Shown in pieces: positions 1-41,599 of a stretch of 41,599 nucleotides of DNA. Made by a program: the position numbers and the translations under genes. The number at the start of each line of letters is the position of its first letter. Positions within the stretch are counted from its first letter, which is position 1. The notes below the pieces were generated by a model. It made no database searches. It worked only from the letters and a program-made list of their open reading frames with translations, and was not told where the DNA came from. The DNA comes from Bacteroidota bacterium (lineage in GTDB: Bacteria; Bacteroidota; Rhodothermia; Rhodothermales; UBA10348), in contig JADFHF010000033.1 of assembly GCA_022567305.1 (NCBI GenBank), positions 1 through 41,599 of the forward strand, read 5' to 3'.

Positions 1-223
1 GAGCCGCTATCCTCAACTGAAGAACGTCGTCTGGCTTCAGGAAGAGCCGGAAAACATGGGAGCCTGGTCATTTGTGCGCCATCGGATTGATCATTTGCTC
101 GAGTCAGTCGGTAAGCGCGTTGAATATGTCGGGCGGGTGGCATCTGCTTCAACCGCAACCGGGAGCGCACTCGTCCACCACGCTGAACAATCTGCCATCC
201 TGGCGAAGGTTCGTTCCGGGTAG
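1..223 (+). CDS. sucA: 2-oxoglutarate dehydrogenase E1 component, C-terminal end (5' end outside window)
   Basis: Only the last 73 codons are present, read from base 2 to the TAG at 221-223. The visible peptide carries the E1o C-terminal signature: VWLQEEPENMGAWSFV, then YVGRVASASTATGS, then a final helix around HHAEQSAILAKV. In the E1o family this end belongs to the C-terminal domain of the thiamine-diphosphate-dependent decarboxylase of the TCA-cycle 2-oxoglutarate dehydrogenase complex, a cytosolic enzyme. The gene converges on rpsU. A hairpin at 240-272 lies between them but has its T-tract on the other strand, so no clear terminator for sucA is seen. The organism also encodes a KorAB-type oxidoreductase at 13.4-16.5 kb, so 2-oxoacid oxidation may be doubly covered. 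Confidence 0.93.
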   Translation, partial: SRYPQLKNVVWLQEEPENMGAWSFVRHRIDHLLESVGKRVEYVGRVASASTATGSALVHHAEQSAILAKVRSG

Positions 224-239
224 GTCCACTTCGGATACG

Positions 240-272
240 AAAAAAGGGCGCCACCTCATGGGGAGCACCCTT
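240..272 (-). terminator. Rho-independent terminator downstream of rpsU
   Basis: Read on the minus strand, AAGGGTGC (272-265) pairs with GCGCCCTT (251-244) as an 8-bp stem with one G-U pair and a 13-nt loop. It is followed directly by more T residues (243-240), the typical intrinsic terminator layout. It lies 55 bp past the rpsU stop codon. Confidence 0.8.
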
Positions 273-327
273 GTTCAACTCTTTAGGGTTACTTTGAACC
301 CAACGAAGAGAAATCTAGAGGGGTCTC

Positions 328-516
328 TTAGTAACGACGACGTCTCGAGTTTCGCCGTGCTTTCTCCTTCGCTATGCGACGCTCCTCCGATGGCTTGGTG
401 AACGCCATATTTGCACGAAATATGCGAAGAACGCGACTTCTATTGACAGCGCGTTTGAATCGACGCAATGCGCGATCGATCGACTCGTTATCTCTAACTT
501 TAATTCCTACGGGCAC
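328..516 (-). CDS. rpsU: 30S ribosomal protein bS21
   Basis: This 62-residue basic protein is a complete bS21, a small-subunit ribosomal protein placed near the 3' end of 16S rRNA that helps initiation. The N-terminus reads MPVGIKVRDNESIDRALRRF, which is the family signature, and the C-terminus is an Arg-rich tail (ARRNSRRRRY). The start codon is GTG at 516-514, preceded by GGAG about 8 nt upstream. An AT-rich stretch further upstream (around 565-575) may hold the promoter, but I cannot fix a -35/-10 pair. It is a single-gene unit convergent with sucA and ends at the hairpin at 240-272. Confidence 0.95.
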   Translation of the reverse strand: MPVGIKVRDNESIDRALRRFKRAVNRSRVLRIFRANMAFTKPSEERRIAKEKARRNSRRRRY

Positions 517-684
517 TAGAATTCTCCGAACCGGTTGTCTTAGGTTACCTGGATCTACTTAAGCCTTATAATATACGCTGATATTCGAGTTGAAACAACG
601 AATCCGTTTTGGATGAATGTTCGATTCGGCTCGAAAAGGAGTTTATTTCGTGATGTTCTTCATGAAAAACGGATGATCACGCCT

Positions 685-1290
685 ATGCGGAAATTGACTG
701 AGATGGTGGTCGCGTCAGGAAACCGGGGAAAGGTGCGTGAGATCGAGATGCTCCTGAAAGACCTACCCGTTCGAACGTTGTCTCTGGATGATTTCCCCGA
801 TGCCCCGGCGGTTAACGAGGATCAGTCAACACTCGAGGGAAACGCCATAAAGAAGGCACGAGAGATTGCCCAGTTTACCGAACTTCCGACCGTAGCGGAC
901 GATACCGGTTTGGAAGTCGATGCCCTGGACGGTCGACCGGGCGTTTTGTCGGCCAGATATGCAGGCCCAGATTCAGATTCCAAAGCGAATCGAGCCTTGA
1001 TGCTCGTCGAACTTGAAGGCGTTGAGCAACGTTCAGCCAGATTTCGAACCGTGACTGCCTACGTCGACGAGGACGAGGTTTACATCTTTGAGGGCGTATG
1101 CGAAGGCGTCATCGCTACAACCGAAAGGGGTGAGAACGGATTCGGATACGACTCGATCTTCATTCCGGAAGGAGACAGCCGTACGTTTGCCGAAATGAGT
1201 TCGGAGGAAAAAAATCAGATCAGCCATCGCAGCGAGGCATTCAAGGCGTTCGCGGCGTTCCTTGATTCTGAAATTTCGAGTACGCCCTAG
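685..1290 (+). CDS. rdgB: XTP/dITP pyrophosphatase (RdgB/HAM1 family)
   Basis: Cytosolic house-cleaning enzyme that hydrolyses non-canonical purine nucleoside triphosphates (dITP, XTP) to the monophosphate and pyrophosphate. Family motifs are all present: ASGNRGKVREIEMLL at the N-terminus, ADDTGLEVDALDGRPGVLSA in the middle, GFGYDSIFIPEG and the SHRSEAF motif near the end. The reading frame is open from ATG 613, but that adds 24 residues before the conserved start (MRKLTEMVVASGN). ATG 685 gives a protein of about 201 residues, close to family size; ATG 673 is the other option. None of the three has a strong Shine-Dalgarno site. It is the first gene of a + strand run with dtd, moaA, moaC and floA. 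Confidence 0.93.
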   Translation: MRKLTEMVVASGNRGKVREIEMLLKDLPVRTLSLDDFPDAPAVNEDQSTLEGNAIKKAREIAQFTELPTVADDTGLEVDALDGRPGVLSARYAGPDSDSKANRALMLVELEGVEQRSARFRTVTAYVDEDEVYIFEGVCEGVIATTERGENGFGYDSIFIPEGDSRTFAEMSSEEKNQISHRSEAFKAFAAFLDSEISSTP

Positions 1291-1347
1291 TTAGTTGGGA
1301 TTTACAGCGAGGCCTACACACACGATGATCTTTACTGGTTGAATTTC

Positions 1348-1806
1348 TTGATTGCTCTCATACAACGTGTATCCCGGGCCTCGGTCCGAATTGACGATCA
1401 TGTGGTTGGTGCCGCTAACGAAGGTGTGCTTATTCTTCTTGGCATTCACCGGACCGACACGCTAAGCGAACTGGAGTGGTTGGTCAAGAGGACGGCGAAT
1501 CTTCGAATCTTCCGGGACGATGACGGGAAAATGAACCGCTCGCTTCTGGATATCGAGGGAGACGCCCTTGTGGTCTCTCAGTTTACGCTGTATGGCGATA
1601 CCAGAAAGGGGAATCGGCCTTCCTTCGTCCAGTCCGCTCCGCCGGAAATTGCAGAGCCTCTCTACGAGAAGTTTATTGCTGCGCTGCGAAATCAACTGGG
1701 CCGCACCGTAGCCTCCGGGGAATTCGGAACCCAAATGGATGTCGAGTTGATCAACGACGGCCCGGTGACGATCTGGCTCGAAAAACGAGCAGAGGACGAG
1801 CGGTAA
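1348..1806 (+). CDS. dtd: D-aminoacyl-tRNA deacylase
   Basis: Removes D-amino acids (and glycine from mischarged tRNA-Ala) by hydrolysing D-aminoacyl-tRNA in the cytosol. Diagnostic motifs are IQRVSRASVRI at the N-terminus, SQFTLYGDTRKGNRPSF in the middle and NDGPVTIWLE near the end. The GPVT contains the Gly-cisPro element that gives chiral selectivity in this family. The conserved start is a TTG at 1348 (MIALIQRV). An in-frame TTG at 1339 would add three residues. No ATG is available, so a TTG start is required. Length is 152 residues, slightly longer than the usual 145-150. Confidence 0.94.
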   Translation: MIALIQRVSRASVRIDDHVVGAANEGVLILLGIHRTDTLSELEWLVKRTANLRIFRDDDGKMNRSLLDIEGDALVVSQFTLYGDTRKGNRPSFVQSAPPEIAEPLYEKFIAALRNQLGRTVASGEFGTQMDVELINDGPVTIWLEKRAEDER

Positions 1807-1891
1807 AGACCGGCAACAAGCTGTTCGCGATGGCGTACTCAGTGGCCCCTTTAATCCGAGCCCGTTATCCGATTTGGAAGATCTCTCTCAC

Positions 1892-2872
1892 ATGGTGACC
1901 GATACATTTGGCCGGCGGCATTCGTATTTGAGAATCTCACTTACGGAGCGCTGCAATCTCAGGTGTACTTACTGTATGCCGGCCGAGGGGGTACAGCTTC
2001 GCCCAAAGTCGGAGATACTAACGTTCGAAGAAATCATTCGCCTGGCAAATTTATTTGCACGACTCGGTGTCACGAAAATTCGCCTTACGGGAGGGGAACC
2101 CCTCATTCGAAAGGATATGGAGCACCTGGTTTTCGAACTGCACAAAATTGATGGGATTAAGACCCTTGCGATCACTACGAACGGACTTCTCCTACCCAAA
2201 AAATTGCAGGCTTTGAAGACGGCGGGGATTTCGGTATTCAACATAAGCCTCGATACGCTCCGGAAGGATCGATTTCGCGAGATCACGCTGCGCGATGGTT
2301 TTGACATCGTGATAAAGGCAATCCAAATGACTCTGGACGCTGGTTATGATCCCGTAAAGATCAATTGCGTGGTACAGAAGGGAGTCAACGAGGATGAACT
2401 GCTCGACTTTGTTGAGTGGACACATCATCGATCCATAGACGTGCGATTCATCGAGTACATGCCGTTCGGAGGGAACGGCTGGGATGACAGTCAATTCCTG
2501 CCCTATCAGTCGATGCTAACCCACATTCAAGAAGCCTACCCAACCTTGGAACGACGCAACGACGACCCGAACCATACCTCCAAATCGTGGCGGGTACCCG
2601 GGTATAAAGGAAGTCTTGGTTTCATATCGTCGATGAGCCAGAATTTCTGTGGAACTTGCAATCGTTTGCGACTTACGGCCGATGGAAATCTGCGCGTGTG
2701 TCTTTTTGGTGCCAACGAGGTCAGTCTTCGTGATGCCCTTCGCGCGCGCGCAACGGACGCAGAGCTTATGTCGCTCGTCGAAGGCGCCATCCATCGAAAG
2801 AAGGCCTCGCACGCCGGTATGTACGAGATTTCGAAAACAGTTGATCGTCCCATGATCCTGATCGGAGGATGA
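1892..2872 (+). CDS. moaA: GTP 3',8-cyclase MoaA (radical SAM)
   Basis: First step of molybdenum cofactor synthesis: radical-SAM conversion of GTP to 3',8-cyclo-GTP. The N-terminal radical-SAM cluster motif CNLRCTYC (CX3CX2C) is intact. The C-terminal second 4Fe-4S site is also intact (NFCGTCNRLRL plus VCLFG), and the protein ends in the Gly-Gly (ILIGG) known to be needed for activity. The start is ATG 1892 (MVTDTFGRRHSYLRISLTER), which matches the family N-terminus; a TTG at 1874 would add six residues. Length is 326 residues. moaC follows 86 bp downstream, so the two enzymes that make cPMP are encoded together. Confidence 0.96.
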   Translation: MVTDTFGRRHSYLRISLTERCNLRCTYCMPAEGVQLRPKSEILTFEEIIRLANLFARLGVTKIRLTGGEPLIRKDMEHLVFELHKIDGIKTLAITTNGLLLPKKLQALKTAGISVFNISLDTLRKDRFREITLRDGFDIVIKAIQMTLDAGYDPVKINCVVQKGVNEDELLDFVEWTHHRSIDVRFIEYMPFGGNGWDDSQFLPYQSMLTHIQEAYPTLERRNDDPNHTSKSWRVPGYKGSLGFISSMSQNFCGTCNRLRLTADGNLRVCLFGANEVSLRDALRARATDAELMSLVEGAIHRKKASHAGMYEISKTVDRPMILIGG

Positions 2873-2958
2873 TCACTTGTTGAATGAGTACCCACCGGCT
2901 ATCTTCGCTGCTCCACCCACATTTTCATCGTTGGAAATAGAAAACACGCCAAGCATTT

Positions 2959-3444
2959 ATGTCCTCATTCACACACGTTGATCCGCAGGGCGGAGTTCAT
3001 ATGGTAGACATTTCGGAAAAGGCCGATTCAGTTCGAACGGCCGTGGCCACCGGCCGAGTTCATCTCGGTCCGGAAGCCTTTTCGAGAGTTGCCGAGAACA
3101 CCATTCAGAAGGGAGATGTGCTTGCGATTTCTCAATTTGCAGGTATCATGGGTGCGAAGGAAACCAGTCGACTCATCCCGCTTTGCCATCAAGTGGCGCT
3201 TGCAGGAATTGATGTTGAATTGTCACCCGATGAGACGACGCATGCCATTGAGGTAAGGGCATATGCAAAATCAGTGGGCCCGACAGGCGTCGAGATGGAG
3301 GCCCTTACTGCCGTCTCCGTCTCTTGCCTGACGATCTACGACATGTGCAAATCAATCACCAAAGAGATGGTCATCGAGAATATTCACCTGGTCGCAAAAA
3401 CGGGTGGGCAGAGCGGAGACTATCGTAAGCCAGGCACTGAATAA
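2959..3444 (+). CDS. moaC: Cyclic pyranopterin monophosphate synthase MoaC
   Basis: Converts the MoaA product, 3',8-cyclo-GTP, into cyclic pyranopterin monophosphate. The 161-residue protein has the family blocks [36 protein letters not shown] and [13 protein letters not shown]. It ends in a typical [10 protein letters not shown] tail. The start ATG 2959 has no obvious Shine-Dalgarno site, which is common in this region. It follows moaA and precedes floA by 17 bp, so co-transcription with floA is likely. Confidence 0.96.
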
Positions 3445-3461
3445 GCTCAACGAGGAACACC

Positions 3462-4454
3462 ATGGATGCCCTTTTCTCCACAGTCGGAATCACGATCATC
3501 CTGCTCATCCTAGTAATGATGATCGTTTTTCTGTATTTCGTCCCGGTTGGGCTCTGGGTTACGGCCTATTTCTCCGGCGTTAAGCTGAAGTTAGTTCGCG
3601 ATCTCGTAGGAATGCGCCTGAGAAAAGTCCCACCGGTGGCGATCGTCAGACCACTGATTACGGCACACAAAGCGGGTATATTCCTCGAAGCAAATCAGTT
3701 GGAGGCTCATTTTCTTGCAGGTGGACACGTCCAATCGGTTGTGAACTCTCTCATATCGGCCGACAAGGCCAATATTGATCTCAATTTCGAGCGAGCTACT
3801 GCAATTGACCTGGCCGGCCGAGACGTATTTGAGGCAGTTCAAATGTCCGTGAATCCGAAAGTCATCCAAACTCCAGCTGTTTCCGCCGTCGCCAAGGACG
3901 GTATTCAGGTTCGAGCGGTGGCAAAAGTTACCGTACGGGCAAATATCGAACGCTTGGTCGGCGGCGCCGGCGAGGAGACCATTATCGCACGAGTCGGAGA
4001 GGGAATCGTTTCGACGATCGGTTCTTCAGAAACCCACAAGCAAGTACTCGAGAATCCTGATCGGATTTCTAAAGTGGTTCTGGATAAAGGATTGGACGCC
4101 GGAACCGCATTCGAAATACTTTCTATTGATATCGCCGACGTGGATGTCGGCGACAACATTGGTGCGGCACTTCAAACCGATCAAGCGGAGGCGGATCTAA
4201 AAATTGCTCGGGCGAAAGCCGAAGAACGCCGCGCTGCGGCGGTAGCCTCCGAACAGGAAATGCACGCTGAAGTCGAGAAGCAAAGAGCCCGAGTCGTCGC
4301 CGCCGAAGCAGAGATTCCTCTTGCCATGGCTGAGGCGTTTCGTGCGGGCAATTTTAGCGTGATGGACTACATGAATCTCAGGAACGTTGAGGCCGATACA
4401 CGTATGCGCGATTCTATAGGAGGAAAGGACGAACCTGATGCGCCTACGTCTTAG
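3462..4454 (+). CDS. floA: Flotillin-like membrane protein FloA (YqfA family)
   Basis: Bacterial flotillin homologue expected to scaffold membrane microdomains. Residues about 5-35 form one hydrophobic membrane segment ([19 protein letters not shown]), followed by the characteristic YFSGVKLKL. After this come the SPFH-like region, an Ala/Glu-rich heptad stretch (about 245-285) and a conserved C-terminal [17 protein letters not shown]. Length is 330 residues, normal for FloA. A clear GAGGA (3452-3456) lies 5 nt before the ATG. It directly follows moaC, and its last 11 bp overlap the 3' end of the convergent CNNM/CorC gene. Confidence 0.94.
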
Positions 4455-5739
4455 GGCTACGGGACGAATCCTGCTCAGCGAGGCGATGAATTCTGACCAG
4501 GTCTACCCGGTTAGCTGACGCCTGAACAACGGCAATTCGGAAGCCGTCGAGCTCGAATTCATCCTTTGTTTTAGGAATCGTTCCTAGACGATCCAGCAGA
4601 TATCCAGCCACGGTCTCGTAGTCCCCATCCGGTAGAACAATACTCGTCTCTTCGGCAAGTTCATCTACCTCAATTCGACCGCTCACGAGAACTGTACCTT
4701 CGTTGAGCACTCGAAGCATTAGGTTTTCGTCGTCGAACTCATCCTGAATATCGCCGAAGAGTTCCTCCAGCAAATCTTCGGTCGTAGCAAGACCCGCCGT
4801 ACCGCCATATTCGTCGATCACGATCGCGATGGACGTTTTGGATTGAAGGAATTCCTGGAGCAAATCCTTGGAAAGTTTCGATTCCGGTACAAACGTCGCC
4901 GGTCTCATCATATCCTGGAGAGATGCTGGATCGTCGAACAAATCGTATGCGAAGGCGACCCCGACGATATTGTCAATATTCTCTTCGTAGACCGGCAACT
5001 TCGAATGTCCCGAAGCCACGAATGTATTCATAAGATCCTTTGTCGAGGTTCCCACTTCAACGGCTACAATATCGGTTCGAGGCACCATCGACTCCTTCAC
5101 CTTAATGGATGCCATCGCAAAAACGTTGGAGAGCAGCGTAGATTCTTCCACGTCCAGGTCCAACTCGCCGCTCCGCCTTCCTTCCTCGATCATGAGTTCA
5201 AAATCACGGCGCATGAAATTCCTGTAGTTCTCTTCGTCTGCCCGAAAGAGCTTCATCAAGACCAGAGCCGACCACTGCGCGATCTTTATCAGGGGAAGAA
5301 GCAGCACGTAGGTAATCCTTAGCGGTACTGCCAGGGCAAATACGGCTGAGTTGGCAACCTCCCTGAGGAGGGATTTTGGAAGTATTTCACCCACAAACAG
5401 GACGATAGTCGATGCTGCGATCGTTTGGATTATCAGAACGGTGATCTCGAGAGCCGAAGCCTGTAGACCAAAACTGGTGGCGAAAAATGCCTCTAACGGG
5501 GGTACCAGAAAGATTGCGAACAGTGTGGCATAGACGACCAGAGCCACGTTGTTGCCTACGAGGGTCGTCGTAAGCAAGGTCGTCGGATCTTCGATGAACC
5601 GTTTGGCTGTATTTTTGACGAATCCGCCGCGCCGGGCATGAACCTCAACCCGAAGTCGATTTGCAGCCACGAAGGCGATCTCAGATCCGGAAAAAAAGCT
5701 GCTGAGAAGCAGTGTTAATATGATGAGCGCGATGATCAT
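4444..5739 (-). CDS. CNNM/CorC-HlyC family transporter-like protein
   Basis: Integral membrane protein of the hemolysin-C/CorC group, whose members are linked to Mg2+/Co2+ efflux. Domains in order: an N-terminal DUF21/CNNM transmembrane region (about 1-185) starting with [19 protein letters not shown], and a CBS-domain pair (about 205-330) with [12 protein letters not shown] and the conserved [16 protein letters not shown]-terminal CorC_HlyC domain (about 345-425) follows, with [14 protein letters not shown]. In Bacteroidota the gliding-associated GldE belongs to the same family, so exact orthology is open. It lies 36 bp downstream of the crotonase gene on the same strand and overlaps the floA stop end-to-end by 11 bp. 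Confidence 0.9.
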
Positions 5740-5775
5740 CGCTACATTCGCTGTATTCGAGTCGAAACCGTATCG

Positions 5776-6558
5776 TTATCGTCCTTGAAAAGTCGCCGGT
5801 CGTTTTTCAAGAAAAGCCGAAACCCCTTCCTTGAAATCTTCTGTCTCACAAGCTTGTCCAAAAAGGGTGGCCTCTCGCCGTAATCCCTCGTCCGGTGGGA
5901 GATAACTCGCACGAATCGCTTCCAGGACGAGAGAGATCGCGACGGGGGCTCGCGAGATGATGGTCGTCATCAGCGTTTTGCTGGACTCGAGAAGCTCATC
6001 CAGCGCAACTACTTTGTTGACCAGGCCAATCTCGTAGGCTCTGGAAGCATCGATCATATCGCCCGTAAGCAGCATTTCGGTCGCATTCCCTCTTCCTATG
6101 AGCCTGGGTAGTCGTTGTGTCCCGCCGTAGCCCGGGATCAGTCCCAGATTGACTTCCGGCTGAGCAAACGCAGCATTGTCGGAGGCGATTCGCATGTGAC
6201 AGGAAATCGCAAGTTCGCACCCTCCGCCTAAAGCAAAACCATTTACGGCCGCGATCACCGGAATCAGCATATCCTCAATGCGCTGGAAAACTGACTGGCC
6301 TCGACGGGCCATGTCTTCAGCGTCTTCAGGATTAAGGTCGGCAAATTCCTGAATGTCGGCACCTGCGACAAAGGCTTTCGGGCCCTCACCGGTTACGATG
6401 ACTCCGCGAATATCGTCGGTCTCGTTGGCTGCGGAAAAGCACTCATCCAGCTCGTCCAAGACGGTCGCGTTCAGAGCGTTTAATTTTTCGGGTCTGCTGA
6501 TGGTAATCAGACCAATCCCCTGGTCATCAACGTCGAATCGAACGGTCGAAAAGGACAT
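5776..6558 (-). CDS. Enoyl-CoA hydratase/isomerase (crotonase) family protein
   Basis: Crotonase-fold enzyme of 260 residues, most likely hydrating trans-2-enoyl-CoA in fatty-acid beta-oxidation. Both oxyanion-hole regions are seen (AFVAGADIQEF and NGFALGGGCELA). Both catalytic glutamates used by true hydratases are present: one in GGGCE and one in QPEVNLGLIPGYGGTQRL. This favours a hydratase over an isomerase-only or thioesterase member. The product ends in a normal EKRPATFQGR tail. No other beta-oxidation gene is adjacent; its neighbours are a CorC-like membrane protein downstream and a coiled-coil membrane protein 48 bp upstream on the same strand. Confidence 0.92.
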   Translation of the reverse strand: MSFSTVRFDVDDQGIGLITISRPEKLNALNATVLDELDECFSAANETDDIRGVIVTGEGPKAFVAGADIQEFADLNPEDAEDMARRGQSVFQRIEDMLIPVIAAVNGFALGGGCELAISCHMRIASDNAAFAQPEVNLGLIPGYGGTQRLPRLIGRGNATEMLLTGDMIDASRAYEIGLVNKVVALDELLESSKTLMTTIISRAPVAISLVLEAIRASYLPPDEGLRREATLFGQACETEDFKEGVSAFLEKRPATFQGR

Positions 6559-6606
6559 GAATGTAGATATTGAATTGAGTTGACACGGTCCGAAACTACG
6601 GAAACG

Positions 6607-7470
6607 CTACTCTTGCACGCGAGTGCGCTCGATGGTGGGCTCTTCCTGCGATGGATCTTCGAACGTGTCCAATTCACTCAGCAGGTCAGCTGGAGCCGCA
6701 AATACCTCCTCCATCTCGACCACGGAGGCTTGTGTCTCTTCCACTTCACTTAGAAGCGTATCCAGTTGGAACGTAATCTCTTCGGGATTGCGAAGTGTCA
6801 ATGACTGCTCCAGAATGTACTTGGTGACATCTTCTATTGTCTCCAGTTGCGCCTTGATAATCTCCAGATTTTCTTGTCCGTTTTTTGATCGATCAAGGCG
6901 CTGCTCCAGAATTCGAAGGCGACGCGCCTTTACCGCCTTGACCCGAGGTGGATCGTCTACCATGTCTAGACGCAGTTTCTCCATCGCAGTAACCACCTCC
7001 GATTCGGTCGAGCTCTTGGTGGTAAACTCGTAGCGCTCTTTTTGATAGAGCAGTTTGAGGTAGGAATCCAGGAGACCATTGATTTTCGACAAGTGACTAT
7101 CGAGCATCCCCTGTGAGGCGTACGATAGCTTACGGTAATTCGAAGCAATCTCCTTTTCCAGCTTCTTCAGTCGGGCATAGCGACGCTGATTTTGCCTGGT
7201 CAAAGAATGAAAAAGTTCTTTCTGGGAGGGTGGTTTTGCGTGTTCTGCAGCTCTCCTGGATCTAACGGCCCGGCGGAATCGCTCCTGGCGCGGCATGTTA
7301 CCCAGATAGATGAGCTCCATGGCTGACGCCAGAATCAGAGCAACATTGAACGGCCAAATTGGATCCATCAGGCTTACAGAGAAAGCAATCAGCATCGACA
7401 CGATCAAGAAGGTCAAATTCCACGGAAGCAGAAAGGCCTCTTTCGTATAGTTGATGTCAGGATTGTTCAT
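6607..7470 (-). CDS. Uncharacterised two-TM coiled-coil membrane protein (PspA neighbourhood)
   Basis: I do not recognise a named family. The 287-residue product begins with two hydrophobic segments, about residues 14-34 (LPWNLTFLIVSMLIAFSVSL) and 38-58 (IWPFNVALILASAMELIYLG). A basic loop with repeated Arg follows. The rest is a long cytosolic, charged, helical stretch (about 80-270) with heptad character and a Glu-rich C-terminus. It is encoded 119 bp downstream of the PspA-tail paralogue and two genes downstream of pspA, all on the minus strand. A role as membrane anchor or partner of PspA is plausible from topology and position but is inference only. Confidence 0.8.
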   Translation of the reverse strand: MNNPDINYTKEAFLLPWNLTFLIVSMLIAFSVSLMDPIWPFNVALILASAMELIYLGNMPRQERFRRAVRSRRAAEHAKPPSQKELFHSLTRQNQRRYARLKKLEKEIASNYRKLSYASQGMLDSHLSKINGLLDSYLKLLYQKERYEFTTKSSTESEVVTAMEKLRLDMVDDPPRVKAVKARRLRILEQRLDRSKNGQENLEIIKAQLETIEDVTKYILEQSLTLRNPEEITFQLDTLLSEVEETQASVVEMEEVFAAPADLLSELDTFEDPSQEEPTIERTRVQE

Positions 7471-7589
7471 TGTCCTTTAAGATTGCCCTTTATTGTTGCG
7501 CTTTTAAATTGCACTCAGTCATGGTTAGCTATCAAGTGCCGGATTCAGCCGCGCAAATAATTCCGTCCTCCTTACGTCCATTCACGCCA

Positions 7590-8048
7590 TTAGGGTTTCA
7601 TCCTGCCGATGGTTTTTTCAGGTAGACCTTGATCCCTGTCTTCTTCTTCGGATGATTTTGGTTTAGCGGATGTTTGGGCCGCTGCGTCCACTTTGGATTC
7701 AGAAGGGGCTATTTCTTCCCCTGCTTTCATCTGTCGAACGATTTCTCTTGCTTTCGCCCTAGTCAGCTCCTTCTCATCTTTCATCTCCTGAGCTTCGAAT
7801 TCGGCTTTTCCGCTGGATTCAAGGGCGATCTCCAAACGAGCTTCGTTCAAAGCAGACTCCATACTGATCCGCTCTATCATGTCGTCGTGCACATCCAGCG
7901 TTTCCCGCATCGAAGTCGTCATTTCGGACACGGCGTCCGTCATCTTTTTTTGTCTCTCGAGCCGCCGGTGAGCATCCTTCAGCTTTTTGAGTTTTCGAAG
8001 ATGTTCTTTCTCCGCCTTCTTTATCCGTTCGAATTCTTCCGGTGTCAT
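7590..8048 (-). CDS. Small coiled-coil protein, paralogue of the PspA C-terminal half
   Basis: 152 residues, almost entirely charged helix, with no signal peptide or membrane segment. Residues about 52-75 (HDDMIERISMESALNEARLE) align closely with a stretch of the adjacent PspA (HDEMISRINEQTARNEARME). Both proteins then have a helix with RAK/RAA-E-V-Q-K pattern, an acidic linker and a closing KTIG(R/K) motif. It lacks the N-terminal amphipathic helix and first long hairpin of PspA. It looks like a partial duplication of pspA retained as a separate gene. It starts 42 bp after the pspA stop, consistent with co-transcription. Confidence 0.8.
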   Translation of the reverse strand: MTPEEFERIKKAEKEHLRKLKKLKDAHRRLERQKKMTDAVSEMTTSMRETLDVHDDMIERISMESALNEARLEIALESSGKAEFEAQEMKDEKELTRAKAREIVRQMKAGEEIAPSESKVDAAAQTSAKPKSSEEEDRDQGLPEKTIGRMKP

Positions 8049-8090
8049 AGCTCTTCAGGAATCAACTTGGAAAGAAGCCTCAACTTTCTG

Positions 8091-8858
8091 TCAAGTTTGA
8101 GTCCGCTGCTTCCCGATCGTTTTGGCTTCCTTTGCCTCTTCGCGTTCCGGTACTTCGAGCTCGGGCTCCTCTCTGGAACCGCTGGTATCACCGACGCCCA
8201 TTTCCAGCTTGAACTGTTTGACGAGTTCAGCGGCACGAATTTTTTGAGCATCCTCCTCGATCTGCAATGCTTCTGTATCAACGGAATCCAATGCCATTTC
8301 CATCCGAGCTTCGTTTCGAGCCGTCTGTTCATTGATTCGTGAAATCATTTCATCATGTGTCTGGTCGATTCCAGTCACTTCGAAAGACTCCAGCGTATCG
8401 GCAACCTTGGCCTGCCACTTAGCCCGTTCGTGGGCGCGCAACGCATCCTTCGCTTCGGAAATCTTGCGCTCTTTCTCACGCATAAATGCCTGCTTAACCT
8501 GGATGGCCTTGTCGTAGGCAGCAGATGCATACTTTAGTTGCTCCTTCGTGCGTAGAAGAGCTTCTTTCACAGTTTCGAGTCGCAAGGCGTAGCGCTCTGC
8601 AATATCATCTCGATTAGCCTGAATTCCTGCCTTGATCTTGGCAGACAGATCGGCCACTTCCGACTCATATTTTTTAACTTCTTTTCGGAGTAACATCACG
8701 TTTGCTTTCACTGTCGCGATGTTTTCGTTCATTTTCGGAACTTGATCGTTCAGCTCTCGGATGTTCTGCTCGAGGATTAATTTGGGGTCCTCAAGGGCAG
8801 AAATTGCGCCTCCGAAGATTGATTTTATGAACCGTGTAAAACGTGCCCAGATAGACAT
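8091..8858 (-). CDS. pspA: PspA/IM30 family membrane-remodelling protein
   Basis: PspA/Vipp1 proteins are cytosolic ESCRT-III-like proteins that bind and stabilise stressed membranes. The N-terminus (MSIWARFTRFIKSIFGGAIS) forms the amphipathic membrane-binding helix. EDPKLILEQNIRELNDQV then marks the start of the family domain, and heptad-rich helices continue to about residue 215. The C-terminus (about 215-255) is an acidic Pro/Glu-rich tail ending in KTIGKQRTQT. No PspF, PspB or PspC genes are adjacent. The neighbours are instead a shortened PspA-tail paralogue and a two-TM coiled-coil protein, a non-classical arrangement. Confidence 0.9.
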   Translation of the reverse strand: MSIWARFTRFIKSIFGGAISALEDPKLILEQNIRELNDQVPKMNENIATVKANVMLLRKEVKKYESEVADLSAKIKAGIQANRDDIAERYALRLETVKEALLRTKEQLKYASAAYDKAIQVKQAFMREKERKISEAKDALRAHERAKWQAKVADTLESFEVTGIDQTHDEMISRINEQTARNEARMEMALDSVDTEALQIEEDAQKIRAAELVKQFKLEMGVGDTSGSREEPELEVPEREEAKEAKTIGKQRTQT

Positions 8859-8978
8859 AATGACGATTCTCTTTAATTAAACTTGGGTGGTGGCCCTTTC
8901 GGCAAAGATAGTAATCCGCATGGGGTTCAGACACTTATTGCCGGTTCGTGGCCAGTTAATGTACAAAGTATAAAATGT

Positions 8979-10328
8979 TCATACGGAAGGGTTGCCGACT
9001 GGATGCATCCAGGCACCCTCGGCATAACGATTTTGCAGTCGGCCAGGTACGGAAAACAGTGTTTCCGTGTAAGAGTACGCTGATTGCACCCGGTCAATAA
9101 TTATTTCTATTCGGTCTTCGCTTGAGGCATGAAGCTCAAACAGTGGCTCTCCCGATGCAATAGAGTCGGACTCCTTCTTTAATAGATAGATCCCGGCGAG
9201 AGAATCGACCACGTCTTCCTTATGGCTTCTCCCGGCACCCAGGTCTACACACGCGCGTCCAATTTCGAGAGCATTAATAGTATCTACGTACGGACCGGAT
9301 TCTTCTGGCGCCGTTACAACGCGAACTACGCCCGAGTGACTCCTCAATTCTGGATGATCTAGCACAGAGGGATCGCCGCCTTGGGCTTCTACGAGTTTAA
9401 CGAGCATTTCAAAAGCATTTCCCGAAGATATCGCCCTCTGTGCCATTTCCGTTGCTGACTCGATCGTTTCGGCCCGCCCGCCCAGAACAATCATTTCGGC
9501 GGCTAGCATCAAGGTAACCTCCATAAGGTCAGGCACCGTCTCTCCCCGCAGGCATGCGATCGACTCCGCCATCTCAGGCCAGTTGCCCACTGCATGACCG
9601 AGCGGCGAAGACATGTCGGTCATCCAGGCAACCGTCTTCTTGCCGAAGCGCTCCCCGATAGCCACCAATTTCTCTGCCAGAGCCCGCGCCGAGGATTCTT
9701 CGCGCATGAACGCACCGGACCCACATTTTACATCCAGAACCAGCGCGTCGCATCCTTCTGCCAGTTTCTTGCTCATGATAGACGCGGCGATGAACGGGAT
9801 GAACTCGACCGTACCCGTCACGTCTCGCAGCGCGTACAGTTTTCGATCAGCCGGAGCGATATCCTGGGTTTGGCCGATCATCACGACGCCAATACGCTCC
9901 AACTGCTCTCGGTAAGCCCGTGTGTCCATGTTGGTCGAGAAACCGGGAATGGATTCGAGTTTGTCGAGTGTTCCGCCTGTGTGCCCCAATCCGCGACCGG
10001 ATATCATCGGAACAGGTACGCCGCAGGACGCCACCAAGGGGGCCAAGATCAAAGATACTTTGTCGCCGACTCCACCCGTCGAGTGTTTGTCGACTTTGAT
10101 GCCGGGCACGGAACTCAAGTCGATCCGCTCCCCCGAAGAGAGCATCGCATCCGTCAGCGCGACCGCTTCTTCGTCCGACATTCCATTCAGAAAGGAAGCC
10201 ATCAGAAACGCGCTCATCTGGTAATCCGGAACGTCACCGGCCGTGTACGAGTCAATCAGAGCATGAATCTGTGCAGGCTCAAGCTGCCCTCCGTCTCGCT
10301 TTGTCAATATGAGCTCGACTACATTCAT
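8979..10328 (-). CDS. deoA: Thymidine/pyrimidine-nucleoside phosphorylase
   Basis: Phosphorolysis of thymidine (and perhaps uridine) to the free base and (deoxy)ribose-1-phosphate, a cytosolic salvage step. The 449-residue protein carries the family signature SGRGLGHTGGTLDKLESIPG, the phosphate-binding KVDKHSTGGVGDKVSL, and DVTGTVEFIPFIAASIMSKK, plus the Lys-rich DVKCGSGAFM block. Sequence alone does not separate DeoA from the broader-specificity Pdp subgroup. The start ATG 10328 fits the family N-terminus (MNVVELILTKRDGGQL). It is upstream of pspA on the same strand with a 120-bp gap that could hold a pspA promoter. Confidence 0.93.
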   Translation of the reverse strand: MNVVELILTKRDGGQLEPAQIHALIDSYTAGDVPDYQMSAFLMASFLNGMSDEEAVALTDAMLSSGERIDLSSVPGIKVDKHSTGGVGDKVSLILAPLVASCGVPVPMISGRGLGHTGGTLDKLESIPGFSTNMDTRAYREQLERIGVVMIGQTQDIAPADRKLYALRDVTGTVEFIPFIAASIMSKKLAEGCDALVLDVKCGSGAFMREESSARALAEKLVAIGERFGKKTVAWMTDMSSPLGHAVGNWPEMAESIACLRGETVPDLMEVTLMLAAEMIVLGGRAETIESATEMAQRAISSGNAFEMLVKLVEAQGGDPSVLDHPELRSHSGVVRVVTAPEESGPYVDTINALEIGRACVDLGAGRSHKEDVVDSLAGIYLLKKESDSIASGEPLFELHASSEDRIEIIIDRVQSAYSYTETLFSVPGRLQNRYAEGAWMHPVGNPSV

Positions 10329-10802
10329 ATCGTCTTTACACTATGCAGTACAGGGATTTATGGATTATCGTATTTCCATGGGTAAAGGATATGGTAAAAG
10401 TTTTAATTTTGAATTTTCGATCCGACCGTAGCGCACAAATAGGAATGTACTTTTCCTGTTTCCGATTCCGTTATGGTTCATTCACGCCTCCCCTAATTCA
10501 CTTTCGTACCTATTGCAACCCAAGTTACACTTAGCCTCATACCCCGAACCCTCCGATTAAAAGTTAGCGGCTACCTATTCTGGATCAATCACTTCGGAGA
10601 AGAAAGAACAGATTTCGACAAAGCCAGGAATCTCATTACCGAATCCATTACCGAAATTATTCGCCCTCTCCCCTACCGTGAACGATCCGGAATTATGGTA
10701 AGTCTCGGCACTTTAAGCCAAGCGACTCGGTCACGCGAATCGGTGAATAGACGGTAACCCATTGTCTCTCCCGTCAGTCTAAAGAATAAATAGGATGGAA
10801 TC
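10329..10802. other. 474-bp intergenic region between divergent deoA and secreted-protein gene
   Basis: No convincing gene on either strand. It should hold the two divergent promoters, but I cannot place them with confidence. A short internal direct repeat (ATTACCGAA twice, spaced 12 bp, around 10637-10657) is visible. One + strand frame stays open from about 10498 to 10755 without any likely start codon and resembles nothing I know. Confidence 0.5.
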
Positions 10803-11441
10803 ATGCGTTTGTTATTAGGAACTTTCACGACGGTTCTGGTCATCGCATCAGTAGATCTCGTAAAGGCTCAAGAAGCTAATTCAACGGACTACGTCCGACT
10901 CGATGAAAACGAAGAGATACGTTTGGCACGGAGTGCAGCCCCCGATGTCGTTTCGGCTGAAGCCGCAATCTGGGTACTTCGTGACAACGGGTATGAAATC
11001 GCAATTCAAGGAACGAACGAAAACGAGTGCTTCGTCGCTCGTAGTATGCCAATGAGCCTGGAGCCCGTTTGCTACGATGCCGAAGCGGCGGCCACGATTC
11101 TCCCGTGGGAGTTCAGGTACTTCGAATTACGAACAGGCGGAAAATCGTCGGAAGAAAGAGAGCGCATCCTGGCTGAACTCATCGGATCTGGTGAGTTGCC
11201 GATGCCAAAGCGACCGGCAATGTCGTACATGATGTCGTCCGCGCAGCGTCTTTACGATTCGGAAAGCGGAAGAAGTGCGGGTAACTGGAAGCCCCATCTG
11301 ATGCTGTACATTCCGTATCTCACAGACAAGGATATGGGTCTTATGGAAAGTACACCCACATTGCAGGTAGCTCGTTCTGGAACTCCGGTAGCTTACCTTG
11401 TGATCGTGGTGCCCGAGTTTGTCGATCCTAAGCCGGAATAG
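10803..11441 (+). CDS. Exported protein of unknown function upstream of an ECF sigma factor
   Basis: 212 residues. The N-terminus is a Sec signal peptide (MRLLLGTFTTVLVIASVDL, likely cleavage after VKA before QE). The mature protein has no recognised domain. Two Cys (in NENECFVAR and LEPVCYD) could form a disulfide outside the cytoplasm. An AGGATGG (10792-10798) precedes the ATG. It ends 49 bp before the likely sigma-factor start, and the sigma and anti-sigma genes follow on the same strand, so the three may form one unit. The protein could be a target or an input of the sigma system; this is inference from position only. Confidence 0.75.
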   Translation: MRLLLGTFTTVLVIASVDLVKAQEANSTDYVRLDENEEIRLARSAAPDVVSAEAAIWVLRDNGYEIAIQGTNENECFVARSMPMSLEPVCYDAEAAATILPWEFRYFELRTGGKSSEERERILAELIGSGELPMPKRPAMSYMMSSAQRLYDSESGRSAGNWKPHLMLYIPYLTDKDMGLMESTPTLQVARSGTPVAYLVIVVPEFVDPKPE

Positions 11442-11490
11442 TTCGTTGGCGAGCTCATCGGAACCCGCTCTGAATGCGTCGCGTGAGCAC

Positions 11491-12075
11491 ATGAGGGTCG
11501 TCGACTCGAGGGGCCAGATCGATTCGAACTCCGACATAGAGCTCATGTCCCGGCTTCGCAGCGGAGATCTTCAGGCACTCGGAAGTCTGTTTCTGAGACA
11601 TCATGCGCGCGTGTACGAACTCTGTTTCCGTCTTTGCGGTGATAGCCAGACAGCGGATGATCTCGTTCAGGAGATCTTTCTTCGTGTACTCAGATACCGA
11701 AACAACTTTGCGGGAAAGGCGGCCTTCCCAACTTGGTTAAACCGGATTGCTCGAAACGTCTGTCTGGACCATTTTGCCAAGACAAAGCGAAGGCGGTCGG
11801 CCCAGTATCAGGCGCTGGAATCGCTCTCGGAGGAAACGGAATCGTCTATCGACTTCCCGGACGAGCGGCTGACCTTTCTCAATAAGGCTCTCATGGCGCT
11901 TCCTCTAGAGAAGCGAGAGGTTCTGATCCTTAGCCGCTACCATAGCCTCAGCTACGCGGAGATTGGAAAAGTCTGTAATTGCAGCGAATCAGCAGTGAAA
12001 GTTCGTGTTCATCGTGCGTTGCGTCAGTTACGGGATTTGTATTTCGAATTAGATCGAGAAAATGATGAAGTGTGA
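11491..12075 (+). CDS. ECF-type RNA polymerase sigma factor
   Basis: Alternative sigma-70-family factor of the extracytoplasmic-function class. Region 2 is clear (LFLRHHARVYELCFRL then DLVQEIFLRVLRY), and PTWLNRIARNVCLDHF marks the end of region 2. Region 4 is seen as LPLEKREVLILSRYHSL and then SYAEIGKVCNCSESAVKVRV, a helix-turn-helix for the -35 element. The ATG 11491 (MRVVDSRGQ) gives 194 residues, normal for ECF factors; an upstream TTG at 11419 would overlap the previous gene. The end overlaps the anti-sigma start by 14 bp, indicating translational coupling. Confidence 0.92.
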   Translation: MRVVDSRGQIDSNSDIELMSRLRSGDLQALGSLFLRHHARVYELCFRLCGDSQTADDLVQEIFLRVLRYRNNFAGKAAFPTWLNRIARNVCLDHFAKTKRRRSAQYQALESLSEETESSIDFPDERLTFLNKALMALPLEKREVLILSRYHSLSYAEIGKVCNCSESAVKVRVHRALRQLRDLYFELDRENDEV

Positions 12076-12763
12076 GTTAGCATCGGAACTGATCATTGAC
12101 CGCCTCACGGGAAACCTATCTGGTTCCGAGGAGAAAGAGCTGTCGGCTCATCTCGACAGTTGTGATTCCTGCCGGGAGGCGGCGAAACAACTTCGAACCA
12201 CATGGCTCGACCTGGGTCGTCTCTCCGTCCCGAGTCCACGTTCGGACGGCTTGAAGCGTCTCTCGGGGAGGTTATCGGTCGGCCGAATCGCTTCTCCTCG
12301 AAGAGTCGTAATCTCGCGAGTAGCAATTGCCGCTTCTCTAGGCGTAGCCATCCTAATCGGATACGTTACCGGACGGACTGCCTCCCCGCCTGCTAGTGAA
12401 TCCGTTGCAGGCTCAGAATTCATGTTCTTGCTGCGAGAGCCGGCCCAACCGCTCGAAGAGCTCGTAACAGCCGACATCACCGAAATCGTACGCGAATATC
12501 AGGATTGGGCAACTGATCTAGCAAGGGCTGGTCAGCTCATCGGAGCCCGAAAGCTCGCAGATGAACCGGATCTTTGGCTCGTCGGCACGTCTGGAAATCG
12601 AAGTGGCCCGAACCTGAACACGTGGCCGCGCATAAGCGGCTACTTTGTCGTCGCGGCCGCGGACCTAAATGCTGCGATTACGATCGCACGAAACAGCCCC
12701 CATCTCAAATACGGCGGAGCGATCGAGGTGCGATCGATTGACATGGTGGCAGGTGGCAATTAA
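12062..12763 (+). CDS. Transmembrane anti-sigma factor with extracytoplasmic YCII-like domain
   Basis: Residues 1-50 form a zinc-finger anti-sigma domain with the H-X3-C-X2-C motif (H30, C34, C37 in AHLDSCDSCREA), as in ZAS/RsrA-type factors. A single membrane helix follows at about 82-101 (VVISRVAIAASLGVAILIGY). The outer part (about 119-227) has the layout of a YCII-related (DGPF) domain. This shows as FMFLLRE, then EYQDWATDLARAGQLIGARK, then ISGYFVVAAADLNAAITIAR and a final GGAIEVRSI strand. The usual DGPF motif is replaced (SGPN). The start overlaps the sigma gene by 14 bp (ATGATG at 12062). It most likely holds the sigma factor inactive at the membrane; the ligand or signal is unknown. 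Confidence 0.87.
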   Translation: MMKCELASELIIDRLTGNLSGSEEKELSAHLDSCDSCREAAKQLRTTWLDLGRLSVPSPRSDGLKRLSGRLSVGRIASPRRVVISRVAIAASLGVAILIGYVTGRTASPPASESVAGSEFMFLLREPAQPLEELVTADITEIVREYQDWATDLARAGQLIGARKLADEPDLWLVGTSGNRSGPNLNTWPRISGYFVVAAADLNAAITIARNSPHLKYGGAIEVRSIDMVAGGN

Positions 12764-12970
12764 AGTACGGTTAGAGACGACGTTGACGGATCATCATATC
12801 GCGGGTTAGTACGAGAAAAGTGAATGGATCCATCCCTTCTTCGACGCAGAGCTCAACTCGATCATAGGACACGGTTTAGATGCGTTTCAGGTCCGAGTCA
12901 ATCTTCTTCTGCTATAGCTCAACGGTGTCGTTCTTTTATCAGCAATTCTTCAGACAATGCTCCGGCAACT

Positions 12971-13000
12971 AAAAAAGGCGATCTGCAGATACAGACCGCC
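12971..13000 (-). terminator. Rho-independent terminator of rpmE
   Basis: On the minus strand GGCGGTCTG (13000-12992) pairs with CAGATCGCC (12985-12977), a 9-bp stem with one G-U pair and a 6-nt loop. It is followed directly by TTTTTT (12976-12971). It lies 24 bp past the rpmE stop. Confidence 0.88.
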
Positions 13001-13024
13001 TCTCTAAACGGTGTGGACCGCTGG

Positions 13025-13255
13025 CTATTCCGCTTCAGTTTCCTCGGTTGCCTTTTTACCGTAACGACGGAGAAATTTCTCAACGCGTCCTGCGGTGTCC
13101 ACGTACTGTCGTCTGCCGGTGTAAAAGGGGTGGTTTGTTGAGTCTACTTCAGAAACGTAGTTCTCCCCTTTCATGGTCGAGCGAGTCGTAAACGTAGACC
13201 CGTCGGCAAGCGTCACCTTGATAAAATGATAATCGGGATGAATATCTTTCTTCAT
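13025..13255 (-). CDS. rpmE: 50S ribosomal protein bL31 (cysteine-free form)
   Basis: 76-residue large-subunit ribosomal protein. The start at ATG 13255 gives the canonical [19 protein letters not shown]. The conserved [20 protein letters not shown] is followed by a FLRRYGKK end and an acidic tail. An open frame continues 20 codons upstream but is not conserved-looking. The zinc-ribbon cysteines of classical bL31 are absent (VTLADG where VTCACG is usual, VDSTNHPF where CSNCHPF is usual). The protein therefore should not bind zinc, although its length is nearer the zinc-binding A type. Single-gene unit ending at the hairpin at 12971-13000. Confidence 0.94.
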
Positions 13256-13363
13256 AACAGACAAATAGTTCAAAAATCTATCAGATCCGGTCGTAGCCAA
13301 GCAATTTAAGAACAACCGCGAGAACTATCAATCGCCCTCCAGCTCATACGGCTTGATCCGGCA

Positions 13364-14569
13364 TTATTCTACTAACCAGGTATCGCCGGCGTGAAGCAAT
13401 TCTTCGATCGTCCCCTTCCCTACCTTTTTTATGACGGATTCGATCTGATTATGCAAAGTCTCCTCATACGTCTCACGCTGTTCTCGATAGAACACCCCAA
13501 ACGGTTGTGGAAGATCTTTACTCCAGAAAACGCGGCAAATGATCCCTGCTAAATCTCGATTGGTTTCGTCGTAAACCAGACAGTCGTCGACCGACCATTT
13601 GCCATTCGTGAGATCGATCGACTCAATCCGGAACCCGTCCAATCGCAGCCCTTTGTTTCCGTTGTCATACACAAGCGGTTTACCGTGTTCGATTTCAACC
13701 GTGCTCGCTGCTTTCGTGGCTTTTTCCGTGTACTCAAAGAAAGCACCATCATTAAAGATGTTGCAGTTCTGATATATCTCCAGAAACCCGGTCCCGGGAT
13801 GATCGTGAGCCTCGATAATCATCTCTCTCATGTGCTTTGGGTCGCGATCCATGGTTCGGGCCACAAATGTGGCCTCAGCACCCAGCACGAGAGCGATTGG
13901 ATTGAACGGATGATCGATCGAGCCAAAGGGCGTACTTTTGGTAATCTTTCCGACTTCTGACGTCGGGCTGTACTGCCCTTTTGTGAGCCCGTAAATCTGA
14001 TTGTTAAACATCAGGATCTGCAGATTCACGTTGCGCCGCATCAGGTGAATGATATGATTCCCGCCTATGGAAAGACTGTCCCCGTCTCCCGTCACAATCC
14101 AGACATCCAGTTCCGGCCGACTGGCTTTGAGTCCGGTAGCGATGGTCGGGGCGCGTCCATGTATGGAATGCATACCATACGTCTTCATGTAGTACGGAAA
14201 CCGACTTGAACAACCGATTCCACTGATGAAGACGACGTTTTCCTTGGGGACATCAAACTCGGGCATCAAACGCTGAACCGTCGCCAAAACGACGTAATCA
14301 CCGCAACCTGGGCACCACCTTACATCCTGATCGGAAGTAAAATCGGCCCGCGTCAGTTTTGATGGGCCCTCATCGATCACCGGCAGCGACACCGGCTCTC
14401 CACTACCCGGCTCTGCAGGTCTTTTCCCGGCAGGCTTTTTCATTCCCGGTGGCATCTTTGGCAAAGCCTTATCGGCAGGCGGCATCTTCGATGTGCTGGC
14501 CTTTATTCCAGGCGGCAATTGGGGCTTGCGCCCCGGTGGCTTCGAAGAGGGTCTGTCTTTATTTGACAT
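13364..14569 (-). CDS. korB: 2-oxoacid:ferredoxin oxidoreductase, beta subunit (KorB type)
   Basis: Thiamine-diphosphate-binding subunit of a 2-oxoacid (probably 2-oxoglutarate):ferredoxin oxidoreductase. The catalytic region begins at about residue 80 with VRWCPGCGDYVVL. It continues through GIGCSSRFPYYM and SIHGRAPTIATGLK to the Mg-ThDP motif VTGDGDSLSIGGNH followed by FNNQIYGLTKGQYSPTS. Ahead of it is a roughly 65-residue Pro/Lys-rich low-complexity extension with repeated PPG(M/I)K and KMPP units that standard KorB proteins lack. ATG 14569 (MSNKDRPSS) is the likely start; a TTG at 14617 would overlap korA. It follows korA by 40 bp and should be co-transcribed with it. Confidence 0.93.
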   Translation of the reverse strand: MSNKDRPSSKPPGRKPQLPPGIKASTSKMPPADKALPKMPPGMKKPAGKRPAEPGSGEPVSLPVIDEGPSKLTRADFTSDQDVRWCPGCGDYVVLATVQRLMPEFDVPKENVVFISGIGCSSRFPYYMKTYGMHSIHGRAPTIATGLKASRPELDVWIVTGDGDSLSIGGNHIIHLMRRNVNLQILMFNNQIYGLTKGQYSPTSEVGKITKSTPFGSIDHPFNPIALVLGAEATFVARTMDRDPKHMREMIIEAHDHPGTGFLEIYQNCNIFNDGAFFEYTEKATKAASTVEIEHGKPLVYDNGNKGLRLDGFRIESIDLTNGKWSVDDCLVYDETNRDLAGIICRVFWSKDLPQPFGVFYREQRETYEETLHNQIESVIKKVGKGTIEELLHAGDTWLVE

Positions 14570-14609
14570 GGTGTTCTTGTCTCTCTTAATACTCTCGGAT
14601 TCGTGTTGC

Positions 14610-16463
14610 CTAGCCAATCATCTCGGAAATCTTTTCTGAAATCTCACTCGCCCGGAAGGGCATACCTTGCACTTTATTCAACGCAGTCATGTCCAGAAGG
14701 AAACGGTCTCGAAGAATTTTGACCAATTGCCCGTTATTGAGCTCGGGTACCAACCACTTCTTATAGCGTGCAGCGATCTCTGCGAGTTCGTCCGTCAGCG
14801 GATTAAGAAATCGAAGATGCACGGCTCCGACGGAGAGTCCTCCATTCCGAGCCTTCGCTACGGCCGCTTCAATCGATCCCTTGGTTGATCCCCATCCAAT
14901 AATGAGAAGATCGCCAGAGTCTTCTCCAAAAATCTTTAGTGGTGTATGTTCGGCTTTAACCCGCTCGACTTTCTCAGCCCGTAAATCTGTCATGAGCTGA
15001 TGATTATCCGGCTCGTAGGACACGTTTCCGGAAATATTCTCCTTCTCAAGCCCACCGATACGATGTTCCAAGCCGGGTGTCCCGGGTGTTGCCCACGGTC
15101 TGGCCTGTGTTTGTTCGTCACGCAGATACGGAAGGAAGGCGTCCTCCCCATTCTCAGAGCTCTTCCGCCTAGCGGCAAACTTCACGTCGAAATCCGGTAG
15201 AGAGTCCGCCTCTGGAATCAGCCAAGGTTGGGCTCCATTGGCCAGGTAGCCATCTACGAGAAGAATGACGGGAGTCATATACTTGACCGCAATCCGACAC
15301 GCTTCGTATGCCGTCTCAAAACAGTCTCCCGGTGTGCTGGACGCGATGACCGGTAAAGGCGAATCGCCGTTTCTTCCGTACATCGCCTGGAGCAGGTCGC
15401 TCTGTTCGGTTTTGGTCGGTAGACCCGTTGATGGCCCACCCCGCATGACGTTGATGATGACGAGCGGAAGCTCAGCGATCAAGGCCAGGTTGGCTGCTTC
15501 GGTTTTTAAGGCCAGCCCCGGACCCGACGTACCTGTCACGCCCAAATTTCCACCAAAACTCGCACCAATGGCTGCTCCGATCGCCGCTATTTCATCTTCG
15601 GTCTGCATCGTGATGACGCCGTAGTTTTTATAGCGACTCAGTGCGTGCAAAAGATCCGAGGCCGGAGTGATCGGGTATGATCCATAAAAAATATTGAGCC
15701 CGCTTTTCTGGCTCGCCGCGACCAAGCCCATCGCCAGAGCCGTTATTCCTTGGATCGCTCGATATTTTCCGGGAGATAGGTCTGCCGGATTGACCTCGTA
15801 GCGGAATGCAAACTGCTCGGTGGTTTCGCCAAAATGATATCCTTTCCGGAGTAGCAGCAGGTTGGCATTCTTGATGGGCTCATTCTTTTCGAACTTCGTA
15901 GAAAGCCAGTCCTCCGCCGGCTTGATGGGTCGCGAGTACATCCAGAGCGCGAGCCCCAGAGCAAACATATTTTTTGATCGATCGATCTCCTTGCGAGTGA
16001 GATCCGAGTCTGCCAATGTCTCGCGTGTCAAACGTGTAAGCTCAACCGAGATCACGCGATATTTATCCAGAGACCCGTCTTCGAGCGGGTTCGATTCGAT
16101 GTTCGCCAGTTTAAAACCCTTTTGATTGAAGGAATTGATGTTCACGAGGATGGTGCCGCCAATCCGAACGCGTTCCAGATTTACGACAAGAGCAGCCGGG
16201 TTCATCGCTACCAACAAATCGACCTCGTCACCCGGTGTTCGGACGTCTGTAGACCCGAATTTCAACTGGTAGCCACTGACACCATACGTGGTCCCGGCCG
16301 GCGCACGGATTTCAGCCGGAAAGTCCGGAAGCGTTGCCAGATCGTTCATGGCATGGGCCGTCGCCAACGTAAACTGCGTCCCAGCCACCTGCATTCCGTC
16401 ACCCGAATCCCCGGCGAATAGAACCGTTGCTTCTGATATGGTCTCTACAGCTTTATTTGACAT
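14610..16463 (-). CDS. korA: 2-oxoacid:ferredoxin oxidoreductase, fused gamma-alpha subunit (KorA type)
   Basis: 617 residues from ATG 16463 (MSNKAVETIS); a GTG at 16475 would add four. The N-terminal gamma domain (about 10-190) starts with TVLFAGDSGDGMQVAGTQF. The alpha/pyrimidine-binding domain (about 225-560) has IFYGSYPITPASDLLHAL, then TQTEDEIAAIGAAIGASF with M in place of the first T. GVTGTSGPGLALKTEAANLA and VINVMRGGPSTGLPTKTEQS follow. This fused layout is typical of the two-subunit KorAB enzymes that reversibly link 2-oxoglutarate decarboxylation to ferredoxin. No ferredoxin or delta subunit is encoded beside it. sucA is also present in the window, so the enzyme probably complements the classical dehydrogenase. 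Confidence 0.94.
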   Translation of the reverse strand: MSNKAVETISEATVLFAGDSGDGMQVAGTQFTLATAHAMNDLATLPDFPAEIRAPAGTTYGVSGYQLKFGSTDVRTPGDEVDLLVAMNPAALVVNLERVRIGGTILVNINSFNQKGFKLANIESNPLEDGSLDKYRVISVELTRLTRETLADSDLTRKEIDRSKNMFALGLALWMYSRPIKPAEDWLSTKFEKNEPIKNANLLLLRKGYHFGETTEQFAFRYEVNPADLSPGKYRAIQGITALAMGLVAASQKSGLNIFYGSYPITPASDLLHALSRYKNYGVITMQTEDEIAAIGAAIGASFGGNLGVTGTSGPGLALKTEAANLALIAELPLVIINVMRGGPSTGLPTKTEQSDLLQAMYGRNGDSPLPVIASSTPGDCFETAYEACRIAVKYMTPVILLVDGYLANGAQPWLIPEADSLPDFDVKFAARRKSSENGEDAFLPYLRDEQTQARPWATPGTPGLEHRIGGLEKENISGNVSYEPDNHQLMTDLRAEKVERVKAEHTPLKIFGEDSGDLLIIGWGSTKGSIEAAVAKARNGGLSVGAVHLRFLNPLTDELAEIAARYKKWLVPELNNGQLVKILRDRFLLDMTALNKVQGMPFRASEISEKISEMIG

Positions 16464-16750
16464 CAACAAGCGCACTAATAAGGAATGAAACGACCTGCTG
16501 GTCTTGAAAGAGGCCTGAAATGCCCCGGAAGTGCAACGATTTGAGCTTCGTTGTTAACCCTGCCCCATAGTATACTTTAAGGACGATATAGTTGCGATTT
16601 TAATGTTTACAGTTCATCGACTCTTGTTCTGGACGTCGCGTTTGCGTGTTAACATATACACCGTCGAGTCCGTGGGCACACATGGCACTTCAATGGGTAA
16701 AATAGTACATTCCCAGCTCCAGCCCCTGGAATCGAATATTGTTACTTTCC

Positions 16751-17134
16751 ATGGTCCCGTACACATCCGTCACGGAAAACATTCGTGTCACGGTCCGACC
16801 GGTCTACCTCGACGGTCGGTCCGACTTGATGATGAAACGATTCGTTTTCGGATACTTCGTTCGAATCGAAAACAGAGGAATGGAAGACGTTCAGCTTCTC
16901 AAGCGCCACTGGTACATTCATGATGCCAATGACCGTGTCCAGGAAGTCGAAGGTGATGGCGTTATTGGAGTCCAGCCCGTTATTTCTCCCGGCGAAAAGC
17001 ACGAGTACAACTCGTTTTGTGTGCTCGAGACGTTTACGGGATTTATGGAGGGATATTATATGATGGAAACCAAGAATGGTGACCGATTCCACGTTGCCAT
17101 TCCGCGTTTCAACCTGTCGGCCGCGTCGAACTAG
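16751..17134 (+). CDS. apaG: ApaG domain protein (DUF525)
   Basis: A 127-residue ApaG protein, a fibronectin-III-like beta fold linked genetically to Co2+/Mg2+ handling; its biochemical role is not settled. Family features are VTENIRVTVRPVYL, then YFVRIENRGMEDVQLLKRHW, WYIHDANDRVQEVEGDGVIG and QPVISPGEKHEYNSF, with a final MEGYYMM block. The ATG at 16751 (MVPYTSVTEN) fits the family start; a TTG at 16739 would add four residues. It stands alone on the + strand and its stop lies 3 bp from the end of the convergent small gene at 17138. The 287 bp between it and korA hold no gene that I can see. Confidence 0.92.
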   Translation: MVPYTSVTENIRVTVRPVYLDGRSDLMMKRFVFGYFVRIENRGMEDVQLLKRHWYIHDANDRVQEVEGDGVIGVQPVISPGEKHEYNSFCVLETFTGFMEGYYMMETKNGDRFHVAIPRFNLSAASN

Positions 17135-17137
17135 ATT

Positions 17138-17503
17138 CTAAATCTGTTCGACATCAATGACCATCTCTGAGGTCGTCAACTGAATCGTTCGATCTTCGTT
17201 AGTCAATTGGAAGTCCGAAATCGCGTCCGGCAGTTCCTCTTTCGGGGTCTGCATATGAAACAGCGTGTCGAGAACAACATGCCAATCTTCCGGAGAAAGA
17301 TGAACGGTAGCTCGCCCTTCGTCCTCTACAAACGGAGCGTAGTCCAGCACTTTATTCAGGTGATTGATTCCCTGTATTCGATGCAAATTTTGGGGAACAT
17401 TCTGCATGAGCAAGAGCGCAGAGATTCGTAGATTGAATTCTGGATTATGGAGTCCGACGAATTGAGTCTGACCACGTCGGCACGAGTGATAGAATCGCGC
17501 CAT
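17138..17503 (-). CDS. Hypothetical protein, convergent with apaG
   Basis: Up to 121 residues, no recognised family. The C-terminal part looks like a genuine soluble domain: LHRIQGINHLNKVLDYAPF, then VHLSPEDWHVVLDTLFHM, then a beta-rich end (DRTIQLTTSEMVIDVEQI). The N-terminus is uncertain: an internal ATG at 17407 would give 90 residues. No convincing ribosome binding site is seen for either start. It is divergent from thyA with a 45-bp gap, so the two may share a control region. Confidence 0.55.
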   Translation of the reverse strand: MARFYHSCRRGQTQFVGLHNPEFNLRISALLLMQNVPQNLHRIQGINHLNKVLDYAPFVEDEGRATVHLSPEDWHVVLDTLFHMQTPKEELPDAISDFQLTNEDRTIQLTTSEMVIDVEQI

Positions 17504-17548
17504 CGGCCGTCTAGTCTATCCGCTTGAAATCTAAAAGATCCCTTCTTC

Positions 17549-18343
17549 ATGAAGCAGTATCAGGACCTGCTACGCCACGTTCGCGATGACGGAATTCTGA
17601 AAACAGACAGGACTGGAACGGGCACCAAAAGTGTATTCGGATATCAAATGAGATTTGATCTCGCCCAGGGTTTCCCACTTGTCACAACAAAGAAAACTTT
17701 CTTCAAAGGACTCGCGGTAGAGATGCTCTGGCTTCTTCGAGGCGATACGAACATTAAATATCTGAATGACCACGGCGTCCATATCTGGGATCCGTGGGCC
17801 GATGAAGACGGAAATCTCGGGCCGGTTTATGGAAAACAATGGGTCGAGTGGGCGGGCTCGAATGGGCAGACATTTAATCAGATAGAAGGTCTCATCGAGG
17901 GTATTCGCTCGAATCCCGATTCGAGAAGACACATCGTGAATGCCTGGAACGTTGCCGATGTGCCCGACATGGCCCTCCCCCCATGCCACATGTTTTTCCA
18001 GTTTTATGTGGCGTCCGGCAAGCTGTCGTGCCAGTTGTACGTGCGTTCGAACGATCTCTTTCTCGGCGCACCGTTTAACATCGCGGAATATGCATTGCTG
18101 CTTCACCTGGTTGCCCAACAGACGGATCTCGCGCCGAGTGAACTTGTGTATACGATCGGTGATGCACACATTTATCTCAACCATCTCGATCAGATTGAGG
18201 AGCAGTTGTCCAGAGATCCATATCCGCTTCCGGAGCTACGAATCCTTAGAAGACCCATTTCCATATTCAATTATGAATTCGAGGATTTCGAATTGCTGAA
18301 TTATCAATATCATCCGTCGATAAAAGCGCCAGTGGCGATTTGA
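17549..18343 (+). CDS. thyA: Thymidylate synthase ThyA
   Basis: Makes dTMP from dUMP using methylene-tetrahydrofolate. The 264-residue length equals the E. coli enzyme and the nucleophile is Cys146 in [12 protein letters not shown], the same number as in E. coli. Other blocks are [16 protein letters not shown], the dUMP-phosphate Arg pair in [14 protein letters not shown], and [17 protein letters not shown] with the dUMP ribose contacts. The stop overlaps by one base pattern (TTGA) with an in-frame TTG for an extended folA. folA, which regenerates the folate oxidised by ThyA, follows directly, a classic functional pair. Confidence 0.97.
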
Positions 18344-18378
18344 CGTCTGCCCATCGTGGTCCATTCAATGGGTCGTCA

Positions 18379-18438
18379 TTTCTTTCGAGACATCTTTCGA
18401 CATTTCTTTCGATATTTCCTTCAATATTTCTGTCGACC
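18379..18438 (+). repeat. Five 12-bp tandem repeats abutting the folA start
   Basis: Five consecutive 12-bp units fill exactly 60 bp and end on the base before the folA ATG: TTTCTTTCGAGA, CATCTTTCGACA, TTTCTTTCGATA, TTTCCTTCAATA, TTTCTGTCGACC. The frame is the same as folA, so if translated from TTG 18340 each unit would encode a Phe/His-Leu/Pro-Ser-x tetrapeptide. This is more likely an expanded leader than part of the enzyme. Confidence 0.85.
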
Positions 18439-18978
18439 ATGGAAGGACCTGAAATCGTCATTATTGCAGCCATCGGTGAAGAAAGCCGTGTGATCGGTAA
18501 GGGTCAGGAGTTACCGTGGCATCTTCCTGCTGATCTCAAGCGGTTCAAGGCGCTAACCTATGGACATTCCATTATCATGGGGCATCGGACTTTTGAGTCA
18601 CTCGTGCACCAGTTTGGCGGACCGTTGAAGAACAGAAGGAATCTGGTCCTGGCACACGATGCGACGTATCCGCAATTCGATAATGTCGAGGTCTGCAAAA
18701 GCATCAGAGAAGCCATGCTGGCAGTCGGTGACACCAAACGCGTTTTCGTTGGGGGTGGAGCCAGCGTCTACAAAGCGTTTCTTCCATTCGCTGATCGCCT
18801 GGAGCTGACGATAGTAGAGGGGCATCATGTAGGGGACGTATTCTTCCCTCCGTACGAACACCTTCTCGGCTCCATGTATGAACAGAAGAAAGTTCGTTCG
18901 CATGACGGGTACCGGTTCGAGACGTATCGACGAATTCCGGTCATCGTGAACGAAGACTCAAAAAAGTTGAGAGCTTAG
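18439..18978 (+). CDS. folA: Dihydrofolate reductase
   Basis: NADPH-dependent reduction of dihydrofolate to tetrahydrofolate. From ATG 18439 the 179-residue protein reads MEGPEIVIIAAIGEESRVIG, and ELPWHLPADLKRFK carries the catalytic acid Asp32. The NADPH-binding IIMGHRTFESL has His where Arg is usual. VFVGGGASVYKAFLPFADRLELT and the GDVFFPPY block follow. The frame is open upstream to TTG 18340, which would add 33 residues made mostly of 12-bp repeats; this extension has no counterpart in DHFR, so I prefer ATG 18439. It is coupled to thyA upstream. Confidence 0.95.
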   Translation: MEGPEIVIIAAIGEESRVIGKGQELPWHLPADLKRFKALTYGHSIIMGHRTFESLVHQFGGPLKNRRNLVLAHDATYPQFDNVEVCKSIREAMLAVGDTKRVFVGGGASVYKAFLPFADRLELTIVEGHHVGDVFFPPYEHLLGSMYEQKKVRSHDGYRFETYRRIPVIVNEDSKKLRA

Positions 18979-19004
18979 TTCAGGTCATCCTGCCGAATGA
19001 CCGT

Positions 19005-19076
19005 GCGAGTTTAACCCGGACCCACGCGCTCAAAGACACCGCGAGTTTAGCCGAGACCCACACGCTCAAAGATCTC
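19005..19076 (-). repeat. 36-bp imperfect tandem duplication covering the purB 3' end
   Basis: Two adjacent 36-bp units, 19005-19040 and 19041-19076, match at 29 of 36 positions. The gene-proximal unit holds the last codons of purB (IFERVGLG) and its TAA. The distal unit repeats the same frame as VFERVGPG followed by a second TAA at 19013-19011. Confidence 0.85.
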
Positions 19077-20342
19077 GTCGACATATTTGAGATGGTATTG
19101 TGGGTCAAACGCGTCCTCGATTTCGTTGGCGCCCAGTTTCTCAACGATCTCCTCATTTTCGTCAACGATTTCCCGAAAGGATCGCTCCTCCTCCCATGCC
19201 TGCATGGCCAGCGGCTGCACCAGGTCATACGCTGCTTCTCGATTCATCCCTTTCTCGATCAATTTGAGCAACAGACGCTGGCTGTTGTAAAGCCCGAACG
19301 TTCGGTTCATGTTGCGAAGCATGTTCTTCGGATAAACGGTCAGGTTCTCCATGATGTTGGCAAATCGATGAAGTGCGTAGTGCAGAATCGTAGTGGCGTC
19401 TGGCAAAATCACCCGTTCGACCATGGAATGAGAAATATCGCGCTCATGCCAGAGAGCTACGTTCTCATACGCCGATACCATGTAGCCTCGAAGCAGTCGC
19501 GCGCAACCGGTAATATTTTCGGAACCGACCGGATTCCGCTTATGGGGCATGGAAGAAGACCCTTTCTGACCCTTTCCGAAAGCTTCCTCGACCTCTCTGA
19601 CTTCGCTCCTCTGAAGTCCGCGAACTTCCACCGCCATTTTCTCGAGCGTTGCCCCGATTAATGCAAGTACGGAGACATAGTGAGCATGACGATCCCTCTG
19701 GAGCACCTGAGTGGAGATGGGCGCCGGCTCTAGACCGAGTTTTTCGCACGTAATCTTTTCCAGTTCCGGGGGAAGATGAGCGAACGTGCCTACGGCGCCC
19801 GATAGCTTGCCAACACGTACGCCTTCTGAAGCGCTCTGAAATCGCTCTCGATTTCGTTTCATCTCGGCGAAATACAGGGCCAGTTTGAGGCCAAAGGTCG
19901 TGGGCTCTGCGTGCACGCCGTGCGTCCGCCCCATCATCAGCGTCGATTTGTGTTCCTTCGCTCTGTTGCCAAGCACATCGATGAGACGATCGATGCCATC
20001 CAGAAGCAATTTGTTTGCTCTCTTTAGACGAACCGACCACGCCGTATCTACCACATCTGAGGACGTAAGACCGTAGTGAACCCACTTCTTCTCTTCGCCA
20101 AGGGTCTCGCTGACCGCTCGAGTAAAGGCCACCACATCGTGGCGGGTGGATTCTTCGATCTCATGGATGCGGGACACGTCGAAGGATGCGCGTTCATATA
20201 ATTTGTCGACGTCTTCCTTCGGGATCACGCCGAGCTCGGACCACGCCGCACAGGCAGCCAGTTCAACCTCGAGCCACGCTTGAAATTGCTCTTCTTCGCT
20301 CCATAAGGTGGCCATTTCGGGCCGCGTATACCGTTCGATCAT
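19047..20342 (-). CDS. purB: Adenylosuccinate lyase
   Basis: Fumarase-superfamily lyase acting twice in purine synthesis (SAICAR to AICAR, adenylosuccinate to AMP). The 431-residue size is that of the B. subtilis type. Motifs: [20 protein letters not shown] at the start, [48 protein letters not shown] with the catalytic His, and the signature loop [18 protein letters not shown] with the catalytic Ser. It follows an ECF sigma gene by 34 bp, so the two are probably one transcript. The 3' end lies in a 36-bp tandem duplication. Confidence 0.96.
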
Positions 20343-20376
20343 GGTCTGTATGTCCTTGCTCTTGCTTGGCCGATGA

Positions 20377-20988
20377 TCACAGATGTTGCCGCTTGTCGCG
20401 CAAATACTTGTACAATAGTGCGCGGGCTCTAAAAATATGTGCTTTTACCGTTCCCAACGGAAGGTTTAGTTCTCGGGCGATTTCCTCGTAGGATTTTTCC
20501 TGTTGATGGCGCATCACGATCACGCGGTTGTACTTCTTCGGCAGTTGGCTGATGGCCTCCTGGATCAACTCACGCCGCTCGTCCTCAACAATGTGCCGAT
20601 CCGGACGGTATGAAACATCGGGGAGTTCGTATTCAATCTCGCCGTCCTTCGTCTGGATGGGACGATCGATCGACATGGTGGAGAGTTTCTTCTTTCTCAG
20701 GAAATCGATCGTGTGATTCGTCGCGATCTTGTATAGCCAGGTTGAGAACGCGTAATCGGTCGAGTAAGAATTGAGTGCGGAGAAGGCCTTGATAAAGCAT
20801 TCCTGGACCAGATCATCGACTTCCCCTTGCTGCCGGACCATGCGCTGCACATGCCGCATGAGCGCATTCCGATACTTCTCCATCAGCGCATTGTAAGCGG
20901 ACTGATTTCCTTGGAGCGCTTTCTCAACAAGCTCGCGGTCTTGTTCGCTCGACTGTGAAGGAGTATTTCGGGAGGAGCCAGCCTCCAT
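20377..20988 (-). CDS. ECF-type RNA polymerase sigma factor
   Basis: 203-residue sigma-70-family factor. Region 2 includes [20 protein letters not shown], then [17 protein letters not shown] and [20 protein letters not shown]. Region 4 is [19 protein letters not shown] followed by the helix-turn-helix [21 protein letters not shown] Ser/Gln-rich N-terminal leader of about 18 residues precedes region 2. No anti-sigma gene is adjacent: the upstream gene is a divergent subtilase and the downstream gene is purB. It may belong to the anti-sigma-independent housekeeping-like ECF group frequent in Bacteroidota, but that is inference. Confidence 0.93.
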
Positions 20989-21099
20989 GTGAGAGCGGTT
21001 CGTGACTTAAAAGAGCCCAACGGGGAGATCGAAAAAAGCGCTCGCAAGATAGCCATTCCGAAACGCGTCGCCTAACAATCAGATTCTCGACCATCTACG

Positions 21100-21190
21100 T
21101 AGTGTCGACACCGAATTCATCATTGAAAATTGCGTATTTGTTGTTTTTTTTCGTATTAATTAAAAATAATGTGGTGAATTGTCGACACTA
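21100..21190. promoter_or_regulatory. Inverted-repeat pair flanking an AT-rich putative promoter
   Basis: TAGTGTCGACA at 21100-21110 is repeated in perfect inverted orientation at 21180-21190. The first arm extends into a self-palindrome, GTGTCGACAC (21102-21111). The 69 bp between the arms are strongly AT-rich with runs of T. The element sits between a divergent ECF sigma gene and a subtilase lipoprotein gene, where two operator sites bracketing a promoter would be expected. The binding factor is unknown. Confidence 0.5.
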
Positions 21191-21224
21191 TGAGTTTGGT
21201 ACTAGAAACTCCACGTTTGAACCC

Positions 21225-22421
21225 ATGAAATCCTCCCGTATTCGATTAATTGGAATGTTTTGTGCTGCAATGGTTTTCCTTGCGGCTTGTGATCAGGCAG
21301 ACGTACCCACCACGGCATTGACCGACGATCTTGAAGAGGCGTATTTGCCTAAAGCCGGCGATCCGATTCCTGGCCAGTACATCGTCGTACTTAAAGATCG
21401 CTCTGAATTTGCAGGCAAATCCGTTCGGGCGGTACTTGAGGAAATGACCGCTGCCGAGGGCGTCGAAACGATATTCCAGTATGAAACGGCTCTCGTTGGA
21501 TTCGCAGGAAAGTTTTCAGACGCAGCCATCGAGCGTGTCCGCCAGAATCCTTACGTGGACTATGTGGAGCAGGATCGGGTGGTGACGTTGCCGATTACAA
21601 TTGAGGGTAATAAGGGCAAAAAGCCTCCCAAGGACGGTGGTGGAGATGATTCTCTTCCTGAGCAGGTGACGCCGTGGGGAATAACTCGCGTTAACGGCGG
21701 AGCCAGTGTCGCAGGCAAAACTGCTTGGGTAATTGATACGGGAATAGACCTCGATCATCCAGATTTAAACGTCGACGCCACAAAGGGTTTTTCTGCTTTT
21801 AAGAGAGGAAAAGATAGTTCTCTGGACGATGGACATGGGCATGGTACCCATGTTTCTGGAACCATCGCCGGTGTTGATAACATTTTTGGTGTTGTCGGGG
21901 TAGCAGCGGGCGCAACGGTAGTCCCTGTAAAGGTTTTGAGTTCTCAAGGAAGTGGGTCTCTCTCTGGCGTTATCGCAGGAGTTGATCACGTTGCTGCTAA
22001 TGGTGGCCCAGGAGATGTTGCGAATATGAGTCTCGGCGGGGGTATATCACAGGCTCTAGATGATGCGGTTATGAGTGCGAGCTCAACAGTTAAATTCGTT
22101 CTCGCTGCAGGTAATTCGTCAGACGATGCCAACAATTATTCGCCAGCGAGGGCTAATGGCGTTAACATTTACACCATTAGCGCGATCGATATAGATGACA
22201 ATTTCGCCTGGTTCTCGAATTATGGCAATCCGCCGATCGATTATGCAGCCCCGGGCGTAAACGTGTTGTCGCTTTATAAGAAAGGCGGTATGGCTACCAT
22301 GAGTGGGACGTCGATGGCCGCGCCGCACGTAGCAGGCATCCTTCTCTTAGGCATCGTTTCATCAGATGGAACAGTAATTGGAGATCCAGACAAAAATCCC
22401 GATACAATTGCGATTCATTAA
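21225..22421 (+). CDS. Subtilisin-like serine protease lipoprotein (S8)
   Basis: ATG 21225 gives a lipoprotein signal peptide ending in the lipobox LAAC (MVFLAACDQAD); upstream in-frame codons are not conserved-looking. An inhibitor-I9 propeptide follows (about 48-125, starting GQYIVVLKDRSEF and ending YVDYVEQDRVVTL). A Gly/Lys linker leads to the catalytic domain with the full triad: Asp in VIDTGIDLDHPDL, His in GHGHGTHVSGTIAG, Ser in MSGTSMAAPHVAG, and oxyanion Asn in LAAGNSSDDANN. The protease is complete in 398 residues with no C-terminal sorting domain. It is divergent from an ECF sigma gene and ends at a strong hairpin. Confidence 0.94.
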   Translation: MKSSRIRLIGMFCAAMVFLAACDQADVPTTALTDDLEEAYLPKAGDPIPGQYIVVLKDRSEFAGKSVRAVLEEMTAAEGVETIFQYETALVGFAGKFSDAAIERVRQNPYVDYVEQDRVVTLPITIEGNKGKKPPKDGGGDDSLPEQVTPWGITRVNGGASVAGKTAWVIDTGIDLDHPDLNVDATKGFSAFKRGKDSSLDDGHGHGTHVSGTIAGVDNIFGVVGVAAGATVVPVKVLSSQGSGSLSGVIAGVDHVAANGGPGDVANMSLGGGISQALDDAVMSASSTVKFVLAAGNSSDDANNYSPARANGVNIYTISAIDIDDNFAWFSNYGNPPIDYAAPGVNVLSLYKKGGMATMSGTSMAAPHVAGILLLGIVSSDGTVIGDPDKNPDTIAIH

Positions 22422-22447
22422 TAGACGACTCTGATACCAGAAGTAGG

Positions 22448-22484
22448 GTCCGGCCGCATTTGCGGCCGGGCCCTCTTCTTTTGA
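22448..22484 (+). terminator. Strong Rho-independent terminator after the subtilase gene
   Basis: GGGTCCGGCCGC (22448-22459) pairs with GCGGCCGGGCCC (22464-22475) as a 12-bp, GC-rich stem with one G-U pair and a 4-nt loop (ATTT). It is followed by TCTTCTTTT. It lies in the 97-bp gap between the subtilase and glnN stops, and may also block transcription arriving from glnN. Confidence 0.9.
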
Positions 22485-22518
22485 ACCATCCTTCAGTTTC
22501 GTCAAAGATCCTAACCCA

Positions 22519-24723
22519 TCACTTGACGAAGAGCATTTGTTTATAGGTTGGAAGAGGCCAGAGATCGTGTGCGGTAATGCGTTCTAAGCGATCAGCCATG
22601 GCCCGCACTTCTTTCATGGCTGGTATCACATTCGTTCGCATGTGTTCGGCTTTTTCGTGAGCGGTCTCGCCGCCGAGCTCCTTATTCTGATCGATCAGAT
22701 TACCGACCGCTTTCTGGAAACGGTTGATATAGTCCGCGACTCTCTTTGCCGTATCGGTGATCCCGTCCACGTCCAGGTCCAAGTCCTTCCCGGCGTTGGC
22801 CGCATCGGTTAGTTGTTTCAGGTAACGTACTGCAGCTGGCATAATCATCCGCCGTGCAATCGATTCCGTCGTCTCGCCTTCGATATTGATTCGCAGAAAG
22901 TACTGCTCAACCCAGATCTCCTTTCGGCTCCGGAGTTCTGCCTCGCTGAGTACCGCGTACTTCTCAAAAAGCTTGATATTCTTTTCGTCAAGCATATGAT
23001 GTAGCGAATCGAGTGTGCTTCGCAGATTCAAGAGGCCTCGCTTTTCTGCTTCCGCGTACCACTCGTCCGTGTAGTTGTCGCCACCGAACACAATGTCGAT
23101 CGCGTCCCCAATCACTTTGCTCAGGATCTCGCCCACGGCCTGTTCAAGCGTTTCTCCAGTTTCGAGTCTCGTTTCGAGCTGGGTGGCCATTTCATCCAGT
23201 GATTCCGCTACAATGGTGTTCAGCACCGTATTGGGAAAAGAGATGCTCTGGCTACTACCCAGCGACCTGAATTCGAACTTGTTGCCTGTAAAGGCGAACG
23301 GAGAGGTCCGGTTACGATCGCTCGCATGTCGTGGAAGATTCGGGAGCACCGAAGATCCCAGTCCAAGTAGCCCACCTTGCTTACTCTCTTTCACAGAGCC
23401 TTCGACAAGCTGAGTGAATATGTCTTCCAGCTGCTCTCCAAGAAATACAGAAATAATGGCCGGAGGGGCTTCATTGGCGCCCAGTCGATGGTCGTTCCCA
23501 GCGTATGCAACGGACACCAGAAGTAAATCCTGATGTCTGTGAACCGCACTTACGACAGCTGCGCAGAAAAACAGAAACTGCATGTTGTCGTGCGGATTGT
23601 CCCCCGGCTCCAGCAGATTCATACCCGCGTCCGTTGACATGGACCAGTTGTTATGTTTGCCGGATCCGTTGATACCCGCAAAGGGTTTTTCATGGAGCAG
23701 GCACACCAGTCCATACTTTCTCGCGATCCGCTGCAGCGTAATCATCACGAGCTGCTGGTGATCACACGCCACGTTCGTGTTTTCAAAGAGCGGAGCAAGC
23801 TCGTACTGGCTTGGAGCCACCTCATTATGCCGCGTCTTCACGGGAATGCCCAGTCGATACAGTTCTTTCTCCGTATCGAGCATGCACGACAGTACGCGGT
23901 CTGGGATCGACCCGAAATAATGATCGTCGAGCTCCTGTCCCTTGGGAGGTTTCGCACCGATCAGCGTCCGACCCGTCATCTGCAGGTCAGGACGGCGGAA
24001 GTAATATTCCTCGTCGATCAGGAAATACTCCTGTTCGGCACCGACCGTCGAAGTGACAGCGTAAACACCCTCCACTCCGAAGAGCTGCAGCACGCGGAGG
24101 GCCTGCTTGTTGAGCGCAGCATTCGATCGAAGAAGAGGGGTTTTGTGATCCAGCGCTTCACCGTTCCAAGAAGCAAAAGCGGTAGGAATGGCTAGATACG
24201 CGCCGTTCATATTTTCAATAATGAAAGCGGGAGAAGTCGGATCCCAGGCGGTGTACCCACGTGCTTCGAACGTCGCTCGCAGTCCCCCGCTTGGGAAACT
24301 GGATGCATCCGGCTCACCCTGAACCAGATCCTTACCGGAGAATTTTGCTATCGCTCCTCCACCCTTGTTCGGCGTTACGAAGCTGTCATGCTTTTCAGCC
24401 GTCGATCCGGTTAGAGGTTGAAACCAGTGCGTAAAATGAGTTGCCCCTCGCTCGACCGCCCATTCTTTCATGGCGAGGGCCACAGAGTCTGCGATATCGA
24501 GATCGATCGGCTCTCCTTTTTCGATCGTCGCGAGGATACTCTCGTAGGCATCTTTCGGAAGACGACTTTGCATCTCATCCAGGTCGAAAGCATTTTCCCC
24601 AAATATTTTTTCGATATCCATTGGGCCGTTTTTAGCTGCCCCGTTTCCGTTTTTGTTGTTATTGCCGTTTGACGTGAATTTCGTTGCTGCTAGAAGGTTG
24701 TAGTCCGTGCTACTGTGGCTCAT
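22519..24723 (-). CDS. glnN: Type III glutamine synthetase
   Basis: ATP-dependent ammonia assimilation, glutamate to glutamine. The 734-residue length and layout are those of GSIII rather than the roughly 450-residue GlnA. The active-site blocks are [57 protein letters not shown] and [15 protein letters not shown], with [20 protein letters not shown] further on. The C-terminal part (about 560-734) is helical as in GSIII dodecamers. A short Asn/Gly/Lys-rich stretch (about 18-33) looks like a flexible N-terminal tag. An Lrp/AsnC regulator is encoded 58 bp upstream on the same strand and is the likely local regulator. Confidence 0.96.
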
Positions 24724-24781
24724 AGTTTAGGCGTCTTGGTGTAGTGTAGAATTGAAAAGAGTTGGTCGTTGGTCAGCCTGT

Positions 24782-25267
24782 TCAGGCCAAAACCTCTTCG
24801 ACCAGATCGACAGGTTCGGCATTGATGGCTCGCGTATCCTTGAAGCTTGTAAGCACTATAGACGTCGACGTACCGTGGACTCCCGGCCATGACTGAATGC
24901 AAGAGAGAAGCCGTTCAAGAGAGGTCGTATTCTTGGTACACACTCGAAGCATGTGAGACCCATCCCCCGTCACAGAATGCACCTCCTGAACCTCTTCGAG
25001 TTGGGTTGCACTGCAGACGAAGTCGTCGAAATTTGACGATCGATCGACCGTCACACGAATGAAAGCGGTAATGTCCAGGTGAAGTCGCTTTGGATCGACG
25101 ACGGCGTGATAGCCTGTGATTACGCCTCGGTCTTCCAACTTCCGCATCCGATCGCTAACGGAAGGGAGAGACAACCCCACTTCTTCAGCGATCCGGCTTC
25201 GCTTCATTCTTCCTCTTGCCTGAAGGAGATCTAGGATCTGGGCGTCTATGTCGTCAATTCGGTCCAT
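24782..25267 (-). CDS. Lrp/AsnC family transcriptional regulator
   Basis: 161 residues from ATG 25267 (MDRIDDIDAQILDLLQ). Residues about 1-60 form the AsnC-type helix-turn-helix (GRMKRSRIAEEVGLSLPSVS then RMRKLEDRGVITGYHAVVDP). The rest is a RAM/AsnC ligand-binding domain with VTVDRSSNFDDF, VQEVHSVTGDGSHMLRV and TTSLERLLSCIQSWPGV. Members sense amino acids and form octamers on DNA. glnN lies just downstream on the same strand, so control of nitrogen assimilation is a reasonable guess. A TTG at 25279 would add four residues. The AT-rich stretch at about 25280-25375 is the likely promoter and binding region. Confidence 0.92.
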   Translation of the reverse strand: MDRIDDIDAQILDLLQARGRMKRSRIAEEVGLSLPSVSDRMRKLEDRGVITGYHAVVDPKRLHLDITAFIRVTVDRSSNFDDFVCSATQLEEVQEVHSVTGDGSHMLRVCTKNTTSLERLLSCIQSWPGVHGTSTSIVLTSFKDTRAINAEPVDLVEEVLA

Positions 25268-25509
25268 ACGGTAACACAAGTTAAATAACTATACTCAATA
25301 ACACATAACGCCTAAAAAATAAATAGTAACGAAGTTATTTTATTTAATTATTAAGGAACTATCGGAATAAGTCAAGCACCTTTAAATTGTCGTAAAGCCG
25401 GGTTCTGGAGAGGCGAAGCGAACGAAGCCGCCGTTAGCGGAGCCCTCGTAATGAGTGTATCTTATGCGCCCGATCGCGAGCGCCTGACGAATTCATTTCT
25501 CTACGCTAC

Positions 25510-25582
25510 GGGCCCGTAGCTCAGTGGTCAGAGCTGCCGACTCATAATCGGTAGGTCGCAGGTTCAAGTCCTGCCGGGCCCA
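25510..25582 (+). tRNA. tRNA with CAU anticodon, probably tRNA-Ile2 (lysidine type)
   Basis: A complete 73-nt cloverleaf: acceptor stem GGGCCCG/CGGGCCC, D stem GCTC/GAGC, anticodon stem GCCGA/TCGGT with loop CTCATAA (anticodon CAT), T stem GCAGG/CCTGC with loop TTCAAGT, and discriminator A. CCA is not encoded. The G1-C72 pair and the absence of GGG/CCC in the anticodon stem exclude initiator tRNA. C4-G69 and C5-G68, determinants used by the lysidine synthetase TilS, and a body very like E. coli tRNA-Ile2 favour Ile over elongator Met. Confidence 0.93.
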
Positions 25583-25676
25583 CCCTAGACACTAAGGGGC
25601 CACTTGAGGTTGTCCCTTGGACAGCAATATTTTCGGTAAACTGTTGCTTTCTGTGTTCTAGCGTTGACAGAACCAT

Positions 25677-27248
25677 ATGTCATCTGATCGAAAAATCATT
25701 CTATGTCTGATCTGTTTCGGCTGGATCTCATCCGTCAGCTCCGGTCAAAGCTCGCATCCACTGCCGGTTGAAAACGGCATCTACGTCGCCATCCAAAGGC
25801 TGCAGAACCGAGGATATCTTCTTGAACTCAATCCTACGGCCTTGCCATACACAGAAGACGAGGTTCGAGCTGCCCTTGCCAGCCTATCTGCTCCAGACCT
25901 TGACAAGGCGGAACGGGTGTGGTTACGGCAGATCGAAGGGCGACTTTCCCGCGTCGTTCCGGCAAGGCACGAAAGCATTGTTGGGGTTCGGCTCCTCCCT
26001 GGTATCAGAGCCACAAACAATGGTCGTCTTGATGCACTTCGCTATCGGTCAGGCGCTGACAATCATGTATTCCAGAACATTCTACTTCAGTTTCGATTCG
26101 CATCGAACCGCATTGCCTCAGCGCTGGCGGTACGTCACGATCTGTATTACGACCGCGATCCGGATGGTTTGGACACGGTGCTTCGATGGATGTCACGTAC
26201 TGAAGACAGCTATCTCCGTTTCGAGGGAAAAATCTTCGGTCTGGTAATCGGAAGATTTAGTCGTCACTGGGGCCTTTATGGTCAACCTTCTACGATGCTA
26301 AGCAGCAATCCCCGATCGTACGACCAGTTGGGATTCCGAATCGGAGGATCTCGTCTTTCAATTCGATCTATTCTTGGCGAACTAGACAGCATCACGACCG
26401 ACGGACGATTCACCGGTGTGGCTGGAGACGACTCTGTTAAGGTTGGAAGCGAACGGCGCTATGTAGCCTATCATCGTTTGGACTGGCGTCCGACAAGAAA
26501 TTTTGTCGTCACGTTTATGCAGTCGACGCTCTATTCGGGCGCCAACTCCGGACTGTCGTTAAAGTACCTGAACCCATTCCACTCGGTGATATTCGCGCTC
26601 GATAGCTTGCCAAAGAACGATGAAAACAACGGAATCGTTGGAATGGGTCTGTGGTACCGTTCGTCAAAGGCTGTTTTCCATTTTCAGGGAATCCTCGATG
26701 ACGTGGACGTGTTGAATCTGAGCGAACCGATATCGTTTGCAATCACAGGTTCAGTGACATTTCCCCGGGTGGCGAGTCTGCTCGATCTTACGTTCGGTGG
26801 AGAAGCGATTGCATCCCGAACGTATAATACAATACAGCCTGAGGGCCGGTATATCTACCTCCTGCGCGGTCTTGCTGCCCAGTTTTCAGACTACATCGCT
26901 ATCAATGCCCAGGTCGACTATCATGCGTTCTCATGGGCACCCGGACTTCTCCTGAGCCCCCGCATCGACGTCCTCTGGCAGGGAGAGCGCGACATTCGGC
27001 AGGCATATCCCACCAATGACGACGATATCAAAACCATCCTGACCGGAACGATTGAACGCACCATTCGAGCAGCTCTCCGAATGCGCTATGAACCGACAGA
27101 GTGGATGTTCATCAGCGTAGATGCTGGAATAAACAATCTCACGAACGCTTTTAATGTCGCCGGCAAGTCGCTTATGAAAATCATCGGTGTCGTTGAAGTA
27201 GGACTGACGCTGTCGATTGATCGCGCGTTCAACATGGAATTCCTCTGA
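25677..27248 (+). CDS. Outer-membrane beta-barrel protein, Wzi/capsule-assembly-like
   Basis: 523 residues with a Sec signal peptide (IILCLICFGWISSVSSG, likely cut before QS). A short soluble helical region (about 30-100) precedes a series of alternating beta-strands ending in an aromatic-poor FNMEFL terminus. The segment VIGRFSRHWGLYGQPSTMLS with a following SNPRSYDQLGFRI resembles the Wzi family, in which an outer-membrane barrel helps attach capsule polysaccharide to the surface. The call is by pattern and is moderate. No capsule genes are adjacent. It begins 94 bp after the tRNA gene. The 266 bp after its stop hold nothing I can support. Confidence 0.7.
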   Translation: MSSDRKIILCLICFGWISSVSSGQSSHPLPVENGIYVAIQRLQNRGYLLELNPTALPYTEDEVRAALASLSAPDLDKAERVWLRQIEGRLSRVVPARHESIVGVRLLPGIRATNNGRLDALRYRSGADNHVFQNILLQFRFASNRIASALAVRHDLYYDRDPDGLDTVLRWMSRTEDSYLRFEGKIFGLVIGRFSRHWGLYGQPSTMLSSNPRSYDQLGFRIGGSRLSIRSILGELDSITTDGRFTGVAGDDSVKVGSERRYVAYHRLDWRPTRNFVVTFMQSTLYSGANSGLSLKYLNPFHSVIFALDSLPKNDENNGIVGMGLWYRSSKAVFHFQGILDDVDVLNLSEPISFAITGSVTFPRVASLLDLTFGGEAIASRTYNTIQPEGRYIYLLRGLAAQFSDYIAINAQVDYHAFSWAPGLLLSPRIDVLWQGERDIRQAYPTNDDDIKTILTGTIERTIRAALRMRYEPTEWMFISVDAGINNLTNAFNVAGKSLMKIIGVVEVGLTLSIDRAFNMEFL

Positions 27249-27514
27249 TCCGCTTTTTCAATGTCCCGTCGCGCGTGCCTGAAGCTCCTGTTTACGGTAG
27301 ACATCTGATCGTGTTGATATATGTAGCACGCAGCAGAACGTCAAACCGCAATACCGTTCTTCGAAGGCGAGTCGCGCTCCGCCACGAAATCGGAGGGAAG
27401 CCCATATCCAAGATTGATCAATTCTCGGGATTAAAATAGTGGAGAAGACAAGTGGATCAAGACGTGGGATTACGATCATTCCCAGCCCAGCGAAGCCAAT
27501 CTCGACTGAATGAA

Positions 27515-27970
27515 TCAATTGCAGTCCTTGAGTACGCCCGGAATAATAGGGAGAGGAAACTGGAACGACGCTGGAAGAGGGATAATGTCTGGCGATACGA
27601 ACCTCTGCCGTGCCTCTTCCGAGTGTAGTGTTTCCGAACGATAGTGAAGGAAAAGCATGTTTCTTGATGGATCAAAGAGATCCGCGTGTTCACATCTGAA
27701 TTCGTCCCAGCAATGATTCGCTTTGAGCTGATCCATCCTCCCTTTCACGATCAGTAAAAACGCTACGGTGATCGTCTCGTGGTACTTCGACTCCTCCCCG
27801 AGTTTTGAGAGAAACATCTGTAGGTCTTTTCTGAACGATTCGACGGCCGTTTCAAGCAGGCCTGCGGACAAATGGATATACGCCAAGCGAAGATGCTGCT
27901 CGTGGTGAAATGTGCTTGGTGTTAGCGTCCCATTCCGGAATGCCCATACAAATTCTGAGTTTGTCATCAT
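27515..27970 (-). CDS. Conserved hypothetical helical protein (HHEQH / YHETIT motifs)
   Basis: 151 residues, mostly alpha-helical, no signal peptide. Two histidine-rich motifs stand out: STFHHEQHLRLAYIHL near the N-terminus and ESKYHETITVAFLLIV in the middle. Near the end are FLHYRSETLHSEEARQRFVS and a Pro-rich closing segment. I recall similar small bacterial proteins with the same (H)H-x-x-H and K/YHETIT blocks but no assigned function; the His and Glu residues could bind a metal. It is divergent from the exported SRPBCC-like gene, with a 6-bp inverted repeat between them. Confidence 0.75.
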   Translation of the reverse strand: MMTNSEFVWAFRNGTLTPSTFHHEQHLRLAYIHLSAGLLETAVESFRKDLQMFLSKLGEESKYHETITVAFLLIVKGRMDQLKANHCWDEFRCEHADLFDPSRNMLFLHYRSETLHSEEARQRFVSPDIIPLPASFQFPLPIIPGVLKDCN

Positions 27971-27979
27971 TTCTTACTT

Positions 27980-27997
27980 ATGTTATATTGGTAACAT
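27980..27997. promoter_or_regulatory. Inverted repeat in the divergent promoter region 27971-28022
   Basis: ATGTTA (27980-27985) and TAACAT (27992-27997) form a perfect 6-bp inverted repeat around TATTGG. The sequence continues as two tandem GGTAA(C/T)AT units (27990-28005). The 52-bp gap separates two divergent genes, so an operator is plausible. No factor can be assigned. Confidence 0.4.
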
Positions 27998-28022
27998 GGT
28001 AATATGAATAAGGTTCGTATCA

Positions 28023-28520
28023 ATGCACGCCATTCCGTTAACCGTCATGAATCGAATGAGACCCGTCCATGTCGGACCATGTTTTTTCGCGAGACACTCT
28101 ACAGTGCCTATGCTCACTCTAATCATCTCTACCCGTCTAGTGTTGAACGTACAGGCCCAGGATGAGAATCAATTCGAACAGGTTTCGGCGAAAACCAGTT
28201 ATCGAATCGGTGGAACGATCCAGGAGGTATTCGGCCTCTTCACACCACAAGGACGTGCCAAGCGCCTTGATAAGTGGACCTTCGAGTTTATCTATAAACC
28301 GGAACTTGCGTTATTGTCCGGTACGGTATTTAGGCAGTCATACGACGCGGCAAACATTGTTCAGACATGGATCTTGAACGAAGCTGAGTTCGGCAAATCG
28401 CTCCGGTACACTACGTTCATAAATGTTGGGGAAGTCCTCGAAACTGATCTGTCGTTTATGATTCTCAACGATGATTCGGTTGAGGTTACCCAGAGAGTTC
28501 GGGCTACGGCAACCACCTAA
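28023..28520 (+). CDS. Exported SRPBCC-like protein, probably truncated by an in-frame stop
   Basis: 165 codons. An N-terminal segment (MLTLIISTRLVLNVQAQ) looks like a signal peptide with cleavage after QAQ, although about 30 residues precede it, so the start may be an internal ATG such as 28110. The mature part resembles the START/SRPBCC beta-grasp: RIGGTIQEVFGLFTPQGRAK, KWTFEFIYKPE, GTVFRQSYD, and a last strand VEVTQRVRATATT. It ends before the long C-terminal helix that closes this fold. The same frame continues without another stop to 28742 (EINSAVLDYGSLFPEHSRNN onward), so a single TAA at 28518-28520 may have split a 239-codon gene. Confidence 0.6.
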   Translation: MHAIPLTVMNRMRPVHVGPCFFARHSTVPMLTLIISTRLVLNVQAQDENQFEQVSAKTSYRIGGTIQEVFGLFTPQGRAKRLDKWTFEFIYKPELALLSGTVFRQSYDAANIVQTWILNEAEFGKSLRYTTFINVGEVLETDLSFMILNDDSVEVTQRVRATATT

Positions 28521-28718
28521 GAGATCAATTCAGCGGTATTGGATTATGGAAGTCTTTTTCCAGAACACTCGCGGAATAATGGAGAATTTTTCAGTCGGAT
28601 TTTGCGGGAGCGCCGTGCGAAAAAGAATCCCGTGGAGCATTCGGGTCACGACGCGTCCGCGCACTCATTCATTCACGAGGGCTCGATGGCTGAAAGGATG
28701 ACTCTTTCAAATTTCGAG

Positions 28719-28988
28719 TCAAGTAAATTTTTCGGTCAATAGGTGACTGTCTTCGGCATTCAGTTCCATTCCGAACACGTCTTTGAGCTGACCAATCCGA
28801 GCGAGCGTTTGATCCGAAAAGGGGGCCTTGCCCTCAAAGGCGTGCAATACAATTCCCTCGAGAAGATCCCCTAGCGACATATCCAGGTACTCGGCGAGTG
28901 CCTTGAGCACCTTCAGCATCCTCTTCTCGATCCTGGCACCTGTTTGCTGCCTTTCAATCGTACGGCGGAGACGCGGATTATCTTTCAT
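28719..28988 (-). CDS. Small helical protein of unknown function (possible DNA-binding-like)
   Basis: 89 residues from ATG 28988 (MKDNPRLRRTIERQQTGARI); the open frame upstream is not protein-like. The core KRMLKVLKALAEYLDMSLGD followed by LLEGIVLHAFEGK has the look of a short helix pair, as in ribbon-helix-helix or other small regulators, but I cannot assign a family. Its upstream region on the minus strand contains TGTTACC and two GGTACA units, resembling the GGTAACAT units at 27990-28005. Its 3' end overlaps by 24 bp the tail of the open frame continuing from the SRPBCC-like gene. Confidence 0.7.
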   Translation of the reverse strand: MKDNPRLRRTIERQQTGARIEKRMLKVLKALAEYLDMSLGDLLEGIVLHAFEGKAPFSDQTLARIGQLKDVFGMELNAEDSHLLTEKFT

Positions 28989-29364
28989 GATTAATTTGTA
29001 CCTAGTGTACCCTGGTAACAATATCCGTTTTTTGCACGCAAAAGTACAACTCAGTCGAAAATTTCTGTAGACGCACTTCAAAAACAAAAGACGCACGAAT
29101 ACGGAGCATCACTGGAAATACGATCAGCAGCAGCCCAACAAAGCTGAACAAGATGACGTCATACACCGAATCGACGCACCCCCTCGTGCCCATCTGGAAT
29201 AGCTGGTACGTTTCTACTGGCAGCGAATCTGCTTCTACCGAACCTTGATTGAGCGTATTTTCAGGACTAATGAATATCGCCCATGGTTACATTCATGAAC
29301 CGTGACGATCACCGCTACACTTGCTTGCTAATCTATTTCCGCCCGAACCAGCGGCTTAGCCATT
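28989..29364. other. 376-bp region between the small helical gene and the MscS gene
   Basis: No gene I can firmly support. A minus-strand frame (29193-29002) encodes a 63-residue peptide with one strong hydrophobic helix (DVILFSFVGLLLIVFPVMLR). It stays open upstream to about 29288 without a start codon, so it could be a remnant of a membrane protein. The + strand side should contain the mscS promoter. Confidence 0.4.
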
Positions 29365-30438
29365 ATGATAGACTTCCTCTCTGACACACCCTGGGTCTTA
29401 CAGGTTGGCTTGATCGTGGGTGGATTATTGTTAGGAATTCTCACCGAGCTCATTCTGGTCCGCACGTTTCATACCCTCGCGAAACGTACCAAGTCCAAGT
29501 GGGACGATCTGCTCGTTGAAGGGATTCGTCGGATGCCCATTCTATGGGGAACTGCGGCTGGATTGTGGGGAGCGATGCTTGTACGCGATGTTGATCCGTA
29601 CGTACTCATGCTCTTAGGGAAGGTGCTCACGGTTGTCATTATTGCCTCCTTGACACTTGTAGCGATGCGGTGGGCCTCGGGTGCGGTGGACCAGTTCACG
29701 AGTCGCGGCGGAGTTCGCGTTACTTCTACCACGTTGGTCAACAACTTGGTCAAGCTGCTTATCTTCATTCTCGGGTTGTTCCTGATCCTCCAAAACTTAG
29801 ACATTGAGATTACGCCGCTGATTACGGCGCTCGGCATCGGAGGCCTGGCCGTTGCGTTAGCACTACAGGATACGCTCGCCAACCTGTTCGCGGGTATCTC
29901 AATAATCCTTTCCCGCCAGATTCGACCGAACGACTACTTGCAATTGTCCGGAGGCGAGGAGGGCTTTGTCACCGATATAAAGGCTCGGAATACAACTATT
30001 CGCACGTTTCCATCCCGGAATTTGGTGGTGATACCGAACAGTCTGCTTGCTTCCTCGATCGTAACAAACCTTAGCCTTCCTAAAGCGAGCTTGTGGATCA
30101 CCGTTCGAGTTGGCGTCAGCTACGACAGTGATTTGGAGGAGGTAGAACGTGTTGCAATCGATGTGGCTGAACAAATACTTGCGACCATGACAGGAGAGAC
30201 GCCCGATGAGTCCCCGCACGTGCGTTACCGAGCGTTCGGAGATTCAAGCATTGACTTCGACGTCCTCCTCCCGGCCAACAAGTTTGCCGACCAGTTCGTT
30301 ATCCGCCACGAATTCATCAAGCGCTTGCACGCGCGCTTTAACGAAGAAGGCATAGAAATCCCCTTCCCAATCCGGACGCTTGTCATGTCCAAAAGGGAGA
30401 ACACACCTGCGGGGGATACTCCGAACGGACCACTATAA
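29365..30438 (+). CDS. Mechanosensitive ion channel, MscS family
   Basis: Inner-membrane channel that opens under membrane tension to release solutes on osmotic downshock. 357 residues with five hydrophobic segments (about 9-30, 52-68, 75-98, 123-144 and 149-182). The last is the pore helix TM3 with the Gly/Ala pattern (ITALGIGGLAVALALQDTLA then NLFAGISIIL). The beta domain follows (IRPNDYLQLSGGEEGFVTDI, then RNTTIRTFPSRNLVVIPNSL), and then the alpha/beta C-terminal domain ending IPFPIRTLVM. ATG 29365 is the natural start. It stands alone, with 352 bp to the next gene. Confidence 0.95.
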   Translation: MIDFLSDTPWVLQVGLIVGGLLLGILTELILVRTFHTLAKRTKSKWDDLLVEGIRRMPILWGTAAGLWGAMLVRDVDPYVLMLLGKVLTVVIIASLTLVAMRWASGAVDQFTSRGGVRVTSTTLVNNLVKLLIFILGLFLILQNLDIEITPLITALGIGGLAVALALQDTLANLFAGISIILSRQIRPNDYLQLSGGEEGFVTDIKARNTTIRTFPSRNLVVIPNSLLASSIVTNLSLPKASLWITVRVGVSYDSDLEEVERVAIDVAEQILATMTGETPDESPHVRYRAFGDSSIDFDVLLPANKFADQFVIRHEFIKRLHARFNEEGIEIPFPIRTLVMSKRENTPAGDTPNGPL

Positions 30439-30790
30439 AAGATTCTTCTTCGGCAGATCAGGATATCGCCTTGTCGCGAACGACGGGATGGGTTTTGTCA
30501 TTGCGTCACCCTCTCCCAGTAGTAGTGCTCAGAGGTCTGAGGTGATCGATCCACGATTGAGACCTTCCTCCAAGCGACGTCTTCCAAGGGCTTGAACTTG
30601 AACCTTGTCGGAGATACATGTTGTCGGCATTGGGTGGTACCCGGAGTTGCCTGTACGTCGTCGTGTAAAAACACTTAAACGACCCCAACCATCTAATGCC
30701 ATTTTTTTGGCGAGAAATGCGGGCGTGTCGGTTCTGATTCAGTACGGGTTGGTTCTGATCCAGTAGCTGGTGGATTCCGATCCCACGCGG
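30439..30790. other. 352-bp intergenic region with short direct repeats
   Basis: No convincing gene on either strand. Near the right end, GGTTCTGATTCAGTA (30730-30744) is repeated as GGTTCTGATCCAGTA (30751-30765), 21 bp apart, with a weaker third copy after it. The repeats lie just past the stop of the lipoprotein gene at 30791. Confidence 0.5.
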
Positions 30791-32425
30791 TCAATTCGCA
30801 CAGATGTCGGATTCAAACACATCTTCCGAAAGGTCGAAGAACATTTCCGAGCCTTCGATGAGGATATCCCTTTCGGCCCGTTCATTATTGATGGTTGTAT
30901 AAAACGTGTAGGTCAGGCCTAGTTCCAAACCTGGAATAGTGATCTCACCTCCCGTGATTCGGCCCAGTTCATCAAGGTGGAATATGGGCTGAGTCGTCAC
31001 CGACGTCGTACTGACGTCGGGCTCTCCCTGTCGTTTATGGAAAATGACGAACGCCGGAACATCGTTGAGTTTCAGCGCTTCGCATGCATCTCCAAAGTCG
31101 AGCGCGAAGTGCACATCGATGACATTAATCGGCGAATCAAAAGCTACGGCGCCAGTTGCCCCACAAATGCCTGTGTTTCGCTGAATGGTTTGCTCCTGTC
31201 CGTTCACTTCAAATACGACTTCGAAATCAGTGAGGTGGCTGGGTGCATTCAGAATCGTTAGATCACTCTCTCCAGACGGAATTACAACGGAGGCTCCAAA
31301 CCACCCTCCTGAGACAGAAAAAGCCCTCGCCGTAATAGCTGCGGTATTTCCGTTTCTCTGAATTGAAAACACGCCGCTGTCGCATCCGCGATCGTTATAA
31401 CCGGCGCTCCACGTCGACAGGTGTGATGTCAAGAATTTGACCGTGTAATTCCCATTGGATCCTGGTCCCTCGAGCGTTGACTCCCCCTCCTCGACCCAGT
31501 AACCACCGGTTTCGCTGTAGCTGTAAAAATCAATCGCATCTCCGGTTGAAACGGGGCTCCCTGTGTGACCATTTATGGTGTTTGGGGCGACCTCCATGGA
31601 GAGTTCGATGGGAGGATCGAACTGAGTGATTTCATTTCCGTTGCCGTCGGTGACGGTCACCGACATGAAGCCGGCAGTCGTAAAGGACACCTGTTCCAGC
31701 GTTCCGTCCAGCGTTTCTACCGTCCCACGAAATCCCCCGGGGAAAACAACAGCCGTGCTAGACGAGTTCGCTGTGAAATAGACGATTTCCACACTCAGCT
31801 CACCTGAAGCCGACTCACCCGTCGCCGTTGTTCCTTGCGTACCGGCTCGAACCGAGACCGTAGCCTGCGCCTGATTCATGGGATTGGGAAGTGTGCGCGC
31901 CTCGATGTCTTCGAGTACGACGCCGCCTGACCCTATATTTCCAGAATTAGTCCCTGTCTCTGAACCGGGAATTCCCTGAATCTCCCGGAAAAGATAGATG
32001 CGGGCATCCGTTTGTCCGGTCTTCGTAAGCGCGATGGTGACGGAATTGGGCTGGTAATCCTGCGCTTCGACCTGAACGCGAACCTCGATCGGATTGGAAT
32101 CAGACGGGACGAGCGCGTTCCGAATTCCGAAAGAGCCAATACCGCCTGATACCGATAGGTCGGTCACCGGATCGGAGAACATGTCGATGACGGCATCGGA
32201 ATCCTGACCGAAAAAGGCCAAGTTGACTTGTTGCTGGACAAAGTTTCCCGTTTGTCCGTCGACAACGGTGAGTGCAACGTAGGAGTTGACTTCCTCCAGA
32301 GAGATGATCACATCAAAATTGGATAATGCATCTTCCGCCGCCGAAAAATCGCAGCCGGATAACGATAAGGACGCAAAAAAGAAGGTGACCGTCAGGATAA
32401 CCAGGCTATTTTTACTTGTTTTCAT
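30791..32425 (-). CDS. Large surface lipoprotein of unknown function
   Basis: 544 residues beginning with a lipoprotein signal peptide and lipobox LSGC (SLSLSGCDFSAAEDAL). The mature protein is beta-rich with no enzyme motif. An N-terminal part (about 45-155) looks like a carboxypeptidase-regulatory or Ig-like domain (VDGQTGNFVQQQVNLAFFGQ). A central part (about 250-345) with IELSMEVAPNTINGHTGSPV, SYSETGGYWVEEGESTLEGP and VKFLTSHLSTWSAGY resembles extracellular FAM171-like beta domains. Six Cys after the lipobox could form disulfides. It lies 41 bp downstream of an outer-membrane barrel gene on the same strand and is probably co-transcribed with it. Confidence 0.8.
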   Translation of the reverse strand: MKTSKNSLVILTVTFFFASLSLSGCDFSAAEDALSNFDVIISLEEVNSYVALTVVDGQTGNFVQQQVNLAFFGQDSDAVIDMFSDPVTDLSVSGGIGSFGIRNALVPSDSNPIEVRVQVEAQDYQPNSVTIALTKTGQTDARIYLFREIQGIPGSETGTNSGNIGSGGVVLEDIEARTLPNPMNQAQATVSVRAGTQGTTATGESASGELSVEIVYFTANSSSTAVVFPGGFRGTVETLDGTLEQVSFTTAGFMSVTVTDGNGNEITQFDPPIELSMEVAPNTINGHTGSPVSTGDAIDFYSYSETGGYWVEEGESTLEGPGSNGNYTVKFLTSHLSTWSAGYNDRGCDSGVFSIQRNGNTAAITARAFSVSGGWFGASVVIPSGESDLTILNAPSHLTDFEVVFEVNGQEQTIQRNTGICGATGAVAFDSPINVIDVHFALDFGDACEALKLNDVPAFVIFHKRQGEPDVSTTSVTTQPIFHLDELGRITGGEITIPGLELGLTYTFYTTINNERAERDILIEGSEMFFDLSEDVFESDICAN

Positions 32426-32466
32426 TCTGATTCACTTAATTGCTTGACAATGATCACTGTCTACTT

Positions 32467-33141
32467 TCAGCGCCTCTCTGAAGCCTTTCCAATTCGAATC
32501 GCAAGACCTACCGAAACAACAGGCAACCACTGAAAACTTTCCAAGCCCTCCGTGAGCACTTCATCCTGGCTCGCGGATCCTGCAATCATGCCGGTACCCT
32601 GCATCTCAATCTCTGGTGATCCGACGTAGATCGCTCCCAGCTCGAACAGGAAAGAGACCCGGGCGCCCCGAGCGCCATCCCCAAAACCAATACCCGCGTA
32701 TGGATTGATTTTTGATCCGTACGTCAGTTTGGCGGAGAGGCTTCCTAAACGTTCGGGTTGAAAAATCTTCTCGTTACTCTGCCCTTCGTTCAAGTAATAA
32801 GGCTCCGTCGGAACACCGGTGCCCGTCACTTTGATCAGATTATAGAAGGCGCCACCCGTCAGCCGAAAACCGCTACGGAATGGATACCAGTCTGCGAGCA
32901 GCGTAGCACCTCCCCAGTCAAGGTCTCCTTGAAAATCTACGTTTACATCCTCGTCTTCAATGGCCGCCGAATGAGAGTACGCGAAGTACGAACCACCGGC
33001 ACGAAGCGAAAGAGACGAGCTGACAGGAATAGAGAAATGCAAACCCGGACCCAAGGTGCCGACGCGAATGGACACAGATTGTGCGTACCCGGTCGTAGTA
33101 AACACCAGAGACAAAAGGAGTAGAAGAATTTTGCGACGCAT
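32467..33141 (-). CDS. Small outer-membrane beta-barrel protein
   Basis: 224 residues. The N-terminus is a Sec signal peptide (MRRKILLLLLSLVFTTTGYA, cut before QS). Alternating amphipathic strands follow (SVSIRVGTLGPGLHFSIPV, LSLRAGGSYFAYSH, GFRLTGGAFYNLIKV, INPYAGIGFGDGARGAR). The final strand is LPVVSVGLAIRIG. This is the pattern of small OmpA/OmpW-like barrels. The start is ATG 33141: GGAGGTG (33151-33145) lies right before it, while an in-frame ATG at 33153 would place the Shine-Dalgarno site inside the gene. It is the first gene of a pair with the lipoprotein at 30791-32425. Confidence 0.85.
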   Translation of the reverse strand: MRRKILLLLLSLVFTTTGYAQSVSIRVGTLGPGLHFSIPVSSSLSLRAGGSYFAYSHSAAIEDEDVNVDFQGDLDWGGATLLADWYPFRSGFRLTGGAFYNLIKVTGTGVPTEPYYLNEGQSNEKIFQPERLGSLSAKLTYGSKINPYAGIGFGDGARGARVSFLFELGAIYVGSPEIEMQGTGMIAGSASQDEVLTEGLESFQWLPVVSVGLAIRIGKASERR

Positions 33142-33650
33142 ATTCACCTCCATGACTGCTTACCTCACATGACACATTAGAGGGTATCGGCAATCGAGTG
33201 CGCAGGTTTAGCGCGCCGTGTCCTGTGTGGCCTTGTTGGCCTCTTCTGATTCATTCGTCAGGTTGTTCGGGTTTTCCGATCATTCCTGATTGAGATTGAC
33301 TCCTTCTCACAGGGCGTCCAGGCTTTCCGTGCTGTCACCGACCAGGAAATGAAGCTTTGAGAGTGTTATGAAGGCGGCTACGGGCACGAACCCGCGTTCG
33401 AACTGTAGCTGAGTGGTGCGTTGAGGAAGATTCCTCGACCGTTGAAGTCCGTCCCATTGATGGGTCGGGTACAGTCCCAGGAATATTTTTGGGGACGAAA
33501 CTGCCGTATCGGTTTTAGCACGAGCAAGCGACGAGAGCAAGAGGCTTTCGCCGCAATAGGTGAGCCATGTTGAGGTGCCTCGTAACAACGCTCATTTCGT
33601 CGCGTCTAGGATCTTCCCAATCCTCGATTGCAGTCGACGACTGCCGAGCC
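33142..33650. other. 509-bp region without a supported gene
   Basis: No convincing gene. A minus-strand frame of 94 codons (33588-33307) reads as neither a clear signal peptide nor a known domain. The right part leads into the decayed FGE-like gene, so this may be a degenerating stretch. Confidence 0.4.
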
Positions 33651-34056
33651 ATGAATAGAGCACCAAGATTCCTTGTCCTACTCCTTATCTCCACTCCAGA
33701 ATTCAGACAAGACGCGGCTTCCTACGGGGATTCTTTAGAACTTCTGTTTACAGAGATTCTGCCGGGGAGTTTTCGGATGGGATCGTCAAACCGGCAGAGA
33801 GACGAACGCCCTGTTCACGAGGTTACGCTCTACGAAGCACTAGGAGATTGGAACGTACGATGTCACTCAGAGCCCATGGTATGCCGTGATGAAAACCACC
33901 GTGGGTCCGGATAAAGGTGAAGGCCATTCAATGCGGGGTCGTGGATGGGGTAATCCTGCGCGAAGTCAGCGCTCAGCACATCGAACTGGAAATGATGAGC
34001 GTTCAAGGAGCTCCGGCGGGGTCGGTATTATTCTGATTCGAAAGCTCGCTAAATGA
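33651..34056 (+). pseudogene. Decayed formylglycine-generating-enzyme (SUMF1/FGE-sulfatase) domain gene
   Basis: From ATG 33651 the frame reads a signal-like MNRAPRFLVLLLIST and then the FGE-domain opening LPGSFRMGSSNRQRDERPVH with EVTLYEA. At about 33840 the homology jumps to another frame: EIGTYDVTQSPWYAVMKTT, a one-base frameshift. This second frame then leaps from PDKGEGHS to MRGRGWGNPARSQRSAHRTG and GVGIILIRKL up to TGA 34056. That is the last block of the FGE fold (RGGSW-NPAR-RSA-R). The roughly 130 or more residues that normally lie between, including the YRLPTEAEWE region, are missing. Both a frameshift and an internal deletion are therefore visible. Confidence 0.85.
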
Positions 34057-34079
34057 GGTGATCTCAGCAAGAACGGCGA

Positions 34080-35678
34080 TCAACTCTTCTTGATGATATG
34101 TGCTGCCGCACATTTCCCCGGCAGCCCCGTCCCCGCTCCTCCGGGGTGCACACCGGCACCACACAGAAACAATCCGTCTATCGGCGTTTCATATCGAAAC
34201 CATCCAGGTACGGGTCGCATGTAGAAAAGCTGATCCAGAGCGAGATCGACGTGATACAGACAGCCATTGGTTAGCCCGAATCGCTCCTCCAGGTCCGGAG
34301 GCGTCTCGACCTGGCGATGAATGACACTGCCCTTGAGACCGGGAGCATGCCTGTCCAGTATGGATACAATACGATCGCCTATTTCTTCCCTGGCATCCTG
34401 CCAGATCTGTCCTTGTAGCTTGGTAGGTGTGAACTGGGCCCATACGTGCATGATGTGTTTATCCGCAGGTGCCAATGTCGGGTCGAGCACACTCGGGATG
34501 GATGCCATCAGGTATGGTTTTTCGGGAAGTGTGCCATACTTAGCCGCATCGAATGCGCGCTCGAAATATTCGAGCGATCCCCCAATCTGAATTCTTCCGG
34601 ATATGGATTTGCCACCTTCCGGCGTGCCCTGGAACTGGGGCATTCGGTCGAGAGCAAGACGCACGATCGTTACGCTTCCGCTGGATCGGATCTGACCAAT
34701 CTTTTCTAGAAAATCGGGATCGAGCCACTCGGGTCCGGTCAGTCGTTCAAATGTCGTTCGGGGGTCGAGGGCCGAGACCACACGGCGCGCCTGAATCTCT
34801 TCACCGCTCTCGAGTACGACACCCGTACACTTCCCCGCGTCGACTAGAATCTTGTGAACGTTGGCGTTCAGCCTGATTTCCGCTCCGGCTTCCGTCGCAA
34901 CAGCGGCTACCGCATCGGTAAAAGCACCGGGTCCTCCGCCTACAAAAACGGCAGTTCGATTCAGTCCGTCGGCCCAATGCGGACTGTGGTGCAACAGCCC
35001 GTACGCCGAGCCCGCGCTTCGTGGACCCAGCCACGATCCCTTCAGCGCGGTGGCGGCAATCATGGCCTTCAGTGCTTCCGACTCGAACCGTTCGTCGAGG
35101 ACGTCCTGAATCGTCATGGGAAGAAATCTCAACGCTTCCGGCATTTCGTCCTTCCCTAGTTTTCTGAGCGACCACCCAAGTTTCAAGAGGTTAAACGCTC
35201 CCGACAACGCGTTGGATGATGGATCTGCGAGCGGCTGTGTAAGCGCAGAATCCAGGGCCCTGCTCACATGCAGGAGAAATGCGTTTAGCTCTCGAAATGC
35301 TTTTGCGTCCGTCTCGGAGAAGAGAGCCACCTGATCCGCTATAGAGCCGTTCGAATCGAAATACAGGCATTTCTCATCTTCCGACGCGAGAATCAGACCC
35401 CCACCGCGAATCATCCGAATTCTGTGTTCACTCAGCTCCAGATCTTCAATAATCAACGGATGGACAAGCTCGATCGAATCGATGGCTGCGGGGCCGACAT
35501 ATCCGGGAGCAATTTCGACGGTCCCCATGGTCCCTCCCGTCCGATCCGCCTTCTCCAATATGACAACAGATCGCCCGGCTTTTGCCAGGTATGCCGCCGT
35601 CACCAGTCCGTTGAGCCCGGCACCAATAATTGCGATATCAACCGTTCTGCTCACAGTTGTGCTCACAGCCATACTCAT
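34080..35678 (-). CDS. FAD-dependent oxidoreductase, PYROXD2/phytoene-desaturase-like (copy 2)
   Basis: 532 residues from ATG 35678, whose ATGA overlaps the stop of the upstream paralogue. The FAD-binding Rossmann motif is IAIIGAGLNGLVTAAYLAKA followed by GRSVVILEK and RTGGTMGTVEIAPGY. The middle carries GPRSAGSAYGLLHH and GGGPGAFTDAVAAVATEAGA, and the C-terminal FAD contact is LFLCGAGVHPGGAGTGLPG. The layout fits the PYROXD2/CrtI-type amine-oxidase-like flavoproteins; the substrate is unknown. It is paralogous to the gene before it, with matching blocks along its length. Confidence 0.9.
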   Translation of the reverse strand: MSMAVSTTVSRTVDIAIIGAGLNGLVTAAYLAKAGRSVVILEKADRTGGTMGTVEIAPGYVGPAAIDSIELVHPLIIEDLELSEHRIRMIRGGGLILASEDEKCLYFDSNGSIADQVALFSETDAKAFRELNAFLLHVSRALDSALTQPLADPSSNALSGAFNLLKLGWSLRKLGKDEMPEALRFLPMTIQDVLDERFESEALKAMIAATALKGSWLGPRSAGSAYGLLHHSPHWADGLNRTAVFVGGGPGAFTDAVAAVATEAGAEIRLNANVHKILVDAGKCTGVVLESGEEIQARRVVSALDPRTTFERLTGPEWLDPDFLEKIGQIRSSGSVTIVRLALDRMPQFQGTPEGGKSISGRIQIGGSLEYFERAFDAAKYGTLPEKPYLMASIPSVLDPTLAPADKHIMHVWAQFTPTKLQGQIWQDAREEIGDRIVSILDRHAPGLKGSVIHRQVETPPDLEERFGLTNGCLYHVDLALDQLFYMRPVPGWFRYETPIDGLFLCGAGVHPGGAGTGLPGKCAAAHIIKKS

Positions 35679-37273
35679 CTTCCCTTCGCAAGAATCTCGC
35701 GTGCCGCAAGCTGACCCGGGGCGCCCATCACGCCTCCTCCAGGATGAGATCCGGAACCGCACATGAAGAGTCCCCGGACCGGTGTCGAATATCCCGCCGT
35801 CCCGGGTGTGGGTCTCAGGAAGAAGAGTTGATCCAGCGACAGTTCGCCGTGAAAAATATTCCCTTCGGTCAGGCCAAATGTCTGCTCCAGATCCCAGGGT
35901 GAGATAACCTGTCGGTGCAATAGGATATCCTTCAGATTGGGTACGTATTCCGACAGCGTATCAATGACGGCATCACCGAACGCCTCCCTTTCATTTGGCC
36001 AAGTGGCGCCATCGGCCAGGTCATAGGGAGCGTACTGGACGAATATCGACATGACATGTTTTCCGGGCGGAGCCATCGAAGGATCGATCATCGAGGGAAT
36101 GATTATGTCGAGATACGGGCGCCGGGAAAATCGTCCGTACTTGGCGTCGTCGTATGCGCGTTCTACGTAGTCGATACTGGGACTGATCGACATGGCACCT
36201 GCGAGATACGGATGTGTGGGCTCGCCGCGTTGGCGGATCGACTCAAGACATGAAAATTCGGGCAGCGCATCCAGCGAGAGGTTTACCTTCCCGGAGGATC
36301 CCCGGAATTTAAATCGATCAATATGTTGGAGAAAATCATCTTCAAGGTGTTCCGGCTCTACCAATTTTCTGAACGTGAGTCTTGGATCGACACTTGAAAC
36401 CACGAGGGATGCCTCTATTTCTTCTCCTCCCTCAATGACCACACCGTGGGCTTCGCCGTTCTTTACGAGAATCTGTTCGATCGGTGCTTCCGTTCGAATC
36501 TCAGCGCCGAACGAGCGGGCGGCACCGGCCAGGGCTTCTGCCAGACCTCCCATCCCCCCTCGCGGAAATCCCCAGGCGCGAAACTGCCCGTCGATCTCGC
36601 CCATGTAGTGATGGAGCATCACATACGCCGACCCCGGAGACCGCGGGCCCATGAAGGTCCCGATGACTCCACTGGCCGAGAGGGTGCCCTGCAACACAGG
36701 CGTTTCGAAGTATTGCTCGACGAAATCGGCCGAGCTCATCGTCATGAGCTTCGCCAGATCGAACAGATACTCCTCTTTTTTTCCGAAATCGGCGGCAATT
36801 CGTCGAAGATGATTCAGATTTTTCGGGGACAGCGACGTTGGGCTGGGCGAGGGAGTGCTGAGCATAGGCCGAACGGCCATAGCCAGATGGTACATCAGCT
36901 GCCCGAACCGGTCGTACGCCTCCGCATCCTTTGGCGAATGGCGCATCAATTCGTGACGGGTATCACCGGCGTCGTGCCAGCGCATCAGGTAGTCGCCACT
37001 GAGGAGCGGCGACATCGTACCGTCAAGCGGAAGTAGTTCGTAACCGTGGGCGGGTAGATTCAGATCCGAGATAATCTCCGGTCGGAAAAGACTGACCACG
37101 TAAGAGCATACGGAGTATTTGAAGCCCGGATAGATCTCTTCTGTGACCGTCGCACCACCGACGAGATGCCGGCGTTCCAAAACCAGAACCGACCTCCCGG
37201 CCTTTGCGAGATACGCGGCGCAGATCATCCCGTTGTGTCCGGCCCCAATAACGACCGCGCCGTATTTCTTCAT
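35675..37273 (-). CDS. FAD-dependent oxidoreductase, PYROXD2/phytoene-desaturase-like (copy 1)
   Basis: 532 residues. N-terminal FAD motif VVIGAGHNGMICAAYLAKAG with GRSVLVLERRHLVGGATVTE. Then come GPRSPGSAYVMLHHYMGEID, GGMGGLAEALAGAARSFGAE and the C-terminal LFMCGSGSHPGGGVMGAPGQ. These are the blocks of the PYROXD2 group. Its length is the same as the downstream paralogue, and the two overlap by 4 bp (ATGA), so they are translated together. It may form a heterodimer with copy 2, which is inference. The gene is divergent from a GcvT-like gene, with a 116-bp gap holding a palindromic operator candidate. Confidence 0.91.
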   Translation of the reverse strand: MKKYGAVVIGAGHNGMICAAYLAKAGRSVLVLERRHLVGGATVTEEIYPGFKYSVCSYVVSLFRPEIISDLNLPAHGYELLPLDGTMSPLLSGDYLMRWHDAGDTRHELMRHSPKDAEAYDRFGQLMYHLAMAVRPMLSTPSPSPTSLSPKNLNHLRRIAADFGKKEEYLFDLAKLMTMSSADFVEQYFETPVLQGTLSASGVIGTFMGPRSPGSAYVMLHHYMGEIDGQFRAWGFPRGGMGGLAEALAGAARSFGAEIRTEAPIEQILVKNGEAHGVVIEGGEEIEASLVVSSVDPRLTFRKLVEPEHLEDDFLQHIDRFKFRGSSGKVNLSLDALPEFSCLESIRQRGEPTHPYLAGAMSISPSIDYVERAYDDAKYGRFSRRPYLDIIIPSMIDPSMAPPGKHVMSIFVQYAPYDLADGATWPNEREAFGDAVIDTLSEYVPNLKDILLHRQVISPWDLEQTFGLTEGNIFHGELSLDQLFFLRPTPGTAGYSTPVRGLFMCGSGSHPGGGVMGAPGQLAAREILAKGR

Positions 37274-37316
37274 GTTAGGCGCGGGTGATGAGCGAAGAAG
37301 TACATTCTAAAACGGG

Positions 37317-37350
37317 TTGTTGTCTTTCTGATAATTCCATATAATGGAAT
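37317..37350 (+). promoter_or_regulatory. Putative sigma70-type promoter with palindromic operator over the -10 box
   Basis: TTGTTG (37317-37322), a 17-bp spacer and TATAAT (37340-37345) form a near-consensus promoter pointing to the GcvT-like gene. The -10 lies inside a perfect 7-bp inverted repeat with 3-nt spacer, ATTCCAT-ATA-ATGGAAT (37334-37350). IclR-family regulators bind similar short palindromes, and an IclR gene is second in the + strand operon. A repressor here could block the + strand promoter and perhaps the divergent oxidoreductase promoter too. Confidence 0.65.
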
Positions 37351-37389
37351 GATCACCACAATACGGAATAGCCTAATTCTCTGCAACTC

Positions 37390-38583
37390 ATGTCAACCGG
37401 AACCGCTTTTCATAATCGAACGGAGACGCTGTGCCGAAGCCGGGCGTGGCGTCGATGGTCGGGCTTCTCTGTCGCTAGCACGTATAACGATTTCGCACAG
37501 CCGGAGTACGCAGCCATTCGGCATTCAGCAGCGCTGATCGATGTATCTCCACTCTTCAAATATTTTGTCAAAGGACCGGATGCCGTTCATCTTACCAATC
37601 GAGTGTTCACGCAGAACACGGCCAAAATGCAGAGTGGTCAGATCGTTTATACCCCCTGGTGTGACCCGGACGGAAGTGTGCGTCAGGAGGGGACCGTTTT
37701 TCGTCTCGCTGAAAACGCGTATCAGGTCTGCACCGTAGAGCCTGCACTGGGATGGCTGAATCGAAACGCCGTCAGTCTCGACGTGAAGATCTACGATCGA
37801 TCGAAGGCGCTAGCCACGCTCGCGCTTCAAGGCCCCACCTCGCGAGCCGTATTGCGGGATCTCGCAACACCAGAAATCGATGATCTTCGCTTCTTTCGGT
37901 GGCTTGAATCAGAAATCGCGGAGATCCCTGTAATGATCTCGAGAACAGGGTATACGGGTGATTTGGGGTATGAAATCTGGATTCCGAGCGAACATGCAAT
38001 CCGAGTCTGGGATGCTCTGATGGTTGGAGGCGCTCCGCACTCGATCACGCCATGCGGTCTGGCGGCGATGGATATTGCCAGAGTCGAAGCCGGATTTGTC
38101 CTTCTGAATGTAGACTATATCAGTTCCGAGTCGGCCATACTCCCGCATCACAAAATGTCTCCGTACGAATTGGGTTTGGGATGGGCCGTGAAACTGGATA
38201 AGGGTTGCAATTTTGTAGGACGGGATGCTTTGTTGGTGGAGAAGGAAAAACCGAAAGGCAATCGGCTTGTCGGCCTGGAATTAGAGTGGCCCCCTCTGGA
38301 AGAGATCTATCTACGCGCCGGAATTATGCCCGACCTACCACTTGAGCCATGTCGGGAACCGGTCCCTGTCTACAGTCGCGATGGCAAACATATCGGCCGC
38401 GCGACGACCAGAGTCTGGTCGACGCTCCTGAAGAAGTATCTGGCTCTTGCCACGATCAAGTCCGAATTTGCCAAGCCGGGTACAATGGTCCAGATGGAGC
38501 TCACGGTCGACTTCAAACGCACTTCGGCTCCTGCTCGGATCGCTAAAACACCCTTCTTTCGGCCGGACCGAATGCGAGCATGA
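37390..38583 (+). CDS. GcvT-like aminomethyltransferase/demethylase family protein
   Basis: 397 residues of the folate-binding GcvT fold, whose members move one-carbon groups to tetrahydrofolate. Visible blocks are AAIRHSAALIDVSPLFKYFV, LATLALQGPTSRAVLRDLA, SRTGYTGDLGYEIWIPSEHA, GLAAMDIARVEAGFVLLNVD and SPYELGLGWAVKLDK. The C-terminal beta domain has IGRATTRVWSTLLKKYLALA. The loop where glycine-cleavage T proteins have a DDL-type Asp reads SVRQEGTVFRL, and no H- or P-protein genes are near. It is therefore probably a demethylase or related enzyme with another methylated substrate. It overlaps the IclR gene (ATGA) and is divergent from two FAD oxidoreductases. Confidence 0.88.
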   Translation: MSTGTAFHNRTETLCRSRAWRRWSGFSVASTYNDFAQPEYAAIRHSAALIDVSPLFKYFVKGPDAVHLTNRVFTQNTAKMQSGQIVYTPWCDPDGSVRQEGTVFRLAENAYQVCTVEPALGWLNRNAVSLDVKIYDRSKALATLALQGPTSRAVLRDLATPEIDDLRFFRWLESEIAEIPVMISRTGYTGDLGYEIWIPSEHAIRVWDALMVGGAPHSITPCGLAAMDIARVEAGFVLLNVDYISSESAILPHHKMSPYELGLGWAVKLDKGCNFVGRDALLVEKEKPKGNRLVGLELEWPPLEEIYLRAGIMPDLPLEPCREPVPVYSRDGKHIGRATTRVWSTLLKKYLALATIKSEFAKPGTMVQMELTVDFKRTSAPARIAKTPFFRPDRMRA

Positions 38584-39383
38584 TGAACGATCCCGCATCT
38601 GTAATAGTACGGGGTCCGCGTCCACCGAGCGGCACCCAGGCGGTCGTCCGCGCCATCCATTTGCTGAAAACCGTCTCGCAGAGCTCGCATCCCTTGAGCC
38701 TGGACGATCTTTCGAATGAGCTGGGGCTCTCGAAACCCACCGCGCATCGGATCTTGTCGGCGCTGATCAGTGAGGGAATGGTTCGCCAGGATCCGGCAAC
38801 GCGCTGTTTCGCTCCCGGTCCCGAGTCGCTGGCTCTGAGTGCGAATGCGATCCGACAGCATGATCTGCGCTCTCTGGCTCGTCCGGTACTCGAAAAACTC
38901 GTTCTGCAGTATGGAGAAACTGCGACATTGGAGATCCGAGTTGGTTCGGAAATGCTCATCCTGGACGAGGTTGTGAGTTCACAACTCGTTGGGGCGCAAG
39001 CGGAAATTGGTACGCGCTGGCCCATATATGCGACATCGTCGGGTAAAATTGCGCTTTCGACACTGAGTCCGACGGAAATATCAGCGTATCTAAAGCTCGC
39101 TAGGCAAGCGCTCACCGATCGAACCCTTGTCTCTAAGAAAAAATTGCTCGACGAACTCGATCGAGCTCAAAAAGACGGCTATGCCATAGTCGAAGGAGAG
39201 CTCCAGATGGGTTTTAGCGCAGTGAGCGCCGCAATTGGGGACGAAAATGGCCGAGCACTAGCCACACTCAGCATCGGAGGACCGGGCGACCGGCTGAACC
39301 GGTCAACGCTGCGTCGTCTTGGGTCCGTGCTGTGTGAAGAGGCCCAAGAGCTGGAACGACCCGGTCGGGTCATGGCAGGTTAG
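38580..39383 (+). CDS. IclR family transcriptional regulator
   Basis: 267 residues. The N-terminal winged helix-turn-helix (about 18-80) reads QAVVRAIHLLKTVSQSSHPL, then SLDDLSNELGLSKPTAHRIL and a wing. The C-terminal IclR effector domain (about 95-260) has ATLEIRVGSEMLILDEVVSS, the TRWPIYATSSGKIALSTLS block and DGYAIVEGELQMGFSAVSAA. Its ATG overlaps the stop of the GcvT-like gene (ATGA), so it is translated with it. It most likely controls this cluster through the palindrome at 37334-37350. Confidence 0.93.
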   Translation: MMNDPASVIVRGPRPPSGTQAVVRAIHLLKTVSQSSHPLSLDDLSNELGLSKPTAHRILSALISEGMVRQDPATRCFAPGPESLALSANAIRQHDLRSLARPVLEKLVLQYGETATLEIRVGSEMLILDEVVSSQLVGAQAEIGTRWPIYATSSGKIALSTLSPTEISAYLKLARQALTDRTLVSKKKLLDELDRAQKDGYAIVEGELQMGFSAVSAAIGDENGRALATLSIGGPGDRLNRSTLRRLGSVLCEEAQELERPGRVMAG

Positions 39384-39514
39384 CTTTCGGATGCTCGTGC
39401 AGGGATGAACTGATCTCGAGCGCGTTATCTCTAAGCGGTGTTGATTAAGGTACCCAACCCCGGTTTGATTTTCTCAGCCACGTATCGAATCTATTGTTGT
39501 TGGATATAGAAAGA

Positions 39515-41599
39515 CTACGACTGAGGTTCAGCGATTGGGCGCTTTAGTATAGCGTCGAGTTGCTCTCGTGCCTCAACGACGTATTTCTGAAGCTCCGGAT
39601 CGGCGTCACGCCAGAGATCGATAAATCGCTCATAGAAATCGATGGCCTTTTTCTCATCGCCGAGAGCCTCGTAAATCTGGGCGCGGCGAAGATAGGCTGG
39701 TCCGATAACGTAAAGCCCACCAACGTCAAAACCGCTCAAAAATGAGAGGTATATAGGCAGTGCCTCTTCAAGGCGACCGGCTTCGTATAAAAGCTCGGCT
39801 TTGATATATCGGCCGTAGAGCTGCGAATAGAGAGGAGATCCCCATGAGTCCCAAAATACCGGAAATGGGACAGCTGCGGAATCGAACAATTGAAGAGCCG
39901 TATCCATGTCGTCCGCCCGAACAGCTTGCAAGGCCCGAAGCGTCGTCGTAACAAGATTGGAAAGATCTTGACCAGAACCGGCCTCATTTTCCGCTGCATC
40001 GTTCACGAGGCCGGCCAGTGTATCGTCATCCTCCATTCGAAACGCGAGGAGACCCAGAAGGTACGTTTTAAGGGCGCCCTGACGATGTTCATGCGTGAAG
40101 GAAAATCGAGCAACTTCAGTCGTATCCCAGGAGATAACCTCATCTCGAATACGGATTAACTGATCATCATAAAGAGGCGAGAAGGGCAGCGTGGCGGAGT
40201 TGACTCGTCGAAACAGATTTGTGCCAAAGGTCTCCATTCCCGGATATAGCCTTAACGAGTCGAGCATTCTGAACCGACCCCGGGCCGATTCAAGTCGCAG
40301 CCTAAGATTCGAACGCACGGGTTCATCCATAAATTTTGTAGCTCGATACGCCCCGTGTATATCTTCAACGAGGGTGAGAATAAGACGTATATTTCTGTAG
40401 TAATTCGCGCGAGCAAGCGAATCAATAAATGGCCCGCGTTCCTTAGCCTCGACCAGCTCCATTCGCCTAAATGTCTGCTCCAGCTCATCGGGTGGTCGTC
40501 CCGCCAGCGAATCTTCGATCCGATGAAGCTCGGTCATTCGCTCAACATCGCGATCATACTTAGCAAATTGGTATAGATGGCCCATCATATGCGATAGGTC
40601 GCCAGCGGTGTTGAACCCCGCCTCGAGATAGGGACGAGATTCGTCTGCCGATCGTCCTCGCGGTGGGTTGTAGTGAAATAGGAAATCGCCGTATCGCTGC
40701 AGTCCAAAACCGTCGTCGGGATACACCTTCAGAAAGTTTAGATAATGCTGTTCAGCCGTATCCGCGTCACCTTCTATCTTGGCAGCAACCTCGGCGTCGA
40801 TCAAATAACGGAATGCTGTTTTGACTCTGCCTGCATGACGCGCAGCTTGCCGAAGGGGCTTCAGGCCGTCTTCTATCGAGCGGGGAAAGCTAATATTGGT
40901 CTGAGAAAGCATGAAGGCGGCCAGCGCAAACGTGGAATCGAACTCGAGCGCTCTTTCGAGGGCTTCTTCTGCATCCAGGTTCTTTCCTTCCCTCAGTCGA
41001 GCCGTCCCAATCAGATACAGTTTGAATGCTTCGGGAGAATCGGTGGTCTGGGAAGCCAGGCTTGGAAGCACCAGGTTTGGACGTTTCAGGATCGAACCGA
41101 CGATGCCCTGAGCCAGCGTGTCTGCGATCGCCTGTAAACGCGGCTCACCGGTCAATTCGAGTCTTCTGAGTTCCACCGGTTCACCGCCAACCTTGTAGAG
41201 CCGGGTCGTTACGCTGACTACCTGATCTACCTTTGAAATAGTTCCGAGAACAAACCACCCAGCTCCATTTCGTTCGGCGATCTGCGCCGCCACGTCCGGG
41301 TCTTCCGAAGCCGAGAAGTCACCTTTCAGCTGATTTGATATTCTATTCGGATCAAAGCTTCGCACTTCTTCTGATCCCTGAACTGCAAAATGAATCGCAT
41401 TGACCATTTCCTCGCGCCATGGAAGGAGCTCTTCGCTGCCGCGGACCTGGAATGGGAGTATGACGACTTTTCTGTCATCGATCCCTGGCGAGGCGGGATC
41501 GCCGGGGCGAATAGCGATCCACCAGACAAGAAACAGCGCTGCAGCGATCGTCATACCACCTAAGACGAATCGAGAAAAGCGTGATCTGGGCGCTTGATC
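39515..41599 (-). CDS. TPR sensor protein, C-terminal part (likely Ser/Thr-kinase-type; 5' end outside window)
   Basis: The frame stays open to the right edge (DQAPRSRFSRFVLGGMTIAA), so the ATG at 41554 is probably internal and the true start lies outside. A membrane helix (about 41565-41505, TIAAALFLVWWIAIRPG) is followed by a TolB-N-like domain (KVVILPFQVRGSEELLPWRE through GAGWFVLGTISKVDQVVSVT). A long series of TPR-like helix pairs then runs to the end, for example EALERALEFDSTFALAAFML and RRAQIYEALGDEKKAIDFYE. This order is typical of bacterial Ser/Thr protein kinases with a TPR sensor half. The kinase domain itself is not visible, so that part is inference. Confidence 0.82.
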   Translation of the reverse strand, partial: DQAPRSRFSRFVLGGMTIAAALFLVWWIAIRPGDPASPGIDDRKVVILPFQVRGSEELLPWREEMVNAIHFAVQGSEEVRSFDPNRISNQLKGDFSASEDPDVAAQIAERNGAGWFVLGTISKVDQVVSVTTRLYKVGGEPVELRRLELTGEPRLQAIADTLAQGIVGSILKRPNLVLPSLASQTTDSPEAFKLYLIGTARLREGKNLDAEEALERALEFDSTFALAAFMLSQTNISFPRSIEDGLKPLRQAARHAGRVKTAFRYLIDAEVAAKIEGDADTAEQHYLNFLKVYPDDGFGLQRYGDFLFHYNPPRGRSADESRPYLEAGFNTAGDLSHMMGHLYQFAKYDRDVERMTELHRIEDSLAGRPPDELEQTFRRMELVEAKERGPFIDSLARANYYRNIRLILTLVEDIHGAYRATKFMDEPVRSNLRLRLESARGRFRMLDSLRLYPGMETFGTNLFRRVNSATLPFSPLYDDQLIRIRDEVISWDTTEVARFSFTHEHRQGALKTYLLGLLAFRMEDDDTLAGLVNDAAENEAGSGQDLSNLVTTTLRALQAVRADDMDTALQLFDSAAVPFPVFWDSWGSPLYSQLYGRYIKAELLYEAGRLEEALPIYLSFLSGFDVGGLYVIGPAYLRRAQIYEALGDEKKAIDFYERFIDLWRDADPELQKYVVEAREQLDAILKRPIAEPQS

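Follow-up and report, generated by a model that had tools for sequence, protein, structure and literature searches.

The genes described here lie in a window of 41,599 nt, by which we mean the whole stretch of DNA that was analysed. An ECF sigma factor gene occupies positions 11491–12075 (+) and encodes a protein of 194 aa with the sigma2 and sigma4 regions. It is followed by the gene for an anti-sigma factor of 233 aa (12062–12763, +), whose start at 12062 overlaps the sigma stop at 12075; translation may begin at a second ATG at 12065. The anti-sigma factor consists of a zf-HC2 zinc-binding domain (residues 4–38, 12071–12175, +), a single membrane helix (residues 83–103, 12308–12370, +) and a YCII domain without the DGPF motif (residues 117–228, 12410–12745, +), which is placed outside the membrane. 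Upstream of the pair is a gene for a secreted protein of 212 aa (10803–11441, +) with a signal peptide and the conserved cysteines C76 and C90. It belongs to an unnamed family, and we refer to it as “up.” A promoter-like site matching the motif GTAACC-N17-GTCTAA (10754–10782, +), the probable ECF promoter of the cassette, ends 20 bases 5′ of this gene. Both the site and up lie beyond the coordinates of an earlier sequence-only reading, and they seem to belong with the sigma/anti-sigma unit. The cassette is flanked by housekeeping-type genes on the opposite strand. Judged by eye, we take 8979–10328 (−) to be a thymidine phosphorylase gene, and 13025–14617 (−) presumably encodes ribosomal protein L31 and a subunit of a 2-oxoacid:ferredoxin oxidoreductase.

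The sigma factor was identified with Pfam and NCBIfam profiles. Its Pfam scores of 70.5 bits for Sigma70_r2 and 56.3 bits for Sigma70_r4_2 are far above cut-off, and with sigma2 and sigma4 contained in about 200 residues it has the makeup of an ECF sigma factor. The protein terminates just past region 4, with no ECF42-type TPR-rich extension, and shares 47% identity with the sigma factor of the closest related cassette, L141. In the anti-sigma factor the Pfam profile zf-HC2 scored 29.1 bits against a cut-off of 22.2, with the ligand pattern Hx3Cx2C formed by H30, C34 and C37; C4 is present too. The three ligands are invariant in L141, L169 and L165, and in L141 zf-HC2 and YCII are likewise both above cut-off. 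This bears out the ECF sigma/anti-sigma pair with a zinc finger that had been read from the sequence. The AlphaFold model shows an N-terminal bundle of three helices (residues 4–15, 21–33 and 35–51) and a low-confidence fourth helix (61–68). Superposition on RsiW (5wuq_C) gave a VIA Z of 7.3 over 64 residues at 4.1 Å, which is below the trustworthy level. By domain content the protein is a zinc-binding class I anti-sigma factor, and its gene overlaps that of the adjacent ECF sigma factor, which it would bind and inhibit.

The single membrane helix described in the sequence-only reading is present in the AlphaFold model, and it coincides with a 19-residue hydropathy peak of 2.25; the peak is at least 1.15 in all 34 members of the group described below. 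The topology was assessed by the charge rule. Within 15 residues of the window helix there are four Arg/Lys on the inner (N-terminal) side and one on the outer side, and a positive-inside bias is seen in 29 of the 34 members (p 5e-6). This charge bias supports a position of the YCII domain on the far side of the membrane. The layout proposed earlier therefore stands, since positive charge is concentrated on the N-terminal side of the helix, both in the window and in those 29 members; its topology rests on the charge rule.

The outer part had been proposed to resemble YCII without the DGPF motif, and profile and structure searches agree with this. PF03795 matched residues 140–226 with 27.5 bits against a curated cut-off of 24 (29.3 bits for the outer part alone), and 12 of 13 relatives matched the family at E 0.01. 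In the AlphaFold model residues 118–225 form a β-α-β-β-α-β arrangement, ferredoxin-like as in PA1349/YciI; most of the core has a pLDDT above 85, and a loop around residues 171–190 has 67–68. The best solved structure for residues 116–232 was that of PA1349 (1s7i; Foldseek E 3.4e-6; VIA Z 13.1 and rmsd 3.4 Å over 113 residues), followed by ClcF (3zo7, VIA Z 11.2), HI0828/YciI (1mwq, 10.5) and TftG (4lbp, 9.1). Unrelated ferredoxin-like proteins reached VIA Z values of 7–8, well below that of 1s7i, and the search thus gave the YCII fold and not a different one. 1s7i was also found by sequence alone with a profile of 13 relatives (E 5.6e-11). The DGPF/DGPY motif was found neither in the window domain nor in any of the 35 membrane-anchored domains, whereas the motif or a one-letter variant of it occurs in 30 of 30 cytosolic comparison domains. 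The sole histidine of the window domain is H214, which lies within a PHLKYGG stretch where the histidine is conserved; there is none in the first helix. No second YCII domain besides the exported one was found in the window's genome, which has a completeness of 95.6%.

Known systems share some of these traits. For ECF42 sigma factors YCII neighbour proteins have been reported, and in Caulobacter vibrioides Q9A8M4 YCII is fused to an ECF sigma factor (PMC8999054, PMC7641849). The window cassette resembles ECF42 in the genetic linkage of an ECF sigma gene to YCII (PMC8999054; loci L016–L018, L049 and L054). However, in ECF42 systems YCII stands as a protein of its own, with DGPF/Y, and the sigma factor has a TPR-rich C-terminal extension of ∼200 residues. 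In the window it is the anti-sigma factor in the membrane that carries YCII, which is apparently exported and without DGPF, and the sigma factor lacks the extension. In Q9A8M4, too, YCII is part of an ECF signalling protein, though of the sigma factor itself rather than the anti-sigma factor, and its export is not described (PMC8999054). With RsiW-type class I factors (ZAS, zf-HC2) the window protein shares Hx3Cx2C, one membrane helix and an overlapping sigma gene, and it may also share a fourth helix ahead of the membrane helix; it differs in that its outer domain is YCII, none such being described in the papers searched. PA1349, HI0828/YciI, TftG and ClcF have the fold in common with the window domain but are stand-alone proteins, and TftG is an enzyme that needs a His-Asp dyad (PMC7641849), which was not recognised in the sequence of the window domain. 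We came across no anti-sigma factor with an exported YCII in the open-access literature searched. To our knowledge, the YCII module has otherwise been described only intracellularly.

When the single window protein was used as query against 84,980 species genomes, no match was obtained; a four-row alignment was needed as query. Same-order relatives, together with a scan of named genomes using this alignment, gave pairs in Fulvivirga (Bacteroidota), Zixibacteria, Ignavibacteria and Rhodothermia, as well as in an Acidobacterium, a Planctomycete and Gemmatimonadota, and many pairs were added from 298 genomes around one Gemmatimonadota genome. After removal of duplicates there were 33 further pairs of a sigma gene and a membrane-YCII gene (32 passing the helix threshold and L141, whose helix is marginally under it), that is 34 counting the window, from Bacteroidota, Gemmatimonadota, Acidobacteriota, Ignavibacteriota, Zixibacteria and Planctomycetota. 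Most relatives are MAGs. In the related pairs the start codon of the membrane-YCII gene usually overlaps the sigma stop. The 33 relatives rule out a one-off layout or an assembly artefact. A profile search of 394 Bacteroidota genomes returned three strong full-length matches (the window, G001 and G031), and further Bacteroidota cases came from a family search (G018) and from the four-row alignment (Fulvivirga). The layout is thus rare in Bacteroidota as sampled. Its earlier description as unusual needs to be qualified, since the layout recurs in 34 gene pairs including that of the window, most of the relatives having no zinc finger.

Of the 35 anchored YCII domains in a 66-domain tree, 30 fell on one side together with one exported (signal-peptide) YCII, with weak support (77/93), and five anchored members (L044, L046, L048, L057 and L060) grouped with cytosolic YCII. 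The membrane-YCII domains may have had a single origin or more than one. The window, L141 and L169 cluster together (support 90/84); in each of them the anti-sigma factor combines zf-HC2 with a membrane helix and YCII, and an up gene is present. In most of the others the N-terminus is short, and the sequence ahead of the helix follows a pattern like PPxxLExxVxxxLxxxGLL; in L063, L064, L137 and L151 the N-terminus is longer but without zinc ligands. As helix 4 is the one that contacts sigma2 in class I anti-sigma factors (PMC7406223), we suggest, without proof, that the short segment could correspond to helix 4 alone. With this short N-terminus and no zinc finger, sigma binding is less certain for most relatives than for the window protein.

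The secreted protein up had no Pfam or NCBIfam match, and six of its relatives had no significant one either. Its model is confident (pLDDT 84), and in the PDB no Foldseek match was found under E 0.06 and VIA Z did not exceed 3.4; no known fold was recognised, a weak fold search of this kind not demonstrating a new fold. Of the 33 pairs, 19 have a homologue of up no more than 4 kb away, compared with 0 of 22 other YCII genes, which are mostly cytosolic (Fisher p 2.9e-6). The position of the homologue relative to the pair varies between upstream, downstream and divergent. No up gene was found near the other 14 of the 33 related pairs. Some of the cassettes without up adjoin another exported protein. 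In the acidobacterial locus L056 (3861–5435, +) a signal-peptide YCII gene is followed by the sigma gene and the membrane-YCII gene, with a GCAACC-N17-CACTCA site of its own. Signal-peptide proteins of the glyoxalase superfamily are encoded directly 3′ of the membrane-YCII gene in two phyla (L057, 4350–5564, and L062, 4281–5156, both +), and an exported DUF6265 protein is found in the same place in Fulvivirga kasyanovii (L044, 4409–4891, +), the named strain in which we saw the layout. The up family also occurs solitarily, without sigma factor or YCII, and the window's genome has three more copies, which have no sigma neighbours in the stretches read.

The window site GTAACC-N17-GTCTAA is the single match in the 3.76 Mb genome, and genome G575 likewise has a single copy of this variant, which precedes the closest related cassette, L141. 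It differs at both boxes from the cross-phylum form GCAACC-N16/17-CACTCA, which is common to the upstream regions of many related cassettes and was recognised by reading those regions. A generic ECF promoter pattern had not been enriched, with 1 of 18 observed where 0.7 was expected. The strict form GCAACC-N16/17-CACTCA occurs 11 times in 290 kb of membrane-YCII loci, nine times with a spacing of 17 and twice with 16, and it was absent there at all other spacings from 8 to 26. It was found neither in 232 kb of cytosolic-YCII loci nor in Markov-resampled sequence. These local counts are partly circular, as the motif was discovered in the same loci, and better evidence comes from the constancy of the spacing, from the controls and from the rarity of the motif across genomes: 12 whole genomes contain 14 strict matches, of which 10 are at cassettes, compared with four matches of a reversed control pattern.

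We read the overlapping genes, the three domains, the upstream secreted-protein gene and the promoter-like site, all of which are seen in the sequence or the model, as probably forming a self-contained, self-controlling envelope-signalling cassette. From these parts we infer the signal, the sigma binding, the release and the promoter use as follows. The N-terminal domain would hold the sigma factor at the inner membrane, while the exported YCII domain, the presumed sensor, would receive an envelope signal, which might be a small molecule or a partner protein, or might lie in an altered dimer state. The sigma factor would then be freed, directly or via regulated proteolysis, and would use GTAACC-N17-GTCTAA to transcribe the operon that encodes it, so that the levels of the secreted protein, the sigma factor and the anti-sigma factor would rise together. 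Of these, the secreted protein would be the main response product, with a possible feedback on the YCII domain as well. Release through regulated proteolysis is possible; M50 (RseP-type) proteases are present, but as they are found in every control genome they say little on this point.

A different assignment of roles makes the secreted protein the true receiver or carrier of the signal and YCII its docking site, so that its binding or loss would free the sigma factor, much as RseB acts for RseA. This is the main rival to our reading, although we consider it rather unlikely. It would fit the tie between up and the membrane-YCII pair in several gene orders, and the other exported proteins often found beside cassettes without up (L056, L057, L062 and L044). 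The shared promoter is explained equally well by up as a product, however, and relatives of up are also found solitarily, three of them in the window's genome. The zinc-binding domain could instead be a redox or zinc sensor, with the outer YCII merely a dimeriser or stabiliser. C4, H30, C34 and C37 do match a zinc-binding pattern, one that RsrA and other anti-sigma factors responding to redox state are known to have, but most relatives retain the helix and YCII without the zinc motif, and we find this reading improbable.

The exported YCII might also be an enzyme acting on an envelope or extracellular compound, with its chemistry central to the system. The YCII family does include enzymes (TftG), the structural neighbours include ClcF, and the histidine in PHLKYGG is conserved. 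TftG needs a His-Asp dyad (PMC7641849), though, and the window domain has the single histidine H214 and none in its first helix, while DGPF/Y has been lost in 35 of 35 membrane-anchored members; we therefore give an enzymatic role little credence. Least credible of all is that the hydrophobic stretch does not cross the membrane, or that the C-terminus is cytosolic, in which case the protein would be a YCII partner of the ordinary cytosolic type for its ECF sigma factor. The known YCII partners, it is true, are separate neighbours taken as cytosolic (PMC8999054). Against this stand the hydropathy of the helix and the positive-inside bias across the 34 members, and the anchored set, without DGPF/Y, is sharply unlike cytosolic YCII.

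Beyond the window, we hold with about equal belief and doubt that the cassettes represent a class of extracytoplasmic ECF systems in at least six phyla. This class would use a DGPF-less membrane YCII as receiver and one conserved promoter, GCAACC-N17-CACTCA, with one secreted protein as its main target, mostly of the unnamed family without a recognised fold. It would be the exported counterpart of the cytosolic YCII/ECF42 network, with many anti-sigma factors having only a short helix-4-like cytosolic segment. In a great many bacteria YCII proteins are encoded next to ECF sigma factors. In the cassette the domain forms part of the anti-sigma factor itself and lies on the outer side, and its part in signal reception is therefore directly testable with one promoter, one sigma gene and one anti-sigma gene. 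Through the cassette, an unnamed family of secreted proteins is also linked with a regulator and a promoter that are both defined. Accompanied in several phyla by its own promoter and by an unstudied secreted protein, the outer YCII would be a new, testable kind of envelope sensor.

Individual loci showed further variation in the up gene and the promoter-like site. In genome G001 the up gene is broken by an in-frame stop, two adjacent frames matching consecutive parts of the profile (L012, 3623–4456, −), which reflects either decay or a sequencing error; a promoter-like site was not found at this locus. In L063 (1644–3557, −) the up domain continues in frame into a C-terminal part, which by eye we take to be a DinB-type domain. 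A second promoter-like site in the Planctomycete G468 lies ahead of a small secreted protein (L187, 1501–2099, +), which by eye presumably resembles DUF1579 and is a possible further regulon member. One strict match in G592 precedes a cupin-like gene (L180). Genome G470 has five copies of the up family, and in L162 (14585–14660, both strands) two divergent up-family genes of this genome each have their own site, about 40 bases apart.
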